The notes under the pieces: model-generated
What the model saw: the letters and a program-made list of their open reading frames with translations, nothing else
Told to the model about the DNA's origin: nothing
Databases searched by the model: none
NCBI GenBank assembly: GCA_903927465.1
Contig: CAIYMY010000015.1
Coordinates: forward strand, 1-52,987
DNA length: 52,987 nt
Source of the DNA: an uncultured Rhodospirillales bacterium
GTDB taxonomy: Bacteria > Pseudomonadota > Alphaproteobacteria > Acetobacterales > Acetobacteraceae
Reading direction: 5' to 3'
Program-made: the position numbers and the translations under genes
Part shown: positions 1 through 52,987 of the stretch, piece by piece
Layout: each line of letters opens with the position of its first letter
How positions within the stretch are numbered: the stretch's first letter is position 1

Positions 1-785
1 GCGAAGCGTGGTGACAGCGTCATGCCTTGGAAATTGCCGAGCACCTGCTGGCCGCGCGTGTTCAAATCAAACAAGACAACGCGCGGCTGTTCGCGGCTTT
101 GATAGGACATGAAGGCCACGCGATCCGCCGCCGGGTGGAAGCGCGGCGTGAGGGCGGCTTCGCGCCCATCGGTCAGGAAGGCATTGTTTTCGCCATCCTG
201 ATCCATGATGGCGAGGCGCCGCAGCCTGCGGTCACGCGGGCCAGATTCCGCGATATAGACAATGCGTGTATCGAAATAGCCTTTCTCGCCCAGCAATCTT
301 TCATAGATGACGTCAGAGATCAGGTGCGCGATGCGCCGCCAATTGGCGATAGGCGTCGTGAAGGCGGTGCCTTGTAACCGGTTTTCGGGCAGAATATCCC
401 ACAGCTGAAATTCTACGCGCAAACTGCCGCCTTGCAGATCAGCGCGCCCCGTTGTCAGCGCCTGCGCACCGATCACGCGCCAATCCGGAAAGCGCGGCGT
501 TTGCGCGGCGCTTTCAGGTGTTTGAATGAAGGCTTGGCGTTCCACCGGGCGAAACAGGCCGGAATTGCGCAAATTGGCCTGCACGACGCGCGCGATATCA
601 CGCCCGAAGCGCTGCGCCTCACCAGCGCCCGCAAAATCCGGAATGGCGATTGGGATTGGGTTTGTTCGCGCGCGCGTGATGTCAATTACGGCGCCTTGCG
701 CAAAGGCTGCGTCAGGTGCCCCTGCAAGCGCCGAGACCGTCACCGCGCCCGCGGCACCAAGTAAAAGGGAGCGTCTAGTTGTCAT
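1..785 (-). CDS. tolB: Tol-Pal system protein TolB (N-terminal part, truncated by window edge)
   Basis: Periplasmic beta-propeller protein of the Tol-Pal envelope system, which binds Pal and TolA during outer-membrane constriction. The minus-strand reading starts MTTRRSLLLGAAGAVTV, a signal peptide with a twin-Arg start and an Ala-rich core, followed by the TolB N-terminal domain. Propeller blades then begin (IVYIAESGPRDRRLRRLAIM, and a later blade ending GMTLSPRF) at the window edge. About 261 codons are present, against roughly 430-450 for the family. The start is ATG at 785; an in-frame ATG at 791 is equally possible. The gene lies 16 nt downstream of tolA and is the last visible gene of the tolQRAB run. 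Confidence 0.93.
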   Translation of the reverse strand, partial: MTTRRSLLLGAAGAVTVSALAGAPDAAFAQGAVIDITRARTNPIPIAIPDFAGAGEAQRFGRDIARVVQANLRNSGLFRPVERQAFIQTPESAAQTPRFPDWRVIGAQALTTGRADLQGGSLRVEFQLWDILPENRLQGTAFTTPIANWRRIAHLISDVIYERLLGEKGYFDTRIVYIAESGPRDRRLRRLAIMDQDGENNAFLTDGREAALTPRFHPAADRVAFMSYQSREQPRVVLFDLNTRGQQVLGNFQGMTLSPRF

Positions 786-801
786 GCCCATCATCCCGAA
801 T

Positions 802-1824
802 TCAGCGCACCAGCCCGCGTGGACTGAAGCGAAAAGTGGAAGCCATCACGGTTTGCATTTTATCCGCAGGCACTTTCAGTGGATTGCACGCCGGCGCCAG
901 TAGAGCACGCCGCGCCGATTCGAATACAGACCGGACACGCGGATCGGACGGCATATTTCCCGCCGGCACCACATTGCGGACATTGCCCTGTGGATCAAGC
1001 TGCACCCGCAATTCAACCGTAATATCCTGAAGCCCGAGCATGCCGGCATCCACATTCCAGCATTCCGCCACCTGATCCGCGAGGCCACGTATTTCGCCCT
1101 GTGTCAGCGCTGCCGTCCCGGTCGGCGAACCGCCACCCTGGCGCGGCGCGCCGGAAGGATTGGGCCGCGCTGTCGGCGCGCGATCCTGCTGCTGCTGGGC
1201 GCGCAACCGCTCCAGCGTATTCTGCACCGAGGTGCTGTTTTCCTGTGGCCGCGCCACCGGCGGCGTTTGCCCTGTGCCGGCCTGGCGAGAAGGCTCAGGC
1301 GGCGGCGGCACCGGGGGCGGCGGTAGCGGCAAGGGTGGTTCCGGGCGCGGCGGCTGCGCCGCCTGTTGCCGCGGCGGTGTTGGCTGCTGCGTTGGCGTCT
1401 GCGGTGTCACGCGCGGCGCGGGCGAAGGCTCCGGGCTTGGCGCAGGTGCCGGCGCAGGCGGCGTTGGTGGCGCTGGGCTTGGCGGTGCGGGTGTTGGTGC
1501 GGCTGCTGGCGCCGGCGGTGGGGGCGGTGGCGGCGGCGTTGGCTCCGGCGGGGCATTGCGCGGCGGCTCCGGCGCCGGGGGCTCCGGCGTCGGCGGTGCC
1601 GGGTTCGGGGTCGAGGTTTGCGCCGGCACCGGAGAAGGCGTATCGGCGCGCGCCATCTGCGCCGGGCCAGGGGCCACAAGCTCCACCGCGATCCCTTGTT
1701 CCTGCGGTTCAGGGATGGAACGCGAAAGCGAGAACAAGGCCCCGATAGCCAGCAGCGCGACATGCAGCCCCGCCGAGACCATCAGCCATTTGTTCAGGCG
1801 CTTATCGGGCTGGGCCCGGGGCAA
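802..1824 (-). CDS. tolA: TolA-like envelope-spanning protein with proline-rich linker
   Basis: Inner-membrane protein expected to transmit TolQ/TolR energy to TolB and Pal. It has a short cytoplasmic N-terminus, one membrane segment at about residues 13-34, and a linker at about 60-215 that is almost entirely Pro, Ala, Glu and Gln. A TonB/TolA-type C-terminal domain follows at about 235-340, with two cysteines (AECWN and APACNP) that could pair. The start is TTG at 1822-1824, with a strong AAGGAG 7 nt upstream; no ATG fits better. Classical TolA has an Ala/Lys/Glu helical domain II, so the polyproline linker is a departure. Position between tolR and tolB supports TolA over a stand-alone TonB. 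Confidence 0.88.
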   Translation of the reverse strand: MPRAQPDKRLNKWLMVSAGLHVALLAIGALFSLSRSIPEPQEQGIAVELVAPGPAQMARADTPSPVPAQTSTPNPAPPTPEPPAPEPPRNAPPEPTPPPPPPPPAPAAAPTPAPPSPAPPTPPAPAPAPSPEPSPAPRVTPQTPTQQPTPPRQQAAQPPRPEPPLPLPPPPVPPPPEPSRQAGTGQTPPVARPQENSTSVQNTLERLRAQQQQDRAPTARPNPSGAPRQGGGSPTGTAALTQGEIRGLADQVAECWNVDAGMLGLQDITVELRVQLDPQGNVRNVVPAGNMPSDPRVRSVFESARRALLAPACNPLKVPADKMQTVMASTFRFSPRGLVR

Positions 1825-1845
1825 GGCTTTCTCCTTCCCCGGCCT

Positions 1846-2394
1846 TCAGCGGGGCGGCTGAGCAGGACGGTTGGGCGCAGCAGGCGGCGCTGCCGGGCGC
1901 GCCGGCTGGGTCGCCGGCCTGCCAGCCGGGGGCGCTGCCGCACCAGGGCGCTGCCCGCCTGGCTGTTCAGCCAACAGCGCCACACGGGTAAAGCCCGCAC
2001 CGGCGATGGTGCCCATCACCTCCATCACGCGGCCATAGGAAATGGCCTTGTCGCCCCGCACAAAAATCCGCCGCTCCGGCGCGCCTTGCGCCTGCTCCCG
2101 CATGATAGCCTGCAAGCGCGGCACCAGCCCATCCAAAGGCACTTCCGTTTCCTGCAAGAAAATCTTGCCTTCCGGATTGACCGTAATGGTAAGTGGCTCC
2201 GTTTCCTGATTGAGCGGCTGGGCAGTGGTTTTCGGCAAATCCACCGGCACCCCCACCGTCATCAACGGCGCAGCGACCATGAAAATGATCAGCAGCACCA
2301 GCATCACATCCACCAGCGGCGTGACGTTGATTTCCGCCATCGGGCGATAACGCGAACGCCCGGAAGCGCGCCCGCCTGAAAGGAATGCCGCCAT
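1846..2394 (-). CDS. tolR: TolR (ExbD-type) proton-channel subunit
   Basis: Inner-membrane subunit that forms the proton-driven motor with TolQ. The N-terminal segment contains INVTPLVDVMLVLLIIFMV at residues 22-40. Asp29 lies at the position of the conserved proton-carrying aspartate. The periplasmic ExbD/TolR domain runs to about residue 140. A tail of about 40 residues rich in Pro, Ala and Arg follows and is not part of the usual 140-150-residue TolR. The start is ATG at 2394, 3 nt after the tolQ stop, so translation is probably coupled. The tolA TTG start is 22 nt further on. Confidence 0.93.
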   Translation of the reverse strand: MAAFLSGGRASGRSRYRPMAEINVTPLVDVMLVLLIIFMVAAPLMTVGVPVDLPKTTAQPLNQETEPLTITVNPEGKIFLQETEVPLDGLVPRLQAIMREQAQGAPERRIFVRGDKAISYGRVMEVMGTIAGAGFTRVALLAEQPGGQRPGAAAPPAGRPATQPARPAAPPAAPNRPAQPPR

Positions 2395-2397
2395 AGT

Positions 2398-3144
2398 CTA
2401 TTCCGCCGCCTGGTTCGGGCTGCGCGGCCCACCATCATTGGCGGCCACTTCGGTCTGCCGCGACAGGATGGCGCCGAATTCAGTGGCAAAGCCTTCCAGC
2501 CGCGCGGCAAAGCGCGCCAAATCCGTAGTGAGCTTATTATAGGCCAGCACCGCCGGGATCGCCGCCACCAACCCGATCGCGGTGGCAAACAGCGCTTCCG
2601 CGATACCAGGCGCCACCACCGCCAAATTCGTATTCTGCATCCCCGCAATGGCCGAGAAGGAATTCATGATCCCCCAGACCGTGCCGAACAAGCCGATAAA
2701 CGGCCCGACCGAACCGACGGAAGCCAGAAACACCATCCAGCGTTCCAGCCTTTCCATCTCTCGCCCAATCGTGACACCCATGGCGCGTTCCACGCGTTCC
2801 TTGGCGCCACCCAGCACACTGAGGCCACCCGCACTCCGGCGCCATTCGCGCATCGCCGAACCAAATACGGCCGCCATCGGATGCGTCGGCTGTTCACCTT
2901 CGCGCGTGAAAAGCTCATCCAGGCTGCCGCCGGACCAGAAGCGATCCTCAAACGCATCCGCCGCCTTATTGGCGCGGCGCATCGCGACGACTTTTTCGAA
3001 CACCACCGCCCAGACCCAAATACTGGCCAGCAGCAGCCCGATCATCACCGCCTTCACAACCCAATCGGCCTGCAAAAACAGGCCCCACAGGGAAAGGTCA
3101 TGGGCCGCCTGCCCAAGCGCCTGAGTGGTCACGCTACGATCCAC
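2398..3144 (-). CDS. tolQ: TolQ (MotA/TolQ/ExbB proton channel)
   Basis: Inner-membrane stator-like protein of the Tol-Pal motor. Three membrane segments are visible at about residues 28-52, 139-163 and 176-203. The last two carry the MotA/TolQ/ExbB pattern (GSVGPFIGLFGTVWGIMNSF and GIAEALFATAIGLVAAIPAV). Length, 248 residues, is normal. The start is GTG at 3144 with GGAGAT about 8 nt upstream. First gene of the tol run; a 99-nt gap separates it from ybgC upstream, so it may share the ruv-ybgC transcript or have its own promoter there. Confidence 0.95.
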   Translation of the reverse strand: MDRSVTTQALGQAAHDLSLWGLFLQADWVVKAVMIGLLLASIWVWAVVFEKVVAMRRANKAADAFEDRFWSGGSLDELFTREGEQPTHPMAAVFGSAMREWRRSAGGLSVLGGAKERVERAMGVTIGREMERLERWMVFLASVGSVGPFIGLFGTVWGIMNSFSAIAGMQNTNLAVVAPGIAEALFATAIGLVAAIPAVLAYNKLTTDLARFAARLEGFATEFGAILSRQTEVAANDGGPRSPNQAAE

Positions 3145-3243
3145 GCCACATCTCCTTCGCCCCAGCGGGACGATTGCCGGCGGCCAAAGCCACCCAAAAC
3201 TACTACACCCAGGAAAAGCGACCTTTTCCCGGCAAAATCTTGT

Positions 3244-3672
3244 TCACCCCGGCGCGGCTTCAACCACCGCGCGCAAGGCCGAACGCCAGGGCTCCGGCAG
3301 GGGTACCGGCTTGGTGCCCTCCTGCCCCACAGAAGCCAGCCGCACTTCCAAGACGGCAAGCGCCTCGGCTTCCGCCTCACGCCGCACGACCTGGGTCAGC
3401 CACACCTGCACGCCCGTCACTCGGCGGATATGCGTCTCAACCACCACCGATTCGTCGAGTCGCGCTGGCCGGAAATACTCCACTTCAAGCCGCCGCACCA
3501 CGAGGAAGACACCATGCCGCGCAATCATTTCCTGATGTGGCAACCCCATGGCACGCAAGGCTTCCGTCCGCCCGCGTTCCGCCCAATGCAAATAGCGCGC
3601 GTGATAGGCAACACCGCCCGCATCAGTATCCTCAAAATAAACACGCAACGGCCAGAGATGCGGCGCGCTCAC
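3244..3672 (-). CDS. ybgC: Tol-Pal-associated acyl-CoA thioesterase YbgC
   Basis: Hot-dog-fold thioesterase of the 4-hydroxybenzoyl-CoA thioesterase family, usually found beside tolQ. The family motif [17 protein letters not shown] is at residues 12-28, with the catalytic Asp in the DTDAGG segment and the conserved His24. Length of 142 residues is typical. The start is GTG and overlaps the ruvB stop by 4 nt (GTGA), so it is coupled to ruvB. The exact acyl-CoA substrate cannot be read from sequence. Confidence 0.92.
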
Positions 3673-4709
3673 GATTCCTGATCCCCAAGCAAATCCAACA
3701 ACGGCTGCACCCCGGCAGGTGGGCTGAGCCCCAAATGCCGCCAGCCGCGATCCCCCAGCACACGCCCACGCGGCGTGCGCAACACAAGCCCTTCTTGAAT
3801 CAAGAAAGGCTCCACAACTTCTTCCAACGTATCCCGGCTTTCCGCCAAGGCCGCCGCAAGCGTCTCAATCCCCACTGGCCCGCCATTATGGTATTCCGCA
3901 ATGCGCGCCAAATAACGCCGATCCATCGCGTCCAAGCCCAGCGCATCAACCTCCAACCGCCTAAGCGCCGCATCGGCCATGGCGCGGTCCGCGACCTTTT
4001 CTTCCATCAGCGCAAAATCACGCACACGCCGCAACAAACGCCCCGCAATACGCGGCGTGCCGCGCGACCGGTTTGCAATCTCCCGCGCGCCATCTTCCGA
4101 CAAATCAAAGCCCAATTTACGCGCACCGCGCGAGACAATATCCAGCAACTCCCCAGGCGTATAAAGCACCAAACGCAAGGGAATGCCGAAGCGATCCCGC
4201 AACGGCGTCGCCAACAACCCCGCCCTGGTCGTTGCACCAATCAGCGTAAAAGGCGGCAAATCAATCCGCACCGTGCGCGCCGCCGGGCCTTCGCCAATAA
4301 TCAAATCAAGCTGGAAATCTTCCATCGCAGGATAAAGCGTTTCCTCGATCGCCGGCTGCAGGCGATGTATCTCATCCACAAACAAAACATCACGCGGCTG
4401 CAAATTGGTCAGGATCGCGGCCAAATCACCCGCGCGCTGCAAAACCGGCCCCGACGTCGCGCGAAAACCAACGCCCAATTCACGCGCGACAATCTGCGCC
4501 AAAGTCGTCTTCCCAAGGCCAGGCGGGCCATGAAACAAAACATGATCCATCGCCTCAGCCCGCACCCGCGCCGCCCCAATAAAAACGCGCAAATTCTCCC
4601 GCAAGCTACGCTGACCGGTGAAATCATCGAGCGTCTGCGGCCGCAGCGAAACCTCGGCCCCATCCTCCTCAAGCCGGGCGGGGGTGGAAAGACGATCGGT
4701 GTCGGTCAT
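3669..4709 (-). CDS. ruvB: Holliday junction branch-migration ATPase RuvB
   Basis: AAA+ motor that drives branch migration with RuvA. Counting from the chosen start, Walker A (GPPGLGKTT) is at residues 61-69, Walker B (LFVDEIH) near 109-115, sensor 1 is GATTRAG, and a winged-helix C-terminal domain completes a 346-residue protein. The open frame continues upstream to 4937, but those 76 codons run through the hairpin array between ruvA and ruvB and do not resemble RuvB. The ATG at 4709 gives [10 protein letters not shown], which fits the family. Confidence 0.97.
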
Positions 4710-4724
4710 GGGTGGGGTGGCTCC

Positions 4725-4924
4725 GCGGGGGGCTCTGCCCCCCGCCCCCCCGCCAGGAGGAATGCATCCTCCTGGACCTCCATCATGGGGCCGTGTGGGG
4801 AGAGGGGCACAAAGGACGCGCCGGGTAAGTGGGCGTGCTGAGCCCCTCTCCCCACACGGCCCCGTATAGGCGGGGTCCGGGGAGACACTGTCTCCCCGGC
4901 GGGGGCACGGGGGCAGCGCCCCCG
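4725..4924. repeat. Cluster of perfect inverted repeats between ruvB and ruvA
   Basis: Five consecutive palindromes fill this 200-nt gap. They are: 4725-4745 (9-bp arms, 3-nt loop); 4753-4775 (8-bp arms around aatgcat); a perfect 22-bp pair at 4787-4808 and 4842-4863 with a 33-nt loop; 4877-4899 (11-bp arms, 1-nt centre); and 4908-4924 (7-bp arms). Arms are mostly runs of G or C. It resembles a REP/BIME-like or attenuator array. On the ruvA-to-ruvB transcript it would form strong hairpins just before the ruvB start. No coding role is supported. Confidence 0.85.
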
Positions 4925-4941
4925 CAGACCGACCCACCCCA

Positions 4942-5550
4942 TCACCGTGCCATCTCCTTCAGCCCGTCTCGGATGAGGTCGTTGAGGGTGGTGTCGGGGC
5001 CGAGGCGTTTGGCGGCGCGGGTGATGGCGCTGGTGGCTTCGGGGCCTTTCAGGCCGAGGTTCACCAGGGCGGAGATGGCGTCTGCTTCCATGCTGTTTGG
5101 GGCGGGGCTGGCGCCTTCGCCGTCTTCGCTGGGGGTGGCGCGCCCCACCGCCCATTTTTGCATGGCGGGTTCATCCACGATGCGGTTGGCGGTAGCGGCG
5201 CCGAGACCCTTTACGGCGCCCAAGCGTTTGCGTTCCTTGATGGCGATAACGTGGGCGAGTTCGGTGGGGGTGAGGCCCGAGAGGACCAGCAGGGCTTTTT
5301 GGGGGCCCACGGTTTTGACTTCGATCAGCGCCAGGAAGGCGTCGCGTTCGGTGGCGTCCGCGAAGCCAAACAGGGTAATGGCGTCTTGCCGGAGGTGGGT
5401 TTCTACCAGCACGCGCTGCGGGCCTTCGCGCGCGGAGAGGGCGTCAAGCGTTTTGCGGGAACAGGAAAGCAGATAGCCAACGCCATTCACATCGAGGATG
5501 CAGCCGGCTTCATGGGTGCTGTCCAGCCGGCCGGTGAGTTTGCCGATCAT
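4942..5550 (-). CDS. ruvA: Holliday junction DNA-binding protein RuvA
   Basis: Tetrameric junction-binding partner of RuvB. It starts [10 protein letters not shown] with the N-terminal OB fold (GVGYLL), followed by helix-hairpin-helix motifs ([13 protein letters not shown] and [11 protein letters not shown]) and a C-terminal RuvB-interacting domain ([12 protein letters not shown]). Length is 202 residues. The open frame extends to 5757, but the upstream residues translate the end of ruvC in another frame, so the ATG at 5550 is chosen. It lies 13 nt from the ruvC stop. A 232-nt hairpin-filled gap precedes ruvB. Confidence 0.96.
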
Positions 5551-5562
5551 GCCGTTGCGTAG

Positions 5563-5681
5563 CCTAAAGACGCTTTGCCGCGGCAGCGCGCGGCAAAGCG
5601 TCTTTAGGTCCTTGTTTGGTCGCATTTTCCGAGTCGCCAAGCGATCTCGCTTGGCTTGAAAATGCTCCTGCCAGCATTTTC
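5563..5681. repeat. Composite palindromic element forming the 3' end of ruvC
   Basis: Three nested or adjacent palindromes are visible. A perfect 20-bp stem pairs 5563-5582 with 5589-5608 (6-nt loop). A 44-nt imperfect palindrome at 5622-5665 has outer arms gcattttc/gaaaatgc and inner arms ccaagcga/tcgcttgg. A third pairs 5658-5666 with 5673-5681. The 44-nt unit recurs at 36062-36105 at 32/44 identity, with paired changes that preserve the inner stem. The first stem includes the ruvC stop codon. It looks like a dispersed alphaproteobacterial palindromic repeat that has become coding. Confidence 0.85.
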
Positions 5682-6166
5682 TTGGTGTGCCGGTGATGCG
5701 CGTGGCAGATGGCGATGGCGAGTGCATCTGCGGCATCGGCGCGGCGGAAGGAAACACCAGGGAGCAAATGGCGCACCATGGCTTGCACCTGTTCCTTGGC
5801 GGCGTGGCCGTTGCCGACCACGGCGCGCTTTACTTCCATGGCGCCATATTCTGCGACCGGCAGGCCGGCCAGGCGCGGCGCCAGCATGACCACGCCGCGC
5901 GCCTGACCGAGTTTCAGCGCGCTTTCCGGATTGCGCGCAACATAGGTGTTTTCCACCGCCGCTTCATCGGGTTGGAGATTGGCGAAGGCTTCCGCCAGGC
6001 CCTGATGCAGGATCAACAAGCGGTCGCCCAAAGCATCGCGGGCGGAGGTGGAGATAACGCCTTCGGCCACAAAGCGCAGCCGATAGCCATCGGATTCAAT
6101 CAGCCCCCAGCCGGTATGCTGAAGGCCGGGATCAAGCCCCAGGATGCGAATCGTGCGCGCTGCCAT
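5564..6166 (-). CDS. ruvC: Holliday junction resolvase RuvC with repeat-encoded C-terminal tail
   Basis: Mg-dependent endonuclease that cuts Holliday junctions bound by RuvA/RuvB. The four catalytic acids are visible: Asp12 (GLDPG), Glu72 (AVENTY), Asp144 and Asp147 (RRADAADALA). The core ends near residue 160. The last roughly 38 residues are encoded by the palindromic element at 5563-5681 and have no RuvC character, so the protein is 200 residues against a usual 165-175. First gene of ruvC-ruvA-ruvB-ybgC; the start is ATG at 6166. Confidence 0.95.
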   Translation of the reverse strand: MAARTIRILGLDPGLQHTGWGLIESDGYRLRFVAEGVISTSARDALGDRLLILHQGLAEAFANLQPDEAAVENTYVARNPESALKLGQARGVVMLAPRLAGLPVAEYGAMEVKRAVVGNGHAAKEQVQAMVRHLLPGVSFRRADAADALAIAICHAHHRHTKKMLAGAFSSQARSLGDSENATKQGPKDALPRAAAAKRL

Positions 6167-6219
6167 GGGGCAATCCTAGCAGATTAGCCCCGCCAAGGCT
6201 TCATGGAAGCGTGGTGCTG

Positions 6220-6247
6220 ACCGGGAAGCTGTTGCCAGCTTCCCGGT
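6220..6247 (-). terminator. Hairpin downstream of the Hint/GND-repeat gene
   Basis: A perfect 11-bp stem pairs 6220-6230 with 6237-6247 around a 6-nt loop. It starts 11 nt beyond the stop codon of the 6258-10541 gene. There is no run of T after it, so Rho-independent termination is uncertain. Confidence 0.5.
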
Positions 6248-6257
6248 TGGGATAGCG

Positions 6258-9200
6258 TTATCCGCGGCGTTGGCCCTTTGCCCCGCGCGCTAATTCCTCA
6301 GCACGCAGCGCCAGCCGCCCATGGATTTCATCCAGCTTCAGGCCATGCCGCAGCACCGGCAAGCAGGCCTGAGCATCATATTGGCCCTTGGAACGCCCGG
6401 CTTCGAAATCCAGGAACAACCCGGTCAAAGCCGTATTGTTGAAGGCATGACGATTGTCGTCATCCAAATAGCTTTCGGACCAGGTGCCTTCCGACAGCAA
6501 CAAGCCATGCGCTTCCAATTCAAGGTGGAAGTAGCGCACGCGCCGGCACCAGGTTTCCTGGATGATGCTGCTGCCATTCACCAGGTGCTTGGCCGGGATC
6601 AGGTGGCCATCCATTTCCATCGCGTGATCCGGGCTGACGCGGAGGTCTCGCGCCGGCATGCCGGGGGCAATTGCACCCGCCTTGATCAGGATGGGCGCGG
6701 TTTTGGCTGCCATGGCCGCATTGCGCGGTACGGCAACATCCATGAAGCCCACCCAACGGAGTGGTTCAAACCCGGCCTGGCCATCACGCATCGCCAGCAC
6801 CATGTCCCCGGCGCGGAGGTTTTCCACCGCATCTTCGCCGTTGGGGGTTACGATCCGTGTGCCTTCCGCAAAGCAGACAATGCTTTCCCAGCCTTGGCTG
6901 TAGATCGTCTGATTGCCCTTCTGGTAATTGATCCAGGCACTGGTGGTAATAGGCCCGTTTATCCAATCAGCGCCAAGGTTCAGGTAGTCTCTGCCTTCAC
7001 CACCAATCAGCGTCAGATCGCCTGTGGTGATGCCTTCCTTCCACTCAAACTCATCATTGCCGGCGCCGTAATTCAGCAGGTCATTGCCGCCACCACCAAA
7101 GAGCGAGTCAGCGCCATCATCACCCATCAGCGTGTTGACGGCACTATTGCCGGCCAGCGTATCGTTGAAGCTGGAACCAATCAGCCCTTCAATATCGAAA
7201 AGCCGATCACTTCCAGCGGCGCCTTCGGCGACACCACCAACCGTCTCATCATCGCTCAGGGTGGCTTCGATCGTGCCAGTCGCATTGGCATAGCTCGCGA
7301 AATCCGCTGTGCCATCGCCACCGATCAGCGTGTCAGCGCCAACACCACCGATGAGCGTGTCATCGGCGTTGCCGCCATCGAGAACATTGTCAAGGCTGTC
7401 GCCCAGGATGCTGTCACGGCCGGAGCCGCCAAGGACGTTTTCAATCCCCGTCAGACTGTCATTACCAACAGTGAAGGGCGAGCCGGAACTGCTGAACGCG
7501 CCAAGATTGACCGTGACACCAGCATTGCCTGCATCGGCATAGTACGCCCAATCCGTACCTTCGCCGCCGACCAGCGTGTCATTACCTACGCCACCGATCA
7601 GACTGTCATTGCCGCCTGCGGCATCGATCCAGTCATTGCCGCTGCTGCCAGATAGGGTGTCATTACCAGCGCCATCGGCGGCAAATTCGATGATGCTGTC
7701 TTCGCCAAGCGCACCCAAGACAGAATCCGCGCCCGCACCACCCAGCAAAGTGTCGCCAGGACTATTTGTATCTCCGCCCGCACGGCCGCCGGTGATGGTA
7801 TCCGCGCCAGTACCGCCCAGAATACTATCCGCACGATCAGAGGCATTAAAATTCTGCACAATCCAATCATCACCGTCGCCACCCAGCAGGGTATCGGCGC
7901 CGCCACTATCAAAAATTGAATCATTGCCAACACCGGCTTCGACCGAATCATCGCCCGTAGCCGACGCCACCGTATCATTGCCGAAACCGGCATAGATCGT
8001 GTCATTACCAGACGAACCGCTACCCGAAAAAACTATACTGTCGTCACCATCATTAGTGTCGTCGGACGACATAATGCTAAAATTACCGTTAGTGAAACTA
8101 ATAATATCATTGTCGGCGCCGCCTAAAATCGTATCGTCGCCTTGTGAACTAAAAATACTATCGGCCCCATTACCGCCTTCGATCCGGTCGTGCGTGTTAC
8201 TGTATAGCATGACCGTATCATCGCCATCTTCACCCAGTACTGTATCATTGCCCGTGTACTGACCGTTCGCGAACGAGATAGAGTCATTGCCAATGCCGCC
8301 AAGCACGCTGTCAGCGCCATGGCCGGTATTAAAAATAGTGTCGTTGCCGTCGCCGCCGAGCATCGTATCGTCGCCAAGGGCATCATAAAGCGAATCATCA
8401 CCCTGCGCGCCATCTATCCAATCATTGCCAGCAGCGCCACTCAGCGTGTCATTGCCCGCGCCGCCATCTACCGTATCATCGCCCGTGCCGCCCAGGAAAC
8501 TGTCATTGCCCGAACCGAAGCGGTAATCCTCAAAGCCGGAGAGGCTATCATTGCCAAGGCCCGCAAGCGTCGCGCGGGTAATGTTGGCGGTAATATCAGC
8601 AGTGACCGCCGAGTAATCCAGAATATCAACAGTGCCAGCCTCGTTCCCACCAATCAGGGTGTCATTGCCAGCTTCATCGCCGCGGAAGATGCGGTCATTG
8701 CCGGCACCGCCAATAACCGTGTCATTGCCAAGGCCGCCGCGAAGGCTGTCATTGCCAGCATCGCCGCCGAGCACGTCATTGCCAGCGCCGCCGACAAGAC
8801 TATCATTTTCGTCACCACCGCTGAGCACGTCATTGCCATCGGCGCCATCGAGCACATTAGCCACGGTGTCGCCCAGGATGCTGTCATCAAAATTGCTGCC
8901 CAGCACATTTTCAATGCCGGTCAGGCTGTCATTGCCAGACGCGCCGAAGCTGATGCCCAGGCTGAGATCAACCGTGTCCGCGCCCGTGGCGGTGGCATAG
9001 CTCGCCCAATCGGTGCCATTGCCACCAATCAGCGTGTCATAGCCATTACCACCGCTGAGTGTGTCACCGCCGTTGCCGCCATCGAGAACATTGTCAAGGC
9101 TGTCGCCCAGGATGCTGTCACTGCCACCACTGCCCAGTACATTTTCGATACCGGTCAGACTGTCATTGCCAACACCGGAGGGCGAGCCGGAACCGCTGAA

Positions 9201-10541
9201 CGCGCCGAGATCAACCGTGACCGCGCCGCCGGCAGAGTAGTCCACCCAATCCGTACCCGCGCCGCCGACCAGCGTGTCATTGCCTGAGCCGCCGATCAGA
9301 AGGTCATTGCCGTCTGCGGCATCGATCCAGTCATTGCCGCCGCTGCCAAATAGGGTGTCATTATCCGCGCCATCGGCGGCATATTCCATGATGCTGTCAT
9401 CGCCGAGCGTACTACCCACGACGGAATCCGCGCCCGCACCACCCAGCAAAGTGTCGCCCGGACCAATTGAATCATTGCCAGAACGGCCGCCGGTGATGGT
9501 ATCCGCGCCATTACCGCCCAGAATACTATCCGCAAGATCAGCGGTATTAGCATTCTGCACAATCCAATCATCACCGTTGCCGCCCAGCAGGGTATCGGTG
9601 CCGCCAGCATCTAAAATTGAATCATTGCCAGCCCCGGCATCGACCGAATCATTGCCCCCAGCAGACCACACCGTATCATTGCCGAAACCGGCATAGATCG
9701 TGTCATTACCAGACGAACCGCTACCCGAAAAAACTATCCTGTCGTCACCATCATTAGTGTCGTCGGACCCGCTGATGCTAAAATTACCGCCAGTGAAACT
9801 AATAATATCATTGTCGGCGCCGCCTAAAACCGTATCGTTGCCTGATGCACTATAAATACTATCGGCCCCATTACCACCTTCGATCCGGTCGTACGAGGTA
9901 CTGAACAGGCTGAGCGTATCATTGCCATCTTCACCGAGCACTGTGTCATTGCCCGTGAACGCACCGTTCTGGAACGAGATAAGGTCATTGCCAATGCCAC
10001 CCAGCAAGCTGTCCTCGCCAGTGCCGGAATTATAAATACTGTCGTTGCCGCCGCCGCCGAGCATCGTATCATTGCCAGCAGCGCCGCTCAGCGTGTCATG
10101 GCCCGTGCCGCCAACAACCGCTTCATTGCCCGTGCCGCCCAGGAAACTGTCATTGCCCGAACCGAAGCGGTAATCCTCAAAGCTGGAGAGACTATCATTG
10201 CCAAGGCCCGCAAGCGTCGCGCGGGTAATGCTGGCGGTGATATCAGCGGTGACCGCCGAGTAATCCAGAATATCAATAGCGCCAACATCGGTCCCGCCAA
10301 TCAGGGTGTCATTGCCAGCCTCATTGCCGCGGAAGATGTGGTCATTGCCGGCACCGCCAACAACCGAGTCATTGCCAAGGCCGCCATCCAGGCTATCATC
10401 ACCAAGGCCGCCATCGAGCTTGTCATCACCAGCGGCGCCGATGAGCGTATCATTGCCTTCAAGGCCACGGAACGAGTCATTGAACTCGCTCCCAGTCATG
10501 AGGTTGTCGCTGCTGTTGCCGTCTTGGGTGAAGCCGCTCAT
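6258..10541 (-). CDS. Giant GND-repeat (RTX-like) protein with C-terminal Hint domain
   Basis: A 1427-residue acidic protein. After a short N-terminus, residues about 16-1170 are tandem nonapeptide-like units (GNDTLIGG, GGAGNDSL), the hemolysin-type calcium-binding pattern that forms parallel beta-rolls. Residues 1222 to about 1365 form a Hint (Hedgehog/intein, Hint_2-like) domain starting VCFAEGTRIVTPNGE, with GDMV and SPDHAMEMDG motifs. Cys1223 is the expected autoprocessing residue. No Sec signal is present; type I secretion is inferred from the family, and no transporter is adjacent. A large internal duplication is listed separately. The start is ATG at 10541 with AAGGATG about 7 nt upstream. 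Likely an exported adhesin or surface protein; the function is unknown. Confidence 0.85.
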   Translation of the reverse strand: MSGFTQDGNSSDNLMTGSEFNDSFRGLEGNDTLIGAAGDDKLDGGLGDDSLDGGLGNDSVVGGAGNDHIFRGNEAGNDTLIGGTDVGAIDILDYSAVTADITASITRATLAGLGNDSLSSFEDYRFGSGNDSFLGGTGNEAVVGGTGHDTLSGAAGNDTMLGGGGNDSIYNSGTGEDSLLGGIGNDLISFQNGAFTGNDTVLGEDGNDTLSLFSTSYDRIEGGNGADSIYSASGNDTVLGGADNDIISFTGGNFSISGSDDTNDGDDRIVFSGSGSSGNDTIYAGFGNDTVWSAGGNDSVDAGAGNDSILDAGGTDTLLGGNGDDWIVQNANTADLADSILGGNGADTITGGRSGNDSIGPGDTLLGGAGADSVVGSTLGDDSIMEYAADGADNDTLFGSGGNDWIDAADGNDLLIGGSGNDTLVGGAGTDWVDYSAGGAVTVDLGAFSGSGSPSGVGNDSLTGIENVLGSGGSDSILGDSLDNVLDGGNGGDTLSGGNGYDTLIGGNGTDWASYATATGADTVDLSLGISFGASGNDSLTGIENVLGSNFDDSILGDTVANVLDGADGNDVLSGGDENDSLVGGAGNDVLGGDAGNDSLRGGLGNDTVIGGAGNDRIFRGDEAGNDTLIGGNEAGTVDILDYSAVTADITANITRATLAGLGNDSLSGFEDYRFGSGNDSFLGGTGDDTVDGGAGNDTLSGAAGNDWIDGAQGDDSLYDALGDDTMLGGDGNDTIFNTGHGADSVLGGIGNDSISFANGQYTGNDTVLGEDGDDTVMLYSNTHDRIEGGNGADSIFSSQGDDTILGGADNDIISFTNGNFSIMSSDDTNDGDDSIVFSGSGSSGNDTIYAGFGNDTVASATGDDSVEAGVGNDSIFDSGGADTLLGGDGDDWIVQNFNASDRADSILGGTGADTITGGRAGGDTNSPGDTLLGGAGADSVLGALGEDSIIEFAADGAGNDTLSGSSGNDWIDAAGGNDSLIGGVGNDTLVGGEGTDWAYYADAGNAGVTVNLGAFSSSGSPFTVGNDSLTGIENVLGGSGRDSILGDSLDNVLDGGNADDTLIGGVGADTLIGGDGTADFASYANATGTIEATLSDDETVGGVAEGAAGSDRLFDIEGLIGSSFNDTLAGNSAVNTLMGDDGADSLFGGGGNDLLNYGAGNDEFEWKEGITTGDLTLIGGEGRDYLNLGADWINGPITTSAWINYQKGNQTIYSQGWESIVCFAEGTRIVTPNGEDAVENLRAGDMVLAMRDGQAGFEPLRWVGFMDVAVPRNAAMAAKTAPILIKAGAIAPGMPARDLRVSPDHAMEMDGHLIPAKHLVNGSSIIQETWCRRVRYFHLELEAHGLLLSEGTWSESYLDDDNRHAFNNTALTGLFLDFEAGRSKGQYDAQACLPVLRHGLKLDEIHGRLALRAEELARGAKGQRRG
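7280..8753 (-). repeat. Second copy of the internal duplication in the GND-repeat gene
   Basis: It matches the 8985-10400 copy unit for unit (GGAGNDRIFRG, LDYSAVTADITA, FEDYRFGSGNDS, DTNDGDD, FASYANATG) with scattered substitutions. One extra stretch of about 22 residues lies near GAQGDDSLYDALGDD. A spacer of about 230 nt separates the copies. Long runs of DNA are near-identical, which suggests a fairly recent duplication or ongoing gene conversion. Confidence 0.75.
8985..10400 (-). repeat. First copy of an internal duplication in the GND-repeat gene
   Basis: It encodes about 470 residues from roughly residue 48, beginning near GGAGNDHIFRG and passing LDYSAVTADITA, FEDYRFGSGNDS and DTNDGDD to FASY-like WASYATATG. 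The same series recurs about 1647 nt downstream in the gene. Boundaries are estimated from where the two translations stop matching. Confidence 0.75.
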
Positions 10542-10907
10542 GATAACATCCTTCGTTCATCCAGCCCCAAAACAAGGGCAACCACATCGACAAAACTTCT
10601 CCAACGCCCAAACATGAACCGTGAACATATTTGAGCTTAACGTCATAAACGCAGGAAGTCGCTAAAGCCCTAATAAGGCATCACGACTCCCGTTTTGGAG
10701 ATGAACCTCATTTTCCATTAGTTGAACCGGAAAAGCAATCGTTAAATGCCCATTAACCGCTAAATTTCTCCAGAATCAGTGGTTGTTCTTGCGGTAAAGG
10801 GCGCAAAATCATCGCCGGTTTAGAAATTCCAAGGAAATCCTACCTATAGTTGTATTTTGGGATACTCCAGGCCTGTCAAGGCCGGGCAAAGCAACGTGAA
10901 CCCACTT
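10542..10907. other. AT-richer intergenic region upstream of the GND-repeat gene
   Basis: About 366 nt without a credible gene. It is visibly richer in A and T than its surroundings, especially 10700-10860, and should hold the promoter of the Hint/GND-repeat gene on the minus strand. I could not fix -35/-10 boxes or see a tRNA or riboswitch. The end next to the racemase gene carries a dispersed repeat. Confidence 0.5.
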
Positions 10908-10969
10908 GGTTTGGTGGGCCGATTCACGCCGCCGCCGGGAACCGGCAGCATGAAACGCACCACTAGCCC
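10908..10969. repeat. 62-nt dispersed repeat at the 3' end of the racemase gene (copy A)
   Basis: It aligns without gaps to 36283-36344 with 47 of 62 identical positions, including a shared core gattcacgc and the end ccactagccc. The TAG stop of the racemase gene lies at the position aligned with the TAG stop of the amidohydrolase gene at 36338. This is a repeat family overlapping gene ends. Confidence 0.75.
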
Positions 10970-11616
10970 CGCGCCGCCACCACCGCCAAAATCGCCTGCG
11001 CCGCCGCAGCCTGGCTGGGTTCAATCACCGGTACGCCGCAGGCATCCTCGGCCGCCTTGCGGTGATGCGCCATGCCGGCGCAGCCCAGGATCACGGCCTC
11101 AGCCCCCAAGGCCACCAATTGCCGCGCCACTTCGGCGATGCGCGCGCGCGGCGCCACGGGGTCTGTCAAAACCTCCATATCCAGATTGAGCGCGATGGAG
11201 GCCACCATCCGCGCTTCCACCCCCATGCTTTGCAAAACGCGGCGCTGGCGGGGCTTGGATTTGTCGTTGAAGGCGATCATGCCGAAATTCTCGCCCCGGT
11301 TGAGCGCGGCGGCGATGGAACAACGCAGGGGGCCGAAAACGGGCTTGTCGGTGACCATCCGCACCGCCTCAATAGCCGGGTCGGAAACGCAACCAATTAT
11401 GTAAGCGTCGGCCGCTTCGGCGGCGACACGGCGGCAAAGGGGTTCGGCCACCGCATACCAATCCCGCCAGGTGATGATGGCGGGGGGGCCTTCTTCCAGG
11501 CGGGTCACGTCTATCCGCGGCAGGCCGGGGGCGGCGAAGGGGGCGACGGCGGCGGCAATGCCCTGGGTGCAGCTTATGCTGCAATTCGGGTTGATCAGCA
11601 GGATGCGTTCATTCAT
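10963..11616 (-). CDS. Asp/Glu/hydantoin racemase family protein
   Basis: Cofactor-independent racemase-fold protein of 217 residues. It starts MNERILLINPNCS, the usual opening of hydantoin racemase-like proteins. The two catalytic-type cysteines are Cys76 (IIGCVSDP) and Cys179 (VILGCAGMAHH), placed as expected for two-base racemases. The frame opens at 11658, but the first 14 codons are unlike the family, so the ATG at 11616 is preferred. No clear ribosome-binding site precedes it. The substrate is unknown; hydantoin racemase, aspartate racemase and maleate isomerase-like enzymes share this fold. A carbamoylase-like gene lies at 36338 but is far away. Confidence 0.82.
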   Translation of the reverse strand: MNERILLINPNCSISCTQGIAAAVAPFAAPGLPRIDVTRLEEGPPAIITWRDWYAVAEPLCRRVAAEAADAYIIGCVSDPAIEAVRMVTDKPVFGPLRCSIAAALNRGENFGMIAFNDKSKPRQRRVLQSMGVEARMVASIALNLDMEVLTDPVAPRARIAEVARQLVALGAEAVILGCAGMAHHRKAAEDACGVPVIEPSQAAAAQAILAVVAARG

Positions 11617-11734
11617 GGGAGGTATCCTGAACCCAGCGCGTGGCGCGCCGCAAGCCATGCTTGATTGGGGCTTGTTTCGGGCTTAACGCTGCACTGCAAC
11701 AGGCCGCGCAATAGTGGCCCCGATTGGAACAAAA

Positions 11735-12169
11735 ATGCGTTGGGAACCGGATCGCACGCCGCCTGCCTTGCCCTATCAGCCGCCCGGCACGCGGGAAGGG
11801 CTGGTCCGAGGGCTGAAGGGGCTTTGCCCGGCCTGCGGCCAGGGGCGGCTTTTCGCGGGGTATCTGCGTGTAGCCGAGACTTGCGAAAGCTGTAACGCGC
11901 CGCTTGGCCGGCTGCGCGCGGATGATGCGCCGCCCTATTTCACCATTCTGATCACCGGGCATGTGCTGGTGCCGGGCGTGCTGTGGATCGAGCGGGCCTA
12001 TATGCCGCCGATCTGGCTGCATATGGTGGTGTGGCTGCCGCTGTTTACCATTATCTGCATTCTGCTGCTGCGGCCCATCAAGGGGGCTGTGATGGGCTGG
12101 ATGATGCATCTTGGCATGACAGGGGATGAAGGCGGCGTGCTGCCGCGGGGTGGCAAGCCAGATGCCTGA
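11735..12169 (+). CDS. DUF983 family zinc-ribbon membrane protein
   Basis: Small membrane protein (144 residues) with an N-terminal zinc-ribbon-like pair CPACGQG and CESCNAP (CxxC about 22 residues apart). It is followed by the DDAPPYFTI motif that marks DUF983, then two hydrophobic segments (ITGHVLVPGVLWI and MVVWLPLFTIICILLL). ATG at 11735 gives MRWEPDRT; an in-frame GTG at 11714 would add seven residues. The gene overlaps the next one by 8 nt, so the two are probably co-translated. The function of DUF983 proteins is not established. Confidence 0.85.
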   Translation: MRWEPDRTPPALPYQPPGTREGLVRGLKGLCPACGQGRLFAGYLRVAETCESCNAPLGRLRADDAPPYFTILITGHVLVPGVLWIERAYMPPIWLHMVVWLPLFTIICILLLRPIKGAVMGWMMHLGMTGDEGGVLPRGGKPDA

Positions 12170-12632
12170 ACAGCGGCTGATCCGCGTTGAATTGCCCGAA
12201 GAAGCGCCGGCCCCTTCCGCCTATGCGGAAGCAGATCGGCGCCAGGCGATTGCGGATTTGCTGCACCATAACCGCTTCGACCCTGAAGGCCTGCAGCGCG
12301 GGCCTTATGTGCTGGGCCTGGCGGTGCGGGAAGGCCGGTTGGTGTTCGATATCCGCAATATGGGGGGCGAGAGCCTGCATGTGCTGGCGTTGGCCCTCGG
12401 CCCCTTCCGGCGGCTGATCAAGGACTATCACATGGTGGTGGAAGCGCATGAACAGGCGGTGGCCGAAAGCGGGCCGGAGTCCCGCGTGCAAGCCATAGAT
12501 ATGGGAAGGCGCGGGCTCCATAATGAAGGTGCGGAGTTACTGCGCACGCGGCTGGCGGGGCGGGTTGCGCTTGATTTCGATACCGCGCGGCAGTTGTTCA
12601 CGCTGGTTTGCGCGCTGCATCAACGTATCTGA
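12162..12632 (+). CDS. UPF0262 family protein
   Basis: Soluble protein of 156 residues matching the alphaproteobacterial UPF0262 family (RQAIADLLHHNRFDP, GPYVLGLAVREGRLVFDI, IKDYHMVVEAH). The biochemical function is unknown. The start at 12162 gives MPEQRLIRVELPEE and overlaps the DUF983 stop by 8 nt; the upstream in-frame ATG at 12126 would read through DUF983 coding DNA. The 3' end overlaps the convergent SDR gene by 13 nt. Confidence 0.85.
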   Translation: MPEQRLIRVELPEEAPAPSAYAEADRRQAIADLLHHNRFDPEGLQRGPYVLGLAVREGRLVFDIRNMGGESLHVLALALGPFRRLIKDYHMVVEAHEQAVAESGPESRVQAIDMGRRGLHNEGAELLRTRLAGRVALDFDTARQLFTLVCALHQRI

Positions 12633-13519
12633 AGGTTACGTAGCTCGGCGGCGAGTGAAACAGGCGCGGTGAAGCCAACTTCGCGCCGCAGGCGCCCAGT
12701 ATGCGCCACCATATAAGGCGATTCATTCGGCCGATCAGGCAAAGCACCTAGCCTCAGCAGATAAGGCCGGCCAGAAATATGCGCGATCAGCCGCGCCATG
12801 GCGGCAATGCTGATCGGCGCGCCTGAGCCGATATTGACCGGCCCGGTGACTTGGCTGGTTGCCAGCGCGGTGATGGCAGCGGCGGCGTTTTGTGTGCTGA
12901 TGAAATCGCGCACCGGGCGGCCGGAAGAACATTGCGCTTCGCGGCCTTCACGCAGAGCAAGCATGATGGAAGGGACAAGCCGGGCCGGGTTTTCGCCCGG
13001 GCCGAACAGATGAAACAGCCGCGCCCAGGCGAAGCTGAAGCGCGCGCGGCCTTCCGCCATTTCCTTGAGGCGCCGCGCGAGTGCGGCCTTGGCCTCGCCA
13101 TACGGGGTGGCGGGGGCGATGGGCCGTGTTTCGGGCCAGGGAAAGGCATCATCGCCCGCTTCGGTTGCGTATTCGGCGCAGGTGCCAAGGCCCACGAAGC
13201 GCCGCGTGCCGGCTTCCGCAGCATAGGCGGCAAGTGCGGTGGAGGCTTCCAGCCAATCGGTATTCTCGGGCGCGGTCCAGAAGCGGCCATGCGCGACATA
13301 CCAGGCGGTATGGATGATGATGGCGGGGCGGATGTCCTTGATCAGGCGCTGCGCTTCATCCTGGCGCAATAGGTCAACACCATGCGCCGTGATGCCGGCG
13401 GTTTCGGGCAAGGTGCCGCGCGCTGTGACGTGGGTTTCGTATCCGCGCGCACGCAGCAGCGCCGGCATGTGTTGCCCGATGAAACCCGAAGCCCCCGTGA
13501 CCAGGATGCGTTCAGGCAT
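12620..13519 (-). CDS. NAD-dependent sugar epimerase/reductase (extended SDR)
   Basis: Extended short-chain dehydrogenase of 299 residues. It has the Rossmann motif GASGFIGQH at residues 9-17, a GLGTCAEYA segment carrying the Ser/Thr-equivalent of the active site, and the catalytic YGEAK. Such enzymes reduce or epimerise nucleotide sugars. Its ATG overlaps the 3' end of the RfbC-like gene by 8 nt. It is the last gene of the OGT-like/RfbC/SDR operon, so it probably completes a deoxysugar that is transferred or attached elsewhere. The exact sugar is not deducible. Confidence 0.85.
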   Translation of the reverse strand: MPERILVTGASGFIGQHMPALLRARGYETHVTARGTLPETAGITAHGVDLLRQDEAQRLIKDIRPAIIIHTAWYVAHGRFWTAPENTDWLEASTALAAYAAEAGTRRFVGLGTCAEYATEAGDDAFPWPETRPIAPATPYGEAKAALARRLKEMAEGRARFSFAWARLFHLFGPGENPARLVPSIMLALREGREAQCSSGRPVRDFISTQNAAAAITALATSQVTGPVNIGSGAPISIAAMARLIAHISGRPYLLRLGALPDRPNESPYMVAHTGRLRREVGFTAPVSLAAELRNLQIR

Positions 13520-14042
13520 GGAGTAATGGCCAGGCGTTATCGCGCTCGGAAATCACCTTGGGCTCGGCGGGCCAGGCGAGGCCGAAAGCGGGGTCGTTCC
13601 AGCGCACGCCGCGCGCCAATGCGGGTGCATAGGGTGTGTCAATCAAATATTCCACGACCGCATCATCGGTCAGGCTCAAGAAGCCATGCGCAATGCCGCG
13701 CGGGACAAAGACAGCATTGCCCACGCGGCTGTCCAGCGTGATGGCGACATGGCGCAGATAGCTTGGCTGATCGGGGCGCATATCCAACAGCACATCAAAT
13801 ACCGCGCCGCGCACGCAGCGGATGAGTTTCTGTTCTTCGGCAGGAGCGATCTGGAAATGCATGCCGCGCAAAGTGTGCTGGCGCGTGTTTTCCGAAAGGC
13901 TCGCCTGAATGGGGGTGAATTCAATCCCGGCTGCCGCGAAGCTTTCCCGGCACCAACTTCGCACAAAAGCGCCGCGTTCATCGCGCGCGGGGCTGGCTTC
14001 GATGCTGATGATGCCGGGGATGGCGGTTTCGTTGAAAATCAC
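13512..14042 (-). CDS. dTDP-4-dehydrorhamnose 3,5-epimerase-like protein (RfbC family)
   Basis: Cupin-fold sugar-nucleotide epimerase of 176 residues. The family features are DERGAFVRSW, the substrate-binding NTRQHTLRGMHFQ segment with its catalytic-type His, IRCVRGAVFDVLLDMR, and the PRGIAHGFLSL motif. The start is GTG at 14042 and overlaps the OGT-like stop by 4 nt (GTGA). Family assignment is firm. It may be a 3,5- or 3-epimerase on a non-rhamnose substrate, because no rmlA, rmlB or rmlD is adjacent, so I leave the symbol empty. Confidence 0.88.
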   Translation of the reverse strand: MIFNETAIPGIISIEASPARDERGAFVRSWCRESFAAAGIEFTPIQASLSENTRQHTLRGMHFQIAPAEEQKLIRCVRGAVFDVLLDMRPDQPSYLRHVAITLDSRVGNAVFVPRGIAHGFLSLTDDAVVEYLIDTPYAPALARGVRWNDPAFGLAWPAEPKVISERDNAWPLLHA

Positions 14043-16417
14043 AAGGCGCAGACCTCAGCCGCCTTGTCGTAGAAGGCCTTGCCGAAGCGCGCCGGCTGGC
14101 CAAGCGGCATGGCGCGGATCATGTCACGCAGCCCGTGGCGGAGCACGCGCCGGCGCGGCGCATCGGCGGCCAATTCGGCGGCTTTTTCGATGTAGTCTGC
14201 AACGCTGAAGGTGGCGAGGTCGCCAAGCCCAGCATTGGACAGGTTGGAATAGGAAAGCCGCTCGGCAAATCCTGGACCCACGAGCGATATGCAAGGCACG
14301 CCCATCCAAATGCTTTCGCAGGTTGTGGTGCCGCCCACATGCGGCAGCGTATCCAGCGAGATATCCATTTTATTGTAGTGCGGCATGTGCTTGCCACGAA
14401 CGCCGACAAATTCGATCCGGTCCGGGTCCACATTGCGGGCGGCAAAGGCGGCGCGCGTGTTTTCCAGGAAGGAAGGCCCGCCGGCTTCGGGGCGGATGAA
14501 AATGAAGCGCGAATTGGGGACACGGCGCAGCACCGCAGCCCAGGTATCAATGCAGAGCGTGGTGTATTTATAGGGGTTGTTGGCGGTGCCGAAGGTGACA
14601 TAGCCGCGCCGATCCTCGGGCGTTTCAAGGTCAATCGGCACTTCGTAAAAGCCAAGCCGCCCGCCAACCGTCACCCAGGTTTCCGGCAATTCAAAAGGCT
14701 TTTCAATCAGCAAGCGCGGGTCTTCCGGTTTGATGTAGGGATCAACCAGAATGTAATCAATCGACTCAAGCCCTGCGGAATGCGGATAGCCAAGCCAACT
14801 GCCACCCAGCCGCGCGGGGCGATAGGCCATGACTTCCAGCTTGTTCATGGCCGTGCTGCCGCCCAATTCGAACAGCAGGTCAAGATTATCCTTGGCGATA
14901 TCGGCGGCCACCTGATCATCCGGACGATAGGGCCACCAGCGGAAATTCGTGGTCTTTTCGATCTCCGCCTGAATGACATCCCGCTGCCCTTCGTAGAAGG
15001 AATAGCAGAATACCTCGAACCGATCGCGGTCATAGGCTTCAAGCAAGGGCATGCAGAAATAGGTGACTGGGTGATTGCGCAAATCGCTGGAAAGGAAACC
15101 GATGCGCCATTTGCGCGGCATATGCAGTGCGGGGGCGGCGGGCAAGGGCTTGATGCGCTTCTGCACGCCACGGCCCCAATTGCGGTGCCATTCCACCATG
15201 CCGATGCGTTCTTCCAGGCTATGCACCTGGCCCAATTCGTAATGCACGGAAGAATGCCGCCCTTCGGCCTGCCATAATGGCAGCAGCGAGGGGATGGCAC
15301 CGGTCGCTTCCAATTGCTCAAGATCCATCACGCGCTGGAAAACCGTGCGCAATGACCGCGAACTGCGCGCAACATGGTCTGGATGGCGGCGCATGAAATC
15401 AAGCGATAGCCAATAGGATTCCTCAAGATGCGCCACTTCACTATCGTAGCGGCTGCGAGAGAGGCTTTCGATATAGGCCGCCTGCACATCCGCTGCATCG
15501 GGATTGGCTTCATGGGCACGCTTCAGCGCCTCATTCGCCAAGCGCCGGTCGCCATCACCCACCATACGGGATAGGAAAAGATTGGCCTGCCTGTCGCCCG
15601 GGTCTTGCGCCAGAATGCCGTCAATCACCGTGCGGGCTTCATCGCGCCGGCCAAGACGCAACAGCATGCGCGCATGCATGACATCAAGCGTGCGGTCACC
15701 CTGGCGGAATTGCCGCGCGCGCGCCACCACCGGGATGGCGGCTTCGACATCACCGGCGTCAATCAGAAGCCCCATCAGGTCGTTCAGCGTATTCTTATCC
15801 TTGGGCTGGAATTCGAAGGCCTTCAGGAAGCTTGCGCGCGCATCCTCATTATTATTCAAAACGCGCTGCATGCGCCCCAGCAGGCGCCATAATTCGCCAT
15901 TCCGTGGGTCAAGCCGCACGGCGCCCTGGAAGGCTTCGGCGGCGGCGGCGTAATTGCCGCGCGCTTCTTCCGCATTGCCAAGATTTTGCCAGGGGGAGGC
16001 GCTTTTGGGATCAAGCTTCTGCGCCGCCTTCAGCGTGGCAACAGCTTCATCAATGCGCCCGGCGCGCTTCAGCATGACGCCGAGCAGATTGGTCAGCGCG
16101 AAATCCTTGGGCTTGCGGGATTGGACTGGGGCCACCAGCTCCGCCGCTTCGGCATGGCGCCCAGCCGAAGACAAGGCCAAGGCATAGGGGGTGCAAATCG
16201 CCGCCACCGGTGTGCCATGGGTCAGCGCTTTGGCGAAGGCGTCAGCCGCTTCCGCATGGCGCCCGCGGCCAGCCAGCAGTGCGGCCAATTGCTGCCAGGC
16301 AGCACCATTGCCGGGCTGTTCGGCCAAGCGCGCGAGCAGGCTTTCTTCGAGCCGCGCCTGATCGGCTTGGGGTAGCGGGGATGGGGCCGGCTTTGCCGGG
16401 CGAGGCTTCTGCCGCAT
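14039..16417 (-). CDS. TPR-containing O-linked GlcNAc transferase (SPINDLY/GT41-like)
   Basis: Protein of 792 residues with two parts. Residues about 20-330 are tandem tetratricopeptide repeats (for example PWQNLGNAEEARGNYAAAAE). Residues about 430-780 are a GT41 catalytic region (RIGFLSSDLRNHPVTYF, WLGYPHSAGLESIDY, DISLDTLPHVGGTTTCES and WMGVPCISL). GT41 enzymes transfer a sugar to Ser/Thr of proteins. In bacteria, flagellin and surface proteins are common targets. It heads an operon with an RfbC-like epimerase and an SDR, which suggests that the donor sugar is made locally. No flagellar gene is in the window. Confidence 0.88.
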   Translation of the reverse strand: MRQKPRPAKPAPSPLPQADQARLEESLLARLAEQPGNGAAWQQLAALLAGRGRHAEAADAFAKALTHGTPVAAICTPYALALSSAGRHAEAAELVAPVQSRKPKDFALTNLLGVMLKRAGRIDEAVATLKAAQKLDPKSASPWQNLGNAEEARGNYAAAAEAFQGAVRLDPRNGELWRLLGRMQRVLNNNEDARASFLKAFEFQPKDKNTLNDLMGLLIDAGDVEAAIPVVARARQFRQGDRTLDVMHARMLLRLGRRDEARTVIDGILAQDPGDRQANLFLSRMVGDGDRRLANEALKRAHEANPDAADVQAAYIESLSRSRYDSEVAHLEESYWLSLDFMRRHPDHVARSSRSLRTVFQRVMDLEQLEATGAIPSLLPLWQAEGRHSSVHYELGQVHSLEERIGMVEWHRNWGRGVQKRIKPLPAAPALHMPRKWRIGFLSSDLRNHPVTYFCMPLLEAYDRDRFEVFCYSFYEGQRDVIQAEIEKTTNFRWWPYRPDDQVAADIAKDNLDLLFELGGSTAMNKLEVMAYRPARLGGSWLGYPHSAGLESIDYILVDPYIKPEDPRLLIEKPFELPETWVTVGGRLGFYEVPIDLETPEDRRGYVTFGTANNPYKYTTLCIDTWAAVLRRVPNSRFIFIRPEAGGPSFLENTRAAFAARNVDPDRIEFVGVRGKHMPHYNKMDISLDTLPHVGGTTTCESIWMGVPCISLVGPGFAERLSYSNLSNAGLGDLATFSVADYIEKAAELAADAPRRRVLRHGLRDMIRAMPLGQPARFGKAFYDKAAEVCAL

Positions 16418-16575
16418 GCGGCGCTTTCAATCCTGCGGTGATACGAAACTGCGTTGATTGACCTCTATCACTCGTCCCGGCTTTTGGACACACCCAAAGG
16501 TAAGGGGCGACTCGACGGCTGCGTTGTTTCCCGGCGCACACCCCGTTATGTTCGGCTTGAATCAGGGAACAAGAC
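16418..16575. promoter_or_regulatory. Divergent intergenic region between the OGT-like gene and parE
   Basis: This 158-nt gap separates two divergent starts and must hold both promoters. I could not assign clear -35/-10 pairs. The sequence gaatcagggaacaagac lies just before the parE ATG. Confidence 0.4.
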
Positions 16576-18558
16576 ATGAACGATCTATTTGGTCGCGGCG
16601 GTCCTCGGAAGGGGGAGGCTAGGCAGCAGGAAGGCTATTCCGCCAAGGATATTGAAGTGCTGGAGGGGTTGGAACCCGTCCGGCGTCGCCCCGGCATGTA
16701 TATTGGCGGTACGGACGAAAACGCGCTGCATCATCTGGCGTCCGAGATCATCGACAACGCCATGGATGAGGCGGTGGCCGGCCATGCCGACCGCATCGAA
16801 GTAACGCTGGAAGCCGATAATTGGCTGGTGGTGCGCGATAATGGGCGTGGCATTCCAGTGGACCCGCACCCGAAATTCCCGAAGCTCAGCGCGCTGGAAG
16901 TGATCCTGACCACGCTGCATTCCGGGGGCAAATTCTCCGGCAAGGCCTATGAGACCTCAGGCGGGCTGCATGGCGTGGGCTCATCGGTGGTGAATGCATT
17001 GTCTGAGCGGATGGAGGTTGAGGTCGCCCGCGACCGCACCCTGTTCACCCAGGTCTATTCACGCGGCAAGGCGATCACGAAGCTGAAGGATGCCGGCGCG
17101 GTGCAGAACCGCCGTGGCACCACCATTCGCTTCAAGCCGGACCCGGAGATTTTCGCCAAGCAAACCTTCCGCCCGGAACGGCTGTATCGCTTCTGCCGAT
17201 CCAAGGCGTATTTGTATCGCGGCGTTGAAATCCGCTGGGCCTGCGATCCTGCGCTGATCAAGGATGAAACGCCGGCGCAAGCGGTGCTGCATTTCCCGGG
17301 TGGGCTTTCTGACTTTCTGACTGCCGCTTTGGAAGGCCGCCCCACCGTGGTGCCCGCCGCCTGGTCGGGGGATGCTGAATTCCCCGAAGGCGCGGGGCGC
17401 GTGGAATGGGCGGCAAGCTGGGTGGAACGCGGTGATGGGTTTTTGAACACCTATGCCAATACCATCCCAACGCCGCAGGGCGGCACGCATGAAGCCGGCT
17501 TCCGGGCCGCGCTGGTAAAAGGCTTGCGCGCCTATGGTGAGCTCAAGAAGGAAAAGCGCGCTGCCAATGTGACGGCGGAAGATTTGCTCGGCCCCATTGC
17601 GGCGATGCTTTCGGTCTTCGTTCGCGAACCGCAATTCCAGGGCCAGACCAAGGATCGGCTGACCAGCCCAGAAGCAGCGCGCCTGGTGGAAATGGCCTTG
17701 CGCGATCATTTCGATCATTGGCTGACGGGTGACCCCGCGATGGCGGATAACCTGCTCGCCTTCGCCATTGAACGGGCCGAGGATAGGCTACGTCGGCGCG
17801 CCGAGAAAGACACGCCGCGCAAGACCGCGACGCGGAAGCTCCGCCTGCCTGGAAAGCTTTCCGATTGCGCGCGCGAAAGTGCCGAGGGCACGGAACTTTT
17901 CCTGGTGGAGGGCGATTCCGCCGGCGGTTCCGCCAAGCAGGCCCGTGATCGTGAGACTCAGGCCGTGTTGCCGTTGCGTGGCAAGATCCTGAATGTCGCC
18001 AGCGCCAGCGTGGAAAAGCTGCGGCAAAATCAGGAATTGAAGGATTTGATCGAAGCGCTTGGCTGCGGTGTCGGCGATCGGTTTGACTTCGCGAAGCTGC
18101 GCTATGGGCGCATTGTCATCATGACGGATGCCGATGTGGATGGCGCGCATATCGCGGCCCTTTTGCTGACCTTCTTCTACCGCGAATTGCCGGAATTGGT
18201 CCGCCAGGGCCGTGTGTTCCTGGCGCAACCGCCGCTTTATCGCCTGCAAGCGGGCGGCGTTTCCGTCTACGCGATGGATGATGCGGACCGCGAACGCGTG
18301 CTGAAGGCGCGTTTCAAATCCAACCAGAAGGTGGAGGTCAGCCGCTTCAAAGGGCTTGGCGAAATGCCGCCGGCGGCACTCAAGGAAACCACCATGGACC
18401 CGAAGAAGCGCACGCTGCTCCGCGTTATGCTCGCGCCCGAGGATCGGTCCTTTACCAGTGAAAGGGTGGAAGAATTGATGGGAAGGCGCCCGGAATTGCG
18501 CTTCCGCTTCATTCAAGAAAATGCCGGGCGTATCGCCGCCGAAGCGCTGGATGCTTGA
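16576..18558 (+). CDS. parE: DNA topoisomerase IV subunit B
   Basis: ATPase subunit of topoisomerase IV, which decatenates daughter chromosomes with ParC. The GHKL ATPase region shows DNAMDEAV, DNGRGIPV and GGLHGVGSSVVNAL. The TOPRIM domain has EGDSAGGSAKQ and MTDADVDGAHI, followed by the C-terminal FKGLGEMPP segment. At 660 residues it is a short type II subunit B without the long GyrB insertion. ParE rather than GyrB is supported by length, the LHSGGKFSGKAYETSGG pattern and the TOPRIM sequence. The start is ATG at 16576. Confidence 0.93.
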   Translation: MNDLFGRGGPRKGEARQQEGYSAKDIEVLEGLEPVRRRPGMYIGGTDENALHHLASEIIDNAMDEAVAGHADRIEVTLEADNWLVVRDNGRGIPVDPHPKFPKLSALEVILTTLHSGGKFSGKAYETSGGLHGVGSSVVNALSERMEVEVARDRTLFTQVYSRGKAITKLKDAGAVQNRRGTTIRFKPDPEIFAKQTFRPERLYRFCRSKAYLYRGVEIRWACDPALIKDETPAQAVLHFPGGLSDFLTAALEGRPTVVPAAWSGDAEFPEGAGRVEWAASWVERGDGFLNTYANTIPTPQGGTHEAGFRAALVKGLRAYGELKKEKRAANVTAEDLLGPIAAMLSVFVREPQFQGQTKDRLTSPEAARLVEMALRDHFDHWLTGDPAMADNLLAFAIERAEDRLRRRAEKDTPRKTATRKLRLPGKLSDCARESAEGTELFLVEGDSAGGSAKQARDRETQAVLPLRGKILNVASASVEKLRQNQELKDLIEALGCGVGDRFDFAKLRYGRIVIMTDADVDGAHIAALLLTFFYRELPELVRQGRVFLAQPPLYRLQAGGVSVYAMDDADRERVLKARFKSNQKVEVSRFKGLGEMPPAALKETTMDPKKRTLLRVMLAPEDRSFTSERVEELMGRRPELRFRFIQENAGRIAAEALDA

Positions 18559-18561
18559 AGG

Positions 18562-18589
18562 GCGCTACCCAGCGAAAGCCTGGGTGCGC
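18562..18589. terminator. Hairpin between convergent parE and ABC exporter genes
   Basis: Arms 18562-18572 and 18580-18589 form a gcgc/gcgc plus acccag/ctgggt stem with one bulged T. It begins 4 nt after the parE stop and includes the stop codon of the minus-strand gene, so it could act in both directions. There is no clear T-run. Confidence 0.4.
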
Positions 18590-20307
18590 ACCAGCCGCGC
18601 ATATAGCCCATCGGCAGCCATCAATTCCTGATGGGTGCCCTGTTCCACCGCGTGGCCCGCTTCCATCACGACAATCCGGTCCGCATCGCGCACCGTTGCC
18701 AGGCGATGCGCGATCACGAGTGTGGTGCGGCCTTGACGCAGCCGCGCCAGGGCTTCCTGCACCAGGGCTTCGTTCTCGGCATCGAGCGCGCTGGTTGCCT
18801 CATCCAGCAGCAACACACGCGGGTCACGGAGCAAGGCGCGCGCGAGCGCCAAACGCTGGCGCTGCCCGCCTGAAAGCCGATTGCCGCCGGGGCCAAGTTC
18901 CGTCTGATAGCCAGCGGGCAAGGCGCTGATGAAATCATGCGCCGCCGCAGCGCGTGCCGCCGCTTCAACCTGCGCCGCTGTGGCACCAGGCCGCCCGCAG
19001 GCGATATTGGCGAAGGCAGTGTCTTCAAAAATCACCGCATCCTGCCCGACATAAGCGAGGGAATCGCGCAAGCTTTCCAGGCTGAGGTCGCGGATATCCA
19101 CGCCATCCAGCAAAACGCGCCCTTCGGTCACATCATAAAGCCGCGGCACCAGGGCAAGGGCGGTGGATTTCCCCGCACCGGAGGGGCCGACCAGCGCGAC
19201 TGTCTGGCCCGGTTCGGCAGCGAAGCTAAGGCCCGCAAGCGCGGCATCGGGCACGCTTTCATAGCGGAAGCCGACCGCATCAAAGGCAATACGACCGCCG
19301 CCCGCCGGCAGCGCCACCGGGCTTGCGGGGCTGGCGATCTGGCGCGGCGTGTCAATCACGCCGAATACGCGCGCCAAGCCAGCAAGCCCTTCCTGCAACG
19401 CTGAATTCAAGGATCCCAAGGCGCGCACTGGCCGCGCGGCAATCAGCACCGCTGCGACAAAGCCCGTGAATTCACCGATGGTGCCCTGCCCGCTGGCGAC
19501 GCGAAACCCAACCACGCCCAGCACCGCCGCAACCGCCAAGCCGCCCAGCACTTCCAGCATCGGATCAAGCGAGGCGCGGGTGCGCTGGATGGTGAAAATA
19601 CTCTCCCGCAGCCGGGTGAACAGGGTATTGGCGCGCGCTTCCTCGGCGGCTTCCAGCCGGTAGCCCCGCACCACCCGTGCGGCGCCAAAGCTTTCCGTGA
19701 GCCTGGTTGCCGCATCGCCCACACGATCCTGCATGCCGCCGGAGGCACGGCGAATGCGCTTGCCAAGCTTTAGGATAGGCACCACGGCAATCGGGTAAAG
19801 CAGCGTCGCAATCAAGGACATTTTCCAATCGAGCCACAGCATGGACCCGATCAGGCCAATCAACGTCAGCACATCGGCAATGGCATTGATGGATTTTTGC
19901 AGCGCTTCGCGGATCAGCCCGGCATCAGTGGTGAAGCGCGCGGCATGGCGCGCCGGCGCATCCCGCGCCACATCTGCAAGGTCTGCCCGGGTCAGCGCCT
20001 TGAACAAATCGCGCTGGAGGTTTTCCACCACGCGCAGCACAACGGATTGCACGGCGACCGCCTGGCCGAATTGCGCGAGCGCCTTGAAGGAGGTGACAAG
20101 CACAATCACGATTGGGATCAGCCACACCACGCGCTGATCGCCCGCCGTGAACAGATCAAACGCCTGCTGGATGACAATGGGGTAAAGCGCGGTCGCGCCC
20201 GAGACGCCCAACGTGCAGAGCAGCGCAAGCAGGATGCCCCTGCCATGCTGGCGGACATAGGAACGCCAGAGCCGAAGGGTCAGCGTGCGGGTGGAGGTAT
20301 CATTCAT
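18565..20307 (-). CDS. ABC transporter, permease-ATPase fusion (MsbA-like exporter)
   Basis: Half-transporter of 580 residues. Its transmembrane domain (about 25-310) has six predicted segments. The nucleotide-binding domain has Walker A GPSGAGKST at 374-382, Q-loop near VGQDAVIF, signature LSGGQRQR at 478-485, Walker B VLLLDEA near 498-504, and the H-loop VIAHRLATV. It is of the lipid A/multidrug exporter type, and the substrate is unknown. The open frame extends to 20646 through intergenic DNA; ATG at 20307 gives MNDTSTRTLTLRLW and a family-length protein. It converges with parE with a 6-nt gap. Confidence 0.9.
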   Translation of the reverse strand: MNDTSTRTLTLRLWRSYVRQHGRGILLALLCTLGVSGATALYPIVIQQAFDLFTAGDQRVVWLIPIVIVLVTSFKALAQFGQAVAVQSVVLRVVENLQRDLFKALTRADLADVARDAPARHAARFTTDAGLIREALQKSINAIADVLTLIGLIGSMLWLDWKMSLIATLLYPIAVVPILKLGKRIRRASGGMQDRVGDAATRLTESFGAARVVRGYRLEAAEEARANTLFTRLRESIFTIQRTRASLDPMLEVLGGLAVAAVLGVVGFRVASGQGTIGEFTGFVAAVLIAARPVRALGSLNSALQEGLAGLARVFGVIDTPRQIASPASPVALPAGGGRIAFDAVGFRYESVPDAALAGLSFAAEPGQTVALVGPSGAGKSTALALVPRLYDVTEGRVLLDGVDIRDLSLESLRDSLAYVGQDAVIFEDTAFANIACGRPGATAAQVEAAARAAAAHDFISALPAGYQTELGPGGNRLSGGQRQRLALARALLRDPRVLLLDEATSALDAENEALVQEALARLRQGRTTLVIAHRLATVRDADRIVVMEAGHAVEQGTHQELMAADGLYARLVRTQAFAG

Positions 20308-20505
20308 GTTGCGCCGCTTATAGCCCCGGATGGGCCGGATGCCACGGAGCATTTTCAAGGCGGGTGGAACACCCGGCGGCTCGGAAAATACGACCAGATA
20401 AGGGCTTGCAAAGCAGGGTTCAGGGTGGTAGTTCTCTTTTTGTTCCTGTTGAGTGTGGCTGGATCCCCATCGCGTCGCACCCTTCCCGTTATCAGCGGGC
20501 GAGTT

Positions 20506-20530
20506 CGGGGGGAGGTTGTACCTCCCCCCG
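20506..20530. repeat. Perfect 11-bp palindrome upstream of the split permease
   Basis: Arms 20506-20516 and 20520-20530 pair perfectly around a 3-nt loop, with C/G-run arms like those of the ruvB-ruvA array. It lies in the roughly 265-nt divergent gap between the ABC exporter and the first permease gene, 43 nt before the proposed GTG start. It could be a regulatory hairpin or a REP-like element. Confidence 0.6.
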
Positions 20531-20572
20531 CCCTCTCTTGCGCGCTGCGCCCCAGTCTTGCAGTTTGCCCGC

Positions 20573-21100
20573 GTGTTACATGCGCTCCGCCGCCACGCCT
20601 CGCTCGTGGTCATTTTCCTGATTGCCGTCACAGCCGGGCTTGCCACCCTTCAATTGAGGGGCGCCGAGGCCTTCATGACGGCGCTTTGGCATGCCTGGGA
20701 CTTGTTCCTGTTTATCGTCCCATCACTTGTCGCGGGGTTGCTGCTGGCGGCTGCGCTTCGGCAATTGCTCTCCCCAGATGCGCTGGCGCGCTTGATGGGG
20801 GCGGAAAGTGGGATTTTCGGCCTGTTTATCGCAACACTGGTCGGCACGCTTTCACCGGGCGGCCCCATGGCGGCCTTTCCGCTGGTTCTGGTGCTGGCGG
20901 GTGCAGGGGCGGATCGGGGCGCGCTAGTCGCCTTCATCCTTGCCTGGTCGCTCAATGGCTTCCAAAAACTGCTGGTCTATGAGGCGCCGCTGCTTGGCCT
21001 TGATTTCGCGCTGCTGCGTACGCTGATCACCTTCCCCATGCCGATGATCGCGGGCTGGATAGCGCGGCGCGTGCCCATCGCCTGGGAGCCACCGAAATGA
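20573..21100 (+). CDS. Predicted permease, first half-size subunit (ArsP/DUF318-like)
   Basis: Membrane protein of about 175 residues with about five hydrophobic segments (SLVVIFLIAVTAGLATL, LFLFIVPSLVAGLLLAAAL, FGLFIATLVGTLSPGGPM, LITFPMPMIAGWI). The TLSPGGPMAAFPL motif resembles one half of DUF318/ArsP-type permeases. The preceding open frame reaches 20453, but those codons cross the 20506-20530 hairpin, so GTG at 20573 is proposed; a TTG at 20558 is also possible. It overlaps the next gene by 4 nt, and the two homologous halves probably form one transporter. The substrate is unknown. Confidence 0.7.
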   Translation: MLHALRRHASLVVIFLIAVTAGLATLQLRGAEAFMTALWHAWDLFLFIVPSLVAGLLLAAALRQLLSPDALARLMGAESGIFGLFIATLVGTLSPGGPMAAFPLVLVLAGAGADRGALVAFILAWSLNGFQKLLVYEAPLLGLDFALLRTLITFPMPMIAGWIARRVPIAWEPPK

Positions 21101-21612
21101 GCGGGCCGCAGATCATCCTTTGGGTCATTGCGCTGGCTGTGCTGGCGCTTTGCATGCGCCGCGGCATGCCCCAGGCACGGCGCGCCGTGGTCGAGACCAA
21201 TCGCGGTTTTTGGCGCATACTGCCCATGTTCTGCGTGGCCCTGCCGATGGCGGCGTTCTTGTCGGAGCTAGTGCCGGCCGATATCGCCACCGAATGGCTT
21301 GGCGATGATTCCGGCCTCAGCGGCATCATGATCGCGTCCTTGGCGGGCGGGATCATGCCGGGCGGGCCTTTTGTGACCTTCCCGCTGGTGATCACCTTCA
21401 GCAAGGCCGGCGCTGGTGTCGCGCAAATGACCGCGCTGCTCACGGCCTGGTCTGTCTATGCGCTGCACCGCATTCTGACGTGGGAATACCCGGTGCTGGG
21501 CTGGCGCTTTGTGGCGATGCGCTTGGCGTCGTCCTTTTTCCTGCCGGTGCTCGCGGGGCTGATCATGCAGGCGCTGCTGCCGTTTTTTGCGATTAATCTT
21601 GCGGCGCCTTGA
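21097..21612 (+). CDS. Predicted permease, second half-size subunit (ArsP/DUF318-like)
   Basis: Membrane protein of 171 residues. The GGIMPGGPFVTFPLVI motif and the following ALLTAWSVYALHRILTWEYPVLG segment parallel the PGGP motif and AWSLNGFQKLLVYEAPLLG of the preceding gene, so the two are homologous halves. Hydrophobic segments include QIILWVIALAVLALCM, the PGGP region and the C-terminal FFLPVLAGLIMQALLPFF. The ATG overlaps the upstream stop (ATGA), indicating coupled translation. Single-gene DUF318 permeases carry both halves; here they are separate. Confidence 0.75.
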   Translation: MSGPQIILWVIALAVLALCMRRGMPQARRAVVETNRGFWRILPMFCVALPMAAFLSELVPADIATEWLGDDSGLSGIMIASLAGGIMPGGPFVTFPLVITFSKAGAGVAQMTALLTAWSVYALHRILTWEYPVLGWRFVAMRLASSFFLPVLAGLIMQALLPFFAINLAAP

Positions 21613-21651
21613 GCCTATTCCTCGCGCGAAGCTGCGGCGGCGAAGCGGAAG

Positions 21652-21858
21652 CTAGCCCTGGCCTTTGGATTTTCTGAACGTCCTTATAGCGACATTCAAA
21701 CAGAGGGCTGTCATAACGGCGATCGTTACCACCAGAAAACTTCTGATCAGGAAGGGTTGCTCGCCGAAAACGATGCGTTCCACAGTCATTCCTATGAAAG
21801 CCGAAAATCCGGCAACCACTCCATCCAGGATGTTTACTTGGGATTTTCCCTCATTCAT
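21652..21858 (-). CDS. Small two-segment membrane protein, unknown function
   Basis: Encodes 68 residues starting MNEGKSQVNILDGVVAG. Two hydrophobic stretches (GVVAGFSAFIGM and FLVVTIAVMTALCLNVAI) flank a basic C-terminus (RTFRKSKGQG). A strong AAGGAGG lies about 10 nt before ATG 21858, which is why this internal start is preferred over the frame opening at 21942. I recognise no family. The codon use is less GC-rich than its neighbours. It stands alone between the permease pair and the pterin-like cluster. Confidence 0.55.
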   Translation of the reverse strand: MNEGKSQVNILDGVVAGFSAFIGMTVERIVFGEQPFLIRSFLVVTIAVMTALCLNVAIRTFRKSKGQG

Positions 21859-22067
21859 GGCTTGTGGCCTCCTTAAAAAGCCCTGGCACTCAAATCTACC
21901 GAGAGGCAACACCGTATGCTGCCGTGCGTGCTCTACATGCACGAAACATTGCGTCGCAACATCCTAAGCTTGCAGCGGGGCTGCGTTCAAGCTTTCCCGT
22001 GATGCAGCTCCGGCACGAAAGAAATCCGCTCTGGCGCGCCGGGCGCTGCTCAGGCATTTAGGCGCCG

Positions 22068-22856
22068 ATGGAACCCGCCTCACCCGCCGCCGACTGGTCA
22101 GCCTTGCTCGCGCACCGCGATGCTGGCGCGGGCGCCACTTTGCCGGATGGCCCATTCGCAGCGCTATTTGGCCCGGTGCTGGCGCCGCCCGCAGCGCCCG
22201 ATGGCTGCCGAGTGATCGGGCGGCTCGCGCAAACGCTTGATGGCCGGATCGCCACCGCTGCCGGGTCAAGCCAATGGATCGGCGGCCCGGGCGATATCCT
22301 GCACACGCATCGGCTGCGCGCGTTGTGTCACGCCGTGGTGGTGGGCGCAGGCACGGTGCGTCATGACAATCCGCGCCTCACCACGCGCGAAGTGCCGGGG
22401 CCGGATCCACTCCGCGTCGTTTTGGATACAGATCGCAAACTCTCGGCCGATTACGGCATTTTCCAGGGCGGGCCGCCAACCTTGCTCGTCTGCGCCGCCG
22501 ATGCCGGCGGGGCCGAGCATCACGGCCAGGCCGAAGTGCTGCGCCTGCCGCGAATTACGGGCGGCGGGCTCGCCATCCCTCCCCTACTCGCCGCACTCAA
22601 GGCGCGCGGGGCCAGCCGGATTTTTGTCGAAGGCGGCGGGCTCACAGTTTCGCGCTTTCTGGCGGCTGGCTGTCTTGATCGGCTGCATGTCACCGTGGCG
22701 CCTGTGCTGCTCGGTTCCGGCATTCCGGCCTTCACCTTGCCGGAAGTGGCGCGCATTGCCGATGGGCTACGCTTTGCCTGGCGCGTGCATGATATCGCGC
22801 CCGATATCCTGATTGATGCAGCGCTGGATCGCGCCAAGCCCGGGGGCCATCCATGA
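22068..22856 (+). CDS. RibD C-terminal-domain (DHFR-like fold) reductase
   Basis: NAD(P)H-dependent reductase of 262 residues related to the reductase domain of RibD. Family features are RLAQTLDGRIAT, the HTHRLRALCHAVVVGAGTVRHDNPRL pattern (split: HRLRALCHAVVVGAGTV then RHDNPRLTTR), RVVLDTDRKL, and FVEGGGLTVSRFLAAGCLD. No deaminase domain is present, so this is not a full RibD. First gene of the tightly packed 22068-26968 cluster; its stop overlaps the next start by 4 nt (ATGA). The neighbouring PTPS-like protein suggests a pterin rather than riboflavin intermediate as substrate; this is inference. Confidence 0.82.
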   Translation: MEPASPAADWSALLAHRDAGAGATLPDGPFAALFGPVLAPPAAPDGCRVIGRLAQTLDGRIATAAGSSQWIGGPGDILHTHRLRALCHAVVVGAGTVRHDNPRLTTREVPGPDPLRVVLDTDRKLSADYGIFQGGPPTLLVCAADAGGAEHHGQAEVLRLPRITGGGLAIPPLLAALKARGASRIFVEGGGLTVSRFLAAGCLDRLHVTVAPVLLGSGIPAFTLPEVARIADGLRFAWRVHDIAPDILIDAALDRAKPGGHP

Positions 22857-23836
22857 CCATCGCGCGCGCCTTATGGACGATTGCACCCGGCATCGCGGAA
22901 CTCCGCCCTGAGACCTTGCCCGCCCGCGCCCCGGATCAGGTGCTGGCGCGGATGATTGCATCGGGCATTTCGCGCGGCACGGAGCGGCTGGTGCTGGCGG
23001 GCAAGGTGCCGGAGAACCAATGGGGCGTGATGCGCTGCCCCTTGCAGGCGGGCGATTTCCCCTTCCCGGTGAAGTATGGCTACAGCGCTGTCGCGCATGT
23101 GGCCGAAGGCCCTGCGGCGTTGCAAGGCAAGCGCGTTTTCTGCCTGCATCCGCATCAGGATTTTTTCCTCGCGCCCGCTGCCATGTGCATCCCTGTCCCG
23201 GATGCGGTGCCGAATAGCCGCGCTGTGCTCGGCGCCAATATGGAAACGGCGCTCAATATCCTGTGGGATGCTCAACCCTTGCCCGGCGAACGCGCCTTGG
23301 TGATTGGCGCGGGCGTGGTTGGGCTGCTGGTCGCCTATCTGCTCGCGCGCATTCCGGCCATGGCGGTGACAATCATTGACCCCGATGCATCGCGCCGCGG
23401 CGTTGCGGAGGCGCTTGGCATCCAATTCGCCGCCCTGGAAGCCGCACCCTCCGAGCAGGAACTGATCATCCATGCCAGCGCCAATCCGGCGGGGCTGCGT
23501 CAGGCTTTGCAATGCGCAGCGTTTGAGGCGCGCATCATCGAAGCCTCATGGTTCGGGGCGCAGGAAGTGGCGCTACCATTGGGCGAGGCATTCCATTCCC
23601 GCCGCCTGCGCCTGATTTCAAGCCAGGTCGGCGCTGTGGCCCCGGCCATGCGCGGGCGCCGCAGCTTTGGTGAGCGTATGGCCCAAGCGCTCGGCCTGCT
23701 GGCGGACCCGGCGCTTGAAGCGCTGGTCGGCCCTGCCACTTCCTTCGATGATTTGCCCCAAGCCATGCCCAGCTTGCTCAACCCCGCCCCCGGCCAGCTC
23801 GCGCCGCTTTGCCCGCTGGTGACCTATGGTGCATGA
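22853..23836 (+). CDS. MDR superfamily (zinc alcohol dehydrogenase-like) oxidoreductase
   Basis: Medium-chain dehydrogenase of 327 residues. It has a GroES-like N-terminal part (ARMIASGISRGTERL, VKYGYSAVAHV) and a Rossmann domain with ALVIGAGVVGLLVAYLLAR. The classical Cys of GICGTD is replaced by SGISRGTE and the structural-zinc cysteine cluster is absent, so it is probably a zinc-independent or atypical member. Coupled to the RibD-like gene by an ATGA overlap. It is annotated in relatives as zinc-binding alcohol dehydrogenase; the substrate is unknown and probably belongs to the same pathway as its neighbours. Confidence 0.8.
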   Translation: MTIARALWTIAPGIAELRPETLPARAPDQVLARMIASGISRGTERLVLAGKVPENQWGVMRCPLQAGDFPFPVKYGYSAVAHVAEGPAALQGKRVFCLHPHQDFFLAPAAMCIPVPDAVPNSRAVLGANMETALNILWDAQPLPGERALVIGAGVVGLLVAYLLARIPAMAVTIIDPDASRRGVAEALGIQFAALEAAPSEQELIIHASANPAGLRQALQCAAFEARIIEASWFGAQEVALPLGEAFHSRRLRLISSQVGAVAPAMRGRRSFGERMAQALGLLADPALEALVGPATSFDDLPQAMPSLLNPAPGQLAPLCPLVTYGA

Positions 23837-23867
23837 AGCGCCGAATCGCACAGGATAAACCCCGCCC

Positions 23868-24284
23868 ATGTTCAGCCTGACCGTCGTTGATCACGTCATG
23901 ATCGCCCATTCCTTCCGCGGCGCGGAATTCGGCCCCGCCCAGCGCCTGCATGGCGCGACCTTCATTGTGGAAGCGGAATTCCGCGCGCCGAAGCTTGATC
24001 CCCTGAACCTGCTGGTGGATATCGCCGCGGCCAAGGTGGAACTCCGCCACATTCTGGACGGGTTCGATTATCGCAATCTGGATGCGGAACCGGTCTTTGC
24101 CGGGCAGAACACCACGACTGAACATCTCTGCCTGCATATCCATCGCTGCCTGTCTGCCGCGCTGGCGGAGGGCAAGCTAGGCGCGGGCGGCCAGGCCGTC
24201 ACGGGCCTCAAGGTGCTTTTGCGCGAAAGCCATATCGCTTGGGCAGCCTATGAAGCCGCACCGGGTGAGGAGCCGGCGGCTTGA
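23868..24284 (+). CDS. 6-pyruvoyl-tetrahydropterin synthase (PTPS/QueD) family protein, divergent active site
   Basis: T-fold protein of 138 residues of the PTPS/QueD family. The visible skeleton is FSLTVVDHVMIAHSF, RLHGATFIVE, LDPLNLLVDIAAAK, NTTTEHLCLHIH and a C-terminal LRESHIAWAAY. Canonical enzymes have a zinc triad of one His plus HGH, and a catalytic Cys before the HGH. Here His14 and His28 remain, but the third ligand is Ala30 (HGA) and the position of the Cys region reads GPAQRLHG. It may therefore have another chemistry than QueD. It lies 31 nt after the MDR gene. Confidence 0.8.
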   Translation: MFSLTVVDHVMIAHSFRGAEFGPAQRLHGATFIVEAEFRAPKLDPLNLLVDIAAAKVELRHILDGFDYRNLDAEPVFAGQNTTTEHLCLHIHRCLSAALAEGKLGAGGQAVTGLKVLLRESHIAWAAYEAAPGEEPAA

Positions 24285-24307
24285 GCTGATCACTGCCAAT
24301 GCCTCGC

Positions 24308-24342
24308 TTGATTGCAATGCAATCAATGATTACAATGATTGC
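24308..24342 (+). promoter_or_regulatory. Candidate autoregulated promoter/operator of the toxin-antitoxin pair
   Basis: A -35-like TTGATT (24308-24313) and a -10-like TACAAT (24331-24336) are separated by 17 nt. The same stretch holds a 19-nt palindrome at 24308-24326 (arms ttgattgc/gcaatcaa) and a second dyad at 24319-24342 with outer arms gcaatca/tgattgc. The tgattgca-type half-site occurs repeatedly. This layout fits repression by the ribbon-helix-helix antitoxin encoded 20 nt downstream. Confidence 0.6.
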
Positions 24343-24361
24343 ATCAGATAAGGGGCTCTTG

Positions 24362-24604
24362 ATGGCCAGCATCACCATCCGCAATCTTGATGAGGCGCTG
24401 AAGCGGCGGCTGCGTATCCGCGCCGCCGAGCATGGGCATTCCATGGAAGAAGAAGCGCGCGATATCCTCCGCCAGGCCATGAGCCGCCCTGCCCCCACCG
24501 CCGATCTTGGGCTGGCCATCCATCGCCGCTTCGCCGCACTCGGCGGCGTTGAGCTGGAACTGCCGCCGCGCGAGGCCATGCCGGCACCGCCGCGCCTCGA
24601 TTAA
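24362..24604 (+). CDS. FitA/VapB-type ribbon-helix-helix antitoxin
   Basis: Antitoxin of 80 residues. The N-terminal ribbon-helix-helix begins MASITIRNLDEALKRRLRIR and continues AAEHGHSMEEEARDIL, the FitA-like signature. The C-terminal part (LELPPREAMPAPPRLD) would wrap the toxin. ATG at 24362 is chosen because the upstream in-frame ATGs translate the operator. The toxin gene starts 9 nt after its stop. It is likely to bind the palindromes at 24308-24342. Confidence 0.85.
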   Translation: MASITIRNLDEALKRRLRIRAAEHGHSMEEEARDILRQAMSRPAPTADLGLAIHRRFAALGGVELELPPREAMPAPPRLD

Positions 24605-24613
24605 AGGGCCTCC

Positions 24614-25057
24614 ATGATCTTGCTGGATACCAATGTGGTTTCCGAACTCATGCGCCCCGCACCGGCCGGGGCGGTGCTGGCATGGTTCGCCGCGCAGGAA
24701 GCCCATGATTTGTATCTGAGCGCGATTGGAGAGGCGGAGTTGCGCCGAGGTGCCGCCATGCTTCCCGCCGGCAAGCGGCGTGACCAATTGATGACCACGA
24801 TAGATGCCATGATCGCCGAGGATTTCGCGGGCTGCATCCTGCCTTTTGACAGCAATGCCGCCCAAGCCTTCGTGCTGGTGTTTCTGGAACGCCGCGCCGC
24901 GGGCCGCCCAATCAGCTTCGCCGATTGCCAAATTGCCGCCACCGCCCGCGCCCAAGGTGCCGCCATCGCCACGCGCAATACCGCCGATTTTGCCGGTTGC
25001 GGCATAGCGGTGATAGACCCTTGGGCGCATCAACAAGGTACCCAAAGCACCACATGA
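24614..25057 (+). CDS. PIN-domain toxin (FitB/VapC family)
   Basis: Ribonuclease toxin of 147 residues. PIN-domain acids are visible: Asp5 in ILLDTNVVSELMRP, Glu in SAIGEAELRRG, and the C-terminal acid of ISFADCQIAATA, followed by ATRNTADF. The domain is complete with no frameshift, so the toxin should be active. It overlaps the glycosyltransferase start by 4 nt (ATGA), an unusual coupling of a toxin to a biosynthetic gene. Confidence 0.88.
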   Translation: MILLDTNVVSELMRPAPAGAVLAWFAAQEAHDLYLSAIGEAELRRGAAMLPAGKRRDQLMTTIDAMIAEDFAGCILPFDSNAAQAFVLVFLERRAAGRPISFADCQIAATARAQGAAIATRNTADFAGCGIAVIDPWAHQQGTQSTT

Positions 25058-26100
25058 ACGGCGCCATCTACCTTATCGTCCCCGCGCCCTTCAGCGCGAT
25101 TTCTGGCGGCTATATCTATGATCGCCGCATGGTCGAAGGGCTGCGTGCGCTGGGGCAAGAAGTGCGCGTGGTGGAATTGGCCGGGCGCCATCCTTTCCCT
25201 GATGCCACCGCGACCGAAGCCGCGCGCGTTGCCTTGGCCGAGATTCCCGCCAATGCGCGCATTGTGATTGATGGCTTGGGCCTGCCCGCTTTTCTGCCGC
25301 TGGCCGATGAACTCACCCGTCGCGGCGCAACGGCGCTGATCCATCACCCAACTGCGCTGGAAACCGGCGCCCCGGAGGGCCAGCGCGAAGCGTTGAAAGC
25401 CGCCGAGCGCGTATTGTTCAGCGCGTGTACGCGCATCATCACCACCTCCACCCTCACGGCGCGAGATTTGCCGGAAGGCTTTGGCGTGGACGCCGCGCGT
25501 ATTTGCGTAGTGGAACCAGGCACAGATGCCGCGCCGCGCGCCGGCGGCTCCGCTGGTCCGGGCTGCGCCATTTTGAGTGTTGGCATGTTGGTGCCGCGTA
25601 AGGGCCATGATGTGCTGCTGCGGGCACTGGCGCGGCTCGCTGATCTTGATTGGTCGCTGGCTATTGCTGGGGATGCGACGCGCGATGCCTTGCATGCTGA
25701 TAGGCTGCGCGCCTTGGCGGCGGAACTTGGCATAGCGCAGCGCGTGAGATTTCTGGGCGCCCTGCCGGATGCCGCTTTGGAAGCAGAATATGCGCGCGCT
25801 GATCTTTTCGCCCTCGCCACGCGTTATGAAGGCTATGGCATGGCGGCTGCGGAAGCGATGGCGCGCGGCCTGCCAATGGCGATCACCGCCGGCGGCGCGA
25901 TTGCCGATATTGTACCGGAAGACGCTGCCGTGGTTGCCGCCGTGGATGACCACAACGCGCTATCACGCGCCATGCGCCGGCCGATTTTCGACACTGCCTT
26001 GCGCGCCGATATGGCCGCAGCATCCTGGCGCGCGGGGCAGGCTTTGCCGCGCTGGCCGGACCGCGCCGCCGCTTTCCTGAAAGCACTCGACAATGGCTGA
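25054..26100 (+). CDS. Glycosyltransferase, GT4-like
   Basis: GT-B fold glycosyltransferase of 348 residues. The N-terminal acceptor-side domain starts MNGAIYLIVPAPFSAISGGY. The donor domain has ILSVGMLVPRKGHDVLLRAL, VRFLGALPDAALEAEYARAD and the E-x7-E-type motif EGYGMAAAEAMARG. The frame opens at 24925 inside the toxin gene in another reading; ATG at 25054 starts on the toxin stop. Its role in the cluster is probably to glycosylate the pterin-like product, as cyanobacterial pteridine glycosyltransferases do; this is inference from context. Confidence 0.83.
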   Translation: MNGAIYLIVPAPFSAISGGYIYDRRMVEGLRALGQEVRVVELAGRHPFPDATATEAARVALAEIPANARIVIDGLGLPAFLPLADELTRRGATALIHHPTALETGAPEGQREALKAAERVLFSACTRIITTSTLTARDLPEGFGVDAARICVVEPGTDAAPRAGGSAGPGCAILSVGMLVPRKGHDVLLRALARLADLDWSLAIAGDATRDALHADRLRALAAELGIAQRVRFLGALPDAALEAEYARADLFALATRYEGYGMAAAEAMARGLPMAITAGGAIADIVPEDAAVVAAVDDHNALSRAMRRPIFDTALRADMAAASWRAGQALPRWPDRAAAFLKALDNG

Positions 26101-26968
26101 AAGCTTCGATGGTGATTGGCTCGATTTGCGCGAGCCTTACGACGCCGCCGCACGCAACCCTGAATTGGCTGAGATGCTCGCGGCATCCCTGCCCGCGCGG
26201 CCCCGCCTGCTTGACCTTGGCGCGGGCACCGGCAGCTTGCTCCGCTGGCTTGGCCATTTCATTGGCCGCGCGCAAAGCTGGACACTGGTGGATAGCGATG
26301 CGGAATTGATCTCTCGCGCTTTTGATACAATATCAGACCGGGCCGAGGCGGTGGATTGGCCCGTGACGCAACCCGGGCGCAGCGCGCTTTTGCTGCATGC
26401 GCCGCATGGCGTCTGGCGTATTGAAGCCATCCTGGCGGACCTTGCCGCAGCACCGGCCAATTTGCCGTTGGAACGCGTGGATGCCGTGGTCAGCACGGCG
26501 TTGTGCGATCTGGTCTCACGCGGTTGGGTGGAAGCCATGGCCGCGGCCTGCGCCGCGCGGCGCCTGCCCTTCTATGCTGCCTTGAATGTGACGGGGCGTG
26601 AGCGCTTCACCCCGCCCTATCCCGCCGATGCTTTGGTAGCGCGCGGCTTTCGACGTGATCAGGCGCGGGAGAAGGGTTTTGGTGGCGCATCACTTGGGCC
26701 ACAGGCGCCGGCCGTGATGGCCGAAGCCTTCGCCGCGCATGGCTACACCATTCATCGCGCGCCAAGCGATTGGGTCGTGGATCGCCGCGCCCGCGCTTTC
26801 ACTCGCGCGATCGCTGATGGCCATGCCATGGCCGCACTTGGCTGGGAAAAGCGCGGCAGTGACGCCATTCTGGATTGGCTGGATACCAGACGGGATCAGG
26901 CCGATGCCGGTCAGCTTGCCGTGCGCATCGGGCACCAGGATTTCCTCGCGCTCCCTCCTACAAGGTAG
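26093..26968 (+). CDS. SAM-dependent methyltransferase (class I)
   Basis: Protein of 291 residues with the SAM-binding motif I LLDLGAGTGSLLRW at about 39-52, an acidic residue ending strand 2 (WTLVDSDAEL), and a motif IV region VDAVVSTALCDLVS. It overlaps the glycosyltransferase by 8 nt and closes the cluster that starts at 22068. Only 6 nt separate it from otnK, so transcription may continue. The acceptor is unknown; a glycoside or pterin is the contextual guess. Confidence 0.78.
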   Translation: MAESFDGDWLDLREPYDAAARNPELAEMLAASLPARPRLLDLGAGTGSLLRWLGHFIGRAQSWTLVDSDAELISRAFDTISDRAEAVDWPVTQPGRSALLLHAPHGVWRIEAILADLAAAPANLPLERVDAVVSTALCDLVSRGWVEAMAAACAARRLPFYAALNVTGRERFTPPYPADALVARGFRRDQAREKGFGGASLGPQAPAVMAEAFAAHGYTIHRAPSDWVVDRRARAFTRAIADGHAMAALGWEKRGSDAILDWLDTRRDQADAGQLAVRIGHQDFLALPPTR

Positions 26969-26974
26969 TTAAAA

Positions 26975-28234
26975 ATGCCCCTTCTGCTCGGCTGCATCGC
27001 GGATGACTTCACGGGGGCCACGGACCTCGCGAATACACTGGTCAAGGGCGGCATGACTGCCGTACAGGTGATTGGTGTGCCGACCGGACCTTTGCCGGAA
27101 GCGGATGCCGTGATCATTGCGCTGAAATCGCGCACCGCGCCGGTTGGGGAAGCGGTGGCGCAATCACTGGCCGCTTGTGATGCGCTGCTCGCCGCTGGTG
27201 CGAAGCAGATTTTCTGGAAATATTGCTCGACTTTTGACAGCACAGATCAAGGCAATATCGGCCCCGTCGCGGATGCGCTGCTGAAGCGCCTGGGATCTGG
27301 CTTCGCGCTTGCCTGCCCGGCCTTTCCGACTAATGGGCGTACGATTTATCTCGGCCATCTTTTTGTCGGCAATGCGCTGCTGAATGAAAGCGGCATGGAA
27401 AACCATCCGTTGACGCCGATGACAGATGCAAATCTGGTGCGCGTACTGGGGCGGCAGACGGGTGGCGCGGTGGGGCTGGTGTCCTTCACGACCGTGGAAC
27501 AAGGTGCGGCCGCCACGCGCCAGGCCATGATGCAACTTGCTGAACAGGGCAGGCGATACGCCATTATGGATGCGGTGACGGATCAGCATTTGCTCGCGAT
27601 TGGCGAAGCCGCCGCACAACACGCGCTGATCACGGGTGGTTCGGGCGTGGCGATGGGCTTGCCTGAGAATTTCCGGCGCGCCGGCCTGCTACCAGCGCGC
27701 GGAGATGCGGCCAGCCTGCCACCCATGCAGGGCATGGCCGCTGTGGTAGCGGGGTCCTGTTCGCGCGCGACGCTTGGGCAAATCGGTCTCGCGCGGGATC
27801 ACCTGCCGGTGCTGGAATTGGATGCGCTGGCAACGCCCGATGCGGCGGCGCTCACGGCGCAGGCGCTGGATTGGGTGACGGGCAAATTGGCCGCAGATCG
27901 CCCGGTGGTGATTGCCGCCAGCGCGCCGCCGGAGAAGGTTGCAGCATTGCAGGCGAAGCTTGGGCGCGATGCTGCTGGTGCGCTGATTGAGACCGCCATG
28001 GCCGCGATTGCCGAAGGGCTTGTCGCGCGTGGCGTCGGCAGGCTTGTGGTGGCCGGCGGTGAGACTTCCGGTGCTGTGGTGCAGCGCCTTGGTGTCACGG
28101 CGCTGCGCATCGGGCCTGAGATTGATCCTGGCGTGCCATGGACTTTCGCCGAACCGCGCGGGCTGCATCTGGCGCTCAAATCCGGCAATTTCGGTGCGCG
28201 TGATTTCTTCCTGAAGGCGTTCGACCATGGATGA
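26975..28234 (+). CDS. otnK: 3-oxo-tetronate kinase OtnK (four-carbon acid sugar kinase)
   Basis: DUF1537-family kinase of 419 residues that phosphorylates 3-oxo-tetronate (dehydro-tetronate) at the 4-position in four-carbon acid sugar catabolism. Features include LLGCIADDFTGATDLAN at the N-terminus, WKYCSTFDSTDQGNIGP, FPTNGRTIYLGHLFVGNALL, and the C-terminal nucleotide site VVAGGETSGAVVQRLGV. Followed with an 8-nt overlap by an OtnC-type aldolase, the normal partner. No otnI isomerase or dehydrogenase is adjacent. Confidence 0.88.
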   Translation: MPLLLGCIADDFTGATDLANTLVKGGMTAVQVIGVPTGPLPEADAVIIALKSRTAPVGEAVAQSLAACDALLAAGAKQIFWKYCSTFDSTDQGNIGPVADALLKRLGSGFALACPAFPTNGRTIYLGHLFVGNALLNESGMENHPLTPMTDANLVRVLGRQTGGAVGLVSFTTVEQGAAATRQAMMQLAEQGRRYAIMDAVTDQHLLAIGEAAAQHALITGGSGVAMGLPENFRRAGLLPARGDAASLPPMQGMAAVVAGSCSRATLGQIGLARDHLPVLELDALATPDAAALTAQALDWVTGKLAADRPVVIAASAPPEKVAALQAKLGRDAAGALIETAMAAIAEGLVARGVGRLVVAGGETSGAVVQRLGVTALRIGPEIDPGVPWTFAEPRGLHLALKSGNFGARDFFLKAFDHG

Positions 28235-28859
28235 AGCTGCGCTGCGTGCACAACTCGCCGCGCTCGGTGCCTCGCTTTTCGCGCGCGGCTATTCGGTGGG
28301 GACGGCGGGCAATATCAGTGTGCGCCTGCCGGATGGGTTTCTGATGACGCCGACCAATTCCTGCCTGGGCCGGCTTGATCCCGCGCGGATATCGAAGCTC
28401 GCGCCAGATTTTTCGCATGTGTCGGGTGATAAGCCATCCAAGGAAGTCTTCATGCATCGTGCGGTGCTGACCGCACGGCCCGATGCGGGGGCGGTGGTGC
28501 ATTTGCACTCCACCCACGCCACCGCCATTGCTTGCCTCGCTGCGCCGGGAGAGTCCGCGCCCATCCCGCCGCTGACCCCGTACTTCGTGATGCGTGTTGG
28601 ACGGAACCTGCCCGTGATCCGCTATTATCGCCCTGGCGATGGCGCGATGGAAAACGATATCCACGAAGCCGCTAAGGGTGCGAAAGCCGTGCTGCTGGCC
28701 AATCACGGCCCGGTGGTATCGGGCGGCACTTTAGAAGATGCCGTGCATGCGGCGGAGGAATTGGAAGAAGCCGCGCGCCTTGCGCTGTTGCTGCGCGGTG
28801 CCGGTGCGCGCAGCCTGACGCCGGCGCAGGTTGATGATTTGCTCAACACTTTCGGCTGA
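28227..28859 (+). CDS. otnC: 3-oxo-tetronate 4-phosphate decarboxylase OtnC (class II aldolase)
   Basis: Class II aldolase/adducin-fold enzyme of 210 residues. Motifs include YSVGTAGNISVRLPDGFLMT, the zinc-site HLHSTHAT segment, and LLANHGPVVSGGTLEDAV. It should decarboxylate the product of OtnK to dihydroxyacetone phosphate. Its start overlaps otnK by 8 nt. Related L-ribulose- or fuculose-phosphate aldolases share the fold, but the otnK partner supports OtnC. Confidence 0.85.
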   Translation: MDEAALRAQLAALGASLFARGYSVGTAGNISVRLPDGFLMTPTNSCLGRLDPARISKLAPDFSHVSGDKPSKEVFMHRAVLTARPDAGAVVHLHSTHATAIACLAAPGESAPIPPLTPYFVMRVGRNLPVIRYYRPGDGAMENDIHEAAKGAKAVLLANHGPVVSGGTLEDAVHAAEELEEAARLALLLRGAGARSLTPAQVDDLLNTFG

Positions 28860-28862
28860 CCC

Positions 28863-29198
28863 ATGTGGATCATGATCGCCGCACCCTATACCAGCGGCGG
28901 TGCCGATGCTGCGCTCCGCGCCGCGCGCCTTGCTGAGATTAACCAAGCCGCACTCGCCATCCTCCGGCTCGGTCATGTGCCGGTGATTGGCGTGAATATG
29001 GCGCTACCGATCATTGCCGCGGCTGAGGGCGATGTTTTCGATGAAGTGATGATGCCGATCTCACTCGCCTTGGCCGAACGCTGCGATGCCGCGCTGCTGC
29101 TCGGCGGGCCAAGCCAGGGCGCGGATCAGGAAGTCGCGCGCTTCAGGCAGGCGGGCAAGCCCGTGTTCCGCACCCTGGCGGAAATCCCGCCAGGGTGA
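28863..29198 (+). CDS. DUF4406-like small protein (nucleoside deoxyribosyltransferase-like fold)
   Basis: Encodes 111 residues starting MWIMIAAPYTSGGADAALR, with GHVPVIGVNMALP and ALLLGGPSQGADQEVA, the pattern of DUF4406/deoxyribosyltransferase-like proteins. It follows otnC by 3 nt and may be the last gene of that transcript. The substrate is unknown. The stop codon lies inside a 10-bp hairpin, and the convergent ATP-grasp gene ends 13 nt beyond. Confidence 0.65.
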   Translation: MWIMIAAPYTSGGADAALRAARLAEINQAALAILRLGHVPVIGVNMALPIIAAAEGDVFDEVMMPISLALAERCDAALLLGGPSQGADQEVARFRQAGKPVFRTLAEIPPG

Positions 29199-29214
29199 CG
29201 GAAATCAGCCGTCA
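29172..29214. terminator. Two adjacent hairpins over convergent stop codons
   Basis: A 10-bp perfect stem (29172-29181 with 29187-29196) ends in the plus-strand stop. A 6-bp stem (29196-29201 with 29209-29214) spans to the stop of the minus-strand ATP-grasp gene. This could be a bidirectional terminator, although no T-runs follow. Confidence 0.45.
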
Positions 29215-30168
29215 GGCTGCCTTGGCTTGTTGCTGTTGCAGCAAGCCTGTCAGGAATTGCGCGATAGCGCCCATGCCTGATTGCCCGGCGCGGGCTTCAG
29301 CGTCGCTATTGTAGTTCGTATTGGTATTCACATCATAAGCGAAAGTGTTGCCCGCGCGATCCGTGATGAATTCAATCGCACCAACACCCACGCCATTGGC
29401 GCGCAGGAAAGCCTCCATGCGCGGCAGCAAGGGATGGGTGAAGCCTTCAATGATGCGAAACTTCTCGCCCGGCGCCACGGCGGGGCACACCGCACCTGGT
29501 TCAAGGGCGCAGACATCCGCCGGGCATAATTCGAACCCTTCCGATGTATCCACGCGCACGGCGTAAAGGAATGTTCCATTGATGAATTCAGCCCGCGTGA
29601 TGAAGGGCTCCGGCGCTTCGATATAGCGCTGCACCAGCCACACCCCATCGCGTGGCGCGGCGAAGGGGTCCGGGTCCGCCGCGATTTTCGCTACCGCTTC
29701 GCTGAGTGCGGCCGCGCTCAGAATCAATTGCACGCCAAGCCCCTTGCCGGCGCGGTTATGTTTCAAAATAACCGGAAAGCTGAGCTTTTCCGCCGCCGCT
29801 GCAAGATGCTGTGTCCCCACCACGGCAATGGTCGGCGGCGTTGGGATATCGAAACCAGCCAGCGCGGCATATTGCGCAACCTTTGAGAGTTCCAATTGCA
29901 AAGCACGCCGCCCATTCACTACGGGCCTGCCATGGCGTTCCAAATGCTCAATCACCGCCCCCGCATATTCCGGCGCATAGGTATGCCCGCGCGTGTGGGA
30001 TGACGCACTCATGCGATTATAGAAAATGCCCTCGGGCGGCGGCGTGGTCAGATCAAGCGCGCCTTCATCGAGGAACCATTCCTCATAAGGCGTGCCAAGG
30101 CGGGCGAAGGCCGCGCGCAGCGGTTCCACCCAGGTATCATTTTCGTGGATGACAAAGACCTTCGACAT
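29212..30168 (-). CDS. ATP-grasp ligase (RimK/D-Ala-D-Ala ligase-like)
   Basis: ATP-grasp protein of 318 residues. The nucleotide-binding part has FPVILKHNRAGKGLGVQLI and VWLVQRYIEAPEPFITRAEF, and the metal-binding end is GAIEFITDRAGNTFAYDVNT. Such enzymes form carboxylate-amine bonds, but neither partner can be named. The frame opens at 30204; ATG 30168 (MSKVFVIHENDTWVEPLR) has a GGAGAA site 8-9 nt upstream. It stands alone, convergent with the otn genes and divergent from the chemoreceptor. Confidence 0.8.
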   Translation of the reverse strand: MSKVFVIHENDTWVEPLRAAFARLGTPYEEWFLDEGALDLTTPPPEGIFYNRMSASSHTRGHTYAPEYAGAVIEHLERHGRPVVNGRRALQLELSKVAQYAALAGFDIPTPPTIAVVGTQHLAAAAEKLSFPVILKHNRAGKGLGVQLILSAAALSEAVAKIAADPDPFAAPRDGVWLVQRYIEAPEPFITRAEFINGTFLYAVRVDTSEGFELCPADVCALEPGAVCPAVAPGEKFRIIEGFTHPLLPRMEAFLRANGVGVGAIEFITDRAGNTFAYDVNTNTNYNSDAEARAGQSGMGAIAQFLTGLLQQQQAKAA

Positions 30169-30707
30169 GCGGCTTCTCCAACTTTTCACAAGAAAAAAGC
30201 CCATCCTGAAGCCAGCGCAAGAGCCTGAAAGAAGAAAGATTTTCTTTTTCTTTGGGGATTACTTGACAGAATTTCCTGCCCCATGCCGCCCGCCAGGGAG
30301 ATGTCCTGCCCCCAAGCCATAAGCGTAAATTCACGATCTGCGTTTAGGCTTTAGGAAAACAGTAATTTCACGGAATTCCGGGACAGATTCAGGGGTTAAC
30401 CTTGTTCGCGCAAAGCCATACGCAAAGCCATACAAAGAATAGCGGCAGTTCAGCGCCAAACCCTATTTCCTGTTGAAGACTGAAGCAGCGCGAAGCGTCA
30501 TCGCATGTGACTTCATTCTTGGATTAAGACTCGGCTAACACCATGCCCCATAAAAATGCAGAAAGCAGCGGGCAATGTCGCGCATAATCAAGCCGCCCAT
30601 TAACCTGAGGCGGAAAATATTTTTGGTGCATCACTAGCCTTGGTCACCTTTCAGCAAGGACACTGCCTGCACAATGCGGCAGGTCCACGAAAGGAGCACG
30701 CTAGACG
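30169..30707. other. 539-nt divergent intergenic region
   Basis: No convincing gene. It is AT-richer than the flanks and contains an A/T tract dyad at about 30228-30253 and a perfect tandem 12-nt repeat at 30409-30420 and 30421-30432 (cgcaaagccata twice). It should hold promoters for the ATP-grasp gene and the chemoreceptor. A stem ctgcc/ggcag lies near 30664-30683, just before the chemoreceptor. A small RNA cannot be excluded. Confidence 0.45.
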
Positions 30708-32384
30708 ATGCGTATCAGAATTGCCCCCTTATTGCTCACCATTCTTGCCATGATCGGCACAGTCAATGCCGGCGCGGCGGTCTATGCCTGGGTGTCCATG
30801 CGCCATAACGCGCAGAGCTTCACTGAAATCAAGACAAATGCTGTCGCACCGCTGATTGATCTCAAGGCGCTGTCCGATGCCTATGCGGTTTTTGTCGTAG
30901 ATGCATCGCACAAGATGCGCAACGGCAATTTCACCTGGGAAGAAGGTGCAACCAGCCTTGCCGACGCGGTGAAGAACATCAACCGCGCCTGGTCTGCCCT
31001 GACGCAGGCAGAATTGCCGCCTTCCGTGCAGCAAGCCTTCGCCGAAGCGCGCGAACGCCGCGCCCCGGCGGAACAGGTCACGCAGGATTTGGTGCGCATT
31101 GCTGCGGCCAAGAATAGCGCTCAGCTTGATCAGCTGATTAAGGAGCGCCTCTATCAGGCGATTGACCCCTTCACGGAATCGATTGGCGGCATGATGGATA
31201 CCATCGTGGCCGAAACCAATGACAAGGTTGCCAATGAAGTGACTTCCGTCACCCAGGCAACGCTAATCATTGCGCTACTGGGGCTTTTCTCGCTCGCCGC
31301 GTTGATCGCTGCCGGCTGGGTTGTGGTTGCCCGTGTTACCCGTCCGCTTGGTACGCTTGCCACTGGCATGGAAAACATGTCGAAGGGCGATCTTTCCAAG
31401 GAATTCCAGGGCACGGATCGTCAGGATGAAGTGGGTGAGATGGCGCGCGCCGTGACTGTCTTCCGCGAAGGCCTGATCGAAGCCGAAAAGCTGCGCGCCA
31501 CGGAAGCGACCCGCGGTGCAGAAATGGAAGCCGCGCGCCGCGCTGCCATCCAAAGCATCGCAGGCGATCTGGATCGCGCTGTTGGCCAATCGGTCAGCAC
31601 GCTATCCGAAAGCACCTCAATGCTGGTGCAGGAAGGTACCAAGGTCGCCTCGGCCACGGATGCCACCCTGGCCCAGGCACGCTCTGCCGCGAATGAGGGA
31701 ACGGAAGCCAATCACGGCATCCAATCCGTCTCCGCCGCAGCTGAGGAACTGACGGTTGCGATTTCCGAAGTCTCCAACCGCGTGACCGCCGTGGCGCAGA
31801 CCGCGCGTGGTGCGGCGGAACAGGCGGATCGCGTCAGCAGCCTGGTGGATGGGCTGAATGCGGCATCCGTGCGCATCAATGATGTCACTGGGTTGATCGG
31901 CACCATCGCCGCGCAGACCAATCTGCTCGCACTCAATGCCACGATCGAATCGGCCCGTGCCGGTGAGGCTGGCAAGGGCTTCGCGGTGGTGGCTTCTGAG
32001 GTGAAGAACCTGGCCGCGCAATCGGCCAAGGCCACGGAAAGCATCCAGACCGAAATCGGCGCGATGCAGAATATCATCGGCGACGTGGTCGGCGTGATCG
32101 AGGATATCGTGAAGCGCATCAGCCAGTTGGACGGCGAAAATACTGCCATCGCCGCGGCGGTGGAAGAACAATCCGCCACCACGGCGGAAATCGCTTCCAG
32201 CCTGCGCAATGCGGCCCAGGCGGTGGATGGGCTGGAAGGCTCCATCGGCCGTGTGTCTGGCATGGCGGAAGATGCCGGCAAGGCCATGGGCAGCATCACG
32301 CAAGCAAGCCGCACCGTGGCGGATGAAGCGGTGCAGCTGCGCGAAGCCACTCAGGCTTTGATCAAGCGCCTACAAGCGGCCTGA
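30708..32384 (+). CDS. Methyl-accepting chemotaxis protein
   Basis: Inner-membrane chemoreceptor of 558 residues. TM1 is at about 7-29, a four-helix-type periplasmic sensor domain at about 30-182, TM2 at 183-207, and a HAMP domain at about 208-262 ([20 protein letters not shown]). The cytoplasmic signalling coiled coil has its CheA/CheW tip [20 protein letters not shown] near residue 405. The ligand is unknown. ATG 30708 is preceded by AAGGAG. No che genes are adjacent. A strong terminator follows. Confidence 0.93.
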
Positions 32385-32410
32385 TACGGCTTCATCCCGT
32401 CAGACCAAAG

Positions 32411-32440
32411 AGCGGCGGCCCTGCAAGGGGCCGCCGCTTT
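32411..32440 (+). terminator. Rho-independent-type terminator after the chemoreceptor
   Basis: A perfect 11-bp GC-rich stem (32411-32421 with 32428-32438) has a 6-nt loop tgcaag and is followed by a short T stretch. It lies 27 nt after the stop codon. Confidence 0.75.
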
Positions 32441-32531
32441 GACGCCCGCGGAAGCATCGATGCATTCCAGACCAACAGCGCCGTCCTTTTCGGAAGCCAG
32501 TTCTTTGCCCTGAGTAGAGCCGTTACTAATC

Positions 32532-32812
32532 ATGTCCTTCAGTGCCTTAGCACCCCAACGATCGGGGATTGGGTCGGGGCGATCAGATGTAGGGCAGTTT
32601 TGGACCTATATGCGTGATGAAGCACCCTTTCGCGGCACTGATTCGCCTGCGGCGATGTTGCGCTATTCCCGAGACCGAAGCGCAATCCACCCTGAACGGC
32701 ATCTGGCCAATTACACAGACATCCTGCAAGCCTATGCTGGGATCAATGGGCTTTATGCGGCAGGGCGACGTCCAGGGTCGATCCTGTAGGCCGCGTGTTG
32801 GGCGCACGGGAC
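32532..32812 (+). pseudogene. IS66-family transposase (TnpC) remnant
   Basis: One frame reads VGQFWTYMRDEAPFRGTDSP, then SRDRSAIHPERHLANYTDIL and YAGINGLYAAGRRPGSIL, matching the IS66 TnpC catalytic region. The usual form has ILQADAYAGFNRLY; here two residues are lost (ILQAYAG). An in-frame TAG at 32787 replaces the Glu before AACWAH. No start region, catalytic completion or terminal inverted repeats are visible, so this is a decayed fragment. The stretch 32813-32928 holds nothing further that I recognise. Confidence 0.8.
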
Positions 32813-32928
32813 ACAACAAAGATTGCGCAACTGCGAAAAGGCTTGCCCAATCTGGCGAAAAAAGCCTCGCTGGCATCAGGGCATGAAATGTGCCCAGCGG
32901 TCTGGCTGAAAATTCGCCTCCTGCTTCG

Positions 32929-33624
32929 TCAAGCAATCTCGCGGATCAATTTGCGCTTCACGGCCTGGCCGAAACTGTTGAAATCTTCAGCAACAATATA
33001 AAACGCCCCCGGCCCGCCTATCACGCGATCCCGAAAGTAAAGATCAAGGTTGGCGGGCGGCGGGCGGCCGAAGGTCGGACGATCATTCACAATGGGCAGG
33101 CCGTTGATGACGATGCCTTCCGCCACAGCCTCATCACGCAGCACCTCGACCGGCGGGCCGCTATTGTTAAGCCCATCGCCGGAGACATCAATCACGCGCC
33201 GTGTCGCTTCAAAGGGGCAGGCGGCCAATTCGCGCCGGGCATGGATGATAGCGCCGGAAATGGAGGTCCAGGAAAGCGATGCGCGCGGCGCTTGCGCCAA
33301 GGCCGCCGCCCAATTGCGCGCATCGGCTTCAGCGGCGATGCGCGTCCAGGGCAAGACCGTACGCTGATATTCAATGCCCGCCCATTCGATATAGACAAGG
33401 CCAATGGCGCCAATCATCCCGCCGCGAATGGCGGCAAGCACAGCCGGATCGGTCACCGCATCGCGATAGCCTTCGCGTTGCAGTTTTGCCTCATCCTCAT
33501 CAATGGAACGGGACACATCAACAGCGAGCACCAGCGCGACATCAACAGGTTCTTCTGCCCGTGCCCTGCCGCTGGCGGCAAGAACGGCACCGCTGGTGGC
33601 GGCCAGAAGCGTGCGACGATGCAT
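32929..33624 (-). CDS. DUF1194 domain protein (VWA-like, exported)
   Basis: Protein of 231 residues with a twin-Arg-like signal peptide (MHRRTLLAATSGAVLAASG, cleavage near ARA-EE). A von Willebrand A-type fold follows: the MIDAS motif DVSRS at 36-40, then GAIGLVYIEWAG, TSISGAIIHARREL and VIDVSGDGLNNSG. The pattern is DUF1194, a family of unknown function in Alphaproteobacteria. It is probably periplasmic. The gene runs toward the IS66 relic. Confidence 0.85.
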   Translation of the reverse strand: MHRRTLLAATSGAVLAASGRARAEEPVDVALVLAVDVSRSIDEDEAKLQREGYRDAVTDPAVLAAIRGGMIGAIGLVYIEWAGIEYQRTVLPWTRIAAEADARNWAAALAQAPRASLSWTSISGAIIHARRELAACPFEATRRVIDVSGDGLNNSGPPVEVLRDEAVAEGIVINGLPIVNDRPTFGRPPPANLDLYFRDRVIGGPGAFYIVAEDFNSFGQAVKRKLIREIA

Positions 33625-33674
33625 GACGCGCCCCTTTTCCTGAGCGCACCGATGCTGCCGAAACCAAACCGGAA

Positions 33675-34829
33675 TTACAAGTTTTTTAGCACCACATCGG
33701 CCACGCGCGCGGCATCTTCTTCGGTCATATAGGCGTGCATGGGCAGCGACAGCACTTGCCCCGCGAGCCTTTCACTGATGGCAAGCGGCGGCGCATCACC
33801 CAAAAACGCGGCAGCGTGATGCGCGGCATAGGCCGGCTGGCGATGTAAAGGCTTCGGGTAATAAATCCCGCTCCCAATCCGCGCGGCGGTCAGGGCGGCC
33901 TGAAGCTGGCTCCGCTGGTCGCTATCGCGCAGCCGAATTGTATAAAGCCCCCAGGCATTCACCGCGTCTGCGGGGGCTGCCTGAACGCCCACCTTGGCGC
34001 CGAAAGCGGCGTTATAGACGGCGGCGATCTTGGCGCGCATGGCAAGTTCGCCCGCCAGCAGCGGCAGCTTCGCAGCCAGGATGGTGGCCTGGATGGTATC
34101 AATCCGGCCATTCATGCCGGTGCGCTCTACCTCATAGCGCGTCTTGCCTTCGCCATGGGTGCGGAGACTGCGGTACAATTCCGCCCGCGCCGGATCATCC
34201 GTGATCAGCGCCCCGGCATCGCCGTAAGCGCCGAGCGTCTTGGTGGGGTAGAAGGAAAGCGCCGTCGCATGTCCCCAACGGCCGAGCTTCTTGCCATTGA
34301 TGCTGGCGCCAAAAGCCTGCGCGGCATCATCCAGCGCGAACATCTCCTCGCGCGCGCAAATCGCTTCAATCGCAGGCCAATCGGCCGGCAGGCCGAACAA
34401 ATCAACGCCGACCACGGCGCGGGGGCGCAGCCAGCCGCGGCGCTTTACCTCGGCGACCCGCCTTTCAAGATCGGCGATGTCCATATTGTAGCTGAACTTG
34501 TCCACATCCACGAAAACTGGCGTAGCCCCCAGCACCAAAGGCACCTCGGCGGTCGCGGTATAGGTGAAGGCGGGCAGGAACACCGCATCCCCGCGCCCGA
34601 TCCCTTCCGCCATCATCGCGATTTGCAGCGCATCCGTGCCGGACGAAACGCCCACGCAATGCGCCGCCCCGGCAAAATCCGCGAGCCCTTCTTCAAGCTC
34701 CGCGACTTCAGGGCCCATGATAAAGCGCCCCGAATCGAGCACCGCGGCAATGCGCCGATCAAGCTCTGGCCGGATCAGCTTTTGCTGCGCCATGACATCA
34801 AACAATTGAACGGGGCGAGGTTCGCTCAT
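33675..34829 (-). CDS. DegT/DnrJ/EryC1 aminotransferase (WbpE-like)
   Basis: PLP-dependent sugar aminotransferase of 384 residues. The PLP lysine is Lys197 in SFYPTKTLGAYGDAG; SSGTDAL and DDAAQAFGA are the other cofactor-contacting motifs. The N-terminus (QLFDVMAQQKLIRPELD) and GRFIMGPEV resemble WbpE/WlbC-type enzymes that aminate UDP-3-keto sugars for surface polysaccharides. No other sugar gene is adjacent, so the pathway is undetermined. The start is ATG at 34829. Confidence 0.88.
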   Translation of the reverse strand: MSEPRPVQLFDVMAQQKLIRPELDRRIAAVLDSGRFIMGPEVAELEEGLADFAGAAHCVGVSSGTDALQIAMMAEGIGRGDAVFLPAFTYTATAEVPLVLGATPVFVDVDKFSYNMDIADLERRVAEVKRRGWLRPRAVVGVDLFGLPADWPAIEAICAREEMFALDDAAQAFGASINGKKLGRWGHATALSFYPTKTLGAYGDAGALITDDPARAELYRSLRTHGEGKTRYEVERTGMNGRIDTIQATILAAKLPLLAGELAMRAKIAAVYNAAFGAKVGVQAAPADAVNAWGLYTIRLRDSDQRSQLQAALTAARIGSGIYYPKPLHRQPAYAAHHAAAFLGDAPPLAISERLAGQVLSLPMHAYMTEEDAARVADVVLKNL

Positions 34830-34934
34830 CAGGCACAGGACCTTTCGAAAAATCAGGGGTGAAACTGAACCCCAAACGCCCGCCTGCCAAGGCTTGGGCC
34901 ATCACCAATTCTTTCGCTCTGCTTCAAGGCGAAA

Positions 34935-35336
34935 TTATGCGCCCGGTTCCAAAGACTTGCGGCGCGCGGCGCGGAGAGCTTCGAGGCATTCCACCAAGGA
35001 GGCTTCCAAAGCGGCCAAGCCCGCCGCATCCAGACTCCCAAGGCTTTCGCGCAGCGCCGTAACTAAGGCTTCCGGCGACATTGCTGGCGTGGTGGCGGCC
35101 GGTATTTCCGCGTCATCCCAGATGATGTGCACTGCCTCACCCTGGCGGCGGGCTTCGCTACTGGCCGCAAACCCCTCGATCAGGTTGCGGCGACATCCGG
35201 GATCTGCCTCGATTACGTCCCGGTGATGGCGATAGCCGGTTTCATCCGGACCGCGTAGCAGGATACGCCGATAAAGATTGATAATAAATTCATGGTCCGA
35301 CCCCTGCATGAGGTCCTGACCCCTGAGAACACGCAT
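34935..35336 (-). CDS. DUF4214-like small protein
   Basis: Encodes 133 residues. The segment SDHEFIINLYRRILLRGPDE followed by TGYRHHRDVIEAD and LIEGFAASSEAR fits DUF4214, a domain often found in surface or glycan-related proteins. The remainder is Ala/Leu-rich and probably helical. ATG 35336 has GGAAG about 9 nt upstream; ATG 35309 is an alternative. It lies between tadA and the DegT aminotransferase on the same strand. Confidence 0.65.
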   Translation of the reverse strand: MRVLRGQDLMQGSDHEFIINLYRRILLRGPDETGYRHHRDVIEADPGCRRNLIEGFAASSEARRQGEAVHIIWDDAEIPAATTPAMSPEALVTALRESLGSLDAAGLAALEASLVECLEALRAARRKSLEPGA

Positions 35337-35399
35337 GAGGGGGCTTCCTGCAAAAAATCGATGACGTCGAAGTGTTATCTTTGAGAAACTCCATCGCCG

Positions 35400-35840
35400 T
35401 CAACGCCGGGCTTTAAAAAAACCGCGCAATAGGCCAGCGCAATCTGCTTCCCGCACACCACCCACCACTTCAGGGTGATGATGGCAGGAAGAAGCGGCGA
35501 AAACCCGCGCCCCGTGATCCACGCCGCCGCCTTTCGGGTCATAGGCGCCAAAAACCACCCGCGCGACGCGAAAGAAGGAGGCCGCCTGGGCGCACATGGG
35601 GCAGGGTTCCAAGGTTACGGTCAGGGTGCAATCGCCCAGCCTGGTTTGGCCCAGTTTCCGGGCGGCTTCGCGTAGCGCCAGCATTTCGGCATGGGCCGAA
35701 GGATCGTGGCGCGCCTCCACCTCATTGCCGGCCCGCGCCAGCACCTGGCCTGTCCTGTCAGTCACCACGGCACCCACCGGCACCTCGCCACGTTCAGCGG
35801 CGGCACGGGCTTCTTCGAGGGCAATTTCCATCGGCGTCAT
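35400..35840 (-). CDS. tadA: tRNA-specific adenosine deaminase TadA
   Basis: Zinc deaminase that converts A34 to inosine in tRNA-Arg(ACG). HAE at residues 50-52 gives the zinc His50 and proton-shuttle Glu52; PCPMC supplies Cys80 and Cys83. Flanking features (PVGAVV, YDPKGGGVDHG) match TadA, and the 146-residue length is normal. The start is ATG at 35840. Confidence 0.9.
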   Translation of the reverse strand: MTPMEIALEEARAAAERGEVPVGAVVTDRTGQVLARAGNEVEARHDPSAHAEMLALREAARKLGQTRLGDCTLTVTLEPCPMCAQAASFFRVARVVFGAYDPKGGGVDHGARVFAASSCHHHPEVVGGVREADCAGLLRGFFKARR

Positions 35841-36337
35841 GACGCCTTCCTGCCCTGAGCGGGCTTGACGGTCCAGGGGGCCAACGCGGTTCCCTTCGGA
35901 ACTGAGGGCTTAGAGGCTAAGTGGAATCATTTGGCGGCTCTCAAAATGCGACCAAACAAAGATTCTCTGCGTGTCTGCTGAACGAATGTGAACGGGACGA
36001 GCACTAACCCGCGCCGGGAAATCACCCAATTGAGTCGCCAATCGCAGGATGTGGTATTGGTGCATTTACCGGACGGCCAAGTGGTTCCACTTGGCTTGGA
36101 CATGCTTGAGCAACCGCCGTAATTCCAGCAAGCTGAACTGATGCGCATTGAAATTCAGCGCGCAGGCGACATGATTGCCCTGGCGCGCGTCGATCCAATG
36201 GCGCTTCAGCAAGCCAATCTAGTGGTTGGAATAGTGCTGACCGTTCCCGCCCCACGGCTGCCGCAGCCCACCACTCGCTTTGGGTTTAGTGGGTCGATTC
36301 ACGCTGCCGTCGGAAAACAACAGTAGAAATCAGGCCA
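35841..36337. other. 497-nt intergenic region rich in repeat remnants
   Basis: No intact gene. It contains an 18-nt match (within 35943-35961) in inverted orientation to the ruvC 3' element, the 44-nt palindrome at 36062-36105, and the 62-nt repeat starting at 36283. A minus-strand stretch at about 36060-36230 reads like a weak transposase C-terminus but is broken by a stop. It looks like a graveyard of small mobile sequences. Confidence 0.6.
36062..36105. repeat. Second copy of the 44-nt palindromic element
   Basis: It aligns without gaps to 5622-5665 (32/44 identical). The inner stem is aagtgg/ccactt here and aagcga/tcgctt in ruvC, so two base pairs changed in a compensatory way. This supports selection or replication as a structured unit. 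Confidence 0.75.
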
Positions 36338-36344
36338 CTAGCCC
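36283..36344. repeat. 62-nt dispersed repeat at the 3' end of the amidohydrolase gene (copy B)
   Basis: Gapless partner of 10908-10969 (47/62 identical, mostly transitions). The aligned TAG stop of the minus-strand gene is at 36338-36340. Confidence 0.75.
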
Positions 36345-37540
36345 GCGAGAAACTTCTCCGCCGCACTGGCCAGCACCTGACAGCCTAGCGCTAAATCCTC
36401 ATCCTTCGTGTCTTCCGCCCAATGATGGCTGATCCCGCCAATGGAAGGCACAAAGATCATGGAAGCGGGCATGAGCCGCGCGATATATTGCGCATCATGC
36501 CCTGCACCTGATGGCATTTGCTGCCACAAGCCCGGCGCATGGGCTTCCGCCGCCTGATCCAGCGCGGCCATCATGGCGGGATCACAAATCGCGGGCGTCG
36601 CGCGGCTCATTTGCGTCAGCGTCGCCGGGCATTTTTCGCGCCGATTGCTTTCCTGAACCAAGGCGCGCAGCCCGGCTTCCATCCGTTCCAGCACGGGCAC
36701 CGAAACATCGCGGAATTGAAACAGCACATCCGCAGTGCCGGGAATGATGGAAGGCGCGCCGGGATCAAGGCTGATGCGCCCAGTGGTCCAGGTGCTGCGC
36801 GGGCCGCAGATGCGGGGAAATTCCTGATCAATCGCGGCCAGTAGACGCACGGCGGAAAGCCCGGCATCCTTGCGTTCCGCCATGGTTGTCCCGCCGGCGT
36901 GGTCCTGCTGGCCCTGGAACTGAATACGCCATTGCCAGATGGCGACGATGCCGGTCACCACGCCCACGCGCAGACCTTGGCCTTCAAGCTGCGTGCCCTG
37001 TTCGATATGCATTTCGTAGAAACCCTTATGCCGCCCGGGTTCCAATTGCATGCGTGGCTTGCCCGCAAGCCCTGCGGCGGCCAAAGCATCACGCAACGGC
37101 GTACCATCATTGCGGCTGCGGCTGCGGTCAATCTCGGCTTCTGTCAAATCACCAATTATGGAACGGCTGCCCAGGAAGCCACCTTCGAAATGCCCTTCCT
37201 CATCAGCAAAGGCCGCGACATCCACGGGCAGGCCAGCGCGGGCAAGCGCAACACCGGCCATGACACCAAGCGCGCCATCCAGCCAGCCCGCGTAATTTTG
37301 GCTTTCGATATGGCTGCCCACCAGCAAATGCGGCCCCGGGCCCTTGTGGCGGCCATAGACATTGCCAATGCCATCAATACTGGCTTCCAGCCCGCATTCC
37401 CTCAGCCTTTCCATCAGCCAATGGCGGCTTTCCATATCCTGCGGCGAAAAGGTCGGGCGATGCACGCCGGTTTTGTAAGCGCCGATTTTGCGCAGTTCAT
37501 GAAGATCGGCAAGGAAACGCTCAGCATTGATCTGCACCAT
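36338..37540 (-). CDS. M20-family amidase (hydantoinase/carbamoylase type)
   Basis: Dinuclear-metal hydrolase of 400 residues in the N-carbamoyl-L-amino acid hydrolase/allantoate amidohydrolase group. Metal-binding motifs are GSHIESQNYAGWLDGALGV and FADEEGHFEGGFLGSRS, followed by YEMHIEQGTQLEGQGL and the C-terminal SGAGHDAQYIAR and ISHHWAEDT. The dimerisation-domain signature QDHAGGTTMAERKDA is present. The frame opens at 37585, but ATG 37540 (MVQINAERFLADL) fits the family. The exact substrate is unknown. Confidence 0.87.
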   Translation of the reverse strand: MVQINAERFLADLHELRKIGAYKTGVHRPTFSPQDMESRHWLMERLRECGLEASIDGIGNVYGRHKGPGPHLLVGSHIESQNYAGWLDGALGVMAGVALARAGLPVDVAAFADEEGHFEGGFLGSRSIIGDLTEAEIDRSRSRNDGTPLRDALAAAGLAGKPRMQLEPGRHKGFYEMHIEQGTQLEGQGLRVGVVTGIVAIWQWRIQFQGQQDHAGGTTMAERKDAGLSAVRLLAAIDQEFPRICGPRSTWTTGRISLDPGAPSIIPGTADVLFQFRDVSVPVLERMEAGLRALVQESNRREKCPATLTQMSRATPAICDPAMMAALDQAAEAHAPGLWQQMPSGAGHDAQYIARLMPASMIFVPSIGGISHHWAEDTKDEDLALGCQVLASAAEKFLAG

Positions 37541-37700
37541 GGCGGGAACCTTTGGTTGAGGAATTTTACTTTTGATTAATACCAAGAAATTCTTAGCAAG
37601 AAAATCACCGCGAAACCATTCCTGTTAACTGTTCCACAACCAGGGATGGGCTTTTCTTAAGGCCGTCACAACAAGCGTGATTCTTAGGAGCGAAAAATCC

Positions 37701-37916
37701 ATGCAAACCAACCGTCGCGTTGAAATGGCCGAAGCGGCTTTCACCTGTGTCGCCCTGCTGGAATCCAGCAACGGCGCTGAACTCCATATGCGCGACGCGC
37801 GCGGCAGGCTGTTCCGCCTGCCATTGCGGGATGCTGACCATGGCAGCCATTTGGCCATGCTGGCCGCCTTCAGCGGCCCCGGCCGGCCAGCACGGGCGCG
37901 GCTGCGGGGGCACTGA
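37701..37916 (+). CDS. Small hypothetical protein
   Basis: Encodes 71 residues starting MQTNRRVEMAEAAFTCVALL with a strongly charged middle (MRDARGRLFRLPLRDADHG). An AGGAG motif about 11 nt before ATG 37701 supports translation. No family recognised. It is convergent with the SDR gene, whose stop is 10 nt away. Confidence 0.45.
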   Translation: MQTNRRVEMAEAAFTCVALLESSNGAELHMRDARGRLFRLPLRDADHGSHLAMLAAFSGPGRPARARLRGH

Positions 37917-37926
37917 AGCCCTTCGA

Positions 37927-38691
37927 CTAAAGCGTCAGCCCACCATCCACCACAATGGTCTGGCCCGTGACCATGGCAGCACCCGCCAGCAGAAACACCA
38001 TCACCTCGGCCAGGTCCGCCGTGGTGCAGCGGCGCTTCAGCGCGGCGTTGTCAATACTGCCGCGGCGCTGTTCCTCGGTCCATTCAATCATCCAGGTGGA
38101 GTCCACTGCACCTGGCGCCACGGCATTCACCCGCACTTCCGGCGCCAACCCGCGAGCCAAATTCTTGGTCAGGCTCACCACCCCCGCCTTCGTCGCACCA
38201 TAGGCCATGGAAGACCCGGCGTGATTAAGCCCGGCGATGGATGCCACACTCACCACTGCGCCACCGGCGGCGCGCAAGGCCGGCGCCGCAGCCTTGGTGC
38301 AGCGAAACACACCAAGCAGATTAACCTGCAATACCGTGTCCCATAATTCTTCCGTCAGCCGGTCAAACTCATTCGGTGCAATCGTGGTTTTCGTCCCTGG
38401 CGTGCCAGCGTTATTCACCAAATAATCCAGGCGGCCGAGATCAGCCACCGCCTGTTCAACCATGCGTTTGCAATCCGCAGCATCGGCCACATTGCCCGGT
38501 GCCGCAATAACATCCCGCCCCAGGCCGCGCAGCCGTGCCACTTCGGCGGGTCCACGCTCATCCCCCACCAAATGGTTGATGGCGACCTTGCAGCCATTGG
38601 CCGCGAGCATTTCAACGGTGGCCAGGCCAATGCCGGAAGCACCCCCGGTTACCAGCGCGGTTTTGCCTTTCAGATCATAGCTTGCGGTCAT
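37927..38691 (-). CDS. Short-chain dehydrogenase/reductase (classical SDR)
   Basis: NAD(P)-dependent oxidoreductase of 254 residues. Cofactor motif TGGASGIGLA, NNAG, catalytic Ser in SVASIAG, YxxxK as YGATK, and the C-terminal VTGQTIVVDGG are all present. It resembles FabG-like or sugar/alcohol dehydrogenases; the substrate is undetermined. Start ATG 38691; divergent from the Bug receptor gene. Confidence 0.88.
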   Translation of the reverse strand: MTASYDLKGKTALVTGGASGIGLATVEMLAANGCKVAINHLVGDERGPAEVARLRGLGRDVIAAPGNVADAADCKRMVEQAVADLGRLDYLVNNAGTPGTKTTIAPNEFDRLTEELWDTVLQVNLLGVFRCTKAAAPALRAAGGAVVSVASIAGLNHAGSSMAYGATKAGVVSLTKNLARGLAPEVRVNAVAPGAVDSTWMIEWTEEQRRGSIDNAALKRRCTTADLAEVMVFLLAGAAMVTGQTIVVDGGLTL

Positions 38692-38845
38692 TGGTTAAGC
38701 TCCATGCCTTCTCGTTTGGTGGGGCGACGCAACGGGCGCATATGCGCCCCTGTCATGGTCTCATTCATGGCGCTTCCCTTCTCTTGCTTTCTTGGTTTAG
38801 CCTGCCCTCATCAGCCCACACCGACAAGCGGGCAGGGGGAAACGA

Positions 38846-39778
38846 ATGAAGAAATGTCTCATCGCGCTCGCCGCGATCCTTGGCGCTTGGGCGCTGCCTG
38901 CCTCAGCGCAAATCTCGCTTGTTGTGAATTTCTCTGCCGGCGGCCCATCTGATATCGTCGCGCGGCTGATGCAGAACGACATGGCGGCAGCGCTCGGCCA
39001 GCCTGTTGTGATACGTAACGTCACAGGTGCCGGAGGCACCATCGGCACAGCAGAAGTGGCGCGGGCACGGCCCGATGGGCAGACCATTCTGCTTTCCCCA
39101 ATCGGTCCCATCGCCATCCAGCCTCATTTCCGTAGCAACCTGACCTATAAGCTCGAAAACTTGGCGGCGATCTGCCAAGTCGCGGATAGCCCGGTCATCA
39201 TGATGACGCAGAAGAATTCCGGGCTGCGGCGCGTGGCCGATGTGATTGCGCGCGCCCGTGCCGAGAATGGTGGCATGCCCTTCGCCTCCACCGGCGCCGG
39301 CAGCATTCCGCATATTTCCATGGTGGCGCTGATGCGCGCGGCGAATATCCAAATGAACCATGTGCCGTTTCGTGGTTCGGGTGAGGTGATGCTCGCTTTC
39401 CAACAGGGACAATTGCAGCTTTTCACAGATCAGACCTTGTTGATACGCCAATATGATCTGCATCCCATTGCCTTCCTGACCGAAGCGCGCAATCCGGATT
39501 TCCCTGATGTGCCTACCATGCGCGAAGAAGGCCATGACCTGGTCTATACGATTTGGAGCGGCCTTTACGCCCCCGCCGGCACGCCGGAACCCATCATGGC
39601 GCGTCTGGAAGCTGCTTGTGAAAAGGCAGTGAAGACTGAAAGCTTCATTGAAGGCATGAAGCGCGTGGCCCAGCCCATCCTGTATCGCAACCGCGCGGAT
39701 TTCACGGCTTTCTCGCGCTCGGAGAGCGAAAAATTCCGCAGTCTTATTGAAGCCACGGGCCTGCGTTCCGCTGAATAA
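38846..39778 (+). CDS. Bug-family tripartite tricarboxylate transporter substrate receptor
   Basis: Periplasmic solute receptor of 310 residues. Signal peptide MKKCLIALAAILGAWALPA with cleavage after ASA, then the Bug fold: NFSAGGPSDIVARLM, VIRNVTGAGGTIG, ARPDGQTILLS, FASTGAGSIPHISM and YAPAGTPEPIMARLEAA. The ligand is unknown and no TctAB membrane genes are nearby, as is common for orphan Bug proteins. Confidence 0.88.
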   Translation: MKKCLIALAAILGAWALPASAQISLVVNFSAGGPSDIVARLMQNDMAAALGQPVVIRNVTGAGGTIGTAEVARARPDGQTILLSPIGPIAIQPHFRSNLTYKLENLAAICQVADSPVIMMTQKNSGLRRVADVIARARAENGGMPFASTGAGSIPHISMVALMRAANIQMNHVPFRGSGEVMLAFQQGQLQLFTDQTLLIRQYDLHPIAFLTEARNPDFPDVPTMREEGHDLVYTIWSGLYAPAGTPEPIMARLEAACEKAVKTESFIEGMKRVAQPILYRNRADFTAFSRSESEKFRSLIEATGLRSAE

Positions 39779-39838
39779 GGCTCCCTGTACCGGGGGCGGC
39801 CGGTTGCGCCAGGGGCGGCTTCGCGCTACCGCGCCCCC

Positions 39839-40909
39839 GTGGTGGATCAACAAACCCCTTTGCGGCTGGATGATTATAATTTCATCCTGCCTGAACATTT
39901 AATCGCGCAGGCGCCCACCCGCCCGCGTGATGCTTCGCGCATGCTGGTGGTGCGCCAGGTTGGCGTGGAAGATCGCGGCGTGCGTGATCTGCCCGCTATG
40001 CTCGGCCCCGGCGATGTGATGGTGGTAAATGATACGCGCGTGATCCCCGCGCGGCTCCATGCGCGGCGCGGCCAGGCGCGGGTTGAAATCATGCTCAACC
40101 GGCATGAGGAAGCGGGCATTTGGCATGCGCTGATCCGCAATGCGCGCCGGCTCAAGGCCGGTGATGAATTGCAGGTTGAAGGCGCTGAGGATTGCACCGC
40201 GCGCGTGCTGGATGATCCCGAAGGTGGCGCCGCGCGGCTTGATTTCGGCCCGGATCAGGCGCGGCTCGCGGCTGCTTTGGAAAAGGCCGGCGAGATCCCT
40301 CTGCCGCCCTATATCACCCGCCCCGAAGGCCCGACCACCGAGGATAGCAGCGATTACCAAACCATCTTCGCCCGCCGCCCCGGTGCTGTCGCCGCGCCGA
40401 CCGCAAGCCTGCATTTCACCGAAGCCCTGCTGCAAGCCCTGGATGCGCGCGGTGTTGCGCGCGTGACGGTCACGCTGCATGTCGGTGCTGGTACTTTTCT
40501 ACCGGTGCGCGGCGATGAAGCGCGGGCGCATAAACTGCATGAGGAATGGGGCGAAATCACCCCGGAAGCTGCCGCGCGATTGAATGCGGTGCGCTTAGCG
40601 GGCGGGCGCATCATCGCCATCGGCACCACCGCCTTGCGGCTTTTGGAAAGTGCGGTGCAGCCGGATGGCAGCATCGCGCCCTTTCGCGGCCTGACGGATG
40701 TGTATCTGCTGCCGGGGCACGCGTTTCGCAGTGCCGATGCGCTGATGACGAATTTTCACCTGCCGCGCAGTACGCTGTTCATGCTGGTTTGCGCCTTTGC
40801 CGGTGATCAGCGTATGCGCAACGCATATGACCACGCCATCGCGCAACATTATCGCTTCAATTCTTATGGCGATTCATCCCTGCTGTTCCGGGCGGAAGGT
40901 ACGCCATGA
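39839..40909 (+). CDS. queA: S-adenosylmethionine:tRNA ribosyltransferase-isomerase QueA
   Basis: Transfers the ribosyl part of SAM to preQ1 in tRNA, giving epoxyqueuosine. Motifs: [70 protein letters not shown] and the C-terminal [18 protein letters not shown]. Length 356 is normal. Start is GTG at 39839 (a second GTG follows directly). First gene of the queuosine operon; its stop overlaps the tgt start (ATGA). Confidence 0.95.
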
Positions 40910-42030
40910 CGCTTTCCTGGCAGCACGAAGCACAAGATGGCGCGGCACGTGCGGGTGTTTTGCACACCGCCCATGGTGAAGTGCCAACGCCGGTTTTCAT
41001 GCCCGTTGGCACCGCTGGTACGGTAAAGGCCATGACCGCGGATGCGGTGCGCGCCACGGGTGCGCGCATGGTGCTCGGCAATACCTATCACCTCATGCTG
41101 CGACCTGGCGCTGAACGCATCGCGCGGCTTGGTGGCCTGCATCGCTTCATGGATTGGCACGGGCCGATCCTGACGGATTCAGGTGGCTTTCAAGTCATGT
41201 CGCTTTCGGGCTTGCGCAAGATGGATGCGGATGGCGTCACCTTCCAAAGCCATATTGATGGATCACGCCATCGCCTGACGCCGGAACGCAGCGTGGAAAT
41301 CCAGCATTTGCTCGGCGCTGATGTGACCATGTGCTTTGATGAATGCACGCCCTTTCCCGCGACGCATGAACAGGCCGCCACATCCATGCGGCTTTCCATG
41401 CGCTGGGCGGCACGCAGCCGTGAAGCCTTTGTGCCGAGGCACGGCCACGGCTTGTTCGGCATTGTCCAAGGCAGTGTTTTCCCTGATCTCCGCGCGGAAA
41501 GTGTGGCCGCGCTGACCAATATTGGCTTTGAAGGCTATGCGGTGGGCGGGCTTGCGGTGGGTGAAGGCCAGGAAGCCATGTTCACCACGCTGGAATGCAC
41601 CACGCCGCTGCTGCCCAGCGATAAGCCGCGCTATTTGATGGGCGTTGGCACGCCTTCTGATCTTATCGGCGCGGTACGCCGCGGCATAGATATGTTCGAT
41701 TGCGTCATGCCTACGCGTTCGGGCCGCACCGGGCGCGGCTATACGCGGGGCGGCGTGATCAATATCCGCAATGCCCGCCATGCGGAGGATAACCGCCCGC
41801 TTGATCCCGATTGCACCTGCCCCGCTTGTAGGGGCCATTCGCGTGCCTATTTGCATCATCTGTTCAAGGCGAATGAAATGCTGGGGCCCATGCTGCTGAC
41901 GTGGCACAATATCCAATACTATCAGGACCTGATGGCGGAACTCCGCGCCGGCATCCTGGCAGGCGATCTCGCCGGCACTGCCGCGCGCATTGAAGCCGGC
42001 TGGCAGGCGGAAAAGGAAAATGCAGCATGA
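40906..42030 (+). CDS. tgt: Queuine/preQ1 tRNA-guanine transglycosylase
   Basis: Exchanges G34 for preQ1 in GUN-anticodon tRNAs. DSGGFQ carries general-base Asp91. The nucleophile Asp is in [11 protein letters not shown], and the zinc site is CTCPACRGH with a downstream His. [10 protein letters not shown] is the substrate-binding loop. Length 374 is typical of bacterial Tgt. It overlaps queA and queF by 4 nt each. Confidence 0.96.
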
Positions 42031-42485
42031 GCGATCTTTCGCATCTGACGCAGCTTGGCCAAGCGGCCCAGCAACCGCAAAGCCCGGAACAAGCGGTGCT
42101 GGAACGTGTGGGCAATCCGCATCCTGGACTGCGCTATTGCATTCGCTTTACCGCACCGGAATTCACCTCGCTCTGTCCGCTGACGGGTCAGCCGGATTTC
42201 GCGCATCTGGTGATTGATTACGTGCCGGATGCCTGGATTGTGGAAAGCAAATCACTCAAGCTGTATCTCGCTTCCTTCCGCAATCACGGCGCCTTCCATG
42301 AAGCCTGCACGCTGGATATCGCGCAGCGTCTGCTGGGCTTGCTGGCGCCGCATTGGTTGCGCATCGGTGGCTATTGGTATCCGCGCGGCGGCATTCCCAT
42401 TGATGTATTCTGGCAAAGCGGCGCGCCGCCGGAAGCGGTTTGGATTCCAGCGCAGGAAGTGCAGCCCTATCGTGGGCGCGGCTGA
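42027..42485 (+). CDS. queF: NADPH-dependent 7-cyano-7-deazaguanine reductase QueF (unimodular)
   Basis: Reduces preQ0 to preQ1. The T-fold protein of 152 residues has catalytic Cys50 ([11 protein letters not shown]) and Asp57, the ESKSLKLYL motif and FHEAC. Its length matches the short YkvM-type QueF rather than the bimodular E. coli form. Overlaps tgt by 4 nt and queG by 14 nt. Confidence 0.95.
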
Positions 42486-43509
42486 CGCCATAAGGGCGGA
42501 GGCCACGCGCCTCGGCTTCGATGCCATTGGCTTTGCGCCGGCGCGGCTGGGGCCGGAGGCGCGCGAAAGGCTCCAGGCATTCCTCGCCGCCGGCATGCAT
42601 GGCGGCATGGGCTGGATGGAAGCGCGCGCCGATCAGCGCGCCGACCCGCGCGCGCTGTGGCCTGAAGCGCGGAGCGTGATTGCCCTCGGCCTTTCCTACG
42701 CGCCCGATACTGATCCGCTGGAAAGCCTGGCCTGGCAGGACCGCGCCACCATCAGCGTCTACGCGCGCAATCGCGATTATCATGATGTGGTCAAGAAGCG
42801 CCTGAAGGCCCTGGCGCGTTGGATGGTGGCGCATTTCGCCGATGCTGGTGTGAAGGTTTTCGTGGATACCGCACCGGTGATGGAAAAGCCGCTCGCGCAG
42901 CAGGCGGGTTTGGGCTGGCAGGGTAAGCACACCAATCTTGTGTCCCGCACGCATGGTTCCTGGCTATTTTTAGGCGAGATTTACACCACGCTCGATCTCA
43001 GCCCCGATGCGGCAGAAATTGATCACTGCGGCACTTGCACGCGCTGCCTTGATATCTGTCCCACCAAGGCCTTTCCCGCACCGTATCGCTTGGATGCGCG
43101 GCGCTGCATTTCCTACCTCACGATTGAGCATCACGGCCCAATCCCTGAGGAATTCCGCAAGCCCATGGGCAATCGCATCTATGGCTGTGATGATTGCCTG
43201 GCGGTCTGCCCCTGGAACAAATTCGCGGCTACGCATCACGAACCTGCCTTCGCGCCGCGGGCAGAACTCACCGCGCCAAAACTGGCGGATTTGGCAGCGC
43301 TGGATGATGCTGGCTTTCGCGCGCTGTTTTCTGGCAGCCCCATCAAGCGCATTGGGCGCAATCGCTTCATCCGCAATGTGCTGATCGCCATTGGTAATTC
43401 CGCGACACCTAGCCTAAGGGAAGCGGCGCGCGGCCTTTGCGCTGATGCTGACCCCGTGGTGGCGGAAGCCGCAGCTTGGGCCTTAGCGCAATTGGAACAC
43501 GCCGCATGA
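42472..43509 (+). CDS. queG: Epoxyqueuosine reductase QueG
   Basis: Cobalamin-dependent iron-sulfur enzyme that reduces epoxyqueuosine to queuosine in tRNA. Two 4Fe-4S motifs are visible ([16 protein letters not shown] and [11 protein letters not shown]). [13 protein letters not shown] and [14 protein letters not shown] match the family. The long open frame begins inside queF; GTG 42472 gives [19 protein letters not shown]-type sequence and 345 residues, the expected size. Confidence 0.93.
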
Positions 43510-44213
43510 CGCAAGAAAAAGCGCTTGTCCTGTTCAGCGGCGGGCAGGATTCCGCAACCTGCCTCGCCTGGGCTTTGGATCGTTTCGCGCAGGTGGAAAC
43601 CATCGGGTTCGACTACGGCCAACGCCACAAGATCGAACTTGAAGTCCGCGACGCGTTTCGCGCTGCCTTGCTTGCAGCCCGCCCTGAATGGCAAGCGAAA
43701 CTTGGCTCAGATCATCTGATCCGCCTGGATGCCTTGGGCCAGATATCAGACACCGCACTCACCTCAGAAGCTACCATCGCCTTCAACGCCGATGGCCTTC
43801 CCAATACTTTCGTGCCAGGACGCAACATTATTTTTCTGAGTTTTGCCGCCGCCATCGCCTATCGTCGCGGCATCAAGCATATCGTTGGTGGCATGTGCGA
43901 GACGGATTACTCCGGCTACCCCGATTGCCGCGATGACACGATCAAGGCGCTGCAAGTGGCGCTGAACCTCGGCATGGATCGGCGCTTTGTATTGGAAACG
44001 CCCTTGATGTGGCTGGACAAGGCCGCAACTTGGCGGCTGGCGGAAAGCATGGGCGGAGCGCCCTTGGTTGCGGCGCTGCTGGAACACACGCATAGCTGCT
44101 ACCTGGGGGATCGGCAGCATCGCCACACTTGGGGCTATGGCTGCGGCACCTGCCCTGCCTGCGACTTGCGCGCCAAGGGCTGGGCGGCCTATGCAGCGCG
44201 GGAATCCACATGA
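43506..44213 (+). CDS. queC: 7-cyano-7-deazaguanine synthase QueC
   Basis: ATP-dependent ligase converting carboxydeazaguanine to preQ0. N-type ATP pyrophosphatase P-loop [13 protein letters not shown], then [28 protein letters not shown], and a zinc-binding C-terminus with [11 protein letters not shown]. It has 235 residues. ATG 43506 overlaps the queG stop (ATGA); the extra codons from 43476 would lie in queG. Confidence 0.95.
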
Positions 44214-44767
44214 ACCTTTCCCCCCGCCTTCAAGGCTTCGCCTTCCTGATCGGCTTCGCGCTTTGTATTCCAGCGGCGAATTGGATGATCGGGAATCTCG
44301 GCAGCTTCTGCGCCCCGAACGGCCCCTGCCTCATTCCTGTCGCGCCCGGCATCATGGCGCCATCGGGCGTGCTGATGATTGGCTTGGCGCTGGTGCTGAG
44401 GGATTTGGTGCAGCGCCGCCTTGGCCTGAATTGGGCCTTCGCCGCCATTGCGGCGGGCGTGATGCTTTCCGCGCTATTGGCGCCGCCTGCCTTGGTGCTG
44501 GCCTCGGCGGCCGCTTTCCTGCTGAGTGAATCCGCTGACTTGGCCGTCTACACGCCGCTGCAAAAGCGCGGTCTGGTATTGGCAGTGGCGGCAAGCGGCG
44601 CGGTCGGCCTTGTGGTGGATAGCGTGGTCTTCCTGTTTCTCGCCTTCGGCAGCCTGGATTTCCTGGCCGGGCAGATCATCGGCAAGGCCTGGATGGTATT
44701 GTTGGCCTTGCCCTTCATTCATTGGCTGCGCCGGCATGATGCGCGGCGCGGTATTCAGCCGGCCTGA
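44210..44767 (+). CDS. Queuosine-precursor transporter (Vut_1/YhhQ family)
   Basis: Integral membrane protein of 185 residues with about six hydrophobic segments. PF02592-like features are the [14 protein letters not shown] start, [20 protein letters not shown] and [15 protein letters not shown]. This family imports queuosine precursors such as preQ0/preQ1. ATG 44210 overlaps the queC stop by 4 nt, so it belongs to the queuosine operon. Its stop abuts the convergent Bug gene stop. Confidence 0.88.
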
Positions 44768-44778
44768 TCAGTCAGGCC
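44761..44778. terminator. Palindrome containing both convergent stop codons
   Basis: A 7-bp stem (44761-44767 with 44772-44778) and 4-nt loop contains the TGA of the Vut_1 gene and the stop of the minus-strand receptor gene. Possible bidirectional terminator; there is no T-run. Confidence 0.4.
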
Positions 44779-45727
44779 GCACGTTGAATTCGCGCACCAC
44801 GGCGCTCCACTTCGCCACCTCCGCATCCAGGAAGCGCGCGAGCCCCGCAGGATCAGACAGCACCAGCCGCGCCTGCTGAGTCTGCGTCATTTGCATGCGA
44901 ATGCGTTCTTCGGAAAGCGTCTCACGCAGCGCGGTATTCATGCGCGCCACCAATTCGGCCGGCGTGCCGGCGGGCGCGAAAACGCCCCACCAGGCTTCCG
45001 CCTGCAAGCCCGGAAAGCCGCTTTCTTCCCCGGTCGGTAAATCACTCAACGCCGGCAGCCGCGCGGGGCCGAATTGTGCGATGGCACGGAAAGTGCCGGC
45101 CGCGATCTGCGCCGCCACCAGCGCGGCCGAGCCGATCATCATATCCACCGTGCCCGCCATGGTGTCATTCACCGCAAGCCCGCCGCTGCGATAGGGAATA
45201 TGCGTGAGCCGCGTGCCGCTGCGCGCCTGGAATTGGATCATGGCCAAATGCCCGATCGTGCCATTGCCGGTTGACCCGAAGGAAACCGCATCTGGCCGCG
45301 CCTTCGCCGCCGCCACAACATCGGCCAAGGACCGAAACGGTTTATCCGCGCGACACGCAATCACATAAGGCGCGCCACCAATCAGCATCACCGGGTCAAG
45401 ATCACGCGTCAGGTTGAAGGGCAGATTGGCGAGCAGCGCCGGCATGGTCGCGTGGCTGTCAAAAGTGAGCAACCAAGTCTGCCCATCAGGCCGCGCCTTG
45501 GCCACCGCATCCGTGCCGATGGACCCCGCCGCACCAGGGCGGTTTTCCACGATAATCGGCGCGCCAAGCCTTTGCATCAGCCCCGGCGAAACCAGCCGCG
45601 CGACCGCATCCGTGGACCCGCCTGGCCCGAAAGGCACAACAATGCGAATGGAATTGCCCTGGGCATGGGCCGGCAGAATGCTGGCTGCCGCCAGGCCACC
45701 CATTGCAGCACGACGCGTAAGCTTCAT
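44768..45727 (-). CDS. Bug-family TTT substrate receptor
   Basis: Periplasmic receptor of 319 residues. Signal peptide with RR (MKLTRRAAMGGLAAASILPA, cleavage AHA-QG). Bug motifs: VPFGPGGSTDAVARL, IVENRPGAAGSIGTDAV, ARPDGQTWLLT, SFGSTGNGTIGHLAM and FAPAGTPAELVARMN. The ligand is unknown. Last gene of a three-gene run with another Bug receptor and a decarboxylase-like protein. Confidence 0.88.
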   Translation of the reverse strand: MKLTRRAAMGGLAAASILPAHAQGNSIRIVVPFGPGGSTDAVARLVSPGLMQRLGAPIIVENRPGAAGSIGTDAVAKARPDGQTWLLTFDSHATMPALLANLPFNLTRDLDPVMLIGGAPYVIACRADKPFRSLADVVAAAKARPDAVSFGSTGNGTIGHLAMIQFQARSGTRLTHIPYRSGGLAVNDTMAGTVDMMIGSAALVAAQIAAGTFRAIAQFGPARLPALSDLPTGEESGFPGLQAEAWWGVFAPAGTPAELVARMNTALRETLSEERIRMQMTQTQQARLVLSDPAGLARFLDAEVAKWSAVVREFNVRPD

Positions 45728-45752
45728 GATCCTGTCTCCCTTCTGTTTTTGC

Positions 45753-46709
45753 TTATTCCATCAGGTCAAGAACGGAAGGATGAAACAATTCCTCCGGTTC
45801 CATCCGCCGCGCCGCCAGCCCATCCTCCACCGCATAGCGGATCATGGCGGCGATTTCATCTCGGTTGCGCTTGAAGCCATAGGGCCAGGGATTGCCGCCA
45901 AATAGCGCGCTTTGCGCTTCCGCCTCTGCCGCGATCCAGGGCAGCGAAACGCGCAGCACATTCACCAGCGACAATTCCGCGAGCGAAGCTGCCTTGGCTG
46001 CGCTGAAGGCGCGAAACAATTCCACCGGCAACCAGGGATGGCGTTCCGCCACATCCTTGCGCACGGCCAGGCAATGCATGATCGGGAAAAAGCCGGAAGC
46101 GCGGAACCAGCTTTCTTCTTCCCGCCGATACTCAGGGAAAAGCCGCGCAACCGGCGCGCTGCCATTACCGAGGCAGGCCGGTGGGCGGGGCGCGATCAGC
46201 GCGTCAATCCGCCCGGCTGCCAGCGCTTCTTCCAAGGGTTCGCCCATCGGCTTCACCTTGAAACCATCGGGCAAGGTAATCGCGACACGTTCACCACCGG
46301 TGCGCCAGGAAATGCCGCGCGTATCCACGCCGTAATGATCACGCAAAATCCCGCGCACCCAAAGTGCTGCGGTTTGCTGATATTCCGGCAGGCCAATCTC
46401 CCGCCCTGCCAAATCAGCGGCGCCATTGATGCCGCGATCGGTGCGGATATAGATCGCCGAATGCCGAAACGCGCGTGAAAGAAACACCGGCACGCCGATA
46501 TAAGGCGCGTCACCGCGCGCGCTGGTGACAATATGGCTGCCCATGGATAGTTCGGAGATATCAAAGGCGCGGTCGCGCAGCGCGCGACGGAAGATATCCT
46601 CGGGCTCTCCGGGTAGGAAGGTGATGTCAGCGCCAGGCACCTTGAAGCGCCCTTCCATCAGCGGGCGCGTGCGATCAGTGGCGGTGCAGGCCAGGGTCAG
46701 TGAAATCAT
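45753..46709 (-). CDS. 4,5-dihydroxyphthalate decarboxylase-like / substrate-binding-fold protein
   Basis: Protein of 318 residues without a signal peptide. The start (MISLTLACTATDRTRPLMEG), FDISELSMGSHIV, PVFLSRAFRHSAIYIRTD and WVRGILRDHYGVD match the Pht5-like family, which has a periplasmic-binding fold. Some members decarboxylate 4,5-dihydroxyphthalate; most are only annotated as binding proteins. It lies between two Bug receptors (26 nt and 7 nt gaps), suggesting uptake and use of an aromatic or other carboxylate. Confidence 0.75.
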   Translation of the reverse strand: MISLTLACTATDRTRPLMEGRFKVPGADITFLPGEPEDIFRRALRDRAFDISELSMGSHIVTSARGDAPYIGVPVFLSRAFRHSAIYIRTDRGINGAADLAGREIGLPEYQQTAALWVRGILRDHYGVDTRGISWRTGGERVAITLPDGFKVKPMGEPLEEALAAGRIDALIAPRPPACLGNGSAPVARLFPEYRREEESWFRASGFFPIMHCLAVRKDVAERHPWLPVELFRAFSAAKAASLAELSLVNVLRVSLPWIAAEAEAQSALFGGNPWPYGFKRNRDEIAAMIRYAVEDGLAARRMEPEELFHPSVLDLME

Positions 46710-46716
46710 GGCTGGA

Positions 46717-47679
46717 TCAATTCGCCTTCATGCCGGAAATGCGAATGCCTTCCGCCTGATGCGCAATATCCTGCCGTAGGAAATCGCCAAAGGCTGCGAC
46801 AGCCATCGGATTCACCTCAGCGCCCGCACGCAACTGCGCATCGCGCGTCGCTTGCAAGGACATAATTCGATTGATTTCCGCATTCAGCCTTTCAATGATG
46901 GGCGCCGGCGTTTGCGCTGGCGCCATCACGCCAAGCCAGATACTGGCTTCATAGCCGGGCAGGGTTTCGGCCACCGTCGGCGCATCCGGCAAAAGCGGGC
47001 TGCGCCGCGGCCCGGTGGTGGCCAACGCGCGGACGCGCCCACCGCGCGCCAGTTCCGCCATGGTCGGGATCGCATCGAACATCATCGGCACCTGGCCTGC
47101 GATCAGCGCCGTGCGCGCCTCATTAGAACCACGGAAAGGGATATGCGTGATTTCAATGCCGGCCATCGCGCGGAAGATCTCGCCGGCTACATGGTAAGGC
47201 GTGCCAGGACCGGAAGATGCGTAATCGAGCTTGCCCGGATTGGCCTTGCAATAGGCGATCAGCTCGGCCAACGAATTCACACCAAGCGATGGATGCACCA
47301 CCAAAACGTGATGCGCGACATTCACAAAGGCCACCGGCGCCAAATCGCGCAGCAGCACATAAGGCCGATTGGGCAGCAGCGTTTCATTGGCGGTATGGGT
47401 ATTGGACATCAGCAGCAGCGTGTGGCCGTCCGGCGCTACCTTCGCCACCTGATCCGCGCCGATGGTGCCGCCGGCGCCAGGACGATTTTCGATAATCACC
47501 GGCTGGCCCAGGGCCTGCTGCAAGGGTTCCGCCAAAAACCGCGCGGCGACATCGGCAGAACCGCCAATGCCAAAGGGCACAATCATTCGGATGGGCCGCG
47601 TTGGCCAAGCCTGCGCCGCCGCTGGCCGCCCGGCCAAAAGCGCCGCCCCAAACGCCAAACTTATTCTGCGCGAAATCAT
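46717..47679 (-). CDS. Bug-family TTT substrate receptor
   Basis: Periplasmic receptor of 320 residues. Signal peptide MISRRISLAFGAALLAGRPA with cleavage after AAA. Motifs: VPFGIGGSADVAARFL, VIIENRPGAGGTIGADQV, APDGHTLLLMSN, DYASSGPGTPYHVAGE and MAPAQTPAPIIERLNAE. First gene of the three-gene run. Confidence 0.88.
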   Translation of the reverse strand: MISRRISLAFGAALLAGRPAAAQAWPTRPIRMIVPFGIGGSADVAARFLAEPLQQALGQPVIIENRPGAGGTIGADQVAKVAPDGHTLLLMSNTHTANETLLPNRPYVLLRDLAPVAFVNVAHHVLVVHPSLGVNSLAELIAYCKANPGKLDYASSGPGTPYHVAGEIFRAMAGIEITHIPFRGSNEARTALIAGQVPMMFDAIPTMAELARGGRVRALATTGPRRSPLLPDAPTVAETLPGYEASIWLGVMAPAQTPAPIIERLNAEINRIMSLQATRDAQLRAGAEVNPMAVAAFGDFLRQDIAHQAEGIRISGMKAN

Positions 47680-47737
47680 GACAATCCCCCCGGAAAGACA
47701 GGGCTCATCTGGCCCAAGCCCGCCCGCGCCGCAAGGG

Positions 47738-48475
47738 TCAATCCGCGATCCACCCTGGGGATGGCAGGGCGCGATAGGCTTCCCTGAGGCTATCGGACCA
47801 GCGTTGGCTGACTTGCCGGAAGTAGCTGTCTTCTTCCGTGATCCGCCGGCTGAGCGAGACCTTCTGTTCGCCTTCGCGGTAGACCATCAAATCAATTGGC
47901 AGCCCGACGGAAAGATTGGAACGCAAGGTGCTGTCCATGCTGATCAGCACCAGCTTCACGCCATCGGCAAGTGATGTGTCATGCTTCACCACGCGGTCCA
48001 GAATGGGCTTGCCGTATTTGTGCTCACCAATTTGCAGAAATGGCGTATCGGCGGTGGCTTCAATGAAATTACCGGCGGCGTAAATCAGGAAAAGGCGCAT
48101 TGGTCCGCCGGCAATCTGCCCGCCCAGCAGGAAGGAAGCCTCAAACGCCACACCCTGCGCCTTCATGCCCGGGCCGTCATTTTCAAAAACATCGCGCACC
48201 GCTGCACCCACCAGTTGTGCGGCGCGGAACATGCTGGGCACATCGCGCAGCGTATGGGTTTCCTCGCCCAGCGGGAAACCCTCCTGCACGCGATTCCATA
48301 CCGCCTGAGTGATCGCCAGATTGCCGGCAGTCAGCAGCGCCAGCATGCGTTCACCAGGTTGTTCCACGACATGCATCTTGGAAAAACTGGAGATATGATC
48401 CAGCCCCGCATTGGTGCGCGTATCGGAAAGCAGAACAAGCCCATCCTTCAGGAACAGGCCTACGCAATAGGTCAT
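47738..48475 (-). CDS. Anbu proteasome-type peptidase
   Basis: Ntn-hydrolase of the ancestral beta-subunit (Anbu) family, 245 residues. The start MTYCVGLFLKDGLVLLSDTR leaves Thr2 as the likely N-terminal nucleophile after Met removal. SDTRTNAGLD, MLALLTAGNLAITQ and ILDRVVKHDTSLADGVKL fit the family. It lies 20 nt downstream of the alpha-E gene in the characteristic Anbu neighbourhood. The substrate is not known. Confidence 0.9.
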   Translation of the reverse strand: MTYCVGLFLKDGLVLLSDTRTNAGLDHISSFSKMHVVEQPGERMLALLTAGNLAITQAVWNRVQEGFPLGEETHTLRDVPSMFRAAQLVGAAVRDVFENDGPGMKAQGVAFEASFLLGGQIAGGPMRLFLIYAAGNFIEATADTPFLQIGEHKYGKPILDRVVKHDTSLADGVKLVLISMDSTLRSNLSVGLPIDLMVYREGEQKVSLSRRITEEDSYFRQVSQRWSDSLREAYRALPSPGWIAD

Positions 48476-48495
48476 GGCAAGCGCTCCGCGCCCTG

Positions 48496-49443
48496 TCAGT
48501 TGTTCAGGTAGAAATCGGCGATCTGGCCGCCGAGATCAATATTGCGCGCCATCATCTCATTCAGGAAGACCTCAAGCCCCTCCGTGAAGATATCCTCAAC
48601 CCGGCCAAAACGAAGCCTGGCATGGATTTCCCCGGCGCGCCGATGGCATTCCCCGCGCCGCCCGCCATGGGCGGTGGCGATTTCATCCAGCATGCCCTCA
48701 ATCCGTGCATGGCAGGCAATCATGGAACGCGGCAATTCCCCGCGCAGAATGAGCAATTCGGCAATCCGCCGCGGTTCGATCCGGCCGTGATAGACCCATT
48801 GATAGGCGCGCAAGGCGGTGAAGCTGCGCAAAATGGCCTGCCAATTCAGATAATCCTCGGCCGTGCCGGGGCCCATAATGCTCAGCGCTGCCGCATGGGC
48901 ATGCAGCACACGCGCGGTATTATCGGCGCGTTCCAGCATGGTGCCGAGCCGCACAAAGCGCCAGGCTTCGTCGCGCAGCATCGTGTCATCATAGGCGCCA
49001 TTGAACAGGATAGTCTGGCGCTTCACCCAATCCAGAAAGCCCGGCAGATCATCCGCATTCGGCATGGCATTTTCCATGCGCCGCATCTGCCCCCAAGTGT
49101 CATTCACGGATTCCCACATATCCACCGTGAGTGCCGTACGCACCTGGCGCGCATTCTGCCGCGAAGCCTCGATACAGGATTGGATGGAAGAATTATTGGC
49201 GCGATCCATCACCAGATGCTGGATGATCTGCGCGGCATCCGGTGCGGCGCCAAAACCCTGCAACAGGCCGATATCGCCGCTGGTCAGCAGCAACGGGCGC
49301 CAGCCTTGCCCCTGCCCCTGCGCTGGCCGCCCGCCGCCCATGCCGGCTTCGCGCAGCGCCACTTGCAAAGCGCGCGCTGTATTGCCGGCGCGTTCCATAT
49401 AGCGCCCGAGCCAATAGAGGCTATCCGCGGTCCGGCTCAGCAT
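48496..49443 (-). CDS. Alpha-E domain protein (DUF403)
   Basis: Mostly helical protein of 315 residues starting MLSRTADSLYWLGRYMERA, the hallmark of the alpha-E family, with FVRLGTMLERADNTARVL and LRAYQWVYHGRIEPRRIAE. It is a constant partner of circularly permuted ATP-grasp proteins; its activity is unproven. Its ATG overlaps the ATP-grasp stop by 7 nt. Confidence 0.9.
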   Translation of the reverse strand: MLSRTADSLYWLGRYMERAGNTARALQVALREAGMGGGRPAQGQGQGWRPLLLTSGDIGLLQGFGAAPDAAQIIQHLVMDRANNSSIQSCIEASRQNARQVRTALTVDMWESVNDTWGQMRRMENAMPNADDLPGFLDWVKRQTILFNGAYDDTMLRDEAWRFVRLGTMLERADNTARVLHAHAAALSIMGPGTAEDYLNWQAILRSFTALRAYQWVYHGRIEPRRIAELLILRGELPRSMIACHARIEGMLDEIATAHGGRRGECHRRAGEIHARLRFGRVEDIFTEGLEVFLNEMMARNIDLGGQIADFYLNN

Positions 49444-50870
49444 GGCGCATCCGAGGCCAGGACCCAGGTATCCTTGGTGCCGCCGCCTTGCGATGAATTC
49501 ACCACCAGCGAGCCTTCACGCAATGCAACACGCGTGAGACCACCTGGCACGATGCGCGTCTCGGCGCCCGATAGCACAAAGGGCCGCAAATCCACATGGC
49601 GCGGCGCGGGGCCGCTGCCGGTGAAAGTTGGCACGGTGGAAAGGGCCAGCGTTGGTTGCGCGATGTAATCCGCTGGATTGGCGCGGATGCGCGCGGCGAA
49701 GTCAGCGCGCTGTTCGGCAGTGCTATGCGGTCCGACAAGCATGCCATAGCCGCCCGAACCCTTGGTGAGTTTCACCACCAATTCATGCAAATGTTCCAGC
49801 ACATAGGCGCAATCATCTGGCCTTTCGCACAGATAAGTCGGCACATTGGCCAGGATAGGTTCTTCGCCCAGGTAGAACCGCACCATTTCCGGAACGTAAG
49901 GATAAACCGCCTTATCATCGGCAATGCCGCCGCCCGGCGCATTGGCAAGCGCTACATTGCCGGCGCGATAGGCTTCCATCAGCCCGCGTACGCCCAGCAT
50001 TGAATCGGCGCGAAACACCGCCGGGTCCAGGTAATCATCATCAATGCGGCGATAGATCACATCCACACGCTGCGGCCCTGCGGTGGTGCGCATATACACA
50101 ACACGATCTTCGACGAATAAATCCTGACCCTCCACCACTTCCACGCCCATTTCATCGGCCAGGAAGCAATGTTCGTAATATGCGCTATTGAAAGCGCCGG
50201 GGGTCAGCAACACCACGCGCGGCAAGCCACGGCAGGCGGGCGGCGCCACTGACATCAGTGTTTCCAGCAAATCGCTCGGGTAATGGCTGACGGGGGCAAT
50301 GCGATGCGCCGCGCAAAGCCCAGGGAATAACCGCAGCATGGCTTCGCGGCCTTCGAGCATATAGGAAACGCCGGAAGGCGTGCGGCAATTATCTTCCAGC
50401 ACATGGAATTGCGCCGCATCCGTGCGCACCACATCAATGCCGGCGATGTGCACGTAAATCCCGCCAGGTGGCGTGATGCCACGCATTTCCGGCCGATAGG
50501 CTTCATTCTGCAAAATCAGCGCTTCCGGAATGCGCCCGGCCTTCAGGATTTCCCCCGGCCCATAAACATCGGCCAGGAACATATTGAGCGCGCGCACCCG
50601 CTGCGTCAGGCCGCGCGACAGATGCTCCCATTCCTGCCAGGCCAGAATGCGCGGGATGATATCAAAGGGGATCAGCCGTTCCGGATCGCCGCCTTCGCCA
50701 TAAACGGCAAAGGTCACGCCGATGCGGCGAAACAAAAGCTCGGCTTCCTGGCGCTTGCGTTCCAATTGGGCGATGGGCGTCGCCGCCAGCCAGCGCGCAA
50801 TTTCGGCATAGGCCGCGCGCGCCGCTTGGGGTTCGCCCATTTCGTCAAAGGCCTTGATGGGTTCCGCCAT
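49437..50870 (-). CDS. Circularly permuted type-2 ATP-grasp protein (DUF404/DUF407)
   Basis: Protein of 477 residues. Features include FDIIPRILAWQEWEHLSRGL, ALNMFLADVYGPGEIL, FHVLEDNCRTPSGVSYMLE, DVIYRRIDDDYLDPAVF, VALANAPGGGIADDKAVYPY and VVKLTKGSGGYGMLVGP. It is probably a peptide-bond-forming ligase that acts with alpha-E and Anbu. The frame opens at 50921; ATG 50870 is preferred, with AGGAGG about 12 nt upstream. First gene of the Anbu operon. Confidence 0.9.
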   Translation of the reverse strand: MAEPIKAFDEMGEPQAARAAYAEIARWLAATPIAQLERKRQEAELLFRRIGVTFAVYGEGGDPERLIPFDIIPRILAWQEWEHLSRGLTQRVRALNMFLADVYGPGEILKAGRIPEALILQNEAYRPEMRGITPPGGIYVHIAGIDVVRTDAAQFHVLEDNCRTPSGVSYMLEGREAMLRLFPGLCAAHRIAPVSHYPSDLLETLMSVAPPACRGLPRVVLLTPGAFNSAYYEHCFLADEMGVEVVEGQDLFVEDRVVYMRTTAGPQRVDVIYRRIDDDYLDPAVFRADSMLGVRGLMEAYRAGNVALANAPGGGIADDKAVYPYVPEMVRFYLGEEPILANVPTYLCERPDDCAYVLEHLHELVVKLTKGSGGYGMLVGPHSTAEQRADFAARIRANPADYIAQPTLALSTVPTFTGSGPAPRHVDLRPFVLSGAETRIVPGGLTRVALREGSLVVNSSQGGGTKDTWVLASDAPC

Positions 50871-51008
50871 CGCTGGACCGACCTCCTGTTTCACAGAAGA
50901 TCGGGGTAAAAGCGCGCCCACACAAGCCGGTGATGCCCGAAAAACGAGCCGGACAGCGCATTATTGCCCGACCGGCGCCCGCCCCGCCCAATTCTTGGGC
51001 AGCCACCT

Positions 51009-52418
51009 TTACAGGCTGGGGTAGCGCTTGTGCCAATCCGTCACCCGCTGGAAGGCATCAGCCACCGCCAGCACCCGCGCCTCGGCAAAGGGGCGCGCGG
51101 CCAATTGCAGGCCAATCGGCAGGCCGCGATCATCAAAGCCACAGGGCACGCTGATGGTCGGCAGGCCCAAATAATTGAAGGGCCGCGTATTGGCCGAAAC
51201 CGCCATGAAGCGCGACCAATTCGCCGCATCGGCATCAATATCTGTCTCGGCCAATGTGGGCACGCGCGTCCGCAACGCCGGGGTCGCGACAATGTGATGC
51301 CTTGTCATGGCTTCGGCGCAGAATTGGCGCAGCAGCGGGCCGCGCCGCGACAGCGCTTCAATGTAGAGATGCGCCGGAATGGGATAGCCGCCGTAAAGCC
51401 GGGAAGACAGGTGGATGGAATAATCCGCGGCCCTTTCGCGCATCCATTCCGCATGGATCGCCGCCCCTTCGGCCCGGCTGATCATGGCGGTATAGGCGGC
51501 GATGGCGCGGAGTGACGGGCAGGAAAGGCGCGTGATTGTCGCACCACGTTCCCGCATGGCATCAAGCGCGGCATCAAAGGCTTTCACCACCACATCATCG
51601 GCGCCATCGAAGAAATATTCCTGCGGGACGGCCACGGAAATGCCGCGCAAATCGCCGGTCAGCGCAGCCTCATAATCCGGCACGGCTTCACGCGCGCTGG
51701 TGGCATCGCGCGGATCGTGGCCGGAAATAATCCGCATGAAGCGCGCCGCATCGCGCGCCGTTTGCACCAAAGGCCCGACATTATCAGCGGAAAACGAAAG
51801 CGGCATAACGCCCGCACGCGACACGCGCGTTTGCGTGCCCTTGATGCCGGTCACACCGCAAATCGTCGCCGGCAGACGGATGGAACCGCCTGTATCCGAC
51901 CCAAGCGCGCCATAGAAAAACCGTGCGGCAATACCGGCGCCGGAACCTGAGGATGACCCGCCCGTGCAATAGCCATGCTGCCAAGGATTATGGCAATGCC
52001 CGAAATGCGCGTTATGCCCGGTGGGGTTCTGGGCGAATTCCGCCATATTCAGCGTGCCCATATCAATGGCACCCGACGCATCAAGCTTTTCCAGCACGGT
52101 CGCGGTCACCTTGGGCACAAAATCGCGCCGGATCTTTGACCCGCAGGTGGAGACCTTCCCGGCGCGGTAATACATATCCTTATGCATCATCGGCACGCCA
52201 CCAAGCGGGCCAAGCGCCTTGCCCGCCTTGCGCGCTTTATCTACCGCGGCGGCCTGTTCCAAGGCGCTGTCGCGATCAAGCCGGATCACGGAATTCACCT
52301 TGCCGTCATGCGCGGCAATGCGCGCGAGGCAGTTTTCTACCAAAGCGGTTGCGGTCACATCTCCGCGCGCCACCGCATCTGCGGCTTCCGTCATGGAAAG
52401 TTCATGCAGCGCGCTCAT
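51009..52418 (-). CDS. Amidase signature family enzyme (GatA/AtzE-like)
   Basis: Amidase of 469 residues with a Ser-cisSer-Lys triad: Lys80 (GVPMMHKD), cis-Ser in GGSSSGSG at 153-160, and nucleophile Ser179 in GSDTGGSIRLPA. The C-terminus has LPTISVPCGFDDRGLPIGLQL. The substrate is undetermined. Its start overlaps the 68-residue upstream protein by 4 nt (ATGA), an arrangement like GatC-GatA or AtzG-AtzE. Confidence 0.88.
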   Translation of the reverse strand: MSALHELSMTEAADAVARGDVTATALVENCLARIAAHDGKVNSVIRLDRDSALEQAAAVDKARKAGKALGPLGGVPMMHKDMYYRAGKVSTCGSKIRRDFVPKVTATVLEKLDASGAIDMGTLNMAEFAQNPTGHNAHFGHCHNPWQHGYCTGGSSSGSGAGIAARFFYGALGSDTGGSIRLPATICGVTGIKGTQTRVSRAGVMPLSFSADNVGPLVQTARDAARFMRIISGHDPRDATSAREAVPDYEAALTGDLRGISVAVPQEYFFDGADDVVVKAFDAALDAMRERGATITRLSCPSLRAIAAYTAMISRAEGAAIHAEWMRERAADYSIHLSSRLYGGYPIPAHLYIEALSRRGPLLRQFCAEAMTRHHIVATPALRTRVPTLAETDIDADAANWSRFMAVSANTRPFNYLGLPTISVPCGFDDRGLPIGLQLAARPFAEARVLAVADAFQRVTDWHKRYPSL

Positions 52419-52621
52419 GCTTCCTTCTCCTGCTCGGCGCGGAGCGCGGCTTCAAAGCTGGAAGGTTCATCTTCAAAGGCCAGCGTGCCGCGCAAAGCCT
52501 CTAATTCCTTGAGCAAGCCGATGTGATCAGCCAGGCCAAGCCGCGCTGCCTCATTCGGGCATTCAACGCCACTCCATAACCGGATGGCTTCCATGCTGGG
52601 GGGGATGGGATCGGGTTTCAT
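52415..52621 (-). CDS. Small protein coupled to amidase (possible GatC/AtzG-like partner)
   Basis: Encodes 68 residues, mostly helical and acidic (EAIRLWSGVECPNEAARLGL, FEDEPSSFEAALRAEQ). No family is certain. Size, position directly before an amidase, the ATGA overlap and the helix-rich content resemble GatC/AtzG-type accessory subunits, so partnership with the amidase is inferred. It is divergent from the enolase-superfamily gene. Confidence 0.6.
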   Translation of the reverse strand: MKPDPIPPSMEAIRLWSGVECPNEAARLGLADHIGLLKELEALRGTLAFEDEPSSFEAALRAEQEKEA

Positions 52622-52724
52622 GCCAGTGCCTCCTGAGATGCATCATGCTGCGCTGAGCCTCAGGTCTTTGCAAATTCGGGGCCGGGTGGCAGGCTTCCCC
52701 CACAGAAAGCATGAGGAGCGCCGC

Positions 52725-52987
52725 ATGAAGATCGTGGACATCAAGGCATTCCCAACCTCCTTCCCGCTGCCGCCCAATTCCGGGCCCAGGCTTGGGATTG
52801 GCCAGGCGGTGAAGCGCGATGCCGTGATGGTGAAGGTCATCACGGAAGATGGCATTATCGGCTGGGGCGAAAGCCATCATGGCCGCGCCCATACCGCCAT
52901 TGCGAAATTGCTGGAAACCACACTCAAGCAATTGGTGCTGGGCATGGATGCCTTCGACACCACCGGCATCTGGGCGCGCATCTACAA
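52725..52987 (+). CDS. Mandelate racemase/muconate lactonizing enzyme family, N-terminal part (truncated)
   Basis: Enolase-superfamily enzyme cut by the window end; about 87 residues are present. The start MKIVDIKAFPTSFPLPPNSG and VMVKVITEDGIIGWGESHHG match the MR/MLE N-terminal capping domain. The catalytic barrel is outside the window, so the substrate class cannot be assigned. ATG 52725 is preceded by GAGGAG. Confidence 0.8.
   Translation, partial: MKIVDIKAFPTSFPLPPNSGPRLGIGQAVKRDAVMVKVITEDGIIGWGESHHGRAHTAIAKLLETTLKQLVLGMDAFDTTGIWARIY

What the first reader, a model, noticed from the sequence alone, without database searches (positions are those of the whole stretch)
22068..26968. Candidate modified-pterin biosynthetic cluster
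The sequence shows RibD-type reductase, MDR dehydrogenase, PTPS-fold protein, GT4 glycosyltransferase and SAM methyltransferase in one direction, with overlaps of 4-8 nt at most junctions. PTPS-family proteins act on pterins, and RibD-type domains reduce related heterocycles. Glycosylated pterins are known from cyanobacteria. I infer a pathway to a glycosylated, methylated, reduced pterin or deazapurine-like small molecule; I know of no characterised product for this gene set.
Basis: partly seen in the sequence, partly recalled or inferred. Interest (0 to 1): 0.72.

Follow-up and report, generated by a model that had tools for sequence, protein, structure and literature searches.

The report
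Uncharacterised pterin-like metabolite gene cluster
Five neighbouring genes in this bacterium form a pathway that also turns up, in much the same order, in distantly related bacteria and on plasmids; it probably builds a sugar-bearing, pterin-like small molecule that has not been identified, and it gives two orphan Streptomyces proteins a shared home.

Summary
Two of four junctions overlap (4 and 8 nt). The set is a real unit: RibD-C/MDR/PTPS-like/GT4/methyltransferase recurs in Alpha-, Beta- and Gammaproteobacteria and Actinomycetota, with partial copies in Phycisphaerales and Saprospiraceae, sometimes on plasmids. The PTPS-like protein belongs to the family of SCO6650 (PDB 3d7j, 56% identity). 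It lacks the catalytic Cys and third Zn ligand in 48 of 48 aligned sequences but keeps the pterin-anchoring Glu, so it is neither PTPS nor QueD by the known mechanism. An intact-looking GTP cyclohydrolase II lies near the cluster in 17 of 53 loci. A sister form in Actinomycetota keeps the Zn site but not the Cys. Best reading: a dedicated pathway from a 2-amino-4-oxopyrimidine (more likely GTP cyclohydrolase II-derived than dihydroneopterin-derived) to a reduced, glycosylated, usually methylated pterin-like product. Some relatives add membrane or lipid steps; the window does not. The product is unknown; our searches of an open-licence library found no description.

The parts
22068..22856 (+). 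RibD C-terminal-type reductase without a deaminase domain
   Evidence: PF01872 136.5 bits; archaeal-type reductase model TIGR01508 94 bits, below its cut-off of 186; best solved relative 6p8c, deposited as 2,5-diamino-6-ribosylamino-4(3H)-pyrimidinone 5'-phosphate reductase; D58, D100, L104, R107 and E188-G189-G190 invariant in 42 rows, P102 98%, T105 86%
22853..23836 (+). MDR-type oxidoreductase, BchC-like, without the usual catalytic-Zn ligands
   Evidence: Conserved S40-R-G-T-E and Y75-G76-Y77 where Cys and His-Glu ligands stand in Zn-dependent MDRs (ligand positions recalled); S40, G76, Y77 in 52 of 52 rows; TIGR01202 bchC 44.9 bits, below cut-off
23868..24284 (+). PTPS-fold protein of the SCO6650 family
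   Evidence: PF01242; 56% identity and rmsd 0.7 A to 3d7j; Cys position Ala and third Zn-His position Ala in 48 of 48 rows
24299..24604 (+). FitA-like antitoxin; inserted pair, not judged part of the pathway (true start probably further in, at MASITIRNL)
   Evidence: PF22513 72 bits; the pair is in 12 of 51 close loci
24614..25057 (+). PIN-domain VapC-like toxin; inserted pair, overlaps the GT4 start by 4 nt
   Evidence: PF01850 47.8 bits
25054..26100 (+). GT4-family glycosyltransferase
   Evidence: PF00534 98.6 bits; E259 in all and E267 in 92% of 51 rows (spacing of an EX7E motif), R182-K183 conserved
26093..26968 (+). Class I SAM methyltransferase of an unnamed family
   Evidence: Weak Pfam match; no NCBIfam match at E 0.001; model pLDDT 97, best PDB matches are generic methyltransferases at 8-20% identity; W9, L10, R13, D17, R21 invariant in 46 rows

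Best explanation
The five genes are one dedicated small-molecule pathway. Most likely scheme: (1) GTP is opened by a GTP cyclohydrolase II to the 2,5-diamino-6-ribosylamino-pyrimidinone 5'-phosphate (in Streptomyces perhaps via its formyl form, removed by the neighbouring creatininase-family hydrolase); in the window organism this comes from a separate GTP cyclohydrolase II on another contig. (2) The RibD_C reductase reduces the ribosyl chain while the 2-amino group stays, since there is no deaminase domain. (3) The SCO6650-type PTPS-fold protein holds the 2-amino-4-oxopyrimidine ring and, with the Zn-free MDR oxidoreductase, builds or reshapes a pterin-like ring or side chain by chemistry other than that of PTPS or QueD. 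(4) The GT4 enzyme adds a sugar; (5) the methyltransferase methylates the product. In other lineages a CDP-alcohol phosphotransferase, a flippase-like membrane protein and similar membrane proteins modify or export it. Shown here: the genes, their conservation and co-variation, the lost catalytic residues, the genomic link to GTP cyclohydrolase II. Inferred: every substrate, the order of steps, and the product.
For: Synteny over 53 chosen loci: MDR 52, GT4 51, MT 51, RibD_C 42. Pairwise protein distances correlate between the genes, e.g. GT4-MT r 0.82 and MDR-PTPS 0.69, each above the largest of 200 label permutations. GTP cyclohydrolase II with its Cys ligands lies near the cluster in 17 of 53 loci; all 12 such genomes examined have another copy, and in 7 of 12 the other scores at least 189 bits, so the cluster copy is extra there. 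Tyr-to-Met exchange in the cluster copy in exactly the 3 Streptomyces of 17, beside a creatininase-family gene; recalled: the same exchange makes SCO6655 stop at the formyl compound. RibD/ArfC-type motif kept in RibD_C and best solved relative is a diaminopyrimidine reductase. Ring-anchoring Glu kept in 48 of 48. FolB within 3 kb in 8 of 8 genomes of the Zn-retaining branch.
Against: GTP cyclohydrolase II is near only a third of loci and not in the window; in 5 of 12 genomes the other copies are weak (139 bits or less), so the cluster copy may also serve riboflavin. The 3 Streptomyces clusters have no RibD_C nearby although GTP cyclohydrolase II is there. Creatininase-family genes also occur beside Tyr-type cyclohydrolase (L086, L113, L125), and the Streptomyces one scores only 37 bits against the ArfB deformylase cut-off of 180, so deformylation is inferred from position alone. 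FolB is the only copy in each of those genomes, so its nearness may be lineage synteny. GT4 or MT is missing from some loci. No metabolite was seen.
Confidence: 0.5

Rival explanations
1. Classical pterin route, close to the first reader's: dihydroneopterin phosphate made by GTP cyclohydrolase I is processed by the PTPS-like protein, reduced by MDR and RibD_C (as sepiapterin and dihydropterin reductases would), glycosylated and methylated to a cyanopterin-like glycoside.
For: PTPS fold and ring-holding residues; FolB beside the Zn-retaining branch; a GTP cyclohydrolase I gene exists in the window genome; pterin glycosides and pteridine glycosyltransferases are known in cyanobacteria, Chlorobium and Sulfolobus (passages of PMC13259868 and PMC5683033).
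Against: Catalytic Cys and third Zn-His replaced by Ala in 48 of 48; no GTP cyclohydrolase I was recognised among the cluster neighbours whose domains were scanned, whereas GTP cyclohydrolase II recurs; RibD_C keeps the ribosylaminopyrimidine reductase motif rather than looking like dihydrofolate-type reductases.
Confidence: 0.22
2. The PTPS-fold protein is not an enzyme but a pterin- or pyrimidine-binding carrier or sensor of the same pathway; the chemistry is done by RibD_C and MDR.
For: Loss of all recalled catalytic residues with the fold and ring-anchoring Glu kept; solitary extra copies in Streptomyces.
Against: Seventeen invariant columns, several around the old active site (H14, S15, F21, G22, A24, H28, G29, A30, T31) in 48 diverse rows, which looks like a reshaped active site; the Zn-retaining sister branch has the same neighbours.
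Confidence: 0.14
3. The PTPS-like gene is simply the QueD of this organism's queuosine pathway, and its neighbours are unrelated.
For: NCBI names it 6-carboxytetrahydropterin synthase in relatives; the window genome has QueA, Tgt, QueF, QueG and QueC in this very window yet no other PTPS-family gene.
Against: QueD score 38.7 bits against a cut-off of 89; Cys, His and Zn-His absent; separate from QueD in the tree, 100/98 support; strict association with four other genes across phyla.
Confidence: 0.06
4. The glycosyltransferase and methyltransferase belong to an envelope polysaccharide or glycolipid locus and the three others are a separate unit.
For: In some relatives MdoH, flippase-like, sulfatase-like and CDP-alcohol transferase genes are near.
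Against: GT4 and MT follow the PTPS-like gene in 51 of 53 loci each while the envelope genes are in 9-21 of 53; no polysaccharide locus in the window around the genes.
Confidence: 0.04

Closest known systems
SCO6650 of Streptomyces coelicolor (PDB 3d7j)
   Same: Same protein family as the window PTPS-like protein: 56% identity, rmsd 0.7 A, same Ala-for-Cys and HGA motif. A Streptomyces fungicidicus copy 92% identical to it lies in a cluster with MDR, GT4, MT, flippase-like, creatininase and GTP cyclohydrolase II genes.
   Different: Function unknown there too. Recalled, not read: the structure paper reports no Zn, no catalytic triad and no PTPS activity. The window has RibD_C next to MDR, the Streptomyces loci do not.
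SCO6655-type GTP cyclohydrolase II
   Same: In S. fungicidicus the cluster GTP cyclohydrolase II is the fifth gene after the PTPS-like gene, counting one flippase-like gene found by alignment, which fits SCO6650 to SCO6655; a held paper lists SCO6655 as GTP cyclohydrolase II (one passage, PMC2853524). Met stands for Tyr.
   Different: Not next to the cluster in the window; the window genome's intact copy is on another contig and has Tyr. That SCO6655 stops at the formyl compound is recalled.
QueD / 6-carboxytetrahydropterin synthase and PTPS (COG0720)
   Same: T-fold, two of three Zn-His positions, ring-anchoring Glu.
   Different: Catalytic Cys, His and third Zn-His absent; own clade; other neighbours.
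RibD reductase domain and archaeal/fungal diaminopyrimidine reductase (ArfC/Rib7)
   Same: Domain and DxPxLTxR-type motif.
   Different: No deaminase domain; below the curated cut-offs (130.9 against 150; 94 against 186).
Pteridine glycosyltransferases of cyanobacteria and Chlorobium (cyanopterin, biopterin glucoside)
   Same: A sugar transferred to a pterin is the proposed step (passages).
   Different: No sequence comparison was made with those enzymes; their gene sets are not known to include this cluster (recalled).

Membership tests
QueD / PTPS (COG0720 functional groups) | Catalytic Cys ahead of the HGH motif | tested here: not met
QueD / PTPS (COG0720 functional groups) | Three Zn-binding His | tested here: not met
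   H14 and H28 in 48 of 48, third position Ala in 48 of 48; kept as HGH in the 15 Zn-branch sequences
QueD / PTPS (COG0720 functional groups) | Ring-anchoring Glu near the C terminus and T-fold | tested here: met
   E120 in 48 of 48; model matches 3d7j, QueD and PTPS folds
QueD (NCBIfam TIGR03367) | Curated score cut-off 89.25 bits | tested here: not met
   38.7 bits
SCO6650 family | Sequence and fold close to 3d7j with HGA and no Cys | tested here: met
SCO6650 family | Neighbourhood MDR, GT4, methyltransferase | tested here: met
   Window and 51-52 of 53 loci
2,5-diamino-6-ribosylaminopyrimidinone phosphate reductase (ArfC/Rib7) | RibD_C domain, no deaminase, DxPxLTxR and EGG motifs | tested here: met
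2,5-diamino-6-ribosylaminopyrimidinone phosphate reductase (ArfC/Rib7) | Curated equivalog cut-off (TIGR01508, 186 bits) | tested here: not met
   94.2 bits
2,5-diamino-6-ribosylaminopyrimidinone phosphate reductase (ArfC/Rib7) | Reductase activity on the diaminopyrimidine | not testable with these tools
   Needs enzyme assay
ArfB/BrbF formamide hydrolase (creatininase-family neighbour in relatives) | ArfB curated cut-off (180 bits) | tested here: not met
   37 and 30.3 bits for two cluster neighbours; MftE model 141 and 124 bits, also below its cut-off of 172
Zn-dependent alcohol dehydrogenase (the MDR as annotated in relatives) | Catalytic Zn ligands Cys and His-Glu | tested here: not met
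   Ser and Gly-Tyr at those motifs in 52 of 52 rows; ligand positions recalled
Cyanobacterial/Chlorobium pterin glycoside pathway | Homology of the glycosyltransferase to a known pteridine glycosyltransferase | not tested
   No reference sequence was compared
Retaining GT4 glycosyltransferase | Glycos_transf_1 domain with EX7E | tested here: met

The most novel reading that the evidence does not exclude
The cluster makes a membrane-anchored or exported redox or light-active cofactor of a new class: a glycosylated, methylated pterin or ribityl-pyrimidine that in many bacteria is coupled to a lipid by the co-travelling CDP-alcohol phosphotransferase, flipped by the LPG-synthase-TM-type protein, and perhaps reduced or oxidised by the neighbouring cytochrome b561/YceI-type proteins; the PTPS fold was re-purposed, first losing its Cys (Zn kept, in Actinomycetota) and then its Zn ligand. 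The lineages with only the five genes, such as the window, would keep a soluble form. Basis: CDP-alcohol transferase in 21, flippase-like in 10, YceI in 9, cytochrome b in 9 of 53 loci; its distances follow GT4 and MT at r 0.90. Against: the window genome shows no such transferase (a search without a positive control in that genome).
Probability: 0.13. Interest if true: 0.85.

Novelty: new variant of a known kind. Interest (0 to 1): 0.6.

Why it matters
PTPS-like genes of this kind are named 6-carboxytetrahydropterin synthase in public annotation, which the residues contradict. Two Streptomyces proteins studied separately, SCO6650 (a solved structure without function) and SCO6655 (a GTP cyclohydrolase II homologue), fall into one pathway that is spread across several phyla and carried on plasmids, one of them typed conjugative. 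That makes a question open since at least the 2008 release of 3d7j testable: what is the Cys-less, Zn-less PTPS fold for? A new GTP-derived metabolite with cofactor, signalling or photoprotective roles is a realistic outcome. Within the window it shows how a conserved operon can take up a toxin-antitoxin pair between two translationally close genes.

Tried and rejected
Rejected: deazapurine or toyocamycin-like product (the two RibD/GTP cyclohydrolase II and methyltransferase parallels with toxoflavin and deazapurines are recalled and were not tested; no QueE-type gene was recognised among the neighbours scanned). Rejected as parts: OtnK and OtnC (26975-28859), which follow MT by 6 nt but are missing beside the cluster in outgroup loci; the two upstream permease-like genes, likewise; the toxin-antitoxin pair. 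Led nowhere: literature searches for the gene set, within a library of openly licensed papers only; fold search of the methyltransferase, which gave generic class I enzymes; tblastn hits of CDP-alcohol transferase queries antisense to MDR, which came from over-long open frames in L094 and L097 and were removed by better queries and a length filter. Against our reading or incomplete: L123 has MDR inverted and no GT4 or MT; L133 lacks GT4; L131 lacks MT and RibD_C; RibD_C was not found in 11 of 53 loci, one of them cut by a contig end; some Streptomyces and purple sulfur bacteria (L083, L087, L088, L095, L141, L145) have the PTPS-like gene with few or none of the partners, although L088 and L095 genomes carry a second copy in a full cluster. 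The GTP cyclohydrolase II hit in L115 is a degenerate domain 8.8 kb away and was left out of the 17. The 53 loci are a chosen set, not independent draws: window, 6 close relatives, 8 others from the genome scan, 26 from the class sample, 10 plasmids, 2 Streptomyces.


Full report
1. What is in the window. Five genes run on the + strand: a RibD C-terminal-type reductase (22068-22856), an MDR-type oxidoreductase (22853-23836), a PTPS-fold protein (23868-24284), a GT4 glycosyltransferase (25054-26100) and a class I methyltransferase (26093-26968). The first and last pairs overlap by 4 and 8 nt; the MDR-PTPS gap is 31 nt. In 39 of 51 close loci the toxin-antitoxin pair is absent and the GT4 gene lies within a few nt of the PTPS-like stop; in 12 of 51, the window included, the pair fills a gap of 762-772 nt. 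It is a local insertion.

2. The set is conserved. A scan of genome contigs with the PTPS-like protein gave 70 loci. In 240 genomes of the class 32 match at E 0.001, and 30 of them at 87 bits or more, with the next at 24 bits. In 398 genomes of the phylum 106 match, 27 of them at 88 bits or more, the next at 45 or less, which are QueD-like. In 246 genomes of Actinomycetota 53 match, 9 at 99 bits or more, the next at 61. In the short loci of the class sample MDR, GT4 and MT stand beside the PTPS-like gene in 27, 28 and 27 of 29, in the phylum sample in 23, 21 and 21 of 23, and beside three QueD-like controls in 0 of 3. In a chosen set of 53 longer loci, MDR is present in 52, GT4 in 51, MT in 51, RibD_C in 42; for the 26 of these from the class sample the counts are 25, 25, 25 and 20 of 26. 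These 53 are not independent (see Tried and rejected). Carriers named by their records include Neoroseomonas, Thauera, Xenophilus, Granulosicoccus, Actinoplanes; Phycisphaerales and Saprospiraceae MAG contigs hold PTPS-like, GT4 and MT genes, cut short. Twenty plasmid records match; of 12 regions opened, 10 hold PTPS-like plus partners and 2 Streptomyces regions hold the PTPS-like gene without them. Pairwise distances of the five proteins correlate (r 0.48-0.82) above 200 label permutations each.

3. The PTPS-like protein. It is of the family of SCO6650 of Streptomyces coelicolor, solved as 3d7j: 56% identity, rmsd 0.7 A over the predicted model (pLDDT 96.5). In an alignment of 48 sequences, Ala stands at the place of the catalytic Cys and at the place of the third Zn-binding His in 48 of 48; the place of the catalytic His is Tyr in 39, Phe in 7, Leu in 2; the Glu recalled to anchor the pterin ring is kept in 48 of 48. 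Which residues are catalytic in QueD is recalled. The NCBI QueD model gives 38.7 bits against a cut-off of 89. So the public name 6-carboxytetrahydropterin synthase is not supported. [quoted passage not shown] this HGA, Cys-less type was not in the passages shown.

4. A second form. In Actinomycetota 15 loci hold a PTPS-like protein that keeps HGH but also has Ala for the Cys, beside MDR and GT4 in 15 of 15 and RibD_C in 14 of 15 (3.4 kb loci). Five true QueD hits with Cys in the same list have none of these neighbours (0 of 5). In a tree of 70 rows the SCO6650 type, the Zn-retaining type and QueD each fall on one side of a branch (support 100/98, 99/95, 100/98), with only 134 columns and many open forks. 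This suggests that the Cys was lost before the Zn site. In 8 such genomes FolB, single-copy in each, lies within 3 kb of the PTPS-like gene in 8 of 8; a PlsC-like acyltransferase gene is near in 7 of 8 fetched loci, and GTP cyclohydrolase II in one.

5. The upstream chemistry. A GTP cyclohydrolase II that keeps its Cys ligands is near the cluster in 17 of 53 loci (18 hits less a degenerate one in L115). All 12 genomes examined with such a copy have at least one more; in 7 of 12 the other scores 189 bits or more, in 5 of 12 only 139 or less. In 14 of 17 the residue at E. coli Tyr105 is Tyr and in 3 of 17, the Streptomyces, Met. I recall that SCO6655 has this change and stops at the formyl-aminopyrimidine; the papers are not held. 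The 3 Streptomyces clusters also carry a creatininase-family gene; ArfB in Archaea and BrbF in Sinorhizobium, a creatininase relative, deformylate that compound (abstract and passages of PMC9478397). But creatininase-family genes occur in 10 of 53 loci, some with Tyr-type enzymes, and the sequences tested miss the ArfB cut-off widely. The S. fungicidicus PTPS-like protein is 92% identical to SCO6650, and counting genes along its cluster (PTPS-like, GT4, MT, flippase-like, creatininase, GTP cyclohydrolase II) matches the numbers SCO6650 to SCO6655; SCO6655 is listed as GTP cyclohydrolase II in a held paper (one passage). I did not open the S. coelicolor genome itself. In the window genome the intact GTP cyclohydrolase II is on another contig with no cluster neighbours, and the second copy is a RibBA-type protein with a degenerate domain.

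6. The other enzymes. RibD_C keeps D58, D100, L104, R107 and EGG in 42 of 42 rows and is closest among solved structures to a diaminopyrimidine reductase; without a deaminase domain its product should keep the 2-amino group, as pterins do. MDR lacks the Zn ligands of alcohol dehydrogenases in 52 of 52 and is distantly BchC-like. GT4 keeps its EX7E spacing. The methyltransferase is an unnamed class I family.

7. Membrane partners. CDP-alcohol phosphotransferase is in 21, LPG-synthase-TM-type flippase-like protein in 10, sulfatase-like in 10, MdoH in 9, YceI in 9, cytochrome b in 9 of 53 loci. The transferase's distances follow those of GT4 and MT at r 0.90 over 22 taxa. One tested transferase scores 43 bits against a PgsA cut-off of 109, so its acceptor is open. 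The window genome gave no match to it, in a search without a positive control in that genome. This is the basis of the bold reading, not of the main one.

8. Verdict. I commit to a GTP-derived, 2-amino-4-oxopyrimidine-based, reduced, glycosylated and usually methylated product at 0.5, with the dihydroneopterin route as main rival at 0.22. Interest 0.6: the pathway is widespread, appears uncharacterised within the searches made (open-licence papers only), and joins two orphan proteins; but each enzyme family is known and the product is inference.

Noticed in passing
window 24299-25057: FitA-like antitoxin and PIN/VapC toxin inserted between PTPS-like and GT4 genes, toxin stop overlapping the GT4 start by 4 nt; present in 12 of 51 close loci, absent in 39.
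   Followed up: partly
window 39839-44767: Queuosine genes queA, tgt, queF, queG, queC (NCBIfam cut-offs passed) and a weak queuosine-precursor-transporter match (35.8 bits, cut-off 51), while the genome has no PTPS-family gene other than the cluster one: a QueD gap in a 98.5% complete genome. QueE was not searched for.
   Followed up: partly
window 26975-28859: 3-oxo-tetronate kinase (OtnK, 606.6 bits, cut-off 350) and 3-oxo-tetronate 4-phosphate decarboxylase (OtnC, 283.4 bits, cut-off 250) follow the cluster by 6 nt; conserved beside it only in close relatives.
   Followed up: partly
L212-L219 (unnamed Actinomycetota): Zn-retaining, Cys-less PTPS-like branch with RibD_C, MDR, GT4, a single-copy FolB and often a PlsC-like acyltransferase; a possible evolutionary step between QueD-like enzymes and the SCO6650 type.
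   Followed up: partly
L088, L095, L141, L145 (Streptomyces): Solitary SCO6650-type genes in a different neighbourhood (a long discoidin/glycoside hydrolase-type protein, cupin, BTAD regulator, sigma factor); two of these genomes also have a clustered copy.
   Followed up: partly
L133, L146 (Rhodobacterales plasmids): Versions without GT4 directly in the cluster but with a PfkB-type kinase annotated as ribokinase or carbohydrate kinase nearby.
   Followed up: no
PMC3610822 table passage: SCO6652, by position the cluster methyltransferase of S. coelicolor, is listed as a hypothetical protein with values 0.8, 4.3 and 4.1 in a mycelium transcriptome table; only this passage was seen.
   Followed up: no
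L143, window genome contig C19: RibBA-type protein whose GTP cyclohydrolase II domain has lost the Cys ligands, so the copy on contig C96 is probably the working one.
   Followed up: partly
window 20453-21612: Two adjacent permease-like genes upstream of the cluster, weakly like efflux transporters SaoE/SO_0444, far below cut-offs; conserved upstream in close relatives only.
   Followed up: no
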